Source: Arthrobacter sp. DNA4
GTDB lineage: Bacteria; Actinomycetota; Actinomycetes; Actinomycetales; Micrococcaceae
DNA length: 64,000 nucleotides
Direction of reading: 5' to 3'
Assembly: GCF_024362385.1 (NCBI RefSeq)
Contig: NZ_CP101466.1
Coordinates: forward strand, 3,162,001-3,226,000
The position numbers and the translations under genes were made by a program. This document shows, in pieces, positions 1-64,000 of this stretch (position 1 is its first letter; every line of letters starts with the position of its first letter). The notes beneath the pieces are model-generated. The model was not told the DNA's origin, ran no database searches, and saw only the letters and a program-made list of their open reading frames with translations.

Positions 1-296
1 GCGAGGCCAGTGCGGCCGTAGCGTATGCGGAACGGCGCCGCAGGTGGGGTGCTTGCAGTGCCGTCAACGGATGCAGCACTCTTCCTGGGTTCCATGGCTT
101 TCTCCTGCTGGGCGGCGACGTTCAGGACCAGGCCGGCATGCGGATCCGGCCTTTCATCGGCGGGGGCGTCTGCCAGGAACTCGCCGGCGGGCTGGAACTG
201 GTGCCTGCGGTTCCGGAGGACGTAAGGGGCAACCCATACAATCCAGAGCGCGACGGCAACCACAAGGATCACTGAGCTGCTAAGGGGGAAGTCCAC
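1..296 (-). CDS. Hypothetical membrane-anchored protein (C-terminus beyond window)
   Basis: An open reading frame runs off the left edge on the minus strand. It starts at a GTG (in-frame TTG two codons upstream at 302). The first 25 or so residues form one strongly hydrophobic helix (SSSVILVVAVALWIVWVAPY) followed by a basic RNRRHQ stretch, so the protein is probably anchored with the rest in the cytoplasm. The visible remainder is polar, Pro/Ala rich and without a known domain. It follows the acetyltransferase gene by about 80 bp on the same strand. The equivalent spot in the Mycobacterium tuberculosis galU-moeA-rimJ cluster also carries a membrane protein (Rv0996). Function unknown; the start is uncertain because no good ribosome-binding site is visible. 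Confidence 0.6.
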   Translation of the reverse strand, partial: MDFPLSSSVILVVAVALWIVWVAPYVLRNRRHQFQPAGEFLADAPADERPDPHAGLVLNVAAQQEKAMEPRKSAASVDGTASTPPAAPFRIRYGRTGL

Positions 297-377
297 ACTC
301 AAAACCGTATGAGCATCATGCCTGCTCAGGCCGCATTAGCTGCGGTGTGTCGTGCCCCCACTGGCAAACCGTTGGAT

Positions 378-953
378 TTATGACCGGCGCGACGCCAGCC
401 ACGGACCCAACAGGCCTTCCGGGACCTCTTCGGAGGTGAGGGCGAACGAACGGTGGTCCGCCCATTTGCCGTTGATGTGCAGGAAACGGGGACGGTACCC
501 CTCGTCCCGGAACCCCAGCTTTTCCACCACCCGCAGGCTGGGTCCGTTCTCGGGCCGGATGTTGATTTCCATCCGGTGCAGGCCAAGCGTACGGAAACAG
601 TGGTCCGTTACCAGCGCCACGGATGTGGGGGCTATCCCCCGTCCCGCCCGGGATTGGTCCACCCAGTACCCCAACGTTGCCATCATGGCCGAACCCCAGA
701 CGATGGAAGACACCGTCAGTTGGCCCACGATGGCCGGATTCCTCAGGCCCGGCCTCCACTCCGTGATGACGAAGGGCAGGGCGGTAGCCTGTGCAGCCTG
801 CAGGTTGAGCGAGCGGACCATGTGCCGGTAGTCCGGGAGCCCGCCGGACGGGTCCGGGTTGGAGGCCTCCCACGGGGCCAGCCACTCACTGTTCCGCGAC
901 CGTACTTCAGTCCACTCTTTCTTGTCCCGGTACCGGATGGGCCGCAGGACCAA
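378..953 (-). CDS. GNAT acetyltransferase, RimJ/RimL type
   Basis: The 191-residue protein has the GNAT fold layout of the RimJ/RimL branch, which transfers acetyl groups from acetyl-CoA to protein N-termini or other amines. VLRPIRYRD opens the domain, GYWVDQSRAGRGIAP is the acetyl-CoA pyrophosphate loop, and INIRPENGPSLRVVEKLGF is the usual C-terminal motif. The only usable start in this frame is a TTG at 953, because a stop lies nine codons upstream and no ATG or GTG intervenes. Conserved-looking residues (LECGD) continue upstream of the TTG, so the true N-terminus may be slightly different. It lies 49 bp downstream of galU on the same strand. The substrate cannot be told from sequence. Confidence 0.82.
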   Translation of the reverse strand: MVLRPIRYRDKKEWTEVRSRNSEWLAPWEASNPDPSGGLPDYRHMVRSLNLQAAQATALPFVITEWRPGLRNPAIVGQLTVSSIVWGSAMMATLGYWVDQSRAGRGIAPTSVALVTDHCFRTLGLHRMEINIRPENGPSLRVVEKLGFRDEGYRPRFLHINGKWADHRSFALTSEEVPEGLLGPWLASRRS

Positions 954-1002
954 GTCGCCGCACTCGAGGGTGGCCGGTCAGATGGGACCTGTGCGCACGG
1001 CG

Positions 1003-1908
1003 CTACCGGGAGAGGCCGGCGGTGAAGCCCGGCAGCCATTCCCGCAGGCCGGGTCCCAGGTCATCGCTGTCGATGGCCAGCTGGACGCAGGCCTTGAGGT
1101 AGCTGAGCTTGTCGCCGGTATCGTAACGGCGGCCCCGGAACACCACGCCATACACGCCATGTCCCTCGCCGTCACCGGAGGCAAGTTCCTGCAGGGCATC
1201 CGTCAGCTGGATTTCGCCTCCGCGGCCCGGCTCCGTGTGCTCAAGGACTTCGAACACGGCGGGGTGCAGGACATATCGGCCGATCAGCGCCAGGTTGGAC
1301 GGGGCTTCCTCCGGCGAGGGCTTTTCGATTAGCCGGTTGACGCGAACATAATCCTCGCCCTCGATGGCCTGGACGTCGGCGCAGCCGTAGGCGCTGATTT
1401 GGGAGGGTTCCACCTCAATGAGGGCGACGACGGACCCTCCGGTTTTCGCCTGTACGTCAATCATGATGCTGAGGAGTTCGTCGCGGGCATCGATGAGGTC
1501 GTCGCCCAGCAGCACCGCGAAGGCTTCATCGCCCACGTGCTGCTTCGCCCGGAGGACGGCATGCCCCAGGCCGTGGGGATCGCCCTGCCGGACGTAGTGG
1601 ATGTCACCCAGCTGGCTCGCGGCCTGGATGGACGCAAGCTTTTCCGTATCGCCCTTGTCCTCGAGGGTCGATTCGAGGGATGGCACCCTGTCGAAGTGGT
1701 CTTCGAGGGCGCGTTTGTTGCGGCCGGTAATCATCAGCAGGTCGTTGAGGCCCACGTGGACGGCTTCCTCCACCACATACTGGATGGCAGGCTTGTCCAC
1801 GACGGGAAGCATTTCCTTGGGCATGGCCTTGGTGGCAGGCAGGAACCTGGTGCCCAGGCCCGCTGCGGGAATGACGACTTTGCGGACTCTGGGATTACTG
1901 GTGTTCAC
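1003..1908 (-). CDS. galU: UTP-glucose-1-phosphate uridylyltransferase
   Basis: Makes UDP-glucose from UTP and glucose-1-phosphate, the donor for cell-wall polysaccharides, glycolipids and trehalose/glycogen branches. The 301-residue length is typical. The nucleotidyltransferase signature GLGTRFLPATK sits at residues 17-27, the metal-binding GDDLID near 135, and the sugar-binding EKPSPEEAPSNLALIGRYVL segment near 195. It starts with GTG at 1908. It is divergent from the folate cyclo-ligase gene, with about 100 bp between that must hold both promoters. In many actinobacteria galU is followed by moeA and then rimJ; here the RimJ-like gene follows directly. Confidence 0.96.
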   Translation of the reverse strand: MNTSNPRVRKVVIPAAGLGTRFLPATKAMPKEMLPVVDKPAIQYVVEEAVHVGLNDLLMITGRNKRALEDHFDRVPSLESTLEDKGDTEKLASIQAASQLGDIHYVRQGDPHGLGHAVLRAKQHVGDEAFAVLLGDDLIDARDELLSIMIDVQAKTGGSVVALIEVEPSQISAYGCADVQAIEGEDYVRVNRLIEKPSPEEAPSNLALIGRYVLHPAVFEVLEHTEPGRGGEIQLTDALQELASGDGEGHGVYGVVFRGRRYDTGDKLSYLKACVQLAIDSDDLGPGLREWLPGFTAGLSR

Positions 1909-2011
1909 CGGACTAATCTAACGTCAGCGTCAAGTATTTCAGTAACCCCCGGCACCGAACGCCGGCACGGGGCTTCAACGCCGCGGAACACCGGGCTTCA
2001 GGGAGGACAAC

Positions 2012-2627
2012 ATGCTGCAGGAGACTAACGCTGTCAAGGACAGGATCCGGGCCGCCCACCGGCACCGGCGGGCAGGCCTGATGCCGGCACAACTGGAAGC
2101 TTCAGGCCCTGGCCACCCATGGGGAAGCCTGGGCTGGATCGGTGACGCAAGGCCGTCCCGGGATAGCCTGCGTATACCTTGGCGTGGGGCAGGAACCACC
2201 CACCCTGCCGCTGATCAACGCCCTGCACCGCAGCGGCCACCAGGTCCTGCTTCCGGTGTGCGAACCGGCCAGGGAGTTGAGCTGGGTGTTCTGGACTCCG
2301 GACACCGGCTTCGAGCGCAGCAGGTACGCGCCCATCCTGGAACCTGCGGGGCACCGGCATGGGCCCGAAACCGCCGGCGACGCCGCTGTGCTTTTCATTC
2401 CCGCCACAGCCGTGGACCTGGTAAGCAACAGGATTGGCCAGGGCGGCGGCTACTACGACAAGTTCCTGGGGCACCTCGCTACGGCCGGGAAGGAAATTCC
2501 GCTGGCCGCTGTTATCTACGACGATGAATTGCTGCCCGCCGGACGGATCCCGGCCGAGGAGTTCGACCGTCCGGTCCCGGCCGTCCTGGTTCCTTCCGGG
2601 TACCGGCCCCTGGCGGGTGGCGCCTGA
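2012..2627 (+). pseudogene. ygfA: 5-formyltetrahydrofolate cyclo-ligase, interrupted by a one-base frameshift
   Basis: The family converts 5-formyl-THF to 5,10-methenyl-THF with ATP. Two reading frames together make one full-length protein (about 204 residues). The first starts at ATG 2012 behind a strong GGGAGGA box and encodes the N-terminal KDRIRAAHRHRRAGL segment, which carries the basic substrate-binding residues. The second encodes QALATHG, then PGIACVYLGVG and the diagnostic GQGGGYYDKFL and AVIYDDELLP motifs. The frames fit if one C is removed from the run near 2104-2110. The 616-base span is one base more than a multiple of three. Either the gene is inactive or the base call is wrong. 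A shorter product from GTG 2142 would lack the N-terminal residues. Confidence 0.8.
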
Positions 2628-2656
2628 GCACGGGCGTTCCGTGCACAGTGATAGAA

Positions 2657-2683
2657 TTAGCACTCAGGCCCTGCGACTGCTAA
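2657..2683 (+). promoter_or_regulatory. CIRCE operator (HrcA site) upstream of the FmdB/Ruc-like gene
   Basis: TTAGCACTC, nine bases, then GACTGCTAA: the CIRCE consensus (TTAGCACTC-N9-GAGTGCTAA) with one mismatch in the right half. A TAGAAT hexamer at 2652-2657 touches its left edge and may be the -10 box, so HrcA binding would block transcription start. It lies 55 bp upstream of the GTG of the zinc-ribbon gene. I see no convincing -35 box. Confidence 0.85.
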
Positions 2684-2738
2684 TGGTTTACCAGGTGGCA
2701 GCACGGGACCTCTCGTTTGCCCAAGAGGAGGAGCACCA

Positions 2739-3011
2739 GTGCCAACATATGCTTACGCCTGCAAGGATTGCGGCCACGCCTTCGACATCGTCCAGTCGTT
2801 CTCGGACAGCAGCCTGACGTCCTGCCCTGAATGCGAGGGGACGCTGCGTAAGAAGTTCAACAGCGTCGGTGTCGTCTTCAAGGGCTCCGGTTTCTACCGC
2901 ACGGACTCCCGCGATTCCAAGGGCAGCTCGGTTTCCCCCGCGCCCGCCGCGGCTCCGGCCGCGCCTGCTGCTGCCCCCGCCGCGCCGGCGCCCGCAGCCG
3001 CCGCGAGCTAG
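2739..3011 (+). CDS. FmdB-family zinc-ribbon protein, Ruc (Rv0991c)-like heat-shock chaperone
   Basis: The 90-residue protein has two CxxC pairs (Cys8/Cys11 and Cys29/Cys32) forming a zinc ribbon, then FNSVGVVFKGSGFYRTDSR, then a low-complexity Ala/Pro tail (about 30 residues) likely to be disordered. This matches M. tuberculosis Rv0991c (Ruc), described as a redox-switched chaperone that works with DnaK and belongs to the HrcA regulon. The gene order, cyclo-ligase next to this gene near galU, is the same as Rv0991c-Rv0992c-galU. It starts at GTG with AAGAGGAGGAG just upstream. The CIRCE element at 2657 predicts heat-shock control. The Ser-rich tail of the mycobacterial protein is replaced here by Ala/Pro repeats. 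Confidence 0.85.
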   Translation: MPTYAYACKDCGHAFDIVQSFSDSSLTSCPECEGTLRKKFNSVGVVFKGSGFYRTDSRDSKGSSVSPAPAAAPAAPAAAPAAPAPAAAAS

Positions 3012-3032
3012 TCCGGCACAGACTTCACGACG

Positions 3033-3065
3033 GCGGCCGGCGCTTTCCAGCGTCCGGCCGCTTTT
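3033..3065 (+). terminator. Intrinsic terminator after the FmdB-like gene
   Basis: GCGGCCGGCGCT, loop TTCC, AGCG-T-CCGGCCGC, followed by TTTTG. A 12-base-pair GC-rich stem with one bulge and a short T run, 22 bp after the stop codon. Confidence 0.75.
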
Positions 3066-3123
3066 GTCCACATAGGCCTCATCCCGGCCCCCTTGCGCGT
3101 GCGCCCGGAGTTAGCGTGGGCGC

Positions 3124-3849
3124 ATGCCCTTACTTCCCCGCCGCCGCGCCGCCCTCCGGTATTCTTCGGGCCCTGCAGGGGCTGGCCGCAGCCCCAGGAA
3201 CCGCCCACTGGCCGCGCGTGTTGCCGCTTGGTTGAGCCGAAACCGCCGGCTCGCCGCTGCACTGTTGTTGTGCGCAGCTGCCGCGATCGCCGTCCAGCAG
3301 CTCACTCCTGCCCCGCTCTCCACCGCCACGGCCCTGGCCGCTACCCGGGATCTTCCTGCCGGTACCGCCGTATCGGACGCGGACGTGGTCCGAGTCCAGG
3401 TGCCCCCTGGCATGGTGGCCGACGGCTTCCTCCGGGATGACGCCGCCGCCACCGGCAAACAGCTCGCCGCACCCATGCGCAAGGGCCAGCTCCTCACCGA
3501 TGCCCAGCTGGTGGGTCCCGGGCTCCTGGCAGGTACGCCGCCCGGTTCAGCCGCAGTTCCACTGCGGATGGCGGATGCCTCGTCGATTCAGCTGGTCTCC
3601 CCCGGACAGCTGGTCAACGTTGTGCTCACATCAGCCAACGGGTTCGACCAGCAGGGCCCGTCGGAGGTGCTGGCGTCGGCAGTCCCCGTACTGTGGACCT
3701 CCAACAAGGGCGGCCAGAGCGGCCAGTGGCTGGGCACCACGGAGACGGACGGACTGATCGTGGTGGCAGCCACCGCCGAACAAGCATTACGCCTGGCCGG
3801 AGCGTCAACCCAAGGCCGGCTGTTCTTCGTCCTGGTCGGGCCGCCGTAA
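3124..3849 (+). CDS. SAF-domain protein (CpaB/RcpC-like), membrane-anchored
   Basis: A 241-residue protein with a basic N-terminus, a single membrane helix near residues 43-58 (LAAALLLCAAAAIAVQQL), then a SAF domain: TRDLPAGTAVSDADVVRVQVPPGMV and QLAAPMRKGQLLTDAQLVGPGLL. SAF domains of this type occur in CpaB/RcpC, which assemble Flp/Tad pili, and in many standalone actinobacterial proteins. The C-terminal part (PGQLVNVVLTS, VVAATAEQALRLAG) also fits CpaB-like proteins. No tad/flp genes are within view, so a pilus role is only inferred from the family. It ends 12 bp from the converging helicase gene. Confidence 0.75.
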   Translation: MPLLPRRRAALRYSSGPAGAGRSPRNRPLAARVAAWLSRNRRLAAALLLCAAAAIAVQQLTPAPLSTATALAATRDLPAGTAVSDADVVRVQVPPGMVADGFLRDDAAATGKQLAAPMRKGQLLTDAQLVGPGLLAGTPPGSAAVPLRMADASSIQLVSPGQLVNVVLTSANGFDQQGPSEVLASAVPVLWTSNKGGQSGQWLGTTETDGLIVVAATAEQALRLAGASTQGRLFFVLVGPP

Positions 3850-3860
3850 CCTTGTGGCGG

Positions 3861-6800
3861 TCAGCCCCAGTGCGGCGGCTTCTGTTCCTTCAACCACGTG
3901 TCGTGGTCATCCTCACGGTCACCCCAGTTGCGGGCGTCGTCCTCTGCGGCCTTGCTCGGGAGGATCTCTTCAGCGCCGCCTGTTACCGTCCGGGTCGCCG
4001 GACCCGTTTCGGCCGGGCCTGCAGGAACGTCCCCGCCGGTAACTGTTTCTGCCTGCCCGTCCTGGATCTTGTCCTGGCGCATGTCTTCCTCGCGGCCGTC
4101 TTCCTCAAGCCTGCCGTGTGCAGGTTTCTTTTCCTCGGTCATGGATCCCGCTTCCTGGTTTCCGCTGTCACCGTTCCGGCCTGTGCCGGGATCCCCGGGC
4201 AGGTAGGAAACTCCGGCGGACGGCGCGGCGTCAATTCCATTGAGCGCCTGGTCAACGTCGTCGTCAAGGAAGCCCACAGACTGGTGGGTCCTTCCCGGCA
4301 GCACCATGTTCTCCAGGCCCAGATAGCCTGCAATGCGGTCTGCGCAGGACGACGGGTCCGTGAACACTTCGATGGTCCACAGCGGCATGTACCGCCAGCC
4401 AAGGCGTTCCAGCAGTTGCGGACGCAGCCTGCTGCGTTCACGCACGCTCATGGTGCGGTACTGCGCAGTGCCGTCGGACTCGATGGCCACAGGCCGCGGA
4501 ATCTCGGAGTCCTCCTGGCCCATGGTATTCAGGGGGTCGGCGGCTGCCACTACATCGATTGCCCCGTCGTATTGGTGCCAGACCCTTGCGCCCCGGGCAC
4601 GCAGCCGGTCGCCCAGGTCCGCCACCAACGGGTCCGCGCCAAGCGCCTGTTCGCTGGCGGCGGCGCGGGACGCGGGGGTGCCAAGATCCGTGTTGCCGGA
4701 AAGTTCCCGGTCCAGCAGCGCGTACAGGTCCACCGCCCCATGGGTGAGCCGGGTGTGGTCCAGGTCCTCGGGCCGGAAGCACGTGAGCACGTGCAGGGAA
4801 CGGCGGGCCCGGGTCATGGCCAGGGCAAACTTCTCCCGGCCGCCTTCAGCAGACAGCGGCCCGAAGTTGTGGAGGGCCCGCCCGTGCGGGGTCCGCCCGA
4901 ATCCCGGCGAGAAGATGACATGGTCGCGGACCAGGCCCTGGGCGCGTTCCAGGTCCACCACCCGGAAGGACTCCGGGCCGGCGCCGAAGAATCCGGCCAG
5001 GCCCGGCTGGTTGGACAGCTGGAGCCGGATGGACTCGCCAATCCTGGCCGCGTGCCGCAGGCTGGCGGTCACGACCGCGAGGGACGTCCGCGGACGCAGG
5101 CGGGCGTGCTCGAAGACCAGCTCCACTACCCGGTTGACCTCGGCCACCACGGACTCCACGCCCTCATGGTCGGCACTGGGAAGGCCGGTGCCGTCCGGCA
5201 GGTATTCCACCAGCAGGGACCGGTCCAGCCCCGTGGCCGACTGGCCTTCGGGCAGCCGGCGCAGGCCGCCGTCGTAAAAGTTCTTGCTGAGCTGCAGGAC
5301 CAGGTCCTCGTCCACTGCGCGGTACACCACGTTGAGCCGCCACACCGGCAGCACTGCGGAGAGCGCGGTGAAAGCGCTCTCGACGCGGTGGTGGGCGGAC
5401 TCGCCGGGTGCAAGCCGCTCCACCCCAACCGTGAACGTCCGCGGCGTGGCGATGCGCGGATCGCCAAAGGCGATCACCTGCCGTGCCCGGGCAATCGACG
5501 GCAGGACGGCCTGCAGGGAGGTGGCCTCCGCGTCGAGGATCACGACGGCGTCGAAGTGCTGTTCTGCCGGAAGCAGGCCCGTCATCAGGTACGGGCTGAC
5601 GGACCAGACCGGGACGAGCGTGCCGATCAGCTCAGGCGCCTGCGCGGTGAGGGAAGGCAGGGACACCCGGCCGTCCTTGAGCAGGCTGCGGAGCAGGTCT
5701 GCCTGGCGCGGCTGGGCAGCGATGGCTGTCCGCCACCGTTCCGCGAGGTCCCAACGCAGGCGGGCGGCGCCGCTGGCAATGTGGGCGTTGTCGGCCAGCC
5801 GGTATTCCGCTTCCAGCTGGCGCAAGGCGTCGCCGTCGGACATCGCCAGGTAGTCGTCGCCGCTGATCATTGCCTCAAGCGCGGACTGCCACCATGCCAG
5901 CTCCAGCTCCGCGGCGACGGATCCTTCCGGAACTTCCCGTTCGGCGAGGTCGGCCAGGAGTTCGCCCAGGCCGTGTTCGCGCATGTTCTCAATGAGGAGT
6001 GTGCGTTCGGGCAGCGTCTTGAGCGTATCGGTGTCCGCCACCAGGCGTTCCAGCCGGTCCATCAGCTGCGCATAGGGAACGGTGGACAAAGCCCCGCCGT
6101 CTTCGGAGTGCTGCAGGGCCTCGCCCAGCTGTGCCAGCTCCTGGTCCAGGGACCGGTACATGGCGTTCATCTCGGCCAGGCCGGAGGGAACGGCGGGATG
6201 GCGCTGCGTGGTGGCGTAGCCCGCCCAGAGGGCACGCTGTTCCTGGACCAGCACCAGGGACGAGTGCAGGTCCGCGATGTGGACGCCCGGACGCACGTAT
6301 TCCTTGGCTACACGGCGCAGCCTGGAACGCTGCATGGCGGTCAGCTCGATGCCCCGCTCCCGCCGCCACGCGGACGGCGCCGTGGCGGAGATCAGGTCTG
6401 TCACGGGCCGGTCGAAGATGTCCGGGGTGAACTTGTCCAGGCTGCCCCGGACGGCAACCAGCAGTTCCAGCTGCTCGCCCCACTCCGCGAAGGATTCGCC
6501 CAGGCGGATTTCGGCGTGCTCGGCAACGGCGTCCATGCGGTCGCGCAGGACGGGGAGGCTCTTGGCCACCGAGCGGACCAGGTCCTGGGCTTCCTCGGTT
6601 TCCTTCCGGGTCAGCAGCCTGGCTCCGTGCCAGGGGCTGGTGGTGGCCGCCTTGCTGAAGCTGCCCAGTTCCGCGGCGCGCCGCAGCCGGCCCGCCAGCT
6701 CCTCGCGGTCCCGGATGCTGTCCAGGACGCTGCGCTTGAGCCGGACGGTGGTGGCCGGGGCAGGATGGATCGAGGTGAGCTCAGCGAGCGACTGCATGGC

Positions 6801-8108
6801 CTGGTACGGCGAGCAGCCCCACCTCTCGCGGACGTTGTGGAGCGATGCCACGTGGTCCATCAGGGCGTGCCGGTGTTCGGTCAGGGTGGTGTGCAGGTTC
6901 CCCAGCTGGGGTTCCAGGGACTTTTCATTGCGGACGATTGCCCGGACCAGTTGGCCTTTCAGCTGTTGGGCGGTGACGTTCCCGGTCAGCTGGAAGAGGA
7001 TGGACTCCAGGCCCAACGACTCCAGGTGCCCGGAAACCTCGTTCAGGCTGGCGCGGCGATCTCCCACCACCAGCACTGTCTTGCCGGCATCCACCAGGGC
7101 GCCGATGGTGTTGATGGCGGTCTGGGTCTGGCCGGTGCCGGGCGGGCTGCTGACCACCAGGGAGTCCCCAGCGCGGGCCGCATCGACCACGTACTGCTGG
7201 TCCGTGTCGGCATCCAGCAGCAGCAGCTCATCCTTGGGGTTCCTGTTATCCAGGTGCGGGAAGCGGGACGGATCCGGTTCCTCAACGTCCACCACTTCGC
7301 CGCCGGCGGCGGTGGCCAGCGCAGAGACGATGGGGTGGGAGTCGTTGATCCAGGGGTCGTCGAGGTTGCCGGAGAGGTCCGCAAAGGTGGAGACCAGCAG
7401 GTTGTGCTGGGTTTCAGCGCCGTGGATGGGCCGGATCAGGGTGGCCAGCCGGTCCAGGACGGGCTGGGGGTCAAACCGTGCAGTGCTGTAGGCCAGCCGG
7501 GTCACGGCGTTGACGTCGAACACGATCCCGTGGATGTTTTTCAGGTGCCGCACCAGGGCGGGGTTGATCTGCGCCTGTTCGGTGAGCTGCAGTTCGAAGT
7601 CGTCCTCCCCGGGGCGAACCGTCAGGGAGATGGCGGTCAGCATGACCGGGGCTGACACGCGCTGGGGTTTGCCCCCGACGGCGGATGTCCACACCACAGT
7701 GCCTGCCGACAGGTATCCGGCGTCGATGCCGCGGTCGTTGGCGAGCTCGAAGATCTTTGACCGGATGTTGCGCGACGCCCTCGCGGCCACCACGTACTGC
7801 TGCCGGTCACGGATCAGGGTGGACAGGCGTGTGCGGCGCCCGGCCATGAGCTGGGCAAGGCCCGAGGGGTGGGCCGAGGTGAGGTCGATGGAACCTTCCG
7901 GCGTCTTGGTGAAGCGGAGCATCGTGTCCGCGCCGGTGACGGGTTTGAGCCCGGACAGCCATTTACGAAGCTCCTCCGAGCCTTCCGGGTGGCCTTGACC
8001 AACTGACACTTCTGCCTTCTTTTCTGCGTTTGCACGTGACGTCCTGGACCATACCGGCATAGATTCGAGAGTAGCCGCTCCGGCGCCGGACTTGAGCGAC
8101 CGCAACAC
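3861..8108 (-). CDS. Giant SF1 helicase-like ATPase with C-terminal Vsr-like nuclease domain
   Basis: A 1415-residue protein. The N-terminal 300 residues resemble the DUF4011-type lead-in. A nucleotide-binding motif follows near residue 322 (SSPPGTGQTQT), with Gln where Walker A normally has Lys. A Walker B-like VVILDAEATSL lies near 845, and late helicase motifs VDLERAQGLVRDHVIF and FALAMTRARRSLHVL near 1060-1105. Residues about 1205-1260 (PVAIESDG, RERSRLRPQLLERLGW, PLWTIEVF) match the MTES_1575/Vsr-like restriction-endonuclease fold. A long charged, disordered tail follows. The upstream GTG (8108) is chosen for length; ATG 8060 is equally possible because neither has a clear ribosome-binding site. 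It lies 81 bp after guaA, beyond that gene's terminator. Role unknown, probably DNA or RNA processing or defence. Confidence 0.8.
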   Translation of the reverse strand: MLRSLKSGAGAATLESMPVWSRTSRANAEKKAEVSVGQGHPEGSEELRKWLSGLKPVTGADTMLRFTKTPEGSIDLTSAHPSGLAQLMAGRRTRLSTLIRDRQQYVVAARASRNIRSKIFELANDRGIDAGYLSAGTVVWTSAVGGKPQRVSAPVMLTAISLTVRPGEDDFELQLTEQAQINPALVRHLKNIHGIVFDVNAVTRLAYSTARFDPQPVLDRLATLIRPIHGAETQHNLLVSTFADLSGNLDDPWINDSHPIVSALATAAGGEVVDVEEPDPSRFPHLDNRNPKDELLLLDADTDQQYVVDAARAGDSLVVSSPPGTGQTQTAINTIGALVDAGKTVLVVGDRRASLNEVSGHLESLGLESILFQLTGNVTAQQLKGQLVRAIVRNEKSLEPQLGNLHTTLTEHRHALMDHVASLHNVRERWGCSPYQAMQSLAELTSIHPAPATTVRLKRSVLDSIRDREELAGRLRRAAELGSFSKAATTSPWHGARLLTRKETEEAQDLVRSVAKSLPVLRDRMDAVAEHAEIRLGESFAEWGEQLELLVAVRGSLDKFTPDIFDRPVTDLISATAPSAWRRERGIELTAMQRSRLRRVAKEYVRPGVHIADLHSSLVLVQEQRALWAGYATTQRHPAVPSGLAEMNAMYRSLDQELAQLGEALQHSEDGGALSTVPYAQLMDRLERLVADTDTLKTLPERTLLIENMREHGLGELLADLAEREVPEGSVAAELELAWWQSALEAMISGDDYLAMSDGDALRQLEAEYRLADNAHIASGAARLRWDLAERWRTAIAAQPRQADLLRSLLKDGRVSLPSLTAQAPELIGTLVPVWSVSPYLMTGLLPAEQHFDAVVILDAEATSLQAVLPSIARARQVIAFGDPRIATPRTFTVGVERLAPGESAHHRVESAFTALSAVLPVWRLNVVYRAVDEDLVLQLSKNFYDGGLRRLPEGQSATGLDRSLLVEYLPDGTGLPSADHEGVESVVAEVNRVVELVFEHARLRPRTSLAVVTASLRHAARIGESIRLQLSNQPGLAGFFGAGPESFRVVDLERAQGLVRDHVIFSPGFGRTPHGRALHNFGPLSAEGGREKFALAMTRARRSLHVLTCFRPEDLDHTRLTHGAVDLYALLDRELSGNTDLGTPASRAAASEQALGADPLVADLGDRLRARGARVWHQYDGAIDVVAAADPLNTMGQEDSEIPRPVAIESDGTAQYRTMSVRERSRLRPQLLERLGWRYMPLWTIEVFTDPSSCADRIAGYLGLENMVLPGRTHQSVGFLDDDVDQALNGIDAAPSAGVSYLPGDPGTGRNGDSGNQEAGSMTEEKKPAHGRLEEDGREEDMRQDKIQDGQAETVTGGDVPAGPAETGPATRTVTGGAEEILPSKAAEDDARNWGDREDDHDTWLKEQKPPHWG

Positions 8109-8144
8109 TGGGGCACCGGAAATTGCGGAGGAATTCGCTGGGAA

Positions 8145-8183
8145 AAAGCAGTGGCCGGCCCCCGCTGTCGGAGGCCGGCCACT
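8145..8183 (-). terminator. Intrinsic terminator of guaA
   Basis: Read on the minus strand: AGTGGCCGGCC, a 12-base loop, GGCCGGCCACT, then GCTTTTTCCC. An 11-base-pair perfect stem and five T residues, just after the guaA stop. It separates guaA from the helicase gene. Confidence 0.85.
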
Positions 8184-8189
8184 AGGATG

Positions 8190-9779
8190 CTATTCCCACT
8201 CGATGGTTCCCGGCGGCTTGCTGGTGACGTCCAGCACCACCCGGTTGACGCCGTCCACCTCGTTGGTGATCCGGCTGGAGATCCGTGCCAGCAGGTCGTA
8301 CGGCAGGCGCGACCAGTCGGCAGTCATGGCGTCTTCGGAGGACACCGGACGGAGCACGATGGGGTGGCCGTAGGTGCGGCCGTCGCCCATGACGCCGACG
8401 CTGCGGACGTCCGCGAGCAGGACCACGGGCATCTGCCATACCTCGTTGTCCAGCCCGGCCGCGGTCAGCTCGGCACGCGCGATGGCGTCCGCCTTGCGCA
8501 GCAGGTCCAGCCGTTCCTTGGTGACCTCGCCGACGATCCGGATGCCCAGGCCGGGGCCCGGGAAGGGCTGGCGGCCGACGATTTCCTGCGGCAGGCCGAG
8601 CTGGGCGCCCACGGCACGGACCTCGTCCTTGAACAGGGCGCGCAGCGGCTCAACGAGCTCGAACTGCAGGTCCTCGGGGAGGCCGCCCACGTTGTGGTGG
8701 CTCTTGATGTTGGCTGCACCTTCGCCGCCGCCGGATTCGACGACGTCCGGGTACAGGGTGCCCTGGACCAGGAACTTGATCTTTTCGCCGTGGGCTGCGG
8801 CCTCGGCGATGATGGCCAGTTCGGCTTCTTCGAAGGCGCGGATGAATTCCCGGCCGATGATCTTGCGCTTGGTTTCGGGATCGCTGACACCGGCCAGGGC
8901 CGAGAGGAAGCGTTCCTGTTCGTTGGCCACGTACAGCTTCACGCCGGTGGCGGCCACGAAGTCGCGTTCAACCTGCTCCGCTTCGCCTTCACGCAGCAGT
9001 CCGTGGTCCACGAACACACAGGTGAGCTGGTCGCCCACAGCCCGCTGCACCAGGGCTGCCGCCACTGCCGAATCCACGCCGCCGGAGAGACCGCAGATGA
9101 CGCGGGCATCCCCTACCTGCTGGCGGATGCGCTCCACCTGTTCTTCGAGGATGTTGCCGGTGGTCCAGTTGGGCTCCAGCTTGGCGCCCTTGAACAGGAA
9201 GTTTTCGAGCACTTGCTGGCCGTAGGCGGAGTGCTTGACTTCGGGGTGCCACTGCACGCCGAAGAGGCCCTTTTCCTCGTTGGCGAAGGCTGCGACTTCG
9301 GCGCCCGCCGTCGTGGCGAGGACATCGAATCCTGCAGGTGCTTCATGCACGGAGTCGCCGTGGCTCATCCAGGTCTTCTGGTGCTGGGGCATGCCCTCTA
9401 GCACCGAGCGGCCGTCGCCGAGGATGGTGGTCTCCGTGGATCCGTACTCCCGCAGGCCGGTCTTGTCCACCTTGCCGCCCAGGGCGTTGGCCATGGCCTG
9501 GAACCCGTAGCAGATCCCGAAGACGGGGACGCCGGCTTCGAAGAGGTCGGCACCCACGCTGGGGGCGCCGTCGGCATAGACGCTGGAGGGGCCTCCGGAC
9601 AGGATGATGGCGGCAGGGTTCTTGGCCAGGAGCTGCTCGGTGGAGTAGGTATGCGGAACCACTTCCGAATACACATTCGCTTCCCTGACGCGGCGTGCAA
9701 TCAGCTGCGCGTACTGGGCACCGTAATCAACAACCAGCACCGGCTTCTGGGAAGTCTGGGATGCAGTGGGAGTAGTCAC
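8190..9779 (-). CDS. guaA: GMP synthase (glutamine-hydrolysing)
   Basis: Converts XMP to GMP using glutamine and ATP, the last step of guanine nucleotide synthesis. The 529 residues contain an N-terminal class I glutamine amidotransferase (GICYG with nucleophile Cys90, HPEVKHS with the catalytic His), then the ATP-pyrophosphatase loop SGGVDSA, and the C-terminal dimerisation domain ending in KPPGTIEWE, the conserved terminus of this enzyme. It starts at GTG 9779. Its partner guaB lies 13 kb away on the same strand, with guaB3 between them. A strong terminator follows the gene. Confidence 0.98.
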
Positions 9780-9882
9780 CGTAATAGCCTACTTTGCGCC
9801 CTTGCACCGGCGCACCTTGAGAAGCCGCGCTGTGACGCAGTAGACGTCCGACGGCGGGTGGCCGGTGCGCGCCAGGCCCGTT

Positions 9883-10389
9883 TCAGTAGCGCTGGGGAGC
9901 CTGCGGATTGGCGGCCAGTTCGGCTTCCACCTCTGCGTGGAACTTCTTCTCCACGATGAAGGACAGGAACGGCACGACGCCGCCCAGTGCCAGCAGCACC
10001 AGTTTCAGGAAGGGCCAGCGCATCAGGGACCAGAGCCGGAAGTTGGAGATCAGGTACACAACGTACATCCAGCCGTGCACGATCAGCACGGTGACGGAGA
10101 CGTTCATGCCGTTGAGCACCCCGGGCGGTTCCGCGTCGGCGAATCCGAAGCCGAACGGCTGGCCGGTCACCGCGTTGGTGCCGCCCGCGAACAGGTACTG
10201 CCCGAAGCCGTACCGTGCCACCAGTTCCGCACACAGCAGCAGGAGCATGGTGCCGGTGAGGTAGGCCATGACCTTGTAGAACTTCAGGGCGGACCGGATC
10301 TGGGCCTCGGTACCGCCGAAACGGCGTTTCTTCCCGGATGTCTTGCCGGCGGCCTGCGATGAGGGGGTGGCCGGTTTCGGATCAATCAT
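9883..10389 (-). CDS. DUF3817 membrane protein
   Basis: A 168-residue protein with a charged N-terminus (KKRRFGG), then three to four hydrophobic segments: YLTGTMLLLLCAELVARYG, VSVTVLIVHGWMYVVYLISN and FLKLVLLALGGVVPFLSFIVEKKFH. The FYKVMAYLTG and HGWMYVVYL motifs and the closing PFLSFIVE.KF are typical of DUF3817 (YdzA-type) integral membrane proteins, whose function is not established. The start codon overlaps the stop of the upstream SURF1 gene by 4 bp (ATGA), so the two are translationally coupled, which hints at a role near cytochrome oxidase assembly. Confidence 0.85.
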   Translation of the reverse strand: MIDPKPATPSSQAAGKTSGKKRRFGGTEAQIRSALKFYKVMAYLTGTMLLLLCAELVARYGFGQYLFAGGTNAVTGQPFGFGFADAEPPGVLNGMNVSVTVLIVHGWMYVVYLISNFRLWSLMRWPFLKLVLLALGGVVPFLSFIVEKKFHAEVEAELAANPQAPQRY

Positions 10390-11270
10390 GGCTGTACCTT
10401 CTGCTGGTGCTGTTCAGGCTGCTGGTGCTGTTCGGCCTGCTGTGGAAGCTGGTGCTTTTCGTCGTGCCCGTCATCATCGTCCCCGGCGTCGTTAAGGGCC
10501 TCCTCAAGGTCCCGGTGGTAGTCGTCCTTGACCAGCCGCCACCAGATGAAAAGGGCGAACCCGGCGAAGACAACCCACTCGATGGAGTAGAAGAGGTTGA
10601 GCCAGTTGATGTGCTGCGCCGGCGGCTGCGGACCGATGTCCAGTGGAAGGAGGTTCCCCGGAACCGCTGCAGCGCTGACGTCCTTGCCGCCCACCACTTC
10701 CGCGGTGGCAGACACAAAACCGGGGTAGCTGCTCACCTCCCAGTAGTTGATGAGCTCCGCCACGGAGACGGCCGAGGCCTCCCCCGGTTTCGGAGCTTTC
10801 CCCGCCACCGGCGCTTCGGACGGCAGCAGCCGCCCGGTCAGTTCGACAAGGCCCGACGGCGGTGCTGCCGCGTCCCCGGGCTGGGCGACCCACCCGCGTG
10901 CCACCGGGATCCACGTCTGTGGTGAGGCGCCTGCTCCGGTCAGGGCGGGGGCGCCGATGACGGCGAAGGCTGAAACAACCCAGTAGCCGGTTTTGCCGTC
11001 GTGGAGCCTCCCGGGAACCAGGACCTGCTTGTCGGGACTGTACGTCCCCTGGGCAGTGACCATCTGGTCGGCAACGCTGCCGTGGAAGAACTCACCCGGC
11101 TGCAGGGTGCCGGTGAGGGGCTGCACCTGTTCGGTGGCGGGGTTGACCGGAACCTCGGGTTGGGTGGAGCGGCCGAACTGCCACTGGCTCAGCAGCACGA
11201 AGACCCCGGAGAGAGCGATCGCGAAGATAAAGCCTGCGATCCATCGGGGCTTAAGGGCTGTTTTCCACAC
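10386..11270 (-). CDS. SURF1-family cytochrome oxidase assembly protein
   Basis: The 294-residue protein has the two-helix SURF1 architecture: an N-terminal helix (WIAGFIFAIALSGVFVLLSQWQFGR), a long extracytoplasmic domain with VTAQGTYSPDKQVLVPGR and PVARGW, and a C-terminal helix (FYSIEWVVFAGFALFIWWRLV). SURF1 helps insert heme a into the aa3-type cytochrome c oxidase. The last 45 residues are an unusual Asp then His/Gln-rich tail (DDDDGHDEKHQ, QQAEQHQQ), which may bind metal. GTG start at 11270. It is followed by the DUF3817 gene with a 4 bp overlap. Confidence 0.88.
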   Translation of the reverse strand: MWKTALKPRWIAGFIFAIALSGVFVLLSQWQFGRSTQPEVPVNPATEQVQPLTGTLQPGEFFHGSVADQMVTAQGTYSPDKQVLVPGRLHDGKTGYWVVSAFAVIGAPALTGAGASPQTWIPVARGWVAQPGDAAAPPSGLVELTGRLLPSEAPVAGKAPKPGEASAVSVAELINYWEVSSYPGFVSATAEVVGGKDVSAAAVPGNLLPLDIGPQPPAQHINWLNLFYSIEWVVFAGFALFIWWRLVKDDYHRDLEEALNDAGDDDDGHDEKHQLPQQAEQHQQPEQHQQKVQP

Positions 11271-11350
11271 GTCTTAACCGTACTTCGTACTTCTGTAGAA
11301 CAACTAAACGCCAAGGGCGTCCGGGCCCGGAAGCGGGACCGGGGATGCGC

Positions 11351-11839
11351 CTAGTGGTCGAAGAACACCAGGCTGGAGTTGATGAGCTCGGCGATTACTT
11401 CGGCGTCATAGGCACGCCGCAGCGATTCGCGGAATGATTCCTTGGAGAGTGACCTGGCCAGGGTGGCCAGGACTTCCAGGTGGTCGGAGAACGAGCTGGC
11501 CGGGGTGGCGATCAGCAGGATGACCGTGGCAGGACCGTCGGCTGCCCCGAAGTCGAGCGCGTGGCCGTACTTGGTGATGCCGACGGCGATGGAGGTTTGG
11601 GACACGAATTCGCTGCGGGCATGCGGCAGTCCGATGCCGCCCGGGAGCCCCGTGGCCAGCTGGTGCTCCCGGGCATTGACGTTCTTCAGGAACCCGTCAA
11701 GATCCGAGATCCGCCCGGCGGCGTGAAGCCGCTCTGCCAGTTGGTTGGTGGCCTCGGTCTTGTCCTTCGCCTCCATTTCCAGGATCACCATGTCGGCGGT
11801 GGTCAGGTGGGCGTCATACGGGTCCAGTGGTTCCGCCAA
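11351..11839 (-). CDS. Stand-alone PTS EIIA protein, fructose/mannitol/Ntr type
   Basis: A 162-residue single-domain PTS EIIA. The phosphorylated histidine is His73 in GLPGGIGLPHARSE, and the conserved VILLIATPASSFSDHLEVLATLARSL segment follows. No EIIB or EIIC is attached or nearby, so the protein may be regulatory or may feed a permease encoded elsewhere. It starts with TTG 11839 behind GAAGGGA. It begins 38 bp downstream of glpD on the same strand, suggesting co-transcription with glycerol metabolism. The family assignment is firm; the sugar partner is not visible. Confidence 0.85.
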   Translation of the reverse strand: MAEPLDPYDAHLTTADMVILEMEAKDKTEATNQLAERLHAAGRISDLDGFLKNVNAREHQLATGLPGGIGLPHARSEFVSQTSIAVGITKYGHALDFGAADGPATVILLIATPASSFSDHLEVLATLARSLSKESFRESLRRAYDAEVIAELINSSLVFFDH

Positions 11840-11877
11840 GGCGTTTCCCTTCGGTCAGCAGTGGGGCGAACGGCCCC

Positions 11878-13617
11878 TCAACGCAAGGGCACGATATCTT
11901 CCGCGCCCAGGCGGGCGGCGTCTGCGGATTCGTCGTCCGGCTGTTGCTGGCTGAGGCGTTCGGCCTCCACGCGGGCAAGGTAGTGGCGGACTTCGTTTTC
12001 ACGCTGCGTGTCGCTCCAGCCAAGGACGTCACCCATCAGTTTAGCGACAACGGGGGCGGCGGACACGCCGCGGTCCCATGCTTCGATGGAGATCCTTGTG
12101 CGCCGGGTCAGGACGTCCTGCACATGGCGGGCACCTTCATGGCTTGCGGCGTAGACGGCCTCTGCCTGCAGGTAGTCGTCGGCACCCGGTAGTGGTTCCG
12201 CCAGTTCCGGGTTCTGCTCAATGATGGCCAGGACCTCGGGTGTCATGGACCCGTACCGGTTGAGCAGGTGCTCGATCCGGGCCACGTGGACCCCCGATTC
12301 CTCCGCGGTGCGGTTGCGGCGGTTCCAGGCGGCCCGGAAACCGCTGGCGCCCAGGAGCGGAATGGTTTCGGTGCAGCTGGGCGGGACCCGTTCGTCCATG
12401 GTGCGGGTGGCCTCGTCGACGGCATCCTTGGCCATGACACGGTAGGTGGTCCACTTTCCGCCTGCCACCACCACAAGTCCGGGAACAGGGTGCGCCACCA
12501 CGTGCTCGCGGGACAGCTTGGCGGTCGAGTCGTTTTCGCCGGCCAGAAGCGGCCGCAGGCCGGCATAGACCCCTTCGACGTCTTCGCGGGTCAAGGGCCG
12601 TTTCAGCACCTGGTTGACATGCTCCAGGACGTAGTCGATGTCCTTGCTGGAAGCCGCGGGGTGGGCCTTGTCCAGGTGCCAGTCAGTGTCAGTCGTGCCG
12701 ATGATCCAGTGCCGTCCCCACGGGATGACGAACAGCACGGACTTCTCGGTACGCAGGATCAGACCCACCGTGGATTGGAAGCGGTCGCGGGGAACCACCA
12801 GGTGGATGCCCTTGGAAGCGCGGACCTTCAGCTGGCCGCGGTCTGTCACCATGGCCTGGGTTTCATCGGTCCACACGCCGGTGGCGTTGATGACCTGCTT
12901 GGCGCGGATGCTGAACTGCGTCCCGTCCTCGCGGTTTTCCACCTTGGCGCCCACCACCCGTTCGCCTTCGCGGAGGAAGTCCACCACCTTCATCTGGTTC
13001 ACGGCATGGGCGCCGTAGTAGGCGGCCGTGCGGACCAGGTTGGCGCAGTATTTGGCGTCATCCACCTGGCCGTCGTAGTACCGGATGGACCCGACGAAGG
13101 CGTCGTTCTTGAGGCTGGGGGCGGCCCGCAGGGTGCCGCGCCTGCTCAGGTGCTTGTGGAACGGCACTCCCCTGCTGTGGTAAGCGGAAACGGACATCGC
13201 GTCATAGAGTGCGATGCCGGCCCCCACGTAGGGACGCTCGATGAAGGGTTTGGTCAGCGGATAGAGGAACGGCACCGGCCGGGCGAGGTGGGGTGCGATT
13301 TCGGAGAGGAGCAGCCCGCGTTCCTGCAGGGCCTCCTTGACCAGGGCGAAGTCCAGCATTTCCAGGTAGCGCAAACCACCGTGGATCAGTTTGGACGAGC
13401 GCGAGGACGTACCGGCCGCCCAGTCGCTTGCTTCGACGATGCCAACGCTCAGCCCGCGGGTCACGGCGTCAAGCGCAGCCCCCGTGCCAACGATGCCGCC
13501 GCCGACGATCAGGATGTCAAGTTCCTGGCCCGGTTCGGTGGTGGCGCGCAGCCGCTGGATGGATGCTTCCCTGGCTTCCGGGCCAAGGACCCCGCCGTTT
13601 GCAGGAACACTCTTCAT
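11878..13617 (-). CDS. glpD: Aerobic glycerol-3-phosphate dehydrogenase
   Basis: FAD-dependent enzyme that oxidises glycerol-3-phosphate to dihydroxyacetone phosphate at the membrane and passes electrons to quinone. The 579 residues have the FAD Rossmann motif GGGIVGTG at 39-46, the FAD-dependent G3P dehydrogenase signature TSSRSSKLIHGGLRYLE, and the C-terminal DAO_C domain (NEVRHYLARVEAERL). It starts at ATG 13617 with GGAGGCG upstream. It is followed closely by the PTS EIIA gene. No glpF, glpK or glpR is seen beside it. Confidence 0.97.
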   Translation of the reverse strand: MKSVPANGGVLGPEAREASIQRLRATTEPGQELDILIVGGGIVGTGAALDAVTRGLSVGIVEASDWAAGTSSRSSKLIHGGLRYLEMLDFALVKEALQERGLLLSEIAPHLARPVPFLYPLTKPFIERPYVGAGIALYDAMSVSAYHSRGVPFHKHLSRRGTLRAAPSLKNDAFVGSIRYYDGQVDDAKYCANLVRTAAYYGAHAVNQMKVVDFLREGERVVGAKVENREDGTQFSIRAKQVINATGVWTDETQAMVTDRGQLKVRASKGIHLVVPRDRFQSTVGLILRTEKSVLFVIPWGRHWIIGTTDTDWHLDKAHPAASSKDIDYVLEHVNQVLKRPLTREDVEGVYAGLRPLLAGENDSTAKLSREHVVAHPVPGLVVVAGGKWTTYRVMAKDAVDEATRTMDERVPPSCTETIPLLGASGFRAAWNRRNRTAEESGVHVARIEHLLNRYGSMTPEVLAIIEQNPELAEPLPGADDYLQAEAVYAASHEGARHVQDVLTRRTRISIEAWDRGVSAAPVVAKLMGDVLGWSDTQRENEVRHYLARVEAERLSQQQPDDESADAARLGAEDIVPLR

Positions 13618-13680
13618 TGAACGCCTCCAGTGCCTCTAGTGCCGTAGTAAACCCACACTACTTGCTAGGGGCGTGCTTTG

Positions 13681-13713
13681 GGCAGGGCGGGAGGGCGCCC
13701 GCCCCGCCCTGCC
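13681..13713 (-). terminator. GC-rich hairpin after guaB3, possible terminator
   Basis: GGCAGGGCGGG at 13681-13691 pairs with CCCGCCCTGCC at 13703-13713. It sits just after the guaB3 stop on the minus strand but has no T run, so termination is inferred from position and stem strength. Confidence 0.45.
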
Positions 13714-13721
13714 GGGGCGTG

Positions 13722-14858
13722 TCAGTTCCCTGCGTACGGCGACACGACGACGTCGACCCGCTGGAATTCCTTCAGGTCCGAGTAGCCGGTGGTGGCCATG
13801 GAGCGCCGCAGGGCGCCGATGAGGTTGGATGTGCCGTTGGTGTGGTGGCCGGGTCCGAAGAGGACTTCCTCCAGCGGGCCGACGGTGCCGACGTTGGCGC
13901 GGTCTCCGCGGGGCAGCTCGGTGTGGTGGGCCTCCTGGCCCCAGTGCCAGCCCTTGCCGGGGGCTTCTTCTGCCCTGGCCAGGGCGCTGCCCAGCATGAC
14001 GGCGTCGGCGCCCATGGCGATCGCCTTGACGATGTCACCTGAGGTGCCCATGCCGCCGTCGGCAATGACGTGGACGTAGCGTCCGCCTGACTCGTCCATG
14101 TAGTCCCGGCGGGCGGCGGCGACGTCGGAGATGGCTGAGGCCATGGGCGAGTGGATGCCCAGGGCACGGCGCGTGGTGGTGGTTGCACCGCCGCCGAAGC
14201 CCACCAGTACGCCCGCAGCGCCGGTGCGCATGAGGTGCAGCGCCGGAGTGTAGCCGGCAGCGCCGCCGACGATGACGGGGACGTCGAGTTCGTAGATGAA
14301 CTGCTTGAGGTTCAGCGGTTCGTGGTCCTTGGAGACATGCTCTGCCGACACGGTGGTGCCGCGGATCACGAAGATGTCGACGCCGGTCGCGAGGACCGTC
14401 TTGTAGTGCTCCTGGGTGCGCTGCGGGGTGAGTGACCCGGCAACGGTGACGCCGGCGTCACGCATTTCGGCGAGCCGGGACGTGATGAGTTCGGGCTGGA
14501 TGGGTGCCTGGTACAGCTCCTGCATGCGCGTGGTGACGGCCGGGCTGTTGGTTTCATCCTGGAGCGCCGCGATCTCATCGAGGATGGACTGCGGATCCTC
14601 ATACCGGGTCCAGAGGCCTTCCAGGTCCAGCACGCCGAGGCCGCCCAGCTTGCCCAGGGCGATAGCGGTGGCCGGTGACATGGCCGAGTCCATGGGGGCC
14701 GCGATCACCGGCATCTCGAACTGGTACGCATCGATCTGCCAGGAGACGGAGACGTCCTTGGGGTCGCGGGTGCGACGGTTGGGGACGATTGCTATGTCAT
14801 CCAGGGAGTAGGCACGACGCCCACGCTTGCCACGGCCGATCTCGATCTCATAAGTCAC
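13722..14858 (-). CDS. guaB3: GuaB3 family IMP dehydrogenase-related protein
   Basis: A 378-residue (beta/alpha)8 protein of the IMPDH/GMP reductase superfamily without CBS domains, matching the GuaB3 family (M. tuberculosis Rv3410c). Motifs are EIGRGKRGRRAYSLDDI at the N-terminus, PVIAAPMDSAMSP, a phosphate-binding loop region GVLVGFGGGATTTTR, and IADGGMGTSGDIVKAIAMGADAVMLG. A cyanobacterial member has been reported to act as a GMP reductase; the actinobacterial role is not settled. It starts with GTG 14858. It is not adjacent to guaB here, whereas the two are neighbours in mycobacteria. Confidence 0.88.
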   Translation of the reverse strand: MTYEIEIGRGKRGRRAYSLDDIAIVPNRRTRDPKDVSVSWQIDAYQFEMPVIAAPMDSAMSPATAIALGKLGGLGVLDLEGLWTRYEDPQSILDEIAALQDETNSPAVTTRMQELYQAPIQPELITSRLAEMRDAGVTVAGSLTPQRTQEHYKTVLATGVDIFVIRGTTVSAEHVSKDHEPLNLKQFIYELDVPVIVGGAAGYTPALHLMRTGAAGVLVGFGGGATTTTRRALGIHSPMASAISDVAAARRDYMDESGGRYVHVIADGGMGTSGDIVKAIAMGADAVMLGSALARAEEAPGKGWHWGQEAHHTELPRGDRANVGTVGPLEEVLFGPGHHTNGTSNLIGALRRSMATTGYSDLKEFQRVDVVVSPYAGN

Positions 14859-15021
14859 TGCTCTAGGTTATCCCAGTGGCTTCGGTGGCTTTGCCTGGGC
14901 CGTCCCTGGCCGTGTGCAGATGGGCAGGGGTGCCCATGGCAGGGCAGTCGGACGACACGTAGCCTAAGGGCCGGGGGCATCGGTGAACGCTCCCGTGCCG
15001 ATCTTCCGAGGAGAACCAACC

Positions 15022-15915
15022 ATGGCCCCTGGCCTCTACGGCGCTGACATTGAGCAGTTGCGTTCCCTGTCCAAATCCATGGACCGTTCCGGGTCCCGCC
15101 TGATGGATACGGAACGCCAGATCACCAGCCTGGTAGCAAGCATCGAGTGGAAGGGCAACGACGGCGGGCGCTTCCGGCGCGAGTGGAGTGACACCTGGCG
15201 CCCCATGATGAGGCAGACGTCCCAGTCTCTGCTGGACGCTTCGAAGACGCTCCTCACGCAGGCTGACGAGCAGGAACAGGCCAGCACCGGCCGGGCCGGA
15301 CCATCTGGGGGTCCCGTGGGCCCCTCAACCCCCGGGGTGCCGGGCACCGCGGCGCCCGGGCCGTTGGACGCCGTGCTCGGCGTTGCCGCAAGTCCCGGGT
15401 GGTGGGGAGCCAACACTGCGGTGACCACGGCTGGGCTTTATACGGACGATCTTATGGCCACCATGGCCAAGGGCGGCCTTCTCACAAAACTGACCGACTG
15501 GCCTTGGCTCACCGCGCAGTACGCCCAGGTTCGGGGCATTGGATACGTCCGCGGAACACAAGTCCTCAACGGCACGTCCATGCTCGGACGCCTGTCGGGC
15601 GGGCTGGGGATTGTCACGGGTGGGGTCCAACTGCTGCAGGGTATGGAGACCCGCAATACCGGCATGGCGGTCGACGGCGGCATCTCCGCCGTCCTTGCCG
15701 CCGGAAGCTTTTTCCAGGGGCGGCCGTTCTTCGCCGTGGCCGGCATCGCCTGGGGCGGCCTGGGCCTGCTCGCCTCGAACCTCGGTTACGGCTCGGCCTC
15801 CGAAATGGTGGCAGATGCGGCCACAAAGACCGTTGATGCGGTGGCCGACGGCGCCAAAAAGACCGTCGATGCCGTTGCAGACGGAGCTAAGAAGGTGTGG
15901 GGCTGGCTCACCTGA
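15022..15915 (+). CDS. WXG100-type protein with long hydrophobic C-terminal domain
   Basis: 297 residues from ATG 15022, chosen because CGAGGAGAA lies just upstream; an in-frame ATG 13 codons earlier has no such box. Residues 5-85 form a helical hairpin with a central EWKGNDGGRF turn, the W-x-G signature of type VII secretion substrates. A Gly/Pro linker follows (about 88-115), then a Gly/Ala-rich region with three hydrophobic stretches, including GGISAVLAAGSFF and FFAVAGIAWGGLGLLAS. The end carries two copies of a KKTVDAVADGA repeat and a final WGWLT. It heads a run of small plus-strand genes. The C-terminus has no recognised toxin fold, and no type VII core ATPase is in view. Confidence 0.7.
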   Translation: MAPGLYGADIEQLRSLSKSMDRSGSRLMDTERQITSLVASIEWKGNDGGRFRREWSDTWRPMMRQTSQSLLDASKTLLTQADEQEQASTGRAGPSGGPVGPSTPGVPGTAAPGPLDAVLGVAASPGWWGANTAVTTAGLYTDDLMATMAKGGLLTKLTDWPWLTAQYAQVRGIGYVRGTQVLNGTSMLGRLSGGLGIVTGGVQLLQGMETRNTGMAVDGGISAVLAAGSFFQGRPFFAVAGIAWGGLGLLASNLGYGSASEMVADAATKTVDAVADGAKKTVDAVADGAKKVWGWLT

Positions 15916-15967
15916 CATCCAGGCTTCCCTAGACTAAAACCCGAGACCTGTCGACCCTAAGGCTGCT

Positions 15968-16600
15968 GTGACTACCCAAGAAGACGCACCCCTGCTCATC
16001 ACCGAACACGAACTGATCGCCCTGATTGCCCTGGCCGGAACCACCGGCGCCCTGAAATGCCAGAGTCTTTTCCGGCTTGACCAATCCGCCGGTGCACCGC
16101 TTGAACAGGCCGGGGTGGCCACCCTCCTGGAACGCGGGCTCATGACCATCGAAGCGGAAAGCCTGGTACCCGCAGGGCCGGCAATCGGTGTGGCGGGAGT
16201 CCTGGCGGATTCCGATGCGTGGCTGGAGGTGGCCCTGGTGACGCCCAAGGCTGAACACGTCTATTTCCTGTTCGGGTCAGGCAACGGGGCTTTGGTCCTC
16301 AGCCTCAGCAAGTACGGTGTCCATGAACTGCGCCCCGTGACCGACGCTGACGGAATGTTCACCACCGCCATCGAAATGGTCCGTTTCTATCTGGGCACGG
16401 CGCCGGACGGGCTGCCCGCGGCCGGCACGCTCCGCCGGCACCTCGCGGACGGCACCTTCCACGCCGTCCACGTCAAGGCGGCGGCGGACGGTTCCCTGGA
16501 GATCGTCATCGGCGACGACGCACAGCCTGCCCCCGCGGCGCTGGGCGCGGAGGACCTCAGGGACCGGCTGCGCCAAGGACTGGGCCTGCTCCCGGCATGA
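15968..16600 (+). CDS. Conserved hypothetical protein linked to the WXG100 gene
   Basis: A 210-residue soluble, acidic protein starting at GTG 15968. It opens with LLITEHELIALIALAGTTG, then has LEQAGVATLLERGLMTIE and a sensor-like beta-rich middle (WLEVALVTPKAEHVYFLFG). The layout is loosely reminiscent of EspG, the cytosolic chaperone of type VII substrates, but the similarity is only my impression of secondary structure. It lies 52 bp after the WXG100-type gene, and its stop overlaps the next start (ATGA). That arrangement fits a chaperone or immunity role. Not recognised with certainty. Confidence 0.6.
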   Translation: MTTQEDAPLLITEHELIALIALAGTTGALKCQSLFRLDQSAGAPLEQAGVATLLERGLMTIEAESLVPAGPAIGVAGVLADSDAWLEVALVTPKAEHVYFLFGSGNGALVLSLSKYGVHELRPVTDADGMFTTAIEMVRFYLGTAPDGLPAAGTLRRHLADGTFHAVHVKAAADGSLEIVIGDDAQPAPAALGAEDLRDRLRQGLGLLPA

Positions 16601-17244
16601 CACAGCACATTCCTTACCCCGCCGATTTGCCCGTGCATTCGCTCGACTACTGGCTCTCCCCCGAACTGGCCAGGATCAGCCCGCCGGATGCCCCCTCCCG
16701 GCTCCGCGAGCTGGCCGATGCCCAGGGCACCCTGGCCGCCGGCTGGAGCGGGGCGATCGCCGGCGGCCCCGTCCTGGCCCTGGCAGGCGCCTTCACCTCC
16801 GTGATGTCGGGGAATCCCGCGGCAGCGCTTGTCTTGGTCCCGCTGGGGGCCATCCTGGTGCTGCTGGGCCTCTTCGGGTGGAAACGGGTCCGATCCGTCC
16901 TGCCCCGGACTGACAAGGCCCTGATCACCCGTGGCCCCGGATCTGCCCGCGGCGGCATCGGCATGGTGTCGTTCCTGGCTGTCGTTCTCGGCGGGATCAT
17001 TTACCTGTACCTGCCCTCCGCCATGGCAAAGGGTGCCGGTGAGGTCACAATCGTGGTGGGCATCTACGTGCTCCTCCTGGCCCTGCTGGTCGCGTGCATC
17101 ATCGTCCCGTCCGCGGTCCTGGGCCGGGCCCGGGAGTCGTTCCGCCTGCGGGTGCAGACCAACCCGGGCCTTCGAAGGGCAGTCGAGGAGGACCTGGCAG
17201 TCTGGCGCGATCCGTACGGCAACGCCGCCTACGGGCCGCTGTGA
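16597..17244 (+). CDS. Four-helix membrane protein of the WXG100 cluster
   Basis: 215 residues. A polar N-terminus (about 48 residues, LDYWLSPELARI) is followed by two paired hydrophobic segments (residues about 50-90 and 118-165), including IAGGPVLALAGAFTSVMSG, ALVLVPLGAILVLLGLFGW, GGIGMVSFLAVVLGGIIYLYLP and EVTIVVGIYVLLLALLVACIIVP. A cytoplasmic tail ends in AVWRDPYGNAAYGPL. It is translationally coupled to the preceding gene by a 4 bp overlap. I do not recognise the family. The wide loop between helix pairs contains no motif. Confidence 0.6.
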   Translation: MTQHIPYPADLPVHSLDYWLSPELARISPPDAPSRLRELADAQGTLAAGWSGAIAGGPVLALAGAFTSVMSGNPAAALVLVPLGAILVLLGLFGWKRVRSVLPRTDKALITRGPGSARGGIGMVSFLAVVLGGIIYLYLPSAMAKGAGEVTIVVGIYVLLLALLVACIIVPSAVLGRARESFRLRVQTNPGLRRAVEEDLAVWRDPYGNAAYGPL

Positions 17245-17270
17245 GGCGCCGCGCTTCCGGTTACAGTGGC

Positions 17271-17891
17271 GTGGTGAGCAGCCGCTGGACATTTGACGGG
17301 CACATCGCCGGGATTGGCACCGCCTCCGGGCTGCGCGCCGTGGTGGGCATGTGGCAGGACTCCCCCTTTGGGTCCTTCTCGGACGTCATGGTGCAGCAGC
17401 CTTCCGGGCACCGCCTGCTGCTGGCACCCACACCCGACGTGGCCGGCTTTATCGCCGCCACCTACAGCTTTGACGAGGTGCAGGTGGTTGACGTCGCCGC
17501 CTCGCTCGACCGCCACAACTTGACGGTCGACGCCGGCCCGCTGGCGATCCGGGCCATCACCGGCGCGAGGACCCTGCTGGGAACAGCGCTGCGGGCAGTA
17601 CCCCGGCGCCTTGCAGTCCATCCCCGCTGGCTCGCCGCGGTCAATCCGTTCGCTGCCCTCGCGGCACCCGGCGCCCGCACCTACGGAACTGCGGGCAGCG
17701 GAAGGACGGAGTTCTATGGGGTGACGGACCTGCAGCACGTGACGTCCGCCGTCGTCCGCTGGAATGGTGCCGATGCCGGAGCGCTGGCCCCCATCCGGCC
17801 AGCCGTCACGTTCGGCTTCAGCAGCGTCCCTCCCCGCCCGAGCATCGCCCGCGTGCGCACCACCGTGGTGGACGGCAGGCACGGAGGATAG
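17271..17891 (+). CDS. Conserved hypothetical protein
   Basis: 206 residues from GTG 17271 (a second GTG follows at once). It begins SSRWTFDGHIAGIGTASGLRAVVGMW and continues with VMVQQPSGHRLLLAPT and FSSVPPRPSIARVRT. The pattern suggests a mixed alpha/beta cytosolic protein, possibly ligand binding, with no membrane helix or signal peptide. It starts 26 bp after the preceding membrane protein gene. The same-strand spacing suggests one transcript with the WXG100 cluster, but this protein also looks like a general actinobacterial conserved protein whose place here may be incidental. Function unknown. Confidence 0.6.
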   Translation: MVSSRWTFDGHIAGIGTASGLRAVVGMWQDSPFGSFSDVMVQQPSGHRLLLAPTPDVAGFIAATYSFDEVQVVDVAASLDRHNLTVDAGPLAIRAITGARTLLGTALRAVPRRLAVHPRWLAAVNPFAALAAPGARTYGTAGSGRTEFYGVTDLQHVTSAVVRWNGADAGALAPIRPAVTFGFSSVPPRPSIARVRTTVVDGRHGG

Positions 17892-17961
17892 ATCTGCCCA
17901 TCGCTGCATGCGCGGGCCTGTATTAGCTTTGGCACCGGAAAAGTGATTTTGGGGGAACAGC

Positions 17962-18528
17962 GTGGCACCGGGCGATGACTCAAGGGCATCGGCTCCTTTC
18001 GGTTCCGGCATCAGGGATCTGGGAGGGGTGCCGGACGCGACGGCTTACGGCTACGCCCAGCGCCGGTCCTGGATCTTTTTCGCCTGGTGGTACCCGGCAG
18101 TGCTGGCCATCGCCGGCCTGCTCTACGCCGTGCTCGCGCTGGCACTGGGCCAGAGCGCCGAAACCGGCATCGTTATGGCCGTTCTGGGGGCAGTGCTGGC
18201 TTCCACGGGTTGGGCCTTGACCGCCTGGCTCCGGTTCACCCGCAGGCCGCCGCGCCCCGCTTCCGACCTTCTGCGGGTGGAGCGGGGGATCCGGGGCACC
18301 CCAGTGATGGTCTGGACTATTCTGGTCGCCACCACGGCCGCCGTCGTGGCCTTGATCCTGTTCACCCCCAACGGCGCCTCTCCGGAAAATTTGCCGCTGC
18401 TCGGGCTGCTGGTCACGGTTCCCCTCGGCTCGGCCGCCGGCCTGCTGCACACCCGCCGCCTGATGTGCAACAGCGCCGGACTCTACGCCCGCTGGCTCGA
18501 ACGCCGTTCCCTGACGGAGCATTCATGA
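17962..18528 (+). CDS. Four-helix membrane protein, first of a tandem paralogous pair
   Basis: 188 residues from GTG 17962 behind GGGGGAA. An acidic N-terminus is followed by AYGYAQRRSWIFFAWWYP and four hydrophobic segments in two pairs (about 44-85 and 115-155). The loop RFTRRPPRPASDLLRVE separates the pairs, and the tail reads GLYARWLERRS. The next gene has the same plan with matching motifs (RFTRSAPRPANDANRAE, RLYAAWLRRR), so the two arose by duplication. The stop overlaps the next start by 4 bp. Function unknown; the two products may form a heterodimer. Confidence 0.6.
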   Translation: MAPGDDSRASAPFGSGIRDLGGVPDATAYGYAQRRSWIFFAWWYPAVLAIAGLLYAVLALALGQSAETGIVMAVLGAVLASTGWALTAWLRFTRRPPRPASDLLRVERGIRGTPVMVWTILVATTAAVVALILFTPNGASPENLPLLGLLVTVPLGSAAGLLHTRRLMCNSAGLYARWLERRSLTEHS

Positions 18529-19040
18529 GGGGTGGCGTGGCTTCGCCCAGCACTGAGGACGCACCGCAACTAGCCCTGGGCCACGCCCACCGCCGGGCCC
18601 GTGTCTTCTGGTTTTGGTGGATGGGTATGGTCTTCGCCGTACCCGGCGCGGTTCAGGCGATTGTATTGGCCGGCACTGGCCAGAATCCTGAGAATGGACT
18701 CGTGCTGGCGTTCCTGGGCGTTGGCATCTCCGGGGCGGGCTGGCTGATGGCAGTGGGGCCGCGGTTTACGCGCAGTGCACCCCGCCCGGCCAACGACGCT
18801 AACCGTGCCGAGCAGTACATCCGAATTGTTCCCGGAACCGTGATCGGCATGGTGGTGGCGATGCTGGTGCTGGTTTCACTCCTGATGGTGGCCACGCCGC
18901 GCGGAACCTCACCCGACGTCCTGCCCATCCTTGCGTTCCTGGCTGCTTTTCCCTTGCCTATTGGAACAGGAATGCTGTATTCGCGGCACCTGCACCAGCA
19001 CCGCGACCGTCTCTACGCCGCCTGGTTGCGGCGCCGCTGA
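18525..19040 (+). CDS. Four-helix membrane protein, second of a tandem paralogous pair
   Basis: 171 residues from ATG 18525, which overlaps the preceding stop codon (ATGA). It has the same architecture as its neighbour: AHRRARVFWFWWMGMVFA at the first helix, a Gly-rich second helix ending at PRFTRSAPRPAN, then VIGMVVAMLVLVSLLMV and ILAFLAAFPLPIGTGMLYSRHLHQ, and a short basic tail. Shared residues are concentrated in the loop and tail, as expected for paralogues with divergent helices. It closes the plus-strand cluster that starts with the WXG100-type gene; an ABC exporter gene converges 35 bp away. Confidence 0.6.
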   Translation: MRGGVASPSTEDAPQLALGHAHRRARVFWFWWMGMVFAVPGAVQAIVLAGTGQNPENGLVLAFLGVGISGAGWLMAVGPRFTRSAPRPANDANRAEQYIRIVPGTVIGMVVAMLVLVSLLMVATPRGTSPDVLPILAFLAAFPLPIGTGMLYSRHLHQHRDRLYAAWLRRR

Positions 19041-19075
19041 CGCAACCACGCGGCTCACAGTCTCCGGCGGGCACG

Positions 19076-20935
19076 TCAGACTTCTTCAGGTTCCTCCACG
19101 GAAAGCTGGGACTCGAACATCCTGAAATACCGGCCGCGCAGGGCCACCAGTTCCTTATGGGTGCCTTTCTCCACAATGCAGCCATCCTCCAGCATGTACA
19201 CCACGTCCGCCTTCTCGATCGTGGCGAGCCGGTGGCTGATGGCGATGATGGTGCTGCTGCGGTCCGCGAAGAGACGCGTGAAGATACGATGCTCCGCCAG
19301 GGCATCAATGGCGGAGGTGGGTTCATCCATGACCATGAAGGACGCGTCCCGGTAGAAGTTCCGGGCCATCGCCAACCGCTGCCACTGGCCGCCGGACAGG
19401 CCGCTTCCCTTCCGTCCCCGAGGATCCTCCATCCAGTTGCTCACGTGGTTGTCCAGGCCGTTGGGCAGTTTGTTGATGAATTCGAGCGCTTCGGCGTCGG
19501 CTGCAGCCTTGCGGACGCGGGCGTCGTCGCGCGGCGAATCAACGTCGCCGAAGTAGATGTTGTCGGCCGCAGTGGCGAACTCGTACTTCAGGAACTCCTG
19601 GCTGAGCACGGCAAGGTGGCGGTGCCAGGAGGTGACGTCGACGGCGGCGAGATCCACGCCGTCGAGCAGTACCTGGCCTGAGTCGGGCCGGTAGAGCCCT
19701 GCGAGGATCCGGATCAGCGTGGACTTGCCCGCACCGTTCTCCCCCACGATGGCGATGTGCTGGCCTTGGCGGATGGTGAGGCTGATGCCCTTGATCACCT
19801 CGATCTCGCTGCCTGTGTACGTGAAGCGGATATCCTTCAGCTTCACTTCCCTGGGCGCTTCCAGGAGGGGCGGGGCATGTTCCAAGTGGACGGGCATGGC
19901 CATGAACAGCTCGTAGTCCTTCAGGTTGGCCAGGTCTTCATCAATAGAGCTGAGCGAGGACACGAGGTTGTTTGCGGTGGACAGGGCACGGCTGACGATC
20001 TGCTGGACGTAGAGGAACTGGCCCACCGGGGCTGCGCGGGCAATAATCCGGCCCACCACCCAGATCAGGGACACCACTTCGGCACCGTACTGCAGCGCGT
20101 CCGCCGCCAGCTGTTTGGGGATGTACCGACGCTGGTAGTCGAGGCGACGGCGTTCGTCCGCGTCCCGGAGCCGGGAACGTAGCTCCATGAGGAAACCGAC
20201 GATGCCGTAGAGCCTCATTTCGGCAATGTGCTGCGGGCGGAGGAGGTTGGTCTCGATCATGCGGCGCTGGCGGCGCGAGTCCACCTGCGTGTTCCAGTGC
20301 GCAATCTGTTCCCTGGACAGCTTGAACTGTAGGTACACGCTGGGCACGATGGCCACCAGGACGATGACGGCGATCCACCAGCTGACCAGCAGCAGGGCGA
20401 CTACAGCCAGGATGACCGAAACAAGCTGGGTGAAGATCGCGGCAATCCGGTCCAGGACGCGGGCGTAGGAGTCGGAGAACCGTTTGGCGCGGTCGTAAAG
20501 GTCCACCGTCTCCTTGTCGTCGTAGCGCCAGAACTCCAGGGAGAGGAAGCGCTCGTACATCTGGTCCCCCACGATGGCGCCTACTTTGAAACTCATCAAC
20601 TGCTGGATGTAACGGTCCACGCTGTTGAAGGCGCCCCAGAACAGACCCAGCGCGGCAGTGACGATGACGTAGACGATGGCAAGGCGCCCCGCTCCGCCGT
20701 CGCCCGCGTACGCTGCCGCCAATGCTGTGGTGGTGAGGGACGCGTAGAAAGTGGTGACCAGCGGCAACACAGCGGAGATCAGGGAACCGAGCACCTTCAT
20801 GACCACCGCGCCCGGGGAGGCACGGAAGCTCACCCGGAGCACTTGGGCCACGGCCTTGGCATAGGGGCGCAGGGCAAGCCGCTTTTGCGGGTCGCGTTTA
20901 GGGGTCAGTTCCGCCGGATGGCGCGGTTGGGACAT
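19076..20935 (-). CDS. ABC transporter, fused permease and ATPase (exporter type)
   Basis: 619 residues. An N-terminal type I exporter membrane domain (about 35-340, several helices such as VSVILAVVALLLVSWWIAVIVLVAIVPS) is followed by an ATPase domain with Walker A GENGAGKST, signature LSGGQWQRLAMARN, Walker B FMVMDEPTSA and the H-loop AISHRLATI. It is a half-transporter, so it must dimerise. No second subunit gene or substrate gene lies beside it, so the exported compound (lipid, peptide or drug) cannot be told. ATG 20935 is the natural start; about 50 bp separate it from the HNH gene. Confidence 0.9.
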   Translation of the reverse strand: MSQPRHPAELTPKRDPQKRLALRPYAKAVAQVLRVSFRASPGAVVMKVLGSLISAVLPLVTTFYASLTTTALAAAYAGDGGAGRLAIVYVIVTAALGLFWGAFNSVDRYIQQLMSFKVGAIVGDQMYERFLSLEFWRYDDKETVDLYDRAKRFSDSYARVLDRIAAIFTQLVSVILAVVALLLVSWWIAVIVLVAIVPSVYLQFKLSREQIAHWNTQVDSRRQRRMIETNLLRPQHIAEMRLYGIVGFLMELRSRLRDADERRRLDYQRRYIPKQLAADALQYGAEVVSLIWVVGRIIARAAPVGQFLYVQQIVSRALSTANNLVSSLSSIDEDLANLKDYELFMAMPVHLEHAPPLLEAPREVKLKDIRFTYTGSEIEVIKGISLTIRQGQHIAIVGENGAGKSTLIRILAGLYRPDSGQVLLDGVDLAAVDVTSWHRHLAVLSQEFLKYEFATAADNIYFGDVDSPRDDARVRKAAADAEALEFINKLPNGLDNHVSNWMEDPRGRKGSGLSGGQWQRLAMARNFYRDASFMVMDEPTSAIDALAEHRIFTRLFADRSSTIIAISHRLATIEKADVVYMLEDGCIVEKGTHKELVALRGRYFRMFESQLSVEEPEEV

Positions 20936-20962
20936 GGAATCAGCCTAGTGCCGGTCGGTCCG

Positions 20963-22476
20963 TCATGATGTGGAATGGAGACAGCGCAGCAGGGCATCTT
21001 CGCCTGGCGAGTGTGCCATGTAGTGGAAGTCCGGCCGCCCACCAACCAACCGATGTGCTCCCCCGCTGTGGGTTGCCGCTCTCATCCACTCCTGGCCCAG
21101 CCATTGTGGCCAGTGGGTTGGTTCGGCATCCTGGTGTTCGGGCTTGTAGTGCCTGCCTGTTGGTGAGGTCCAGCCGGGTGGCTCATTCTTGTTGGCCGGG
21201 TCCGGTGTCCATCTGCCGTGATGTTTGAGCCGATGATGCTTGGGGCAGAGCTGTGCCAGGTTGCTGGTTCCGGTGGTGCCGCCGTGTTGCCACGCGTGTA
21301 GGTGGTCTGTTTCGTTGTCGGGGGTCTTGTTGGTGCAGCCGGGGAAGGTGCACTTGGCATCCCGCAGCCTGATCCAGCGTTTGATGGCCTCGGTGAGCCG
21401 GTAGCTTTTGCGGCCGATTTCCAGGGGTGCCCCGTCCCGTGGGTCGACCAGGACCCGGTAGAACGAATCCGCCCCGTCCGCGACGAGATTGCGTGCCATG
21501 GATGCCGGGATCGGGCCGAAACCATCCAGTACGGCGGGTTCATCGGTCTGGCCGAGGAGGGAGAGCACGGGCACGGTGACCAGGACGTCGGCCCGCGGGG
21601 TAGGGACCTGTCCGACCTCCATGGGTTTCCCGGTTTGTGTGGTATGCCCGGCGCCGAGGAGGATGCTGCGATGTCGGGGCGGAGTTGGGTGAGGGTGCGG
21701 GGTTCGTCCGGGCCTTGGAGGCCGCGTGCGGTGGCGGTGGTCCGGTTCCAGACAGCACAGGCGGTGTCCCCGGGCAGGTAGAGGGAGACCCAGGCCATGC
21801 CGTCCCGGTCGGGGGTGTATTCCATCCGCCGGTCCGCCGCACCCTTTACATGGCGCTTCTCGATGGAGTCGGGATGGTGGCGTTCCCGCCACCCACGGAC
21901 CTTGGCCCGGAACCGTGACGGGACGAGCTCACCGGGGGCGGCAGCGCGGGCGGGGTGGGGTGCGTCGGGGTCGAAGAAGTGCGCCACCAACCCGGCGGCA
22001 CCAGCGGCATCGAGGCTTTCGGTTTCGTCGGCGATGATCTTTGCGTGCTGCCAGGACATCACGCCGGCGGCCAGTGCGTCCATGACGGGTGGCAGGGAAC
22101 AGACCCTGCGGGATTGGTCCACGAACGCGGCCGCGGCCGCGGAACTGATGGTCAGGACCCCGGCGATCTCCTCCATCACCGACATCCCGGCGTAGGTGCG
22201 GTCCTGCACGGAGGCGTCAGGCGGTGTCATGGCCTGCTGGAACTCCACTGCCTCGGCAGCGTCCTGTGCCTGCCCGGCCGCGAGTTGCGCCGTGAGCCGG
22301 GACCGGAGTTCCATCCTTTCCAGCCGGATCTCATACCGGCGCTGCAGCACATCAACACCGGAACCCGCACCCACTCTGGCAGCTATAAATGCGTCTTCAC
22401 GGTCCAGCGCATCCAGGGCAGCAACAGAGGCACGAACACCCTCCAAAACCACCCCAACCCCACCGCTGGATTCCAT
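20963..22476 (-). pseudogene. DUF222-HNH endonuclease-like protein, frameshifted
   Basis: Two frames together give a full DUF222 plus HNH protein. The first, from ATG 22476, covers the helical DUF222 region (residues 1-270) up to LRPDIAAS. The second continues with ILLGAGHTTQTGKPMEVGQVPTPRADV and ends in the HNH nuclease (CTFPGC, DHLHAWQHGG, LCPKHHRLKH). Restoring one base near 21665 joins them; the 1514-base span is one short of a multiple of three. Such proteins occur in many copies in Arthrobacter genomes. The HNH half has no start of its own, so the product is probably a truncated DUF222 protein unless the base call is wrong. Confidence 0.82.
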
Positions 22477-22538
22477 ATGGACATCATGCAGCGGGGGTCC
22501 GACATTCAGGCCGACAGCACCCTCCGGTACCCAACAAC

Positions 22539-22569
22539 AAGAGGAGGCGGGAAAATCCCGCCTCCTCTT
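22539..22569 (-). terminator. Strong hairpin after guaB
   Basis: AAGAGGAGGCGGGA at 22539-22552 pairs perfectly with TCCCGCCTCCTCTT at 22556-22569 around a three-base loop. It lies about 35 bp beyond the guaB stop on the minus strand. The T run after the stem is weak (GTTGTTG). Confidence 0.7.
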
Positions 22570-22604
22570 TCAAACGCCTCAGCGTGAATAAAACCCTTCG
22601 CCGT

Positions 22605-24263
<1,659 letters not shown>

Positions 24264-24339
24264 TTAGAACCTCGGCGCCAATCCCCCTATTCCACGCCGG
24301 CAATGTGAGCAACCCCACGGGCCCGGCAGGCGGAATGGT

Positions 24340-26418
24340 TCAGCTCCAGCCGGTGGCGGCCAGCAGCCGCTGCTCGAACATCGGGATCATGGTTTCCACA
24401 TACGTCCTGGTGAGGTGGTTGTCGTCCTTGTAGACGTACACGTTTCCCACCACGGCCGGGCAGACGCCCCGGGCACAGATGAAGTCGCTCATGTCCATCA
24501 GGTGCAGCCCCGGCAGTTTGCCGCGGTAGTTCTCCAGCGGTGACGGCTCCACCAGGGACTCTGCCAGCGGCGGGTTGCAGGCAGGGGCGCTTGCCCCGTT
24601 CCGCTGGGCACACTGCGGCATGTTGAAGGTGAACCGGGGGTTGTCCCGGATGCCCACGATCTCGATTCCCGCATCAGCAAAGGGCCGGACGCCCTCGAGG
24701 TAGCCGGGCACTTCGGTCTCGAACGGGGCGTCCTCGTGGGTCAGTGACGCCACGGTGAACACTGCGTCCGGCCGGTGTTCCAGGACATAGGCAGAGCTGG
24801 CGCGGTTGTAGGCGTTGCATTCGGCGTTCCTGGTGTCCGATTCGGCGCCGAAGCGGCAGGCAGGCATCAGCAGCGTTACCAGTTCCCAGCCACGGGCCGC
24901 TGCCACGGGCGCCAGGGCGGCGAGGTACTGCTGGGCGTGGGAGTCGCCCAGGACCACGATCCGCCGGGTGGCCGGTTCCTCCGGCAGCTCCTGCCGGCAG
25001 CCCTCAAGGACCGGATCGCCGGTGGCGTTGGCTCCTGTGCAGGGTGAATCGATGCCGGCCCAGTCGTTGTCGAGTGCGGTGGGTCCGGGGATGGTCCGCG
25101 CCCTTGGTGCGGGCGAGTTCTCGTTTTCCGGGGTGAGCACCAGGGCACCTGGCGTAAGGTTCCGCGGTTGGGCCGCCGTCGCGCTTTCCTCTGCGGTGAG
25201 CGTCGTCTGCCAAACCGCGACGGGCCCGGCCAGGACGGCGCCGCAGGCGACGATGACGACGGCGGTCCGCCAGGCGCGCAGCTTGGGCCAGTGCCAGTCG
25301 CGCAACGGCTTTTCCACGAAGCGCGTGGTCAGGACGGCAAGCACGATGGAGGCCCCGACGATGCCAAGACCCTGTTTGAGGTTCGGCGCTTCGACGCCGG
25401 TGGCGGCCAACACCAGCACCAGGACGGGCCAGTGCCAGAGGTACAGGGCGTAGGAGTTGTCCCCCAGCGCGACGGCGGGCCGGCTGCTGAGGAGGCGGTC
25501 CACCCCGAACCGGCTGCCCGGCTGGCCCGCGACGATGATCGCTGCTGCCGCAAGGGTCGGCCACAGGGCCACATATCCGGGGAAGGAACGGTCAACGGTG
25601 AGGACCAGCCCGCAGGAGACCATGGCGGCCAGGCCGGCCCATCCCAACGCCACGCGCAGGACGCGGCCGGGCTTGAGGTACGGCAGCGCCAGTGCCAGCA
25701 GGGACCCCAGCGCAAACTCCCAAAGGCGGGCCCGGGTATCGAAGTAGGCGTACGCCTGGTTGGTGGCGGTCTGGTCAATGGAGTAGGCCAGGGACACCGC
25801 AAAGACCGTGCCGAACACCAGCGCCAGCAGGCCCCGGTACGTCAGCCATTGCAGGCGGGGCACCCTGCGGAGCCCGGCCAGCACGGCTGCCGTGGCGGCA
25901 AAGACCAGCGGCCACAGGATGAAGACCTGGCCCTGGATGGACAGCGACCAGAAGTGCTGCAGGGGGCTGGCACCGGCGTGGTCCTGCGCGTAATAGTCCA
26001 CGGACAAATCGGCAAGGAGCCAGTTTTGGCGGTACAGCAGTGACGCCCAGGCCTGGTCGAGCACCTGCGGCCACCGGCCCTGCGGCAGGATCAGCCAGGT
26101 GCCGGCGAGCACTCCGAGAATCACCACGACGGCGGCTGGCAGCAGTCGCTTGAACAGGTGCAGCCAGTGCGCCAGGAGCCTGAAGGGTTTGCCTGATTCC
26201 GCCTTGCGGACGAAGGACAACGTGAGCAGGAAGGCCGAAACCAGCAGGAAGATGTCCACGCCGCCGGACACGCGGCCCAGCCAGACGTGGTAGATGACAA
26301 CCATGAGGACGGCAAGGGCCCGGAGACCCTGGACCTCCGGCCGGAAAGTGGGCTTCCGCTGGCGGGGTGCGGCGCCGGGGCTGGGCTCGGGTGCCTTCGG
26401 GGTTTCCGTTATCGACAC
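24340..26418 (-). CDS. Acyltransferase 3 (OafA/YrhL type) fused to SGNH domain
   Basis: 692 residues. The N-terminal 370 or so residues are the ten-helix acyltransferase-3 domain, starting FRPEVQGLRALAVLMVVIYHVW (catalytic His in the first helix). The C-terminal extracytoplasmic SGNH hydrolase-like domain begins near 450, with the Ser block GDSHAQQYLAAL and a closing DDNHLTRTYVETMIPMFE carrying the Asp-His pair. Such proteins O-acetylate exported polysaccharide or peptidoglycan. GTG start at 26418. No glycan gene cluster surrounds it, so the acceptor is unknown. Confidence 0.9.
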   Translation of the reverse strand: MSITETPKAPEPSPGAAPRQRKPTFRPEVQGLRALAVLMVVIYHVWLGRVSGGVDIFLLVSAFLLTLSFVRKAESGKPFRLLAHWLHLFKRLLPAAVVVILGVLAGTWLILPQGRWPQVLDQAWASLLYRQNWLLADLSVDYYAQDHAGASPLQHFWSLSIQGQVFILWPLVFAATAAVLAGLRRVPRLQWLTYRGLLALVFGTVFAVSLAYSIDQTATNQAYAYFDTRARLWEFALGSLLALALPYLKPGRVLRVALGWAGLAAMVSCGLVLTVDRSFPGYVALWPTLAAAAIIVAGQPGSRFGVDRLLSSRPAVALGDNSYALYLWHWPVLVLVLAATGVEAPNLKQGLGIVGASIVLAVLTTRFVEKPLRDWHWPKLRAWRTAVVIVACGAVLAGPVAVWQTTLTAEESATAAQPRNLTPGALVLTPENENSPAPRARTIPGPTALDNDWAGIDSPCTGANATGDPVLEGCRQELPEEPATRRIVVLGDSHAQQYLAALAPVAAARGWELVTLLMPACRFGAESDTRNAECNAYNRASSAYVLEHRPDAVFTVASLTHEDAPFETEVPGYLEGVRPFADAGIEIVGIRDNPRFTFNMPQCAQRNGASAPACNPPLAESLVEPSPLENYRGKLPGLHLMDMSDFICARGVCPAVVGNVYVYKDDNHLTRTYVETMIPMFEQRLLAATGWS

Positions 26419-26536
26419 TAGAACCTCTCACAACGCCCGCCAGCCAAAACCCCAAGCCTAGCCAACGCGCTGTGCAACAGCCAATCACGCCGCCGGTTCC
26501 AGACTATGCTGGCCCCAGTCGTGGAAGGGAGCGGGC

Positions 26537-27505
26537 GTGGTTGTCCAGCTGCGGATTTGTGTGCCCGGGGAGCTGTCCGACGTGACCCGGCAGACCTGCT
26601 GCGACCAGCGCGGAACGGCAGAAGTCGCTGTGGTCCGGGGCGCCTCCGTGGTGCCGGAGGGCGATGTCATTGAAGTCCTGATCGCCCGGGAATCAGTGGA
26701 GGAACTTCTCGAAAAGCTGGAGATCCTCAAGGTCCGGGACCTGGGTTCCATCGCCATGGCCACACCGGAATTCGTCCTGTCCCGGAACGCTGACCGGGCC
26801 GAGCGCGCCGCCCCGGGCGAGGGCGCGGATGCCGTGATCTGGGAGGATGTCACCCGCCAAACGGGCGAGGACTCCCGGTTGACCTGGAACTTCCTTGCCT
26901 TCCTGGTGCTGGCAACCCAGCTCGCCGGAATCGGCATTGTGACCGACTCCCCCATTGCGATCGTGGGCGCCATGGCAGTGGGCCCCGAGTTCGGACCGCT
27001 GGCCGCGCTCGCGGTTTCGATCGCCACCCGGAAGTGGAGGCTCGGCCGCCGGGCTGCGGTCGCCCTGGCCGTGGGCTTCCCGGTTGCCATGCTGCTGGCG
27101 GCGCTGACGGCGTGGCTCTCGATCCCGCTTGGCCTCTTCCCGCGCGATGCCCTGGACAAGGGATCCGCCGTCGAGTTCATCTACCATCCTGGGCCGTATT
27201 CGTTGATCGTTGCCATCCTGGCCGGAATCGCCGGAATGCTTTCCATCATCGGCCGCCGGTCCGCAGCACTGATCGGCGTGTTCATCTCCGTGACCACGGT
27301 GCTTACCGCCGGGTACGTGGCGGTGGCTTTGGTGCTGGGCGAATACCAGAAGGCCGCCGGTTCCGCCCTCCAACTGCTGCTCAACCTCGTGGGCATCGTG
27401 GTGGCCGCCCTAGCGGTGCTGCTCTTTTACCGGGTGGTCGCACGGCGCCTGCCCGATGGGGTGGCGCGCAGCCTGAAGCGCCAGCGGACCGGGACGGGCC
27501 GCTGA
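26537..27505 (+). CDS. DUF389 membrane protein
   Basis: 322 residues. A cytoplasmic N-terminal part (about 115 residues, alpha/beta) is followed by six or so hydrophobic segments starting FLAFLVLATQLAGIGIVTDSP and the DUF389 hallmark AIVGAMAVGPEFGPLAALAVSI. The family is widespread and annotated as TIGR00341; its function is not known. GTG start at 26537 with GAAGGGAG upstream. It converges on the DNA ligase gene, with only 9 bp between the stops. Confidence 0.88.
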   Translation: MVVQLRICVPGELSDVTRQTCCDQRGTAEVAVVRGASVVPEGDVIEVLIARESVEELLEKLEILKVRDLGSIAMATPEFVLSRNADRAERAAPGEGADAVIWEDVTRQTGEDSRLTWNFLAFLVLATQLAGIGIVTDSPIAIVGAMAVGPEFGPLAALAVSIATRKWRLGRRAAVALAVGFPVAMLLAALTAWLSIPLGLFPRDALDKGSAVEFIYHPGPYSLIVAILAGIAGMLSIIGRRSAALIGVFISVTTVLTAGYVAVALVLGEYQKAAGSALQLLLNLVGIVVAALAVLLFYRVVARRLPDGVARSLKRQRTGTGR

Positions 27506-27514
27506 CCGCTTGCC

Positions 27515-29038
27515 CTAGGAACGCAGCAGGGCGCGCAGGGTTTGGATGGTGTCCGCTTCCGCCGGGGCCTTGTCGTCCCGGTAGCGTTTGACGCGCGCGA
27601 ACCTCAAGGCGATCCCGCCCGGGTAGCGAGGCGACTGCTGCACGCCGTCGATGGCTATTTCGACGACGGTGACCGGTTCAACCCAAACAGTGCCTGCCGT
27701 GCGCCGCACCTCAAGCTCCTGGAACCGCTCCGTCTGCCAGCGCAGCAGTTCATCGGTGAGTCCCTTGAAGGTCTTGCCGACCATCACGTAGCCGCCGGGT
27801 TCGCCGAACTCCCCGGTGGGGTCAAGGGCACCCAGGTGCAGGTTGGAGAGCATTCCCGTGCGGCGTCCGGAGCCCCATTCGCACGCGAGCACCACCAGGT
27901 CATAGGTGTGGACCGGTTTCACCTTCACCCAGTTGGATCCGCGCTTCCCGGCGGCGTAGGTCGATTCGATCGCCTTCACCACCACGCCCTCGTGGCCCGC
28001 GGCGAGTGCATCCCGCGACACCCGTTCGGCAACGGCCGGATCAGCGGTGACCTCCCCGGGAATCCGGTGCGCGGGTGCAACGCGTTCCAGGACGTCGATG
28101 CGGGTGGAGAGCGGTTCGTCCAGCAGGTCACGTCCGTCGATGTGCAGCACATCGAAAAACCAGGGGTGGAGCAGCGTTTCCCGGACTGCATCAGCGCCGA
28201 AGCGGGACATCGTTTCCTGGAAGGGCCGCGGGGCGCCGTCCTCATCCAGGGCGAGTGTTTCGCCGTCGAGGATCACGTCCTGCACGGGCAGCCCGCGGAC
28301 CAGGTCAACCACCTCGGGCAGCCGGTGCGTGACCTCCGCGAGGTTCCGGGTGTAGATGCGCACGTCGTTGCCGGAGCGATGCACCTGGATGCGGGCGCCG
28401 TCGAGCTTGTATTCCACCGAGGCCTCCCCCGTGGCTTCGAGGGCTGCCCCGGCACTGCCCGCGGTGGCGGCGAGCATGGGCTGCACCGGACGCCCCACCA
28501 CCAGGCCGACGGCGTCGAGCTCATCCGGGGTGCCGGTGAGCGCCAGGAGGGCCGTCCCGCCGAGGTCCCCGGAAAGCATTGCCGCACGGCGTACCGCCTC
28601 GACGGACCTGTCTGCGGCGCGGGCAATGGCCTCGGTCAGCACTCCTTCCAGGGCGCCGGTGCGCAGTTCCCCGAGCAGCACGCCGGCAATGAATGACTGC
28701 TCCGACGCGGTGGCCGCTCCCATCAGCGTCCTGAGGATGGACGTCCGCCCCGCACCCGACCCGCCACCCGCTGTTGCCAGGAGCCGGTCCAGTGCGGCAT
28801 CAAGATCCGCCACGGTGAGGCTTGGCCCCGCGGCGGGTTCTTCCTTGGCCGCCGCCACGGCGCTCCAACCGACGCCAACCCGGCCCTGACGGGGCTTGGC
28901 ACTGAGCCAACCCACCGCCGTCGGGATCTCCGCGGGTTCCAGCCGGCGCAGGAGATGGGCCAAAGCATCCACTTTCGCGAGCCGGGACCGGGTCGATGCG
29001 ACGGTTTTCGTGGTGTCCACGAGCTCAAGGAGCAGCAT
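27515..29038 (-). CDS. ligB: ATP-dependent DNA ligase (LigB type)
   Basis: 507 residues from ATG 29038 (MLLLELVDTT, behind AGGATGG). An N-terminal helical DNA-binding domain is followed by the adenylation domain with the active-site Lys in VEYKLDGARIQVHRSG (near residue 210), then DVILDGETLALDEDG, FFDVLHIDGRDLL, EGVVVKAIES and the OB fold with GSGRRTGMLSNLHLG. It matches the actinobacterial stand-alone ATP ligase, accessory to the NAD-dependent LigA and implicated in repair in this group. No Ku or polymerase domain lies beside it. The upstream extension to 29140 is not supported. Confidence 0.92.
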   Translation of the reverse strand: MLLLELVDTTKTVASTRSRLAKVDALAHLLRRLEPAEIPTAVGWLSAKPRQGRVGVGWSAVAAAKEEPAAGPSLTVADLDAALDRLLATAGGGSGAGRTSILRTLMGAATASEQSFIAGVLLGELRTGALEGVLTEAIARAADRSVEAVRRAAMLSGDLGGTALLALTGTPDELDAVGLVVGRPVQPMLAATAGSAGAALEATGEASVEYKLDGARIQVHRSGNDVRIYTRNLAEVTHRLPEVVDLVRGLPVQDVILDGETLALDEDGAPRPFQETMSRFGADAVRETLLHPWFFDVLHIDGRDLLDEPLSTRIDVLERVAPAHRIPGEVTADPAVAERVSRDALAAGHEGVVVKAIESTYAAGKRGSNWVKVKPVHTYDLVVLACEWGSGRRTGMLSNLHLGALDPTGEFGEPGGYVMVGKTFKGLTDELLRWQTERFQELEVRRTAGTVWVEPVTVVEIAIDGVQQSPRYPGGIALRFARVKRYRDDKAPAEADTIQTLRALLRS

Positions 29039-29102
29039 GGCACCATCCTGCCACGGGCACCGGACAGGGACACTGGACACAGCCCCGGTGCGGGTCCACA
29101 AT

Positions 29103-29711
29103 GTGCGCGTGGGGATCATCGTGGCGAACCTGTTCATCACCCTCGACGGCGTTTACCAGGCGCCGGGCGGCCGTGAAGAAGACCCCGAAGGCGAATTCGC
29201 GTTCGGCGGCTGGCAGGCCCCGGTGTCCGACGACGAGGCCGGCGCCTCGATAGCGGACGAGATCAGCCGGATGGATGCCCTCCTCCTCGGCCGGAAGACC
29301 TATGAAATCTTTGCGTCCTACTGGCCGCACCAGTCCGGTGACATTGCCGATGCCCTCAACCGAGTGCCCAAGTTCGTTGTCTCCGGCACGCTGGCGGACC
29401 CGGACTGGGCCGGCACCACTGTCCTGCCGGATGCCGCGGCCGCGGGCGGCCTCCGGGACGGGTTCGGGCAGCTGCACATGTTCGGCAGCGGGGCCCTGAT
29501 CCGGTCCCTCATGGCGGCAGGAGTGCTGGACCGGCTCCACCTCTGGCTGTACCCGCTGGTCCTGGGCCAGGGAAAGCGTCTATTCGATGAGGGAACGGTG
29601 CCCTCCACCTTCACGCTGGCCGAGCCGTCCCGCAGTTTCCCGAAGGGGGCGGTGTCGCTGGTGTACGAGCGCGCGGGAGAAGTGGAGACGCAGGAGATGG
29701 CGGCCACCTAG
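29103..29711 (+). CDS. RibD C-terminal/dihydrofolate reductase-like protein
   Basis: About 202 residues. VANLFITLDGVYQAPGG opens the fold, RMDALLLGRKTYEIFASYWP is the nucleotide-binding region, and LHMFGSGALIRSLMAAGVLDRLHLWLYPLVLGQGKRLF is the RibD C-terminal signature. Members reduce pteridine- or pyrimidine-type substrates with NADPH, but most stand-alone copies are uncharacterised. The start is one of two GTG codons (29103 or 29109); neither has a clear ribosome-binding site. It is divergent from ligB with only about 64 bp between, and ends at a bidirectional terminator shared with groEL. Confidence 0.82.
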   Translation: MRVGIIVANLFITLDGVYQAPGGREEDPEGEFAFGGWQAPVSDDEAGASIADEISRMDALLLGRKTYEIFASYWPHQSGDIADALNRVPKFVVSGTLADPDWAGTTVLPDAAAAGGLRDGFGQLHMFGSGALIRSLMAAGVLDRLHLWLYPLVLGQGKRLFDEGTVPSTFTLAEPSRSFPKGAVSLVYERAGEVETQEMAAT

Positions 29712-29740
29712 TCCCCACCCACCGTCCCAGACAACAACGC

Positions 29741-29776
29741 AAAAGGCTGGCCCGGCAGACGCCGGACCAGCCTTTT
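29741..29776. terminator. Bidirectional terminator between the RibD-like gene and groEL
   Basis: AAAAGGCTGG-c-CCGGC, loop AGAC, GCCGG-a-CCAGCCTTTT. The A tract and T tract at the two ends give a U-rich tail in both directions, suiting two convergent genes. Confidence 0.88.
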
Positions 29777-29802
29777 CAGCGGTAAGCCGCCAGGGCGCAG
29801 CG

Positions 29803-31425
<1,623 letters not shown>

Positions 31426-31438
31426 TCAAAGACAGAAA

Positions 31439-31481
31439 CCCCGCACTGCTTACCAGCGTGAGCATGGTAAGCAGCACGGGG
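31439..31481 (-). other. Long hairpin between groES and groEL
   Basis: A 17-base arm (31439-31455, ending TGCTTACCA) pairs with TGGTAAGCAG... at 31465-31481 with two mismatches around a nine-base loop. It lies in the 79 bp gap between the groES stop and groEL start, with no T run. Likely an mRNA processing or stability element or a partial attenuator; processing between groES and groEL is known in Agrobacterium and mycobacteria. Confidence 0.7.
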
Positions 31482-31492
31482 ATCCGGAAGAA

Positions 31493-31786
31493 TTACTTGA
31501 CGACGATTGCCAGGACGTCGCGGGCGGACAGCACGAGGTACTCGGTGCCGCCGGTCTTGACTTCGGTTCCGCCGTACTTGGAGTAGATGACGACGTCGCC
31601 AACTGCTACGTCAACGGGAACGCGGTTGCCATCTTCGAAGCGGCCGGGGCCTACTGCGACAACTTCGCCTTCCTGCGGCTTCTCCTGTGCGGAGTCCGGG
31701 ATGACCAGGCCGGAAGCCGTGGTCTGCTCGGCTTCGAGCGGGCGAACAACAATACGATCCTCAAGAGGCTTAATAGAGACCGACAC
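31493..31786 (-). CDS. groES: Co-chaperonin GroES
   Basis: 97 residues, the lid of the GroEL chamber. [20 protein letters not shown] is the conserved start, [23 protein letters not shown] covers the mobile loop and roof, and [15 protein letters not shown] the C-terminal strand. It starts at GTG 31786 with AAGGAGAGG upstream. Two CIRCE operators and a sigma-70-type promoter lie 110-180 bp upstream, so the operon is repressed by HrcA and induced by heat. Confidence 0.97.
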
Positions 31787-31896
31787 TCGGACCTCTCCTT
31801 TTCGTCAGCAAATTCGTGGACTGGAAAGCTTTCCGCCGTAGCTGGCAAACCGTCGTCGCGGTGCCTGCAGCAGCCTGGCTGGCAGCTCTTCATGTG

Positions 31897-31923
31897 TTAG
31901 CACCCTCCTAGGGAGAGTGCTAA
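31897..31923 (-). promoter_or_regulatory. CIRCE operator, groES-proximal copy
   Basis: TTAGCACCC, nine bases, GAGTGCTAA: one mismatch in one half. It lies just downstream of the predicted -10 box of the groES promoter, in the transcribed leader. Confidence 0.92.
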
Positions 31924-31928
31924 TGAAG

Positions 31929-31957
31929 ACTCTATGTAAGGGTTAGCACTCGGTCAA
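31929..31957 (-). promoter_or_regulatory. groES-groEL promoter
   Basis: On the minus strand TTGACC (31957-31952), 17 bases, TAGAGT (31934-31929): a good housekeeping-sigma promoter. The -35 box lies inside the spacer of the distal CIRCE and the start site falls by the proximal CIRCE, so HrcA bound at both would block polymerase. Confidence 0.75.
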
Positions 31958-31969
31958 GGTGAGTGCCAA
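31943..31969 (-). promoter_or_regulatory. CIRCE operator, groES-distal copy
   Basis: TTAGCACTC, nine bases, GAGTGCCAA: one half matches the consensus exactly, the other has one mismatch. It overlaps the -35 box of the groES promoter. Confidence 0.92.
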
Positions 31970-32040
31970 CGTTTCGTCATGGGCGTACAGCCTGGAGTGG
32001 ACGACGGCGGGTGGCCGGGGACACGGGGAAGGCCCTGTCC

Positions 32041-32421
32041 CTAGCGGCCCAGGTCGTCGAAGTCCACGTCCTCGCCGCCCTCCGTGTCGCCGCCGCCCTG
32101 CTTCCGTCCCCGGAAGAGCACCCAGCCGGACACCGCTGCGGCGAGCAGCGCGGCAACGAGGAAGAAGATGCTCCCAGCCCGCGCGCCGTCGTACAGCCCG
32201 CGGATGTCCCGGGCCTCCTGGGTGTTGTCCTGGACGTCGTTGCCGCCCACCGAGTAAACGGTGGCGTTGAACGTATCCAGCAGGAAGATGATCACCAGCA
32301 ACGCGATGGAGACCACGGCCACGACGGCGGCCGCGATCAGCACAGGACGGGCGAACCTGGCCGGATGGCGGTCCCCCGACTCGTGGTCGCCGGTCTCGCG
32401 GGGGGCTGCGCTTTCATCCAT
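32041..32421 (-). CDS. Small two-helix membrane protein
   Basis: 126 residues from ATG 32421. A polar N-terminus (GDHESGDRHPARFARP) is followed by helix 1 (VLIAAAVVAVVSIALLVIIFLL), a 40-residue outside loop (FNATVYSVGGNDVQDNT) and helix 2 (GSIFFLVAALLAAAVSGWVLF), then an acidic tail (EGGEDVDFDDLGR). I do not recognise the family; similar two-helix proteins are common and uncharacterised in Micrococcaceae. It is divergent from the methyltransferase gene with 54 bp between, and its 3' end points toward the groES regulatory region. Confidence 0.65.
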   Translation of the reverse strand: MDESAAPRETGDHESGDRHPARFARPVLIAAAVVAVVSIALLVIIFLLDTFNATVYSVGGNDVQDNTQEARDIRGLYDGARAGSIFFLVAALLAAAVSGWVLFRGRKQGGGDTEGGEDVDFDDLGR

Positions 32422-32475
32422 GGATTCAACACTATCCGCATCCCGGCCACGCGCTCCTCCACTAGGCTGGAACCC

Positions 32476-33714
32476 ATGGCTCACGCTCCCCAGGACCAGA
32501 TTGCACAGGACCAGATCGCACAATTGCTGACCCCCGAAGGCTGGGAGTTGCTGGCGTCCCTGGGCCCCTACCGGGACGAGGACTCGTTCGAGCTGAACTC
32601 CGCGCTCCGGAAAGCCGGGCACCCGCCCGCGCTCGTGTCCGCCGTCCTGACGCAGTCACGGCTCCGCACCAAGGCAGAGGGGAAATTCGGGGAGTTCGCC
32701 CGGCAGATGCTGTTCACCCAGGCGGGCCTGGAGCAGGCCACGCGCCTCAACGTCGCCGCCCACCACGCCCAGCGGTTCGCTGCCGCGGGGATCAGCCGCG
32801 TGGCGGACCTGGGGTGCGGCCTCGGCGCCGATTCCCTGGCGCTGGCCTCCCTGGACATCATCGTCACGGCCGTCGAAATGGACGAGACCACCGCGGCGTG
32901 CGCCACGGTGAACCTCATCCCGTTCCCCAACGCCACGGTGGTGCACGCCGATGCGGAATCGGTTCCGCTGGACGGGATGGACGGCGTCTGGCTGGACCCC
33001 GCCCGGCGGGTCACCTCCACCTCCGGCACCAAGCGGATCTGGGACCCTGAGGCATTCTCCCCGCCGTTGTCCTTTGTGGAATCACTGGCTGCCCAGGGCA
33101 AGGCCGTGGGAGTGAAGATGGGCCCGGGCATGCCGCACGAATCCGTGCCTGCGGGCTGTGAGGCGCAGTGGATATCGGTGGCCGGGGACGTCACGGAGGT
33201 GACCCTGTGGTTCAACGCCGTGCGCAGGCCCGGGGTCCGCCGCGCTGCCCTGGTCCTGGGGCCGCAGTCTCCGGCGGAGCTGACCAGTGCCGAGGACTTC
33301 GGCGCCGGCCCGTCAGCGCCGGTGGGCCCGGTGGGGGGATACCTGTACGAACCCGACGGCGCCGTGATCCGCGCCGGACTGGTGGCAGACGTGGCACTGC
33401 AGCTCGGCGGACACCTGGTGGACGAACACATCGCCTACATCTGCGCTCCCGAACTCCTGGCCACCCCGTTCGCCCGGGCCTACAAGGTCCTGCAGGTCAT
33501 GCCCTACAACGTGAAGGCGCTCAAGGCCTGGGTGAAGCAGGAGGGCATCACCGTGCTGGACATCAAGAAGCGCGGCACCGCGGTCACCCCGGAAGAGCTC
33601 CGGAAGCAGCTGCTGCCCGGCGGGAAGAACGCCAGGAAGGGCGGCAAAACGGCCACCCTGGTCCTGACGCGCATCGGTGAGGACCGGGTGGCCATCGTGG
33701 TGGAACCCGCCTAG
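32476..33714 (+). CDS. Class I SAM-dependent methyltransferase with THUMP-like domain
   Basis: 412 residues from ATG 32476. Motif I is VADLGCGLGADSLALA, followed by an acidic motif II (VTAVEMDE), DAESVPLDGMDGVWLDPARR as the catalytic region, and a C-terminal THUMP-like portion (VMPYNVKALKAWVKQEGITVLDIKKRGTAV). The combination points to an RNA or protein methyltransferase; the exact target is not established for this family. It starts 54 bp from the divergent membrane protein gene and ends 6 bp from the converging AroE-like gene. Confidence 0.85.
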   Translation: MAHAPQDQIAQDQIAQLLTPEGWELLASLGPYRDEDSFELNSALRKAGHPPALVSAVLTQSRLRTKAEGKFGEFARQMLFTQAGLEQATRLNVAAHHAQRFAAAGISRVADLGCGLGADSLALASLDIIVTAVEMDETTAACATVNLIPFPNATVVHADAESVPLDGMDGVWLDPARRVTSTSGTKRIWDPEAFSPPLSFVESLAAQGKAVGVKMGPGMPHESVPAGCEAQWISVAGDVTEVTLWFNAVRRPGVRRAALVLGPQSPAELTSAEDFGAGPSAPVGPVGGYLYEPDGAVIRAGLVADVALQLGGHLVDEHIAYICAPELLATPFARAYKVLQVMPYNVKALKAWVKQEGITVLDIKKRGTAVTPEELRKQLLPGGKNARKGGKTATLVLTRIGEDRVAIVVEPA

Positions 33715-33720
33715 CTGCAC

Positions 33721-34539
33721 CTACTGGGCGCGCATGAACTCCTCGGCGGCCCGCACCTGGTCAGGGGTGGGCCGGACGCCTGTGTACAGGACAAACTGCT
33801 CCAGTGCCTGGATGGTGGCCACCTCGGCCCCCGTGATCACCGGCTTGCCGGCCGCACGGGCGGCGCGGATCAGCGGCGTCTCGGCGGGCAGCGCTACCAC
33901 GTCGAAAACCAGGCGGGCCGCCTCGATGGCCTCCGCCGGGAAAGCCACGGTGTCCGCTTCCGTCCCGCCGGCCATCCCCAGCGGGGTGACGTTGATGATC
34001 AGGTCAGCCGTCCCGCCGTCGATCGCTGCACGCCATTGGAAGCCGTACTGGTCCGCGAGCGCGCGCCCCGCGGCCTCGTTCCGGGCCAGGACGGTGACGT
34101 CCGTGAATCCGGCGTCCCGGAGGGCGGCAACCGTGGCCTTGGCCATGCCGCCGGCGCCCTGCACCAGCACCGAATAGTCCGTGGGGACTGCATTGGTGGC
34201 GAGGAGTTGCTCGATCGCGGTGTAGTCGGTGTTGTACGCCTTGAGGTGCCCGTCCGTGTTCACGATGGTGTTCACCGAGTCGATGGCCTTCGCGGAAGGG
34301 TCCATCTCGTCCACCAGGGCGATGACGTCTTCCTTGTACGGCATGGAGATGGCGCAGCCACGGATGCCCAGCCCGCGGACGCCGGCGATGGCCTGTTCGA
34401 GGTTGGTGGGCGCGAAGGCCTTGTAGATCCAGTTCAGGTCCAGCTGTCCGTAAAGGTGGTTGTGGAACCGGGTCCCGTTGTTGCTGGGACGGGCCGAGAG
34501 CGAGATGCAGAGGGTCATGTCTTTATTCAGAATGGGCAC
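33721..34539 (-). CDS. Shikimate 5-dehydrogenase-like protein
   Basis: 272 residues of the AroE-like branch typified by Haemophilus HI0607. The opening TLCISLSARPSNNGTRFHNHLY replaces the usual AroE N-terminus. The catalytic Lys is in SMPYKE and the Asp in YNTDYTA, and the NADP loop is QGAGGMAKATVAAL, followed by INVTPLGMAGG. Such proteins can oxidise shikimate or quinate weakly, and their true substrate is usually unknown; the main biosynthetic aroE is expected elsewhere. GTG start at 34539, with a possible later start at MTLCISL. Confidence 0.82.
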   Translation of the reverse strand: MPILNKDMTLCISLSARPSNNGTRFHNHLYGQLDLNWIYKAFAPTNLEQAIAGVRGLGIRGCAISMPYKEDVIALVDEMDPSAKAIDSVNTIVNTDGHLKAYNTDYTAIEQLLATNAVPTDYSVLVQGAGGMAKATVAALRDAGFTDVTVLARNEAAGRALADQYGFQWRAAIDGGTADLIINVTPLGMAGGTEADTVAFPAEAIEAARLVFDVVALPAETPLIRAARAAGKPVITGAEVATIQALEQFVLYTGVRPTPDQVRAAEEFMRAQ

Positions 34540-34582
34540 CAGACCATTAAACGCGTTCCCGCCGGCGTGGGCGTCCAGGGAC

Positions 34583-36301
34583 TTAGGGGCAGCCGGTTCC
34601 CGCGGGGAAAGGCCCGACGGCGGCGGGCAGCTTTCCCGGGGCGGGCGCCTTCCCTACCAGCACCGCGGCCAGCGCGTCGAAGGCGGCGTCGGTCCGGCCA
34701 TAGAGTGCCACCTTCACCGGCGCACTGGACCCTTGGAGCGGCCACGGAGCGTCGAGGGACACGGCGATGTCCCCACCGGCCGGTTTTCCACCAAAGCCGA
34801 TGAGGTTGACCAGTGGCCCTGATCCTACGGTGAGCCCGGCGCGCGCTGCGGCGGCTTCGAAGCGCTCCCGGTCCCCCGGTCCCCCGCCGGCCACCCGCAC
34901 GGAACCGGGCACCAGGGGTCCGCTGCAGGGACCGGATACAACGGTGACGGCCGACGCCGAGACCTGGGCGGACAGGGCTGCCCCGCTTCCGGCCGGTGCA
35001 CCTGCGCCCGCTGTTCCGGCAGGCGGGGTGGTCCGGGCATGCCAGATCATCATGGTGGCCACGCGCTGCGCTGCCTCATCCAGGCGTGCGGCGGGAAGTG
35101 TGCCGGCCGCCAGGGCCTGGACGATGGCGGCGTGCGCCTGCTCCACGTCCGAAGGCATCAGCAGCAGGTCGGCACCGGCGGCCAGTGCCTTCACTGCAGC
35201 CGCGCCGGACGGGTACTGCTTGTCAACGGCACCCATGTTGAGGGCGTCGGTTACGGCCACGCCCTTGAAGCCCAGGCCCCTGAGCGCCGCGTAGCTCGGC
35301 GCCGAGAGCGACGCCGGCACGCCGGGTTCCAGCGCGGGTACGGCAATGTGCCCGGTCATGACAATAGGGAGGCCCGCGGCGACGGCAGCTTCGAAGGGTT
35401 TCCAGTCCCGGCCCCGGAGCACGTCGATGCCTGCCGGCTGGACGGGGAGGCTGAGGTGGGAATCCGCCGTCACCGAGCCGTGCCCGGGAAAGTGCTTGAC
35501 GGTGGGGAGCACGCCGGCGTCCAGCATGCCTTGGGAGAAGGCGGTGCCCTGGGCCGCCGCCGCGGCAGGGTCGCCGGACATGGAACGCGCCCCGATGGTG
35601 GGGTCTGTAGGACCGACGGTCACATCCGTGTCCGGGGCGAAGTCGAGGTCGAAGCCCAGTGGCACCAGCTCACTTGCCAGGCCCTTGCTTACCGTGCGCG
35701 TCAGGTCCAGGTTGCCGGCGGCCCCGTAGCTCATGGGAGCGGGCCACTCGGTGAGGGGCGGCCCCAGGCGTGCCACCGAGCCGCCTTCCTGGTCCACGCT
35801 CATGATCCCCGGCCAGCGCCGTCCGTCGGCGGCAACCGCCTGCTGCAGCCGCTGGTTTACGGCGGCCATGGCGGCCACGTCCACTTTTCCCTGTGGGTCG
35901 CGCGGCACATTGTCGCCCATGATGATCGATCCGGCCAGGTGCAGGCGCTGGATAAGCGCCGCGTGGGCTTCCACCTGGTTGCCCTTGAAGAACGGGAGCA
36001 GGACCTGCCCGGCTTTCTGCTCAGGCGACATCGCCGCAACGGCCGCAACGGCGGCGTCCTGGTCCCGCTGCTCCGGGCCCCATCCCAAAGGCCGGGAACC
36101 CGGATCAGGCGACGGGGAAGCCGCAGGAGGTGCCGGCGTCGTACTTGCTGATGCGGTGGGGGACGCCCCGGCGGGCGGGGCGGAGGATGAGGGCGGTGCG
36201 GTGCTTGGGGCGGCTGAACAGGAGGCCAGCGCCATTACGGACAAGGCCAGGAGGAGAGGGAAGGATTTGGCAGGACTGTGACGCAGGGGGAACGGTGCCA
36301 T
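34583..36301 (-). CDS. Glycoside hydrolase family 3 lipoprotein (beta-N-acetylhexosaminidase-like)
   Basis: 572 residues. The N-terminus is a lipoprotein signal with lipobox LASC near residue 28, then a Ser/Pro/Ala linker to about 65. The GH3 domain includes MSVDQEGGSVARLG, the substrate-binding KHFPGHGSVTADSHL and the nucleophile Asp in GVAVTDALNMG, the pattern of NagZ-type enzymes that remove N-acetylglucosamine from peptidoglycan fragments. The protein is thus probably anchored outside the membrane for wall turnover. The C-terminal 170 residues form an extra domain of unknown role. ATG start at 36301. Confidence 0.87.
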   Translation of the reverse strand: MAPFPLRHSPAKSFPLLLALSVMALASCSAAPSTAPPSSSAPPAGASPTASASTTPAPPAASPSPDPGSRPLGWGPEQRDQDAAVAAVAAMSPEQKAGQVLLPFFKGNQVEAHAALIQRLHLAGSIIMGDNVPRDPQGKVDVAAMAAVNQRLQQAVAADGRRWPGIMSVDQEGGSVARLGPPLTEWPAPMSYGAAGNLDLTRTVSKGLASELVPLGFDLDFAPDTDVTVGPTDPTIGARSMSGDPAAAAAQGTAFSQGMLDAGVLPTVKHFPGHGSVTADSHLSLPVQPAGIDVLRGRDWKPFEAAVAAGLPIVMTGHIAVPALEPGVPASLSAPSYAALRGLGFKGVAVTDALNMGAVDKQYPSGAAAVKALAAGADLLLMPSDVEQAHAAIVQALAAGTLPAARLDEAAQRVATMMIWHARTTPPAGTAGAGAPAGSGAALSAQVSASAVTVVSGPCSGPLVPGSVRVAGGGPGDRERFEAAAARAGLTVGSGPLVNLIGFGGKPAGGDIAVSLDAPWPLQGSSAPVKVALYGRTDAAFDALAAVLVGKAPAPGKLPAAVGPFPAGTGCP

Positions 36302-36405
36302 CAGTACGATGCTACCCCTGCACTAGACTTGAACCACCCGTTCGCCTGCCGGCTGCAGCCTGTGAGCGGCATCAGCCAGCGGCAAACCGGACAGTAAGGA
36401 AACGT

Positions 36406-37551
36406 GTGAAGATCGACTTCGCGTCATCGAGGCAATCCACCCTCGGTGTTGAGTGGGAGCTTGCCCTGGTGGACGGGAAGACGGGCGAACTCGCTTCCGT
36501 GGCCAACCAAGTGCTCCGCGGGGTGGCGTCGCGCCACCCCGAACTCAACGAAGACGACGAACATCCGCACATCAAGCAGGAACTGCTGCTGAATACGGTG
36601 GAACTGGTCACGGGCATCTGCGAAACCGCAGCCGAGGCCAAGGAGGACCTCAGCCGGTCCGTCGCGGCCGTCCGTGAAATCACCGATCCCATGGGCGTGG
36701 AGCTGTTTTGCAGCCACCCGTTCAGCCCTCCGCAGCTGCAGCCGGTGACGGACAAGGCACGCTACGCCAAGCTCATTGACCGGACCCAGTGGTGGGGCCG
36801 GCAGATGGTCATCTACGGCGTCCATGTCCACGTGGGGCTGGACCGCCGGGACAAAGCGCTCCCCGTCCTGGACGGCCTGGTCAACTACTTCCCGCACTTC
36901 CAGGCGCTCTCCGCGTCCAGCCCGTTCTGGGGCGGTGAGGACACCGGGTATGCCTCGCAGCGGGCCTTGATGTTCCAGCAGCTTCCCACCGCGGGGCTGC
37001 CCTTCCAGTTCAAGTCCTGGGAGGAATACGAGTCCTACGTCCAGGACATGTTCACCACGGGCGTCATCGACACCATCTCGGAAATCCGGTGGGACATCCG
37101 GCCGGTGCCCGCCCTGGGCACCATCGAGATGCGGATCTGTGACGGCCTGGCCACCCTGGAGGAAGTCGGGGCCATCGCGGCGCTCACCCAGTGCCTGGTG
37201 GATGAGTTCTCCACCACCCTGGACAACGGCGGAACCATCCCCACCATGCCGCCGTGGCACGTCCAGGAGAACAAGTGGCGCGCTGCGCGGTACGGCCTGG
37301 ACGCCATCATCATCCTCGACGCCGCGGGCAAGGAGCAGCTGGTCACCGACCACCTGCTGGAGACCCTGAACCGGCTTGAACCGGTTGCCGCCAAGCTGCG
37401 CTGCTCCGACGAGCTGGCCGACGTCGAGAAGATCATCCGCCGCGGCGCCGGATACCAGCGCCAGCGCCGGGTGGCTGCGGAGAACGGCGGAAACCTGCAG
37501 GCCGTGGTGCTGGACCTGGTCAAGCAGATGCGCAACGGCCCCACTGCCTGA
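36406..37551 (+). CDS. YbdK-type carboxylate-amine ligase (glutamate-cysteine ligase 2 family)
   Basis: 381 residues from GTG 36406 with AAGGA upstream; longer upstream starts are not supported. The family signature LGVEWELALVD is at the N-terminus, then FCSHPFSPPQLQPVTD, VHVHVGLDRRDKALPVLDGL and IRPVPALGTIEMRICDGLATLEEV. These ATP-grasp-like proteins have weak glutamate-cysteine ligase activity in E. coli; in mycothiol-using actinobacteria, which do not need glutathione, the physiological product is unclear. A long palindrome begins 15 bp after the stop. Confidence 0.88.
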   Translation: MKIDFASSRQSTLGVEWELALVDGKTGELASVANQVLRGVASRHPELNEDDEHPHIKQELLLNTVELVTGICETAAEAKEDLSRSVAAVREITDPMGVELFCSHPFSPPQLQPVTDKARYAKLIDRTQWWGRQMVIYGVHVHVGLDRRDKALPVLDGLVNYFPHFQALSASSPFWGGEDTGYASQRALMFQQLPTAGLPFQFKSWEEYESYVQDMFTTGVIDTISEIRWDIRPVPALGTIEMRICDGLATLEEVGAIAALTQCLVDEFSTTLDNGGTIPTMPPWHVQENKWRAARYGLDAIIILDAAGKEQLVTDHLLETLNRLEPVAAKLRCSDELADVEKIIRRGAGYQRQRRVAAENGGNLQAVVLDLVKQMRNGPTA

Positions 37552-37565
37552 CCTTCCCCTTTACT

Positions 37566-37622
37566 TGCTCCATCAGATATGGCTCCTAAACCGGCGGTTT
37601 AGGAGCCATATCTGATGGAGCA
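37566..37622. repeat. Long palindrome, copy A of a three-member family
   Basis: Two perfect 27-base arms (37566-37592 and 37596-37622) around a three-base loop GGC. The outer part reads TGCTCCATCAGATATGGCTC and the inner part CCTAAACC. There is no T run on either side. Related copies lie at 48296 and 49339; bases that differ between copies have changed on both arms. Confidence 0.92.
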
Positions 37623-37722
37623 TCGCAGGGATTGACGGAGGACTTAGGACCCTGCCAAGACCTGCAGCGCGGGGTGATCCTTGTCCCGTAGTCGTGTGGG
37701 TTTCGGCGGGAAGGAAGGCCGG

Positions 37723-38400
37723 ATGTCGACCGCTCCTGCCGAGGTTAAGCGTCCCCGCCAGGTCTTGCCACTTTTTGCCGTGCTCCTGGTCCTGTTCGCG
37801 GTGGCGGCACTCTGGCCCGTTGTGGGTCGTGTCACCGGCAACGCAGAACTGCCCGTACAAATCGCCGCGAATCTGGCGCCGTTCGCAGTCTTCTTTGGTG
37901 CCGTAGCCTTGGCGGCCCGGTTTGAGGGCATCTCCCTGGCCACCGCCGTCGGGTTCTCGACGCGGCATGCCGTGCGGCAGCTTCTCACCGCCCTGGCGCT
38001 CTTGGCCGCCACACTGGCCTTAACCGTTGCTGCGGCAGCCCTGGGCTTCCGTATGTTCGGCGAAGGGGAGGGCGGGCTGCTGTTCTTCCTGTACGCGGCC
38101 TTCCGCAGTTTCCTGCTGGTGGGCTTTGGGGAGGAGCTCATCTGGCGGGGCTACGTTCTGGGCGCAATGCGCCGAAACATGCACTCCGATGCGGCCGCTG
38201 TCCTGCTGTCTTCGGTGCTCTTCGGGGTGTGGCACTACCCTGGCGGACAGGACGTGCTCCAGGTGCTGATGACCATGCTCTTCGGCGTGCTGTGGGGCAT
38301 GGCCCGCCTAAGGATCCGGCATTGCTCAACGTTCTCCACCGGAACCGCCCACGGGCTGCATGACCTGGCGTTGCTCGTCATCGCCACTCTCACCGCCTGA
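37723..38400 (+). CDS. CPBP/CAAX-type intramembrane metalloprotease
   Basis: 225 residues from ATG 37723, chosen for the AAGGAAG just upstream (a TTG 14 codons earlier is weaker). At least six hydrophobic segments are visible. The CPBP motifs are present: the Glu-Glu-x3-Arg block FGEELIWRGYVLGAMRR, FGVWHYPGG with the second-motif His, and HGLHDL for the third. Bacterial members act in bacteriocin self-immunity or membrane protein processing, and the substrate is not predictable. It converges on tsaD with 11 bp between the stops. Confidence 0.85.
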   Translation: MSTAPAEVKRPRQVLPLFAVLLVLFAVAALWPVVGRVTGNAELPVQIAANLAPFAVFFGAVALAARFEGISLATAVGFSTRHAVRQLLTALALLAATLALTVAAAALGFRMFGEGEGGLLFFLYAAFRSFLLVGFGEELIWRGYVLGAMRRNMHSDAAAVLLSSVLFGVWHYPGGQDVLQVLMTMLFGVLWGMARLRIRHCSTFSTGTAHGLHDLALLVIATLTA

Positions 38401-38411
38401 GTTGCCCGAGG

Positions 38412-39503
38412 TCAGGCCGGAAGCGACACCGAGGTGACGGGCATCGAGGAGTCCGGGGCGAATTCGATGCCGCTGGGTTCGGCACCGGCCATCACCAGCT
38501 GGGCGCCAAGCGCGGCCACCATGGCGCCGTTGTCCGTGCACAAGTCCAGCGGGGGAACGTGCAGCCGGATGCCGGCGGAGGCGCAGCGTTGCCCGGTCAG
38601 TTCACGCAGCCGGGAGTTTGCCGCCACGCCGCCGCCCAGCAGGACGTCCTTGACGCCGTGCTCGCGGCAGGCCAGGACCGCCTTGGAGGAGATCACATCC
38701 ACCACAGCCTCCTGGAACGCTGCGGCAATGTCGGCCACCGGAATCTCTTCGCCACGGGCCTCGAACTGCTCCACGCACCGGGCCACGGCAGTCTTCAGGC
38801 CGCTGAAGGACCAGTCGTACCGGTGGGGGCCCGGTTCACCGGCCGTGCCCATGTACTTGGGCTGGGTCAGGCCTCGGGGGAAGCGGATTGCCTTGGGGTT
38901 GCCGGTACGGGCCATCTTGTCGATGGCCGGTCCGCCGGGGTAGCCAAGTCCCAGGATGCGGGCCACTTTGTCGTAGGCCTCGCCCGCGGCGTCGTCAATG
39001 GTGGAGCCCAGGAGCTCCACATCGCTGGTGATGCTGTTGATGCGCAGGATTTCGGTGTGGCCGCCCGAGACCAGCAGGGCGCCCAGGTTCTCCGGCAGCT
39101 CCTGCCTGCGGCCCGTGGCGCGGTCGTCCAGGAGCCCCACGCCCACATGCGCCACCAGGTGGTTGATGGCGTACAGCGGCTTTCCGGTGGCCACGGCAAG
39201 CGCCTTGGCAGCACACACACCCACCATCAGCGCGCCGGCAAGCCCGGGCCCGGAGGTGACGGCGATTGCGTCCACCTGTTCCAGGGTGACGCCGGCGTCC
39301 GCGAGGGCCTGTTCCAGGGTGGGAACAAAGGCGTCGAGGTGGGCGCGGGAAGCGATCTCGGGGATGACTCCACCGAAGCGGACGTGCTCGTCCATGGAGG
39401 AAGAGACCGTGTTGGTCAGGAGGGTGGTGCCGCGGACGAGGCCGACGCCGGTTTCGTCGCAGGATGATTCGATGCCCAGTACCAGGGGCTGCGTACGGTT
39501 CAT
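38412..39503 (-). CDS. tsaD: tRNA N6-threonylcarbamoyladenosine transferase TsaD
   Basis: Transfers the threonylcarbamoyl group to A37 of ANN-decoding tRNAs. 363 residues with IESSCDETG near the start, the metal-binding HLVAH, the ASKHA-fold phosphate loops [11 protein letters not shown] and [20 protein letters not shown] and [16 protein letters not shown]. It is the last gene of the alr-tsaE-tsaB-rimI-tsaD run and overlaps rimI by 4 bp. ATG start at 39503. In mycobacteria this operon continues into groES-groEL1; here the two are about 7 kb apart. Confidence 0.97.
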
Positions 39504-40018
39504 GCCTGGCCTGCCTCCGTTGCTTCGTGTCCTTCAGGGTGTGCCGCGGGCAGCTGGAGCCGCATGATGAGGGCATCCACGCCGTCCCGGTAGTAGCGCG
39601 GGCGGACGTGGATCTGTTCGAAGCCGAACCGCAGATAGAGCTGTTGTGCCCGGGGGTTGTCGGCGCGGACCTCGAGCAGGACGTCGGCGGCGCCGCGGTG
39701 CCGGGCCTCGTCAATCAGCTGCGTGAGCAGCGTGCTGCCGATGCCGCGGCCTTCGTAGTCGGGGACGACGGCGATGGTCTGGACGTCCGCGATGGGTTCG
39801 ATGCACATCAGGCCGGCGTAGCCCACGATGCCGCCGCTGGTCTCCGCCACCAGGTAGCGGCGGGTCTCCGGCTGGGAGAGCTCATCCAGGAACATCTGCA
39901 CGGGCCACGCATCAATGGGAAAGAGCCTGTGTTCCAGTGCACCGACGGCAGGCACATCGTCCAGCGTCATGTCCCGGACGGTGACGTCCGCCGCGCGTGG
40001 GTCCGGGGTGCTGCTCAC
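39500..40018 (-). CDS. rimI: Ribosomal protein bS18 alanine N-acetyltransferase RimI
   Basis: 172-residue GNAT enzyme. The fold motifs are [62 protein letters not shown] (acetyl-CoA loop) and [21 protein letters not shown]. The position between tsaB and tsaD is the standard site of rimI in actinobacteria. It probably acetylates the N-terminal Ala of ribosomal protein S18, though mycobacterial RimI is reported to be broader. GTG start at 40018; it overlaps both neighbours by 4 bp. Confidence 0.93.
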
Positions 40019-40686
40019 AATGCCCGCTTCCGTGGTCCGGGGACCTGCGCGTCGGATTCCCGCAGGTACAGGGGGGTGGAGTCCAGCAGGGTGTGTCCTG
40101 CCGCCAGCCGTGCCAGGGCGAACTGGCCAAGGTACAGGGCGTCCGGCTGCTCCGCGGCGAAATCCGGGTGGGCCTGGAGCACGCTGGCGTAGAGTCCCGC
40201 GCCGGCGCCGAACGCAGGCAGGGCAGGGAGGTCAGATGCGAACCCGACGTGGGGGCCATCCTCCAGCACGGGCAGCTGGCCGTCATCCAGGCTGTACCGG
40301 GCCCAGTAGACCTCTTTGCGGCGGGCGTCCGTCACCACCAGGAACTCGGATACGGCGGCGGTGGACTCCGCAACTTCCAGGGCCATCGCGTCCAGGCTCA
40401 CCAGGCCATGCAGCGGCTTGCCCCACACGAAGGCCAGGGTGCGGGCGGTGGCAATGCCGGAGCGCAGCCCGGTGAAGGGGCCCGGACCAACGCCCACCAC
40501 CAGGGCGTCCACGTCCTGCCCGGTCACGCCCGCTGATGCCAGCATGGCGTGGATTCCGGGGGCAAGCACCTCAGCGTGGCTGCGGGTGTCCTCCGTGGCG
40601 AAGCTGGCCAGCACGCTTTCCGGGGCATCATCGGTGACCAGCGCAGCGCTGGCCACCGCCGACGTGTCAATAGCGAGGATCAGCAT
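40015..40686 (-). CDS. tsaB: TsaB, t6A synthesis scaffold
   Basis: 223 residues from ATG 40686 (MLILAIDTSAVASAAL); the earlier in-frame start overlaps tsaE too far. It is the inactive TsaD paralogue that bridges TsaD and TsaE, with the ASKHA hallmarks LAIDTS and VVGVGPGPFTGLRSGIATARTLA. The threonylcarbamoyl transfer motifs of TsaD are absent, as normal for the subunit. It overlaps tsaE by 7 bp and rimI by 4 bp. Confidence 0.95.
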   Translation of the reverse strand: MLILAIDTSAVASAALVTDDAPESVLASFATEDTRSHAEVLAPGIHAMLASAGVTGQDVDALVVGVGPGPFTGLRSGIATARTLAFVWGKPLHGLVSLDAMALEVAESTAAVSEFLVVTDARRKEVYWARYSLDDGQLPVLEDGPHVGFASDLPALPAFGAGAGLYASVLQAHPDFAAEQPDALYLGQFALARLAAGHTLLDSTPLYLRESDAQVPGPRKRAL

Positions 40687-41267
40687 GCCGCTCCCCCGGC
40701 GGGTCCGGCCAGTTCGGGAACGGCGGCCCACCGCGGCCCGTACCCGCGCATCACGATGGTGCGGGGCTCATCCGTGTCTTCGGCGTCGAAGTCCAGGCTT
40801 GCGGAGGTGCCCGCTGCGGCGCTGCCCAGGCCGATCGCACGGTGCAGGTCGATCTCCAGCCGGCTGTCGCTCAGGTGCTCCACGCGCTCATGTCCCCACT
40901 CCACCACCGTCACCGAGGAATCCATGGTGTTTTCGAGGTCGATGTCATCAATCTCCGCCGCCGAGCCCAGCCGGTAGGCGTCCACGTGCACCAGGTCCGG
41001 ACCGCCCGGACGCGGGCCGTCCGGCAGGTTGGGATGGATCCGGACCAGGACGAACGTCGGAGAGATGATGCCCGGGCGGACACCCAGGCCTTCGCCCAGG
41101 CCCTGGGTGAAGGTGGTTTTCCCGGCACCCAGCTCGCCGGACAGCACCAGCAGGTCCCCGGCCTGCAGTACCTCCGCCAGGCGTGCGCCGAAAGCATGCG
41201 TCTGTTCCGCCGTCGTCGCCGTGAAGGTCTTTTCCCAGTTGGCGGGCAGTTCTTCGGGCGTGCTCAT
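40680..41267 (-). CDS. tsaE: TsaE, ATPase of the t6A complex
   Basis: 195 residues from ATG 41267. The Walker A is LSGELGAGKTTFTQGLGEGLG, with the Walker B-like LVHVDAYRLGS and the switch region VTVVEWGHERVEHL. TsaE hydrolyses ATP to drive cycling of the TsaB-TsaD complex. The 40 C-terminal residues past the core (EDTDEPRTIVMRGYGPRW) are longer than in E. coli TsaE. It overlaps alr by 4 bp upstream. Confidence 0.95.
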   Translation of the reverse strand: MSTPEELPANWEKTFTATTAEQTHAFGARLAEVLQAGDLLVLSGELGAGKTTFTQGLGEGLGVRPGIISPTFVLVRIHPNLPDGPRPGGPDLVHVDAYRLGSAAEIDDIDLENTMDSSVTVVEWGHERVEHLSDSRLEIDLHRAIGLGSAAAGTSASLDFDAEDTDEPRTIVMRGYGPRWAAVPELAGPAGGAAC

Positions 41268-42502
41268 GCCGCTCCCGCCTTGCCGGGGACGCCCGCCAGG
41301 GTGTGGCCGGCTTCCGCGCGCTCGTCTTCGTTGATGAAGCGGCGGGGAACACGGGGACTGATCCTGGTCACCACCTCGTAGTTGATGGTCCCGGCGGCGC
41401 GTGCCCACTCGTCAACCGTGGGTCCGCCGTCGGCCCCGTTACCGAACAGCTCCGCCTCCGCGCCCTGCAACGTGGCACCCGATGCCTCCGGACCCAGGTC
41501 GATGACCATCTGGTCCATGGCGATCCGCCCTACTACGGGGTAGGTTTTCCCGGCCACGCGGACGGGGCCGCCGGTGGCAACGCGCGGGACGCCGTCGGCA
41601 TAGCCCAGCGGAATCAGCGCCAGGGTGCTCGCCGTCCTGGTGCGGTAATGCAGCCCGTAGGAGACGCCCTGCCCCTCGGGCACCTCTTTGCACTGCGACA
41701 CCAGGGTGCGCAGCGTCATGGCGGGGCGGAGGCCCAACTCCGCGGACGTCTGCCCGTCGAATGGCGAAAGCCCGTAGATGCCCAGGCCCACACGGACCAT
41801 GTCGAAGTGGGTATCGGGCCGGGAAAGGGTGGCGGGGGTGTTGGCAAGGTGCCGGACCTCAGGATCCACGCCCGCGTCCTCGGCAATGGCCAGGGCCTCC
41901 CGGAATGCGGCCACCTGCTGGTCCGTCTCGGGCCGCTCCGGCTCATCAGCCACGGCCAGGTGCGAGAAGATGCCCACCACGCGCAGCAGCCCCTGGTCCT
42001 GGTACTCCACGGCCTCCCCCACCAGGCGGTCCCATGCCTCGGGCGTTGCGCCGTTGCGGCCCAGCCCGGTGTCCACTTTGAGGTGCACCCGTGCGGGACG
42101 TTCCTGTTCGCGGGCGGCGGCCACGATGCGTTCCAGCTCCCAGCCCGAGCAGCCGATGTCGACGCCGGCAGCCACGGCGGCGCCGAAGTTGCTGTCGGTG
42201 GTGTGCAGCCAGGCGAGGAGGGGCGCGTCGATGCCGGCGGCGCGGAGCGCGAGGGCCTCGGAAATGTGCGCCACGCCCAGCCAGGACGCGCCGGCCTGCA
42301 GGGCTGCACGGGCCACGGGGACCGCGCCGTGCCCGTACGCATCGGCCTTGACCACGGCCATGACTTTCGCGGGGGAAGCAGCGGCGGCAAGCCGGCGGAC
42401 GTTGTGCCGGATGGCCTCCAGGTCGATCACTGCGGACCGCTCATGGCGGGGGTCCGGCCCGGAGGCAGCGCTGAATTCACCGGTTGTTGCGGGGTAGGTC
42501 AC
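41264..42502 (-). CDS. alr: Alanine racemase
   Basis: PLP enzyme that makes D-alanine for peptidoglycan. 412 residues. The PLP-binding Lys is in MAVVKADAYGHGAVPVARAAL, the second catalytic Tyr is in GVSYGLHYRTRT, and LALIPLGYADGVPR and PVVGRIAMDQMVIDLG complete the C-terminal domain. It heads the overlapping alr-tsaE-tsaB-rimI-tsaD operon. GTG start at 42502. About 56 bp separate it from the upstream PfkB kinase gene on the same strand, so the operon may include that gene or have its own promoter. Confidence 0.97.
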   Translation of the reverse strand: MTYPATTGEFSAASGPDPRHERSAVIDLEAIRHNVRRLAAAASPAKVMAVVKADAYGHGAVPVARAALQAGASWLGVAHISEALALRAAGIDAPLLAWLHTTDSNFGAAVAAGVDIGCSGWELERIVAAAREQERPARVHLKVDTGLGRNGATPEAWDRLVGEAVEYQDQGLLRVVGIFSHLAVADEPERPETDQQVAAFREALAIAEDAGVDPEVRHLANTPATLSRPDTHFDMVRVGLGIYGLSPFDGQTSAELGLRPAMTLRTLVSQCKEVPEGQGVSYGLHYRTRTASTLALIPLGYADGVPRVATGGPVRVAGKTYPVVGRIAMDQMVIDLGPEASGATLQGAEAELFGNGADGGPTVDEWARAAGTINYEVVTRISPRVPRRFINEDERAEAGHTLAGVPGKAGAA

Positions 42503-42558
42503 CTAACTGATTCTAGTGCGGGCACTTCGCGCCGAATAATCGGGGCGTCCGGCGCTCC

Positions 42559-43650
42559 TCAGGCGTCCGACAGGTGCGCGATGGTGGCCGCCGCCCGGCG
42601 CTGGGCCGCCAGCGGCACGTCCTCGATGATGTCCGCGAGGAATCCGAAGCGCCGCAGCCATTGGCTCATCTGCCGTTCGGGGCGGGCGTTGGCGCGCTTC
42701 CACCAGTCAGCGATGTCCCCCCAGCCAGGGGCGGCCAGGGATCCGCCAACCTCCTGCACGGCCAGGGAGGCGCACAGGTTGGCAAACCGCAGCCTGTCCC
42801 CGAGCGGCCAACCGGCCAGGGTGCCCACGATGAACGCTGCGTCGAAGCAGTCACCGGCTCCCGTGGGGTCGTGCGCCTTGACCGGAAGCGACGGGACCCA
42901 CTCCTCCTCCCCGGTTTCCGAGTCAACGGCCATGGCCCCCTGCGCTCCCAGGGTCACCACGGCCACCGGTACCCGGTCCGCGAGAGCGTAGAGCGCACTC
43001 CACGGATTGTCCTTGCCGGTGAACGCCATGGCCTCGCGCTGGTTGGGCAGGAAGGCGTAAAAGTACTGCAGGTTGTCGAGCCGCACGGGCGCCCACTCGC
43101 CGCTTGGATCCCACCCCACGTCCCCGAACAAACGCACCCCGGCGGCATGGGCTGCCCGGGCCCACGGCTCAACCTCAAGGCCCACCTCGGCGATGCCGGC
43201 GCGCGCCTGGGGCGGGTCTCCAATCAGCTCGGAGTTTGTCACCGGCGCCGAGTGTCCGTGGGTTACCAGGGAACGGTCGCCGTCCACGCAGAGGGACACC
43301 GTCACCGGCGAGTGCCAGCCCGGGACGCGGCGGGAGAGGCTGAGGTCAACGTGCTCCTGGCCGGAGAGGATCTTCCAGTTGAAGTCGCCGTATCCGTCGT
43401 CCCCGAAAGCCGCTGCCAGGCCGGTGCGCAGGCCCAGCCGCGCGGCGGCGATGGCCTGGTTGGCCACCCCTCCGGGACAGCTGCCCATGCCGTCACTCCA
43501 GATTTCCGTACCTGGTTCGGGCCCGTGCGGGAGGCCGGTAAAGATGATGTCCTGGAAAACGGTCCCGGCCAGCAGGAGATCGAATCCGGGTTCCCCCGGC
43601 GGGCGGACGGCAGCCAGAGGATCGAAGGGGCGGGCTGGCATCGCGTCCAT
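42559..43650 (-). CDS. PfkB-family carbohydrate kinase
   Basis: 363 residues of the ribokinase fold. Signature 1 region is GSCPGGVANQAIAAARLG with the following AAFGDDGYGD; signature 2 is DPTGAGDCFDAAFIVGTLAGW, containing the catalytic Asp. The sugar is not predictable. It is divergently transcribed from the GH4 glycosidase gene, with 91 bp between, so a shared sugar pathway is plausible. The C-terminal 60 residues beyond the kinase core are less conserved. ATG start at 43650; an in-frame ATG three codons later is possible. Confidence 0.87.
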   Translation of the reverse strand: MDAMPARPFDPLAAVRPPGEPGFDLLLAGTVFQDIIFTGLPHGPEPGTEIWSDGMGSCPGGVANQAIAAARLGLRTGLAAAFGDDGYGDFNWKILSGQEHVDLSLSRRVPGWHSPVTVSLCVDGDRSLVTHGHSAPVTNSELIGDPPQARAGIAEVGLEVEPWARAAHAAGVRLFGDVGWDPSGEWAPVRLDNLQYFYAFLPNQREAMAFTGKDNPWSALYALADRVPVAVVTLGAQGAMAVDSETGEEEWVPSLPVKAHDPTGAGDCFDAAFIVGTLAGWPLGDRLRFANLCASLAVQEVGGSLAAPGWGDIADWWKRANARPERQMSQWLRRFGFLADIIEDVPLAAQRRAAATIAHLSDA

Positions 43651-43693
43651 AGTGCGCAGGATACGCCGCGCGGCAGTGCTCCGGTAGGGGCCT

Positions 43694-43714
43694 TGGACAC
43701 GGTATGGACACGGT
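43694..43714. promoter_or_regulatory. Direct repeat TGGACACGGT x2 between divergent sugar genes
   Basis: Two identical 10-base copies, 43694-43703 and 43705-43714, spaced 11 bp apart (one helical turn), lie between the PfkB kinase and GH4 starts. The spacing suits a regulator binding one face of the DNA. No repressor gene is adjacent. Confidence 0.45.
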
Positions 43715-43741
43715 GTCGGAGGTTGGTCCTAGACTGCATCC

Positions 43742-45154
43742 ATGCGGCTTCTGATTGCCGGCGGCGGGGGTTTCAGGGTGCCGCTCATCTACCGGGCGTT
43801 GGTGTCCGGGCCCTTTTCCGGCCTGGTCACGGAGCTGGTGCTGTACGACGTCGATCCCGCCCGCCTGGATGCCGTCACCGCCGTGCTGCGCAGCATGCCG
43901 GCAGGCCAGGGTGCACACCTTCCGGTGCATGCCACCACAGATCTTTCCACTGCCCTCTCCGGCACCTCCATGGTCTTCGCCGCGATCCGGCCCGGCGGCA
44001 CCGCGGGTCGTGTGGCCGATGAGAAGGTGGCACAGGACCTCGGGCTGCTGGGCCAGGAAACCACCGGGGCCGGCGGGATTTCCTACGCTTTGCGGACCAT
44101 CCCGCACATGGTGGGCCTTGCCCTGCTGATGCGCGAGCACTGCCCGGACGCATGGCTGGTCAACTTCACCAATCCGGCCGGAATAGTCACCGAGGCCTTG
44201 CGCCCTGTCCTGGGGAACCGGGTCATCGGGATCTGCGACTCCGCGGGAGGGCTGGTGCACCGGGCGGCACGGGCTGCGGGTGTCCCGTTGCCGGAGGGAC
44301 GGCTCGACGGCGTGGGCTACTACGGGTTGAACCACCTGGGCTGGCTGTACCGGCTGGAGTCCGGCGGACGGGACGTACTGCCCGGCCTGCTTGCTGACGC
44401 CGGGGCGCTCCAGTCGTTCGAGGAAGGCCGGCTCTTCCCGCAACCGTTCCTTGCCGGACTCAGCATGCTGCCCAACGAATACCTGTATTACTACTACCAG
44501 CGCGATTCGGCCCGGCAGGCAATGCAGGCCATGGCACGCACCCGCGGGCAGACCATCCACAACCAGCAGCAGGAGCTGTATCCGCGGCTGGCCGCCGCGG
44601 GCCCGGACGCATACCGGCTGTGGGAGGCGGCGCGGCGCTCCCGCGAAGAGGGGTACCTGGCCGAGGCCCGGCACGACGGCGAGCGCCGGAACGAGGAGGA
44701 CCTGGCCGGCGGTGGCTACGAACGGGTGGCGCTGGCGGCGATGCAAGCACTGGCTGGCGGGGGCGATACCCAACTGATCCTCAACACTGTCAACGCTCTG
44801 CAGGCCCCGTCGGCACCCCCGCCACGCCCCGGCAACCGTGACCTGCTCCAACCCGCCATTCCCGGCCTGCCGTCGGACGCCGTCGTCGAAGTCCCCTGCA
44901 CCGTCACCCCGGCCGGAGCCGTGCCGTTGCCCCAGCAGGAACCGCCGGAACCACACCTGGGCCTGCTCCGGCAGGTCAAGGAGGTGGAACGGCTCGTTGT
45001 CCTGGCCGCGGGCACCGGCAACCGGGATGCCGCCGTCGAGGCCTTCGCCCGGCACCCGCTCGTGGATTCGGCGGACCTGGCCGCGAAGCTGATGGCCGGT
45101 TATGAGCGGGCGTTTCCGGCCTTGGGGAAGATGTGGGAGGGCGGTGGGCGTTAG
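43742..45154 (+). CDS. Glycoside hydrolase family 4 (6-phospho-beta-glucosidase-like)
   Basis: 470 residues with the NAD-dependent GH4 mechanism. The Rossmann loop is IAGGGGFRVPLIYRAL; NFTNPAGIVTEAL, the metal-binding Cys in IGICDSAGG and His in YYGLNHLGW follow. A typical 6-phospho-beta-glucosidase has a longer Gly-Gly-Gly-S start and CN, so the substrate could differ. Loss of the phosphorylated sugar by hydrolysis would feed glycolysis, and the divergent kinase fits this. ATG 43742 starts right after the intergenic direct repeat. Confidence 0.87.
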   Translation: MRLLIAGGGGFRVPLIYRALVSGPFSGLVTELVLYDVDPARLDAVTAVLRSMPAGQGAHLPVHATTDLSTALSGTSMVFAAIRPGGTAGRVADEKVAQDLGLLGQETTGAGGISYALRTIPHMVGLALLMREHCPDAWLVNFTNPAGIVTEALRPVLGNRVIGICDSAGGLVHRAARAAGVPLPEGRLDGVGYYGLNHLGWLYRLESGGRDVLPGLLADAGALQSFEEGRLFPQPFLAGLSMLPNEYLYYYYQRDSARQAMQAMARTRGQTIHNQQQELYPRLAAAGPDAYRLWEAARRSREEGYLAEARHDGERRNEEDLAGGGYERVALAAMQALAGGGDTQLILNTVNALQAPSAPPPRPGNRDLLQPAIPGLPSDAVVEVPCTVTPAGAVPLPQQEPPEPHLGLLRQVKEVERLVVLAAGTGNRDAAVEAFARHPLVDSADLAAKLMAGYERAFPALGKMWEGGGR

Positions 45155-45230
45155 GGGAAGGAGTAATGTTTTATCGGATGCGCACTGAGCCGGCTCCCCT
45201 GACACGCGCCGGCGGCCGGAAGGAGGTCCC

Positions 45231-46496
45231 GTGGCACTGATCCGCAGGGTCGCTTTGCTTTCCCTCCACACCTCCCCCATGGAACAGCCCGGCTCCGGTG
45301 ATGCCGGCGGAATGAACGTCTACATCCGCGAGCTGGCCTCGGCACTGGCCGAGGCAGGCGTGGAAGTGGAGATCTTCACGCGGGCCACCTCAGCCGACCA
45401 GACCGCCGTCGAGCATCCCGACCCCGGCGTGTGCGTGCACAACGTCCTGGCCGGGCCGCCCAGGAAGATCCCCAAGGAGGAACTTCCCGGGCTGCTGCAC
45501 GCCATGGTTGCGGAAATCGAGCAGATCCGCCGCCGCCAGCCGCACGGCCGGTACGACGTCATCCATTCCCACTACTGGGTGTCCGGGATAGCGGGGCTGG
45601 AACTGTCCGAGCTGTGGGGCGTTCCGTTGGTCCACACCATGCACACCATGGCCAAGGTCAAGAACCTGTTGCTGGAGTCCGGTGAGCAGCCGGAGCCCTG
45701 GCGCCGCGAACTGGGCGAGCACCGCATCGTCGACGGCGCGGCCAGGCTTATTGCCAACACCAGCTCCGAGGCCGCCGAACTCGTGTCCCACTACGGCGCC
45801 ACCTACGACCGCATCGACATCGCGCCACCCGGTGTGGACCTGGCCACGTTCACCCCCGCGTTCCGGGCACGGTCCAGGGCGGAGCACGGCGTCAGCCCCG
45901 ACACGTTCCACCTGGTGTTCGCCGGTCGCATCCAGCGCCTAAAGGGCCCCCAGGTCCTGGTCAAAGCCGCGGCGCTGCTGCGGAAGCGTCGCCCGGACAT
46001 TGACCTGCGCGTCACCATCCTCGGTGCGTTGAGCGGCAACAAGGAATTCAACCTCCGCTGCCTGGTGGCGGAAGCAGGAATGGACGACGTCGTCACGCAG
46101 CTTCCGCCGGTGAAGGCACCTGAGCTGGCGTCCTGGTTCCGTGCGGCCGACGTTGTGGTGATGCCTTCCTTCAGTGAATCCTTCGGGCTCGTGGCACTCG
46201 AGGCCCAGGCCTGCGGGACGCCCGTGGTGGCCACCCGGGTTGGCGGGCTCTCCCGCGCCATCTTCCACGGCCGGACCGGGCTCCTGGTGGACGGCCACCA
46301 TGCTGCGGACTGGGCCGATGCCCTGGAATCCCTGTACGACGACCCCGCCACCCGCGAGGACCTGGGCCGCGCTGCCGCCATCCGTGCCCAGAACTCCGGC
46401 TGGCAGCGTACTGCCGCCATAACGCTGGAAAGCTACCATGCCGCCGTCGACAACTTTGTGGGCCGCCGACTGGCCCCGGTGGTTCCGGCTTCCTGA
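45231..46496 (+). CDS. mshA: D-inositol-3-phosphate glycosyltransferase MshA
   Basis: First enzyme of mycothiol synthesis: it transfers N-acetylglucosamine from UDP-GlcNAc to 1L-myo-inositol-1-phosphate. 421 residues, GT-B fold, family GT4. SLHTSPMEQPGSGDAGGMNVY is the diagnostic acceptor-site start, with PPGVDLATF, FAGRIQRLKGPQVLVKA and the nucleotide-binding PSFSESFGLVALEAQACGTPVV. It starts at GTG 45231 with an ideal GGAAGGAGG. ino1, which supplies the inositol phosphate, is 3 kb away, consistent with a mycothiol-producing organism. Confidence 0.93.
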   Translation: MALIRRVALLSLHTSPMEQPGSGDAGGMNVYIRELASALAEAGVEVEIFTRATSADQTAVEHPDPGVCVHNVLAGPPRKIPKEELPGLLHAMVAEIEQIRRRQPHGRYDVIHSHYWVSGIAGLELSELWGVPLVHTMHTMAKVKNLLLESGEQPEPWRRELGEHRIVDGAARLIANTSSEAAELVSHYGATYDRIDIAPPGVDLATFTPAFRARSRAEHGVSPDTFHLVFAGRIQRLKGPQVLVKAAALLRKRRPDIDLRVTILGALSGNKEFNLRCLVAEAGMDDVVTQLPPVKAPELASWFRAADVVVMPSFSESFGLVALEAQACGTPVVATRVGGLSRAIFHGRTGLLVDGHHAADWADALESLYDDPATREDLGRAAAIRAQNSGWQRTAAITLESYHAAVDNFVGRRLAPVVPAS

Positions 46497-46613
46497 CGGT
46501 TCTTCGCAGGCCGCTGCTGGTATCGGGTGCCGTTGGAGCCGGGTGCTGTTAGCTTAGGGGCAGGTCTCCGGCGCCGGTCGGTGCAGGAAAAGACTGCGCA
46601 GGAAAGGACAAGG

Positions 46614-48290
46614 ATGTCTGCTCTCCCCTCTGATCTGGAAATAGCCCGCGCCGCCCGCATCCGCCCCATCGGGGACATCGCGGCTGCGGCCGGGGTCAAT
46701 GCCGATGCTCTGGAACAGTACGGGCGGTACAAGGCGAAAATCGATCCCGCCCGGCTTGCGGCCCCTGCTCCGCACGGCAGGGTGGTGCTGGTCTCGGCCA
46801 TGTCGCCCACGCCGGCCGGCGAGGGCAAATCCACCACCACTGTGGGGCTGGCGGATTCGCTGGCCCGCGCCGGTCACAAGGTGATGATCGCGCTGCGGGA
46901 ACCGTCCCTGGGGCCGGTGTTGGGCATGAAGGGGGGCGCCACCGGCGGCGGCTACTCGCAGGTACTGCCCATGGACGAGATCAACCTGCACTTCACCGGC
47001 GATTTCCATGCGATCACTTCGGCCAACAACGCCCTGATGGCACTGGTGGACAACCATATCTACCAAGGCAACGCACTGAACATCGATCCACGCAGGATGA
47101 CGTTCAAACGCGTCCTGGACATGAACGACCGCTCCCTGCGGGAAGTGGTCATCGGACTGGGCGGACCGACGCAGGGCGTGCCGCGGCAGGACGGGTTCGA
47201 CATCACCGTGGCTTCCGAAATCATGGCTGTCTTCTGCCTCGCCACGGACCTGGCGGACCTCCGCTCACGGCTGGGCCGGATCACGTTCGGCTACACCTAC
47301 GACCGGGCCCTTGTGACCGTGGCAGACCTCGGCGTGGAGGGGGCGTTGACGCTGCTCCTGAAGGAGGCGGTCAAGCCCAACCTGGTGCAGACCATCGCCG
47401 GCACCCCCGCCCTGGTCCACGGCGGCCCCTTCGCCAACATCGCCCACGGCTGCAATTCGCTCATTGCCACGCAGACCGCCCGGCGGCTGGCGGACATCGT
47501 GGTCACCGAAGCCGGCTTCGGGGCTGACCTGGGCGCCGAAAAGTTCATGGACATCAAGGCGCGGTACGGCGGCCTGGCCCCGTCCGCGGTCGTGGTGGTG
47601 GCAACAGTCCGCGCCCTGAAGATGCAGGGCGGGGTGGCCAAGGACCAGTTGGCGCGCCCGGATGTCGCTGCCCTGGAGGCCGGGGTGGTTAACCTCCGCC
47701 GGCACGTGCACAACGTGGAGAAGTTCGGCGTCACCCCCGTGGTGGCCATCAACAAGTTCTCCTCCGATGCGCCGGAGGAACTCGACTGGCTGCTGAAGTG
47801 GTGCGCAGCCGAAGGCGTGCGCGCCGCCGTCGCCGACGTGTGGGGCCGGGGCGGCGGGGGCGACGGCGGCGACGAACTCGCGGCCCTCGTTGCGCAGGCG
47901 GTGGAGGCGCCCAGCAGTTTCCGCCACCTTTATCCCCTGGAGCTGTCCGTGGAGGACAAGATCCGCACCATCGCCCAGGAGATCTACGGAGCCGACGGCG
48001 TGGACTTCTCCGTGCCGGCGCTGAAGCGGCTTGCCGACATTGAGCGGAACGGCTGGGGTTCGATGCCCGTGTGCATGGCCAAGACCCAGTACTCGTTCAC
48101 GGACGATGCCTCACGGCTGGGCGCCCCCAAAGGGTTCACCATCCACGTCCGCGACCTGCTGCCCAAGACCGGTGCGGGCTTCATCGTTGCCCTTACCGGG
48201 GCTGTCATGACGATGCCTGGCCTCCCGGCCGTCCCGGCTGCGCTGCGCATGGACGTGGACGCGGACGGCAACCCGGTCGGCCTCACCTAG
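46614..48290 (+). CDS. fhs: Formate-tetrahydrofolate ligase
   Basis: Makes 10-formyl-THF from formate, THF and ATP. 558 residues from ATG 46614, behind AGGAAAGGA, rather than an upstream start. Motifs are [22 protein letters not shown] (P-loop), [46 protein letters not shown] and the C-terminal [12 protein letters not shown]. The family signature FADIQRG-like stretch is replaced by a Gly-rich [13 protein letters not shown] near 400. It is followed by a palindrome of the family at 48296. Confidence 0.96.
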
Positions 48291-48295
48291 CCCCA

Positions 48296-48362
48296 CTCGT
48301 TGCTCTATCAGATCTGGTCCCTAAAGCCCGGGTTTGGGAACCATATCTGATAGAGCAACGAG
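48296..48362. repeat. Long palindrome, copy B of the family
   Basis: 67 bp with 33-base arms (29 of 33 positions pair) around a single central base at 48329. The outer 18 bases CTCGTTGCTCTATCAGAT pair perfectly. It begins just after the fhs stop and ends 43 bp before the AbiEi/DUF559-type gene. Confidence 0.88.
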
Positions 48363-48405
48363 AGGTGTGGATAAGTTCTGCGAGATGACCGGCTTCCGGT
48401 AAACA

Positions 48406-49332
48406 ATGATCCCCATGCGTCCTGTTTCGCCCCTGCCGGCCCACCTCGAAGCCATCCCCTTCACAGTCGCTGAGGCGCGGGCAGCCAGCCTCACCCGGGG
48501 TCGATTACGTTCTTCCGACCTGGCTTCGGCCGGACGCCTCCTGTATCTGCCGGCAGGCTGGGAGTTCGAACTTCCAGCAATGGCACGGGCCCTCTCCGCG
48601 GCGACTCCCGGAGCGTGGATATCCCACGTAACGGCCGCAAAACTGTTGGGGCTCTGGCTCCCGCCGTGGCTCCAGGACTGCCGGGACCTCCATCTCAGCA
48701 AACCCCGGGCACTGCCGCAGGTCCGGCGGGTCGGCGTCGTAGGGCACACCGTGCTGGTCCATCAGGATGAGACCATGGACTGGCAGGGCATCCGTATCTC
48801 GACACCCGCACGGACATGGCTGGACCTTTGCCGCCTGCTTCCCATGGAACATGCGGTGGCAATCGGCGACCAATTGGTCCGGCAGCCGCACGACGGACTC
48901 GAGCTTCGCACCAAGCCTTGGGCAACGATTCAAGACCTGCGGGAGATGCTGAAGCGGCACCCGAAGATGCAGGGCATTGTGAAGGCCCGCGCCGCCGTCG
49001 AACTGATCCGCGCAGGTGCGGATTCCGCACCCGAAACCTTTCTACGTCTTGCTCTCGTTGACGCCGGATTGCCGGAGCCTGAGCTTCAGGTTCGGATATT
49101 TGCCGATAATGCACACTCGCCGGCCGCGGACCTCGGCTACCGACGGCAAAGGATCGGCATCCAGTACGACGGCGGCCATCACCTCACCCGGGAGCAGCAG
49201 TCACGCGACAATCGGCGGGATGCGGTCTTTCACTCTGCAGGCTGGCGGTACTTCAAATTCAATGCCGACGATCTTGCCAGGAATTTCCGCTGGGCGGTGA
49301 TTCAGATCCGCGCAGCACTGCGGGAGCCTTAA
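48406..49332 (+). CDS. AbiEi-like/DUF559 (Vsr-type nuclease) hypothetical protein
   Basis: 308 residues from ATG 48406 (an ATG three codons later is possible). Residues 1-170 look like the winged-helix lead-in of AbiEi-type proteins (FTVAEARAASLTRGRLRSSDL, WISHVTAAKLLGLWLP). Residues about 200-300 form a DUF559/Vsr-like restriction fold with IGIQYDGGHH, QSRDNRRDAVFHSAGWRYFKF. Relatives are common as single genes in Arthrobacter and similar actinobacteria, with no partner toxin and no proven role. It is flanked on both sides by related palindromes. The reading frame is intact. Confidence 0.75.
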   Translation: MIPMRPVSPLPAHLEAIPFTVAEARAASLTRGRLRSSDLASAGRLLYLPAGWEFELPAMARALSAATPGAWISHVTAAKLLGLWLPPWLQDCRDLHLSKPRALPQVRRVGVVGHTVLVHQDETMDWQGIRISTPARTWLDLCRLLPMEHAVAIGDQLVRQPHDGLELRTKPWATIQDLREMLKRHPKMQGIVKARAAVELIRAGADSAPETFLRLALVDAGLPEPELQVRIFADNAHSPAADLGYRRQRIGIQYDGGHHLTREQQSRDNRRDAVFHSAGWRYFKFNADDLARNFRWAVIQIRAALREP

Positions 49333-49338
49333 ACACCA

Positions 49339-49399
49339 GTTGCTCTATCAGTTTTGGTCCCTAACCAAAAGGTTTAGGGACCAAAACTGATAGAGCAAC
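49339..49399. repeat. Long palindrome, copy C of the family
   Basis: 61 bp with perfect 26-base arms (49339-49364 and 49374-49399) around a nine-base loop. The outer core is GTTGCTCTATCAG followed by TTTTGGTCCCTAA. It lies 6 bp after the stop of the AbiEi/DUF559-type gene and 15 bp before the stop of ino1, between converging genes, where it may also act as a terminator. Confidence 0.92.
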
Positions 49400-49414
49400 C
49401 AGGGCTTTAAGCGG

Positions 49415-50500
49415 TTAGCGTTCCAGGTCGCCGCGGATGAAGGCTTCGACCTTCTCGCGGGCGAGGTCGTCGTTGAACTGCTCCGGCGGGGACTTCATGA
49501 AGTAGCTGGAAGCCGAGAGCAGCGGGCCGCCGATGCCGCGGTCCAAGCCGATCTTGGCGGCACGGATCGCATCGATGATCACCCCTGCGGAGTTCGGCGA
49601 ATCCCAGACCTCCAGCTTGTACTCCAGGGACACCGGGGCGTCGCCGAAGTTCCGGCCTTCCAGGCGGACGAAGGCCCACTTGCGGTCATCAAGCCACTGG
49701 ACGTAATCGGACGGGCCGATGTGTACGTCCTTGGCGGCCAGCTCGGCCTCCACATTGGAGGTCACGGCCTGGGTCTTGGAAATCTTTTTGGACTCCAGCC
49801 GGTCACGCTCCAGCATGTTCTTGAAGTCCATGTTGCCGCCGACGTTCAGCTGGTACGTGCGGTCCAGGGTCACGCCGCGGTCTTCGAACAGCTTGGCCAT
49901 GACGCGGTGCGTGATGGTTGCACCGATCTGGCTCTTGATGTCGTCGCCCACGATCGGAACACCGGCGGCGGTGAACTTGTCAGCCCACTCCTTGGTGCCG
50001 GCGATGAATACGGGCAGGGCGTTGACGAACGCTACGCCGGCGTCGATCGCAGCCTGGGCGTAGAACTCGGCAGCCTGCTGGGAACCCACGGGCAGGTAGC
50101 AGACCAGGACGTCAGCTTTGGCGTCCTTCAGCGCCTGGACCACGTCCACGGGCTCTTCGGTGGACTGCTCGATGGTCTCGAGGTAGTACTTACCCAGGCC
50201 GTCCAGGGTGTGGCCGCGCTGGACCGTGACACCCGTCGGCGGAACATCGGCGATCTTGATGGTGTTGTTTTCGCTGGCCAGGATGGCATCGGACAGGTCC
50301 ACGCCGACCTTCTTGCCGTCTACATCGAACGCGGCGACGAACTCGACGTCACCCACGTGGTACTGGCCAAACTCAACGTGCATCAGGCCCGGGATGGTTT
50401 CTGCCGGGTCGGCATCCTTGTAGTAGTGGACGCCCTGCACCAGCGAGGCGGCGCAGTTGCCCACGCCAACGATTGCAACACGAATGGGATGTGAAGACAC
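49415..50500 (-). CDS. ino1: Inositol-3-phosphate synthase
   Basis: Converts glucose-6-phosphate to 1L-myo-inositol-1-phosphate with NAD+, supplying inositol for mycothiol and phosphatidylinositol. 361 residues of the short actinobacterial type (M. tuberculosis Ino1-like). The NAD loop is [17 protein letters not shown], with [37 protein letters not shown] and [29 protein letters not shown] start at 50500 after AAAGGAGTTCT. It converges on the AbiEi/DUF559-type gene across palindrome C. Confidence 0.96.
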
Positions 50501-50605
50501 AGAACTCCTTTGGGGACAAACGTCAGCCGGCCTGGTTGGCCTCCGAGGAATGGACGACGGCGGTAAGCTGGCTTGGCGCCGCGCGGCGCCTTTTCATACT
50601 ACCCA

Positions 50606-50646
50606 ACACAGCGGGACCGGCAGTTGTTCCGCCGGTCCCGCTGTGT
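50606..50646 (-). terminator. Terminator of the trehalose operon
   Basis: ACACAGCGGGACCGGC pairs perfectly with GCCGGTCCCGCTGTGT across a nine-base loop (16 base pairs). It lies 16 bp beyond the aldo/keto reductase stop on the minus strand. The T run is weak. Confidence 0.75.
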
Positions 50647-50662
50647 AATGGAAACAAGCGCC

Positions 50663-51703
50663 TCAGGCGTTCTGCTTCCAGAGGTTGATATCGGATTCCA
50701 CGGCGAATTCATCGATCGCCGTGAGCTCCCCATCAGTGAAGTTGAGGTTATTGATGGCGGACAGCGTGTCCTCCAGCTGCCGGACGCTTGAGGCTCCCAC
50801 CAGGGCCGATGTGACGGGTGAACCCTTCGGCTGGTCGCGCAGGATCCAGGCAATGGCCATCTGGGCCAGGGACTGCCCGCGGCCCTCGGCGATCTCCCGC
50901 AGTCCGCGGACCCGGTCCAGCTTCTCCTCCGTAATGGAGTCCTCGGAGAGAAAACGTGCCTTGGCTGCCCGGGAGTCTTCCGGGATGCCGTGAAGGTAGC
51001 GGTCCGTGAGCATCCCCTGTGCCAGGGGCGAGAAGGCGATCGACCCGGCGCCCACCTGGTCCAGCACCTCGTACAGGTTCGGCGAGCCGTCCTCGGTCCA
51101 GCGGTTGAGCATGGAGTAGCTGGGCTGGTGGATCAGCAGCGGCGTACCGAGTTCCTTGAGAATCCGGGCAGCCTCAAGGGTCTGTTCCGGCGTGTAGGAG
51201 GAGATTCCCGCGTACAGTGCCTTGCCGGACCGTACAGCGTAGTCCAGGGCGCCCATGGTTTCTTCCATGGGCGTTTCGGGGTCCGGGCGGTGGCTGTAGA
51301 AGATGTCCACGTAGTCCAGGCCCATCCGTTGCAGCGACTGGTCCAGGCTGGAGATCAGGTACTTGCGGGAACCCCATTCTCCGTAGGGGCCGGGCCACAT
51401 GTAATAGCCGGCCTTGGTGGAGATGACCAGTTCGTCGCGGTAGGGCTTGAAGTCGTCCCGCAGGTGCCGGTCGAAGTTCGTTTCCGCGGATCCGTCCGGA
51501 GGGCCGTAGTTGTTGGCGAGATCGAAGTGGTTGACGCCCAGGTCGAAGGCGCGGCGGAGGATGTCCCGCTGTTCCTCGAAGCGCTTGTCATCGCCGAAGT
51601 TGTGCCACAGTCCCAGGGAGATGGCCGGGAGCTTGAGGCCGCTGCGGCCCACCCGGCGGTAGGGCATGGTTTCATAGCGGTTGTCCGCTGCTGAATAAGT
51701 CAT
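50663..51703 (-). CDS. Aldo/keto reductase, YghZ-like
   Basis: 346 residues, NADPH-dependent (beta/alpha)8 enzyme. The start [24 protein letters not shown] and [17 protein letters not shown] match E. coli YghZ (L-glyceraldehyde-3-phosphate reductase/methylglyoxal detoxification). The catalytic Tyr and Asp are in DLANNYG, Lys in [23 protein letters not shown], and His in [15 protein letters not shown]. It is the last gene of the treX-treY-treZ run, and its start overlaps the treZ stop by 4 bp, so it is translated with the trehalose enzymes. Confidence 0.9.
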
Positions 51704-53490
51704 GCGTTCTGTCCTTCCTGTTGGGTTGCGATGATCGCTGCACTCCAGGGCGCCATGGCCAGGGCGTCACCGTCCAGCCCGGTTCCGTCGTCCGTGGCCA
51801 GCAGGACGCTGCCGGAAGCGCCGTCGAGCCGTACCTTCGAGTCGGAGAAGTTCACCAGCACCTCGACGGAACCGCGCCGGAAGCGCAGCCAGCCTGCGTC
51901 GTCGTCGAACGAAACGTCTGTCCCGTCAAAGCCAGGCCCGGCCAGGTCCGGATGGGAGCGGCGGAGCGCCGTCAAGGACCGGTACAGGTCCAGGAGCCGC
52001 GCATGGTCGCCCGCAGAGGCCTCGGCCCAGTCCAGCTTGGACCGGCGGAAGGTTTCCGGATCCTGGGGATCGGGCACGACGGCGGGATCCCACCCCATGC
52101 GCTCGAATTCCTTGATGCGCCCTTCCGCGGTGGCCTTTCCGAGCTCCGGTTCGGGGTGCGAGGTGAAGAACTGCCACGGTGTGGAGGCCCCGTATTCCTC
52201 GCCCATGAACAGCATGGGCGTGAACGGCGAGGTCAGCGTGAGCACCGCGGCGACGGCCAGCTGCCCGTAGGACAGCGACTGGGAGAGCCTGTCCCCCGTG
52301 GCGCGGTTGCCGATCTGGTCGTGGTTCTGGTTGCAGACCACCAGCGCCGCCGGGTGCACCAGCGAGGCGTTGATGGGGCGTCCGTGGTGCTTACCGCGGA
52401 AGCTGGAATAGCTGCCGTCGTGGAGGAACCCGTCCTTGAGGACCTTGGCCAGCACGGCCAGGGATTCGAAGTCCGAGTAGTAGCCGGTGGTTTCGCCGCT
52501 GACGCTGACGTGGACGGCGTGGTGGAAGTCGTCGCTCCATTGCCCGGCCAGGCCGTACCCGTTCACGTCCCGGGGGTAGATCAGGCGTGGGTTGTTGAGG
52601 TCCGATTCCGCAATAAGGGTTTTGGGCAGCCCGGTTTCGGCCGAAATGGCGTCGCCCAGGGCCCCCAGGTCCTCCAGGATGTGGATGGCCCGCTCGTCCC
52701 GCAGCGCGTGCACCGCATCGAGGCGGAGCCCGTCCACGTGGTAGTCACGCAGCCACAGGGCGGCGTTGTCCAGGATGTATTCACGCACTACGTCCGAGCC
52801 GGGACCGTCCAGGTTTACCGAATCGCCCCACGTATTGGCGTCGCCCTGTTTCAGGTACGGGCCGAACTTGGGGAGGTAGTTGCCGCTGGGTCCCAGGTGG
52901 TTGTACACCACGTCCTGGATGACGCCCAGTCCTGCAGCGTGCGCGGCGTCAACGAACCGCTGGTAGCCAGCGGGCCCGCCGTAGCCTTCGTGCACGGCGT
53001 ACCACTGGACGCCGTCGTAGCCCCAGTTGTGGGTGCCGTTGAAGCCGTTGACCGGCAACAGCTCCACGAAGTCGATGCCCAGGTCTGCCAGGTAGCCCAG
53101 CTTCTCCACGGCTGCGTCAAGGGTTCCTTCAGGGGTGAAGGTGCCCACGTGCAGTTCGTAAATGACAGCGCCCTGCAGGTCCTTGCCGCGCCAGCCGGAA
53201 TCCCGCCACGCGTAGGCGGCGGGATCGTAGGTCCGGGACTGTTCGTGCACACCTGAGGGGAGCCGGCGGGACCGGGGGTCCGGAACAGGGGTGGTGTCCC
53301 CGTCCAGCAGGTAGCCGTAGTCCACATCCCCGTCGGCCGGGGCGTCAGGTGCAGTCCACCACCCTTCGGAACCGGGCGCCGTGTCCTTCTTCCGCATGGG
53401 GTATTGCTTACCATCGGCCAGCAAAACCACCGATGAAACGTCCGGCGCCCACACATCGAAACGCTCGGGTCCTACGTTGACCAGGGTCAT
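51700..53490 (-). CDS. treZ: Malto-oligosyltrehalose trehalohydrolase TreZ
   Basis: Releases trehalose from the TreY product. 596 residues, GH13. An N-terminal starch-binding-like domain ([17 protein letters not shown]) is followed by the barrel with [15 protein letters not shown], the nucleophile Asp in [12 protein letters not shown], the Glu in [12 protein letters not shown], and [13 protein letters not shown]. It lies in the treX-treY-treZ order, overlapping treY and the reductase by 4 bp on each side. ATG start at 53490. Confidence 0.95.
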
Positions 53491-55814
53491 GCCTTTTCTC
53501 CATCCACAGGTGCCAGCAGGGCCACGGGGTAGGTACCCAGGACCTCTGCCACCGAAACCTGGCCGGGGCCAAAGCTGGCTCCAGTGAGTTCGTCACGCAT
53601 GGCAGTGGAAAGGTCGACGGCGGTGTCCCGCCACCCGCCGGCAGCTTCCAGCCCGGCGGGAAGCCGGGTGGCAAGCGTCAGGGCACCGGAGGTTGCATCG
53701 GTTCCGCGGGTGAACGCGAGCAGGTGCCCGGCTGCGGCACCGGTGGCCGCCACCGGCGTGTAGCCCTGGAACAGCTCCGGACGGTCACGGCGCAGGCGCA
53801 GCGCCCGCGACGTGACCAGCAGCTTGCTGGCCTCTGTGCCCGCGTCCGGCAACGCGCCGGCGTCGAGCTTTGCCAGCTCTGCCTGCCGTGCGGCGAAGTC
53901 CACGGGCCGGCGGTTGTCCGGGTCCGTGAGTGACCGTTCCCAGAACTCGCTGCCCTGATAGACATCCGGGACGCCCGGCATGGTCAGCTGGACCATCTTG
54001 GCGGACACCGAGTTGGCGGCCGAGTAGGCGTCGATGCGGGCCACGAAGTCCGCAACCACCTTGGCCACCTTGACGTCGTCGAAGGCCGCATCCACGGCAG
54101 CCTCGACCGTGGCCTCGAAGTCCTCGTTGGGGTCGGTCCACTTGGTGGAGTTGCCGGCCTCCCTGGCCGCCTTTTCCGCATAGCCCTGCAGCCGTTCCCG
54201 GCTTGCCGGCCAGGCCCCGACGATTGCCTGCCACAGCAGGTTCTCGTAGGGACCGTCCGGAATCGGCGCCAGTCCACGCAGCGTCTCCAGCGTTTCCGCC
54301 CACTCCTGCGGCAGCTCGGCGATGACCGAGATCCGCGCCCGGGCATCCTCGCTGCGCTTAGTGTCGTGGGTTGACAGGGTGGTCATGGACAGCGGCATCT
54401 CCTGCTGGCGCCGCTGCATCCTCTGGTGGAATTCCTCCGGCGCCACCGCGAACTCAGTGGGCTCGGCACCCACCTCGGTCAGGGTTCCCAAGCGGGTGTA
54501 GCGGTAGAACGCGGTGTCCTCCACGCCCTTGGCCATCACCATGCCGGAGGTCTGCTGGAACCGGACGGCGATGGGATTGGCAGGGTCCAGCAGCAGCGGC
54601 AGGAGGGTCCCCACCGCTACGTCCAGATCCGGCCGGTGCGCCGCGGCGGACTCGCAGGCTTCCTTGAGGACATCGGCGCCCACAGGCAGGTAGGACCGGT
54701 AGACCGGGAAGGACGCGATGATCTCCGCGATGGCATCGGCCGCCTGATCCATAGTGATCCCGTAGGACTCGGGAACCAGCCGCGCCAGGCGCAGCACCTC
54801 GGAGCGCAGGATGCCGTCGGCGATCATGCGCTTGGTGCCACGGATCATCTCTGCGTAATCGGCGGGCCCGGACGCTCCCCGCAAGGACGCGTCCAATGCA
54901 TCCAGGGTTTGCTGCCCGGCAGGGTCAACAAACACCCGGTCCACGTCAGCCAGTGCGTCGTAGCCGGTGGTCCCCTCGCAGGCAAAGTCCTGCGGAAGCA
55001 CTTCGCCCGGTTCGAGGATTTTCTCCACGAGAACGTACGCGCCACCGCTGAGGTCCTTGAGCCAGCGAAGGTAGCCGTCGGGGTCAGCAAGACCGTCCGG
55101 GTGGTCCACGCGGAGCCCGTCCACCAGGCCTTCGGTGAACCAGCGGCCCACCTCGGCATGGGCCTTCTCGAAGACGGACGGATCTTCCACCCGGATGCCG
55201 GCGAGGGTGGTGACCGCAAAGAAGCGCCGGTAGTTCAGCTCGGCGTCGGCACGGCGCCAGTCCATGAGCTGGTAGTGCTGGCGGCTGTGGACGTCCTGCG
55301 GGGAGTCACCCTCGCTGTACGTTCCCTCGGCCAGCGGGAACCGGTGGTCGTAGTAGTGCAGCTCGCCATCCTTGACCTCGAGCTTGTCCAGGTCGGCGTC
55401 CGAGCCGAGCATCGGCAGCCGTACCTTTCCGCCGCCCAGGTCCCAGTCGACGTCGAACGCTTCGGCGTACGGTGAACCGCGGCCTTCCTTGAGCAGCGAC
55501 CACCACCACGGGTTCTGCACCGGAGTGGCCACGCCCACGTGGTTGGGAACGATGTCCACCAGGACGCCCATGCCGTGCTCGCGGGCTGCCTTGGAGAGCG
55601 CCAGCAGGCCTTCCGGGCCGCCGCGGTCCGGGTCCACCGCGGAAGGGTCGGTCACGTCGTATCCGTGGTCCGAGCCCTTCTCCGCCGTGAGGATGGGAGA
55701 CAGGTACACCCAGTCCACGCCGAGGTCCTTCAGGTACGGAACCTTGTCGGCGGCGTCAAACAGGGTGAAGCTGCTGCGGATCTGCAAACGGTATGTGGAG
55801 ACCGGAGTCCTCAT
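53487..55814 (-). CDS. treY: Malto-oligosyltrehalose synthase TreY
   Basis: Turns the reducing end of a malto-oligosaccharide into a trehalose linkage. 775 residues, GH13. [36 protein letters not shown] starts the protein, with [10 protein letters not shown], nucleophile region [15 protein letters not shown], and [17 protein letters not shown] near the catalytic pocket. It overlaps treX and treZ by 4 bp each. ATG start at 55814. All three tre genes act in turn on glycogen. Confidence 0.96.
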
Positions 55815-58069
55815 GCTTTAGCTTTCTTGTCTGCGCCCGTTGCCCTCGCCTCGCTCGCTTCCGCGGCCTTGGTCTGGGCCTCCGCCATCTCCTCCTGGGC
55901 CTCCTCGTGCTCGGCCATGGAGGCCAGTGACGCAGCCGCGGACGTGTCCACTTCGGCTTCGGGGCCGGAGTAGGCGCGCAGTACCACCATGGACTTCGCG
56001 TCCAGCGTCAAAGTGGCGCCGGTCTTGAGCGGTTCGTAGGCGTCGGCCTGGGCGGCAGTGTCAATCAGGACTTCCCAGTACTGCGAGTACTCGTCGGACG
56101 GAACGCAGAAGTCCACCTCATCATCGTGGGCGTTGAAGGCCATGAGGAAGCTGTCGTCGGTGATCCGGCGGCCGCGGGAGTCCTGTTCCTGAATGCCGTC
56201 GCCGTTGTAGAACACGCCGATGGTCCGGCCGAAGCCGCTCCCCCAGTCTTCGGGCAGCATTTCGGTGCCGTCGGTCTTGAGCCAGACGATGTCCGGCAGC
56301 TTCTCGCCTTCGCCGCGGCGCACGGGGCGTCCGTCGAAGAAGCGGCTGCGGCGGAAGGTGGGGTGGTCGTGCCGGAGCTTGTTGACGAAGGCCGTGAACT
56401 CCACCAGCGGCTGGTCCATGGCTTCCCAGTGCACCCAGCTGAGCTCGGAGTCCTGGCAGTAGGTGTTGTTGTTGCCCTGCTGCGTCCGGCCGAGCTCGTC
56501 ACCGTGGAGCAGCATGGGCACGCCCTGGGAGAGCAGGAGCGTGGCGATGAAGTTCCGCTGCTGCCGGGCACGGAGGGTCAGCACCTTCTCGTCGTCGGTG
56601 TCTCCCTCCACGCCGCAGTTCCAGGACCGGTTGTGGGATTCGCCGTCGTTGTTGCCTTCGCCGTTGGCGTCGTTGTGCTTCTCGTTGTAGGAGACCAGGT
56701 CCCGCATAGTGAAGCCGTCGTGGGCGGTGACGAAGTTGATGGAGGCCACCGGCCGCCGGGCGGAGCTCTCGTACAGGTCCGCGGAGCCGGTGAGGCGGGA
56801 AGCGAACTCGCCCAGGGTGGAGGGTTCGCCGCGCCAGAAGTCACGGACAGTGTCGCGGTACTTGCCGTTCCATTCCGTCCACTGCGGCGGGAAGTTGCCC
56901 ACCTGGTAGCCGCCGGGGCCAACGTCCCACGGCTCAGCGATCAGTTTGACCTGGGAGACTACCGGGTCCTGCTGGATGAGTTCGAAGAAGGTGGAGAGCT
57001 TGTCCACGTCGTAGAACTCGCGGGCCAAGGTGGAGGCGAGGTCGAAGCGGAAGCCGTCCACGTGCATCTCGGTGACCCAGTAGCGCAGGGAATCCATGAG
57101 CAGCTGCAGGGAGTGCGGGTGGCGCACGTTCAGCGAGTTGCCGGTGCCGGTGTAGTCCATGTAGTGCTTGAGGTCGTTGTCCACCAGGCGGTAGTAGGCC
57201 TGGTTGTCGATGCCCTTGAAGGACAGCGTGGGGCCCAGGTGGTTGCCTTCGGCCGTGTGGTTGTAGACGACGTCGAGGATCACTTCGATGCCGGCGCGGT
57301 GCAGGTCGCGGACCATGGCCTTGAATTCCTGGACCTGGTGCCCCACATCGCCCGTGGAGCTGTAGGTGTTCTGCGGCGCGAAGAAGCCGATGGTGTTGTA
57401 GCCCCAGTAGTTGTTGAGGCCCTTCTCTTCCAGGGTGCCGTCGTTGACGAACTGGTGCACGGGCATGAGCTCAATGGCGGTGACGCCGAGCTTCTTCATG
57501 TGGTCGATGACCGCGGGGTGTGAAACGCCGGCGTAAGTGCCGCGCTGCTCTTCGGGGATCTCCGGGTGGAGCTCGGTGAGGCCCTTGACGTGGGCTTCGT
57601 AGATCACCGATTCGTGGTACGGGATCTTCAGCTGGCGGTCGCCGTCCCATTCGAAGAACGGGTTGATGACCACGCCGTGCATGGTGTGCGGTGCCGAGTC
57701 GGCGTCATTTTGCGAATCGGGGTCGCCGAATTCGTAGGAGAACAGCGCGGGGTCCCAGTCGATCTGGCCCTGGATGGCCTTGGCGTACGGGTCCATCAGC
57801 AGCTTGTTCGGGTTGAAGCGGTTGCCGCCGGCGGGGTCGTACGGCCCGTGCACCCGGTAGCCGTACTTCTGGCCGGGCTGGATGTGGGGCAGGTAGCAGT
57901 GCCACACGTAGCCGTCCACCTCGGTCAGCTCGATCCGGGTCTCGGTCAAGTCATCGGCCAGGAGGCAGAGTTCGACCCGCTCCGCCCGTTCGCTGAACAG
58001 GGCGAAATTGGTGCCGGTGCCGTCAAAGGTAGCTCCCAGCGGGTAGGCAGTTCCAGGCCAGACTTCCAT
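55811..58069 (-). CDS. treX: Glycogen debranching enzyme GlgX/TreX
   Basis: Cuts alpha-1,6 branches of glycogen so that TreY can act. 752 residues from ATG 58069 ([17 protein letters not shown]), chosen over ATG 58081 because GAGGAG then sits seven bases upstream. It has the N-terminal CBM48 domain, GH13 motifs [26 protein letters not shown] (nucleophile), [19 protein letters not shown] and [10 protein letters not shown]. First gene of the tre operon, followed by treY with a 4 bp overlap. A charged Ala/Glu/Lys coiled-coil-like tail ends the protein. Confidence 0.95.
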
Positions 58070-58138
58070 CGTGCTCCTCATTTATTGGTCAGCAGCAGAC
58101 GGCATTGGAACGCCCCTGCTGCTGGTGCGAACTAATGC

Positions 58139-59720
58139 CTACCGTAGTGGTTGGCTGTGACTATTACGTTTCCAGGCTTCATAGTTACTAAGCATGCTGA
58201 CTTTACCCCAGGTTTCGGGTAGGGCATCTGCAATTCCGCCAGCGGCGATCGGCCCGCCGGACGCCGCCTCCGATGCCGCCCTCCCTGCCCTGCCGTGCAA
58301 CGCGGCACCCAGCGCGGCGATGGCAGCCCACCGACTGTCCCCTACGATGCCCAGATCCCGGAAGCGGCCGACGTCGGACCCGTCCTGGGCGAGCAGCGCA
58401 CCGATGACGCCGGCCAGGACGTCCCCGCTGCCGGCGGTGGCGAGCCAGGGCGTGCCGTCCGCCTGGCTGAAGGTGGTGCCCCAGGGAGCGGCAACGAGGG
58501 TTGTGGCACCTTTGAGCAGGACGGTGGCCCCGGTGCGAACAGCCGCCTGACGGACTGCGGCGAGCGTGCCTGCTTCCACAGCTTCCCTGTCCTCCTCGTG
58601 GCCCAGGCGCTGGAACAGCGACGCCAACTCACCGGCGTGCGGGGTCAGCACCACGTGCGGCGCGAGCATGGCAGGCAGGGCGGGCAGCGCACCGGCATCG
58701 GCCACAACGGGAAGGTCCGATGCAATAGCGTCCCGGGCGCGGGTCAGCTGTTCGTGGTCGTGCGGGCCCATCCCGGAGCCCACCAGCCAGGCCTGCACGC
58801 GGTTCTCCGCGACGGTTCCGGTGCTGCAGACCACCTCGGGACAGGACCGGCGGACCAGGTCGGCCACGGACGGCGGACCGAGGTACCGGACCATGCCCAC
58901 TCCTGCTGCCAGTGCTCCCCGGCAGGCGAGGACCGCAGCGCCGGGGTAGTCCTCGGATCCGGCCACTACGCCCAGGACGCCGCGGGAGTACTTCTGGGCG
59001 CGCCGGGCGGGGCGCGGCAGGAGCCGGGCCATGTCGGCTTCCTCGAGCCGACGCAGGGAGGGTTCCGGCAGGTGCTCCTCAATCCCGATGGGCACAACCA
59101 GCACGCGGCCTGCGTAGTCGGCGCCGGGGTCGGCCAGCAGTCCGTTCTTCGCTCCCCCGAACGTGACAGTCAGGTCGGTAAGCAGGACGGGCGCGGCGGC
59201 CTCGCCGGTGTCCGCGTCGACGCCGCTGGGAAGGTCGCAGGCCACCACAAGGCCGCTGCGGTGTGCGTCGGTGAGGGCCTGGACCAGGTCCGCGGCGCTC
59301 CCCCGCAGGCCGCCCTTGGCGCCGGTTCCCAGCATCGCATCGATCACGACGTCGGCGCGGGCGGCTTCGGCCGCCAGTCCGGGCAGCGCTTCTTCGGAGA
59401 GCCGCTGCACCCGGCCGCCGGCGCGCTCGAAGGCTGCCAGTCCGGCCGGATGGGCCGCATCCCCGGTGAGCACCGCCGTCGTTCGCATTCCCCGGGCGGC
59501 CAGGAAGGCGCCGGCGAACAGGCCGTCGCCGCCGTTGTTGCCCGTGCCGGCCAGCACCACCACCCGCGAGCCGTTCAGACGGCTGCCGCGGGATTTGAGT
59601 TCATTGACGACGGCGGTGGCCAGCCCGTGTGCGGCGCGCTGCATGAGCACGTCCCCTGGTAGCAGCCAGGAGGGGTTCCTCGGCGGCCCGGACCTGCGTT
59701 CCGGTGTAGGCGCTGATCAT
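58139..59720 (-). pseudogene. nnr: Bifunctional NAD(P)H-hydrate repair enzyme, start region frameshifted
   Basis: A fused epimerase (NnrE) and ADP/ATP-dependent dehydratase (NnrD) that repairs hydrated NAD(P)H. The 503-residue frame from GTG 59650 opens at LMQRAAHGLATAVV, with GTGNNGGDG and CDLPSGVDADTG (epimerase) and AGSGDVLAGVIGALLAQDG (dehydratase). The usual first 20 residues (MISAYTGTQVRAAEEPLL) are present upstream from ATG 59720 but in another frame. Removing one base near 59653-59660 joins them. ATG 59720 lies 15 bp after acpS, the expected site for the start. The protein from 59650 may still fold but loses the epimerase N-terminus. Confidence 0.8.
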
Positions 59721-59735
59721 GCGGCGGAGGCCTGG

Positions 59736-60083
59736 TCAGCCCTCGGCCAGGACCGTGGCGGTGGCGATGCCGCCGTCGTGGCTGATGGACAGGTGCCAGC
59801 GCTTGACGCCCTTGGCCTCGGCAACCGCAAGGACGGTGCCCTTCACCTGGACCGTGGGTCCATTCCGGTCGAGGCCGATCCAGCAGTCCTGCCAATTCAT
59901 GCCGGCGGGCGCGCCAAGGACCTTGGCCACCGCTTCCTTGGCGGCGAACCGGGCAGCCAGGGAGCGGGTGTTCAGCTCACGTTCCGCGGGCACGAACAGT
60001 CGGTCCCTCAAGCCCGGCGTCCGTTCCAGCTGGCGGCCGAACCGCTCGATGTCTACTACGTCTACCCCAATGCCAACGATCAT
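59736..60083 (-). CDS. acpS: Holo-[acyl-carrier-protein] synthase
   Basis: Transfers 4'-phosphopantetheine from CoA to acyl carrier protein. 115 residues from ATG 60083 ([15 protein letters not shown]); an ATG three codons upstream is also possible. [10 protein letters not shown] carries the metal-binding Asp, [13 protein letters not shown] the Glu and Lys, and [19 protein letters not shown] the C-terminal motif. It precedes the NAD(P)HX repair gene, a common pairing. No clear ribosome-binding site is visible. Confidence 0.94.
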
Positions 60084-60272
60084 GGGTGCCATTCTACGGT
60101 GAGGCTCCCTGCGGGAAGCGGGCGCGCGCCGGTCATTCGGGCTGTCCGCCATCAGCGGAAAAGCGTGACTTTCAAGCTGACCGCGCGGAGCGCACCCTGA
60201 CATCCAAGGACTTCCGTGGCCGAGGCGGGTCAAAAGTTACGCAAACCGTTTCGACCGGAGGGCGTTAACGCT

Positions 60273-60303
60273 GAAGCCCCGGACCATGGTGGCCCGGGGC
60301 TTC
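60273..60303 (-). terminator. Hairpin after glmS
   Basis: GAAGCCCCGG, loop ACCATGGTGGC, CCGGGGCTTC: a 10-base-pair perfect stem about 20 bp after the glmS stop. No T run, so a terminator by position. The rest of the 240 bp gap (60084-60324) shows no gene or repeat. Confidence 0.6.
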
Positions 60304-60324
60304 CGTTGTCCTGCAGTGCGCCGG

Positions 60325-62217
60325 TTATTCGACGGTGACGCTCTTGGCGAGGTTGCGGGGCTGGTCCACGTCGTAGCCCTTGGCTGCGGCGAGTTCTGCA
60401 GCGAAGATCTGCAGCGGAACGGTGGTCAGCAGGGGCATCAGCAGGGTAGGGGTCTCGGGGACGTAGAAGACGAACTCGGCGTAGGCCTTCACGGCCTCGT
60501 CGCCTTCCTCGGCGATGACCAGGGTCCGGGCGCCGCGGGCACGGACTTCCTGGATGTTGGAAACCACCTTGGCGTGCAGCGAGTCACGCCCGCGCGGGGA
60601 CGGGACCACCACGAACACCGGCTGGCCTTCATCGATCAGGGCGATCGGGCCGTGCTTGAGCTCACCGGCGGCGAAGCCTTCGGCGTGGATGTACGCGATT
60701 TCCTTGAGCTTCAAAGCACCTTCGAGGGCCACCGGGTAGCCCACGTGCCGGCCCAGGAACAGCACGGACTTCTCGTTGGCCATGGACCGGGCCAGCTCGC
60801 GCAGCGGGCCGGCGTTGTCCAGGATGGTCTGGATCTTCGCGGGGATCTTGTTCAGGTCCGCCAGGACGTCCTTGATCTGGCCCGAGAAGATGTTCCCGCG
60901 CAGCTGCGCCAGGTACAGGCCCAGCAGGTACGCGGCGGTGATCTGGGCCAGGAACGCCTTGGTGGAGGCCACAGCGATCTCCGGACCGGCGTGCGTGTAA
61001 AGCACGGCATCGGATTCACGCGGGATGGTGGAGCCGTTGGTGTTGCAGATCGAGATGGTCTTCGCACCCTGCTCCCGGGCGTACCGGACGGCCATCAGGG
61101 TGTCCATGGTCTCCCCGGACTGGGAGATGGAGACCACCAGGGTCTTCTCGTCGAGGATCGGGTCCCGGTAACGGAACTCGTGCGCGAGCTCCACCTCGGT
61201 GGGGATCCGGCACCAGTTCTCGATCGCGTACTTCGCCACCATGCCCGCATACGCGGCGGTACCGCAGGCCAGCACGATGATCTTGTTGACCTGCTTCAAA
61301 AGCTCCGGGTCGATCCGCAGCTCATCCAGGGTCAGCTTGCCGTCCAGGTCCGACCGGCCCAGCAGGGTCTGCGCCACGGCGTCAGGCTGGTCATGGATTT
61401 CCTTCTCCATGAACGAGGAGAACCCACCCTTTTCGGCCGAGGCCGGGTCCCAGTCCACGTGGTATTCCTTGCCCTGGGCCGGGTTGCCAAAGAAATCGGT
61501 GATCGTGACGGTGTCGGCGGTGATCGTGACGATCTGGTCCTGGCCCAGCTCCACCGCGCGGCGGGTGTAATCGATGAACCCGGACACGTCCGAACCCAGG
61601 AAATTCTCCCCCTCACCCAGGCCAACCACCAGCGGTGAGTTACGGCGGGCGGCCACGACGACGTCGGGCTGGTCCGCGTGCACGGCCAGCAGCGTGAAAG
61701 CACCTTCAAGGCGCTGGCACGCCAGCTCCATGGCCCGGGTCAGGCCACCGTTCGCGGTGTCCCCGCCCAGCTGGTTGCGCAGGATGTCCGCCAGCAGCGC
61801 GGCAGCGACCTCCGTGTCCGTCTCGGACAGGAACGTCACGCCCTTCTCCAGCAGCTCGAGCTTGAGCTCGGCGAAGTTTTCAATGATGCCGTTGTGGATC
61901 ACGGCGAGCTTGCCGCCATCAGCCAGGTGCGGGTGCGCGTTGCGGTCCGTCGGGCCGCCGTGCGTCGCCCACCGCGTGTGGCCAATACCGGTCAGGGTCT
62001 CCGGCAACGGCCGGGCCTCCAGCTCACCAATCAGGTTGCTCAGCTTCCCGGACTTCTTCCGCGACTCGATAGCCCCCTGGGACACCACAGCCACACCGGC
62101 AGAGTCATAACCGCGGTACTCCAGGCGCCGCAGCCCCTCCAGGACAACATCCAACGCACTGTGACCATTAATTGCACCGTCAACCGAACGGCCTACGTAA
62201 CCCACGATTCCACACAT
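60325..62217 (-). CDS. glmS: Glutamine-fructose-6-phosphate transaminase (isomerizing)
   Basis: Makes glucosamine-6-phosphate for peptidoglycan. 630 residues. The start must be ATG 62217 because the nucleophile Cys must be residue 2 (MCGIVGYVG); an upstream GTG at 62223 would displace it. The N-terminal glutaminase has [18 protein letters not shown] and the C-terminal half two SIS domains ([24 protein letters not shown] end). No glmS ribozyme is expected or visible on this gene. It is divergent from coaA. Confidence 0.97.
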
Positions 62218-62352
62218 AGGCACAAGACTATCGGCAGCGTGCCACTTGCTCTAAACCGGGAGGCCTCCGGGGGGCGCCTCGGTGACGGGTGCCGCCGCAC
62301 TGAGCAGGGGCGTCATTTCGCGATGGGCCGGGAGCGGGGCAGAATCTTTAGC

Positions 62353-63318
62353 GTGACTTCGCAACGCAATGAAGCGAACGGGGAGGGTGCCTCGCCGTTC
62401 GTGGAGCTGGACAGGCATACCTGGTCCCGCCTCGCAGCCCAGATGGAACAGCCCCTTAATGAAGAGGATGTGCTGCGCCTTCGCGGGCTCGGCGACCCCC
62501 TGGACATCAACGAAGTCAGGGATGTCTACCTGCCGCTCTCACGGCTCCTGCACCTGTACGTGGAGGCTGCCGGGCAGCTGCACGCGGCCACCACCACGTT
62601 CCTGGGCGAGCAGACCCAGCGCACCCCGTTCGTGATCGGCGTGGCGGGCTCTGTTGCCGTGGGCAAGTCCACCATCGCCCGCGTGCTGCGGGAGATGCTT
62701 CGCCGCTGGCCGGGCACCCCCAACGTGGAGCTCATCACAACCGACGGGTTCCTCTACCCCCTGGCCGAGCTCAAGCGCCGGCAGCTGCTGGACCGGAAGG
62801 GTTTTCCCGAGTCCTACGATCGCCGGGCGCTCCTGCGCTTCGTGAGTGAGATCAAGGGCGGCGCCGAGGAAGTGCGCGCGCCCTGGTACTCACACGTCAC
62901 GTACGACATCGTGCCCGGCAAGGAAGTGGTGGTCCGCCGCCCGGACGTGCTGATCGTTGAGGGCCTGAACGTGCTGGCCCCTGCCCGCCCCCGGCATGAC
63001 GGACGCCAGGGCCTGGCCCTGAGCGATTTCTTTGACTTCTCCATCTACGTGGACGCCAAGACCTCCTACATCGAGGAGTGGTACGTGGACCGGTTCCGGA
63101 AGCTGCGCAGCACCGCGTTCGCGCAGCCGGAGTCCTACTTCCACCGCTACGCCACGCTGTCCGATGAGGAGGCAGAGAACACCGCCAGGGACATCTGGAA
63201 GCGGATCAACGAGCCCAACCTGGAGGAGAACGTGCTGCCCACCCGCGGCCGGGCCCAGCTGGTGCTGACCAAAGAGGCGGACCACTCCATCCGCCGCATG
63301 CTGCTCCGGAAGGTGTAG
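62353..63318 (+). CDS. coaA: Pantothenate kinase (type I)
   Basis: First step of coenzyme A synthesis. 321 residues from GTG 62353 ([12 protein letters not shown]); an upstream in-frame ATG lacks a good ribosome-binding site. [14 protein letters not shown] is the conserved lead, then the P-loop [37 protein letters not shown] and [12 protein letters not shown]. The enzyme is usually regulated by CoA. It is divergent from glmS and followed by a carboxypeptidase gene 5 bp on. Confidence 0.96.
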
Positions 63319-63323
63319 CACAG

Positions 63324-64000
63324 GTGTGCTACCAATGCGGTTCTTCCAGCCGGCGCAGCTTCACCCGCTTCCTCGCGGCGGGGGCCGGACTGACCGTCCT
63401 GGCTGCCTGCACACCGGAGGCACCCAAGGCGGCGCCGCCGTCGTCCTCTGTTCCTTCCCCTTCCCCCTCCCCTGCGGCCGCCACCGCGTCAGCGGGCCCG
63501 ACGGCGGAAACGGCTGCCGTGGGCCAGCCGCCTGAGGCGCCGTCCCCCACACCGTCGCCATCGGCGGCCTTGGCGCGGCAGTTTTCGCTCGATGATCCGG
63601 CGAGCCCCTGGGTCATCGTGAACAAGCACCGGCCCCTGAAACCGGCGGACTATGTGCCGGCTGACCTGGTGCGTCCCGCCGTCGCGATCTCCGCCGCGGG
63701 TGAAGCGGCGCTGCTGAACAGCACTACGGCGGCAGCGGCTGAGGCGATGTTCGCGGCGGCCGCGCGGGATGGCGTGGCAATGGTCCTGGCCAGCGGGTAC
63801 CGCTCGTACAGCACGCAGGTGACCACCTACAACGGGTACGTCGCGGCCCGGGGACAGGCCGACGCCGACACGGCCAGTGCGCGGCCCGGCCACTCGGAAC
63901 ACCAGACCGGGTGGGCGTTCGACATCGGGGACGGCGGGGGTGCCTGCAGCTTCCAGCCGTGCTTCGCGCAGCAGCCGGCGGCCACCTGGGCGAAAGCGAA
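63324..64000 (+). CDS. D-alanyl-D-alanine carboxypeptidase, VanY type, lipoprotein (cut by window end)
   Basis: At least 225 residues, running past the right edge, from GTG 63324. The N-terminus holds a twin-arginine-like SRRSFTRFLAAGAGLTVLAAC, so it is likely a Tat-exported lipoprotein attached at the Cys. A long Ser/Pro/Ala linker precedes the catalytic domain (from about 80). VLASGYRSYSTQ and the zinc-binding ARPGHSEHQTGWAFDIG, with His and Asp, are intact. It trims D-Ala-D-Ala stem peptides. It starts 5 bp after the coaA stop, which suggests co-transcription; no good Shine-Dalgarno box is seen. Confidence 0.85.
   Translation, partial: MCYQCGSSSRRSFTRFLAAGAGLTVLAACTPEAPKAAPPSSSVPSPSPSPAAATASAGPTAETAAVGQPPEAPSPTPSPSAALARQFSLDDPASPWVIVNKHRPLKPADYVPADLVRPAVAISAAGEAALLNSTTAAAAEAMFAAAARDGVAMVLASGYRSYSTQVTTYNGYVAARGQADADTASARPGHSEHQTGWAFDIGDGGGACSFQPCFAQQPAATWAKA

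Follow-up and report, generated by a model that had tools for sequence, protein, structure and literature searches.

What are the three long palindromes carried by one stretch of the Arthrobacter sp. DNA4 chromosome, each lying shortly after a stop codon, and why should two of them frame the same gene? We address these questions for a 64,000-nucleotide segment of the genome (hereafter the window, in whose positions all coordinates are given) and for the relatives of its palindromes and of the framed gene.

A dispersed family of palindromes of fixed length

Copy A (37565-37623) is solitary and lies 13 nt past the stop codon of a gene of the glutamate-cysteine ligase family (GCS2). Copy B (48300-48358) lies 9 nt past the stop of fhs, which encodes formate-THF ligase, and 47 nt ahead of the start codon of a nuclease gene, and copy C (49340-49398) lies 7 nt past the stop of that gene, with the stop codon of a convergent ino1-like gene 16 nt away; none of the three is assigned to a strand. 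Once set in a common register the copies are exactly 59 bp each, and their RNA folds are far better than expected by chance (z of -12.7, -9.9 and -11.2 for A, B and C, with 0/200 shuffles equally good). The family of three palindromes reported in an earlier note on this DNA is real. That note also described a shared core with covarying arms. The outer core and the double changes between A and C (GGCTCC/GGTCCC and ATAT/TTTT) were borne out, but B is a less perfect palindrome (ATCT/ATAT, GGTCCC/GGGAACC) and the left arm of C reads CCTAAC where CCTAAA was expected. Rfam at its gathering thresholds gave 0 matches in the whole 64-kb window and no named family was found, in agreement with the note's remark that it matched the palindromes to no described family.

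A search for further copies throughout the genome, set beforehand as a test, returned 12 copies rather than three, one of them weak (L022, E 0.013). The model used (R1) marks 14 places in this genome, two of which were left out: L021 differs in sequence and length, and L023 is a member of a second, 56-bp family. Across the genus, matches to the 59-bp model occur in 43 of 61 genomes. The covariation between the two arms is strong and holds over 59 copies. Template-switch correction of quasipalindromes likewise makes both arms change together, and covariation therefore need not mean selection on an RNA fold. Where the earlier note had the stem either selected or copied as a unit, it is unit copying that agrees with the dispersed copies of fixed length and with their presence or absence at orthologous junctions; these observations, with the location of the copies at gene 3' ends, also uphold its suggestion of a REP-like or small mobile unit. 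Occupied and empty sites were compared nine times, at four distinct junctions (six of the comparisons concern a single junction), and no obvious target-site duplication was seen in these comparisons.

Position of the palindromes at gene ends

Among 48 copies of the 59-bp family in relatives, 47 have at least one flanking gene ending towards the copy, at a median distance of 11 nt from its stop codon; the surrounding genes are convergent in 25 cases, codirectional in 22 and divergent in one. Downstream of GCS2, the site of copy A, the 30 fetched loci carry the palindrome (12), a different hairpin (10) or neither (8). Both the adjacency to gene ends and the replacement by another hairpin would be expected if the palindromes ended transcription in both directions or, as hairpins, protected mRNA 3' ends, with the nuclease gene belonging to a genomic island and insulated by chance. 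We consider this explanation unlikely. As the earlier note had stated, direct reading of the sequence finds no T run directly after A, B or C, and only 7 of 85 family copies have a TTTT no more than 12 nt away on one side or the other, so that the hairpin followed by a T run that defines an intrinsic terminator is not what these elements present. Terminators of this bacterial group may work without a T run; termination, however, has no need of a fixed length of 59 or 56 bp or of conservation in primary sequence. It also leaves unexplained why nuclease clades come with their own repeats and why a repeat lies upstream of the nuclease promoter. Termination may be a by-product of the palindromes, and a role in termination, or in the 3' protection that the note offered, could hold, but it would not account for the pairing with the nuclease. 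The hairpin that takes the place of the palindrome at the A site ('hairpin X') has a single partial match beyond the A-site loci, at L045, among the fetched loci.

A nuclease gene bracketed by a repeat of its own

Between copies B and C stands a single gene (48406-49332, + strand), an arrangement that the earlier note had missed. Its 308-aa product combines an AbiEi-antitoxin-like N-terminal part (approximately residues 6-202) with a Vsr/EDxHD-type nuclease domain (DUF559/MTES_1575; approximately residues 205-308), and this C-terminal domain has the catalytic-domain fold of the EDxHD/Vsr nuclease superfamily. Residues E210, H259 and D268 are kept in 125/125 genus relatives and D242 in 124/125; these four are presumed to be the residues of the EDxHD motif, a reading at the level of sequence and not of superposed residues. 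Purifying selection acts on the gene, with dN/dS of 0.14 and 0.08 in comparisons with two relatives. Its neighbours on either side encode FTHFS and Inos-1-P_synth, no AbiEii toxin (nucleotidyltransferase) gene was found among the 7 neighbouring proteins scanned, and no intron or intein was seen at the locus. A search of solved structures by sequence gave nothing useful and NCBIfam returned 0 families. The protein has 7 matches in a plasmid collection (72,556 records) and 1 in a phage collection (50,697 records), all below 60% identity, and copy A has no match in either; as far as these collections show, the nuclease system is therefore mainly chromosomal.

The bracketing is not peculiar to this locus. 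A repeat common to both flanks accompanies 102 of the 125 genus relatives of the nuclease gene, as compared with 9 of 284 control genes, and is not detectable at the other 23. Several nuclease genes of this kind occur in related soil bacteria, mostly with their own repeat on both sides, and the type of repeat goes with the nuclease clade; the rank correlation between repeat and nuclease is weak (rho 0.13). Beyond the genus, only 10 of 27 loci reach a score of at least 40, and the score of 300 at one of these, L326, is possibly artefactual. A second nuclease paralog in the DNA4 genome has its own palindrome, which is 56 bp long, as fixed in length as the 59-bp one, and present in about 20 copies (40 matches, both strands). 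Some other relatives have arrays of 32-bp units in the position of the palindrome: at fhs-ino1, opposed arrays occur on both sides at 9/12 array loci, and the far-side opposed array is missing at the other three (G054, G051 and G036, with inverted scores of 20-24).

Repeat copies are commoner where the matching nuclease occurs. Nonetheless, the 59-bp model has matches in 29 of the 47 genomes that lack the matching gene, some of them strong (G011, G017 and G054), from which it follows that copies persist after the gene is lost or move independently of it; the weak matches in such genomes may belong to related families.

The promoter region of the nuclease

In 33 cassettes measured (12 and 21 in two sets), the gene has one palindrome a short way upstream and the second 3-7 nt past its stop codon. 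AbiEi proteins are known to bind their own promoters at inverted repeats (PMC7319586), and the upstream palindrome could thus be an operator for autoregulation by the AbiEi-like part, with the scattered copies titrating the protein or marking regulated genes. That the palindromes are operators in this sense seems to us very improbable: the second palindrome follows the stop codon, the scattered copies lie at 3' ends with only 1/48 between divergent genes, and a regulator would have no need of a conserved nuclease site.

Between copy B and the nuclease gene lies a conserved 9-mer, TGTGGATAA (48366-48374, + strand), the reverse complement of TTATCCACA, which we take to be the DnaA-box consensus. 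The exact 9-mer occurs at most 150 bp upstream of 103 of 128 nuclease genes and 0 times in 548,767 other bases of these loci. General as it is in the genus, this DnaA-box-like motif occurs at just 1 of 29 loci from more distant relatives, and hence does not characterise the family as a whole.

Exchange of the cassette and fidelity to its site

In G034, the closest relative examined, the block from 48297 to 49412 (no strand) is swapped whole, while the DNA on both sides is 95-96% identical. Moreover, arrays without a nuclease gene are present at 5/28 usable fhs sites. Replacement of the cassette as a unit, the gene-less arrays, and the EDxHD homing-endonuclease fold and residues of the nuclease are the observations that speak for homing, in which the palindrome would be the cleavage site, the whole palindrome-nuclease-palindrome cassette would be copied in, and solitary palindromes would be empty targets or scars. 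Yet the clades are almost fixed in site. When loci are linked by either flank, most nuclease clades occupy a single chromosomal site (24/24, 17/17, 12/12, 6/6 and 4/4), and more than one site is found only in the array clade (four) and one other (three); the nuclease gene itself therefore rarely moves, and wide hopping of the gene was rejected. Most dispersed palindromes, furthermore, are without the gene. Homing as the explanation of the palindromes is in our judgement improbable.

A proposed two-part system resembling REPIN/RAYT

We regard as reasonably probable, instead, a two-part system in which the AbiEi-Vsr/EDxHD nuclease binds, spreads and homogenises its own palindrome, akin to REPIN/RAYT. 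One part would be the nuclease gene, single-copy within a clade and nearly fixed in place; the other its palindrome (a 59-bp inverted pair, or 32-bp arrays in some relatives), bracketing the gene and scattered at gene 3' ends. The association of repeat and nuclease is shown directly by the data above, and from it we infer binding, cleavage and mobilisation as follows. The AbiEi-like part, as a dimer, would bind both arms of the palindrome, and the Vsr-type domain would nick or cut inside or beside it. Repair from another copy would then carry the palindrome to intergenic sites and convert existing copies, and such conversion would keep length and symmetry while letting the arm sequences drift together. 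No enzyme that cuts DNA is known to us to insert elements of this kind. More tentatively, and with rather more reserve, these may represent a new class of selfish or domesticated dyads in which single-copy AbiEi-Vsr/EDxHD nucleases, with a DnaA-box-like motif in the promoter region, recognise the palindromes specific to their clade (56-59 bp long, or replaced by opposed 32-bp arrays) and, through cutting and repair with no transposase involved, bring about the spread and homogenisation of these repeats in actinobacterial genomes, as an independently evolved counterpart of REPIN/RAYT with several parallel pairs per genome.

To our knowledge, the Y1 RAYT transposases have been the one kind of enzyme known as a partner of REP-type palindromes. 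The likeness to REP/REPIN and RAYT (TnpA-REP) lies in the dispersed extragenic palindromes with many copies (12 of the 59-bp and about 20 of the 56-bp type in DNA4), in each repeat type adjoining one distinct single-copy enzyme gene (here at 102/125 genes), and in several enzyme-repeat pairs per genome (cf. PMC3116915, in excerpt). The enzyme, in contrast, is an AbiEi-Vsr/EDxHD nuclease (DUF559/Vsr-like) where RAYT is a Y1/HUH transposase, and each repeat is either a single long hairpin (56 or 59 bp) or an array of 32-bp units. The search for a parent transposon of the palindromes covered Y1 transposases: Y1_Tnp (PF01797, RAYT-type) has 0 matches in the DNA4 genome, as against 5 of 14 control genomes that match. 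The REP-type arrangement seems here to have come about around an enzyme of unrelated origin, no Y1 transposase having been found in the genome. Among the matches listed in open-licence literature, a weak negative, no earlier description of DUF559/AbiEi nucleases paired with palindromes was found; one source gives REP counts for an Arthrobacter, and the word nuclease is absent from its excerpted text (PMC12306157).

The proposal names a candidate enzyme for the many palindromes and tandem arrays of Arthrobacter and its relatives that lack an explanation, and offers a first functional hypothesis for the widespread DUF559/AbiEi fusion family, whose members are mostly annotated 'hypothetical' or 'DUF559 domain-containing'. 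It also opens the transposase-independent spread of palindromic repeats to direct experiment, for which a single protein and a 59-bp oligonucleotide would suffice.

Other known systems are less close. I-Bth0305I is an EDxHD homing endonuclease (features after the excerpted text of PMC3943268); in distinction from it and the Vsr endonucleases, no intron or intein was seen at the locus of the nuclease described here, which has an AbiEi-like DNA-binding part and its own palindromes flanking the gene. In contrast to the AbiE type IV toxin-antitoxin system, the AbiEi-like part is fused to a nuclease, and AbiEii has no match among the 7 neighbours. The palindromes differ from MITEs in being fully palindromic, fixed in length and without obvious target-site duplication in the comparisons made, and resemble them as short non-coding inverted repeats at scattered intergenic sites.

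Palindromes with covarying arms

The three long palindromes described in the earlier note proved real, each being exactly 59 bp in a common register: copy A at 37565-37623, copy B at 48300-48358 and copy C at 49340-49398. All fold far better than shuffled sequences (z = -12.7, -9.9 and -11.2, respectively). An exact pattern search of this genome added one more close copy, the fourth; among 67 stretches matched elsewhere, the named relatives were Arthrobacter and Pseudarthrobacter species, and others were chance matches in unrelated phyla. A covariance model of the family (R1) found 14 places in the window's genome, two of which were dropped on inspection, leaving 12 copies, 11 of them with E < 1e-5 and one weak (E 0.013). 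R1 matches at E <= 1e-5 occurred in 43/61 genus genomes, our own included; weak matches there may be palindromes of related families.

The same note held that the arms change together, and a larger set bore this out. In 59 distinct copies, 89.8% of cells were paired and 141 cells carried double-side changes, as compared with 63 +/- 6 in shuffles (0/500 as high), in a set that includes copies from orthologous sites and whose cells are not independent. The covariation score was 0.237 versus 0.123, and the signal was destroyed when the arms were slid against each other; at 14, pairs showing one or more double changes were no more numerous than in shuffles (12.9). A second family, of 56 bp, behaved alike (28 copies; 60 double-changed cells versus 22). 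Such joint change can be due to selection on pairing, to template-switch conversion between the arms or to copying, each of which fits the data.

Copies of the 59-bp family lie mostly where at least one neighbouring gene ends. Our 12 copies fell between 6 convergent, 5 codirectional and 1 divergent gene pairs, and 48 copies in fetched relatives, picked by best score or exact pattern, between 25, 22 and 1, respectively, with a median of 11 nt to the stop facing the copy; neighbours were called from the longest open frames, and copies lacking two called neighbours were excluded. Nine comparisons of occupied and unoccupied orthologous junctions came from four separate junctions, one of which supplied six, and the unoccupied ones had a spacer of at most 38 nt where the palindrome stands elsewhere. 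At one junction, the copy was present in the relative G011 and absent from the window's genome. Downstream of the GCS2 gene, where copy A resides, the palindrome was present in 12 of 30 fetched genomes (loci L150-L179), a different hairpin in 10, and neither in 8, of which some seem to carry a further gene downstream. The hairpin replacing copy A in 10/30 genomes is a conserved two-stem structure, GGGGCACTTCGRCACGGACACG...AAGTGCCCC. In the window, a CAAX-protease-like gene (PF02517; 37681-38400) separates GCS2 from a tsaD-like gene; in several relatives the tsaD-like gene directly follows GCS2, next to copy A.

A nuclease gene paired with repeats

Copies B and C enclose a nuclease gene (48406-49332, + strand), relatives of which were present in 61/61 genus genomes. 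From 150 relatives listed, 130 were taken as loci, 125 of them with enough flank for comparing the 300 bp upstream with the 300 bp downstream in either orientation. The pairing of nuclease and repeat is general: a flank-shared repeat (score at least 30) accompanied 102/125 nuclease genes and 9/284 control genes, two of these nine being nuclease loci themselves. The repeats are clade-specific, with TTGCTCYATCA... in the window's clade and CAACGCGGGGTCACTTATGGCCC..., CGATTGCTCCGTAACTGCCGTTTTGAG..., CCCAACTGACTCGCATTTGTTGTCG... and others elsewhere. At non-orthologous sites, repeat similarity climbed with nuclease identity (rho 0.13; 0/500 permutations), from a median of 0.12 at 30-40% identity to 0.43 above 80% (only 6 pairs). 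In a phylum-wide sample, 30/198 genomes had nuclease relatives, and 10/27 loci outside the genus had a flank-shared repeat scoring at least 40 (swapped-pair 99th percentile 32, for the inverted orientation only), including L326, whose score of 300 may be artefactual. Of the paralogs in the window's genome, the two most distantly related are L009 (3327191-3327847), with a flank-shared repeat (direct score 59) resembling by eye a 58-bp palindrome, and L008 (661044-661718), with a single 56-bp hairpin, upstream only.

We compared the cassette's site, between fhs and a convergent ino1-like gene, in 30 fetched loci, 28 of them usable (G027 and G035 were too short). In ten, a nuclease of at least 71% identity is flanked on both sides by a 59-bp palindrome; 12 carried a 51-56%-identical nuclease behind an array of period 31-32, degenerate in G036; five had arrays and no gene; and G037 (L132) kept a truncated gene, its 5' part missing, and one palindrome. 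G037 is also the genome with most 59-bp family matches (48). Past the gene, at the end away from the array, 9/12 array loci had an opposed repeat copy (inverted score at least 30), and none was found by this comparison in G054, G051 and G036. In G002 (L143), the array-type nuclease is inverted between its repeats, the outcome that recombination between inverted repeats should give. As compared with the closest relative examined, the segment beginning shortly past the fhs stop and ending shortly ahead of the ino1-like stop was exchanged whole, between flanks of 95-96% identity on both sides.

Dispersal follows nuclease presence. The median number of R1 matches was 22 in the 14 genomes with an at least 70%-identical gene (including G037, where it is truncated) versus 2 in the 47 genomes lacking such a gene (p = 1e-6); 29 of these 47 retain some matches, with many in G011, G017 and G054. 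The nuclease paralog at 613070 of the window's genome comes with a 56-bp palindrome of its own, whose model (R2) gave 40 matches on both strands there, or about 20 copies. R2 matches occurred in 41/41 genomes, up to 110 in one, with a median of 57 where a gene of the 56-bp clade was fetched versus 17 elsewhere (p = 2e-5), a group that may include genomes with unfetched genes of this clade. Dispersed array units numbered 8 (G001), 24 (G011), 30 (G017), 44 (G055) and 19 (G054), all in genomes with array-type nucleases; the pattern was absent from the window's genome and from G039, whose arrays are of another sequence, and the reversed pattern from every genome searched. In G054, the flanking array is mostly CGCGCTCAC, a form found in 12/19 dispersed units there versus 1/106 in the other four genomes. 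Array rows often form opposed pairs with about 13 nt between them, which makes it possible to view the palindrome as two opposed arrays of a single unit each.

A proposed enzyme-repeat dyad

Relatives of the nuclease's DNA-binding part bind inverted repeats (PMC7319586), and a solved relative of the catalytic domain forms dimers on a target almost 60 bp long (PMC3943268). We lean towards a scheme in which a nuclease dimer would bind the palindrome and cut or nick it, whereupon repair would spread and homogenise the copies; readings of the palindrome as a terminator, a homing site or an operator may each be partly true besides. REPINs/RAYTs show a comparable arrangement (PMC3116915): their palindromes are scattered, each repeat type adjoins an enzyme gene present once, and a genome has several such pairs. 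In the window, however, the repeats are partnered by a nuclease that carries a DNA-binding part. The dyad appears to work like REPIN/RAYT, yet falls outside that group, whose defining enzyme was sought without success: the window's genome gave no Y1 transposase in a search that was positive in 5/14 control genomes. Among the papers listed in searches of the open-access literature, no described family turned up, and there is a real chance that this enzyme-repeat dyad forms a class of its own.

Cassette geometry and promoter motif

In 12 first-family cassettes, one palindrome precedes the start codon by 45-48 nt, or by 54 and 80 nt in two exceptional cassettes, and the second lies 6-7 nt past the stop. 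In 21 second-family cassettes the distances are 46-56 nt before the start in 15 and 3-6 nt past the stop; six rows give 7 nt before the start, probably from a mis-chosen start codon. The exact 9-mer TGTGGATAA occurs within 150 bp upstream of 103/128 nuclease genes, mostly 45-48 nt from the start, and was absent from the remaining 548,767 bases of these loci on both strands; outside the genus it is rare (1/29 loci). Its reverse complement, TTATCCACA, we take to be the DnaA-box consensus. The window's nuclease promoter region has a perfect match at 48366-48374. Such sites number 28 in the window's genome versus 6 for the reversed word, with clusters close to either end of the deposited chromosome sequence and one site upstream of each of two nucleases (the window's and the 613070 paralog). 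This promoter motif suggests that nuclease expression may be linked to replication or DnaA.
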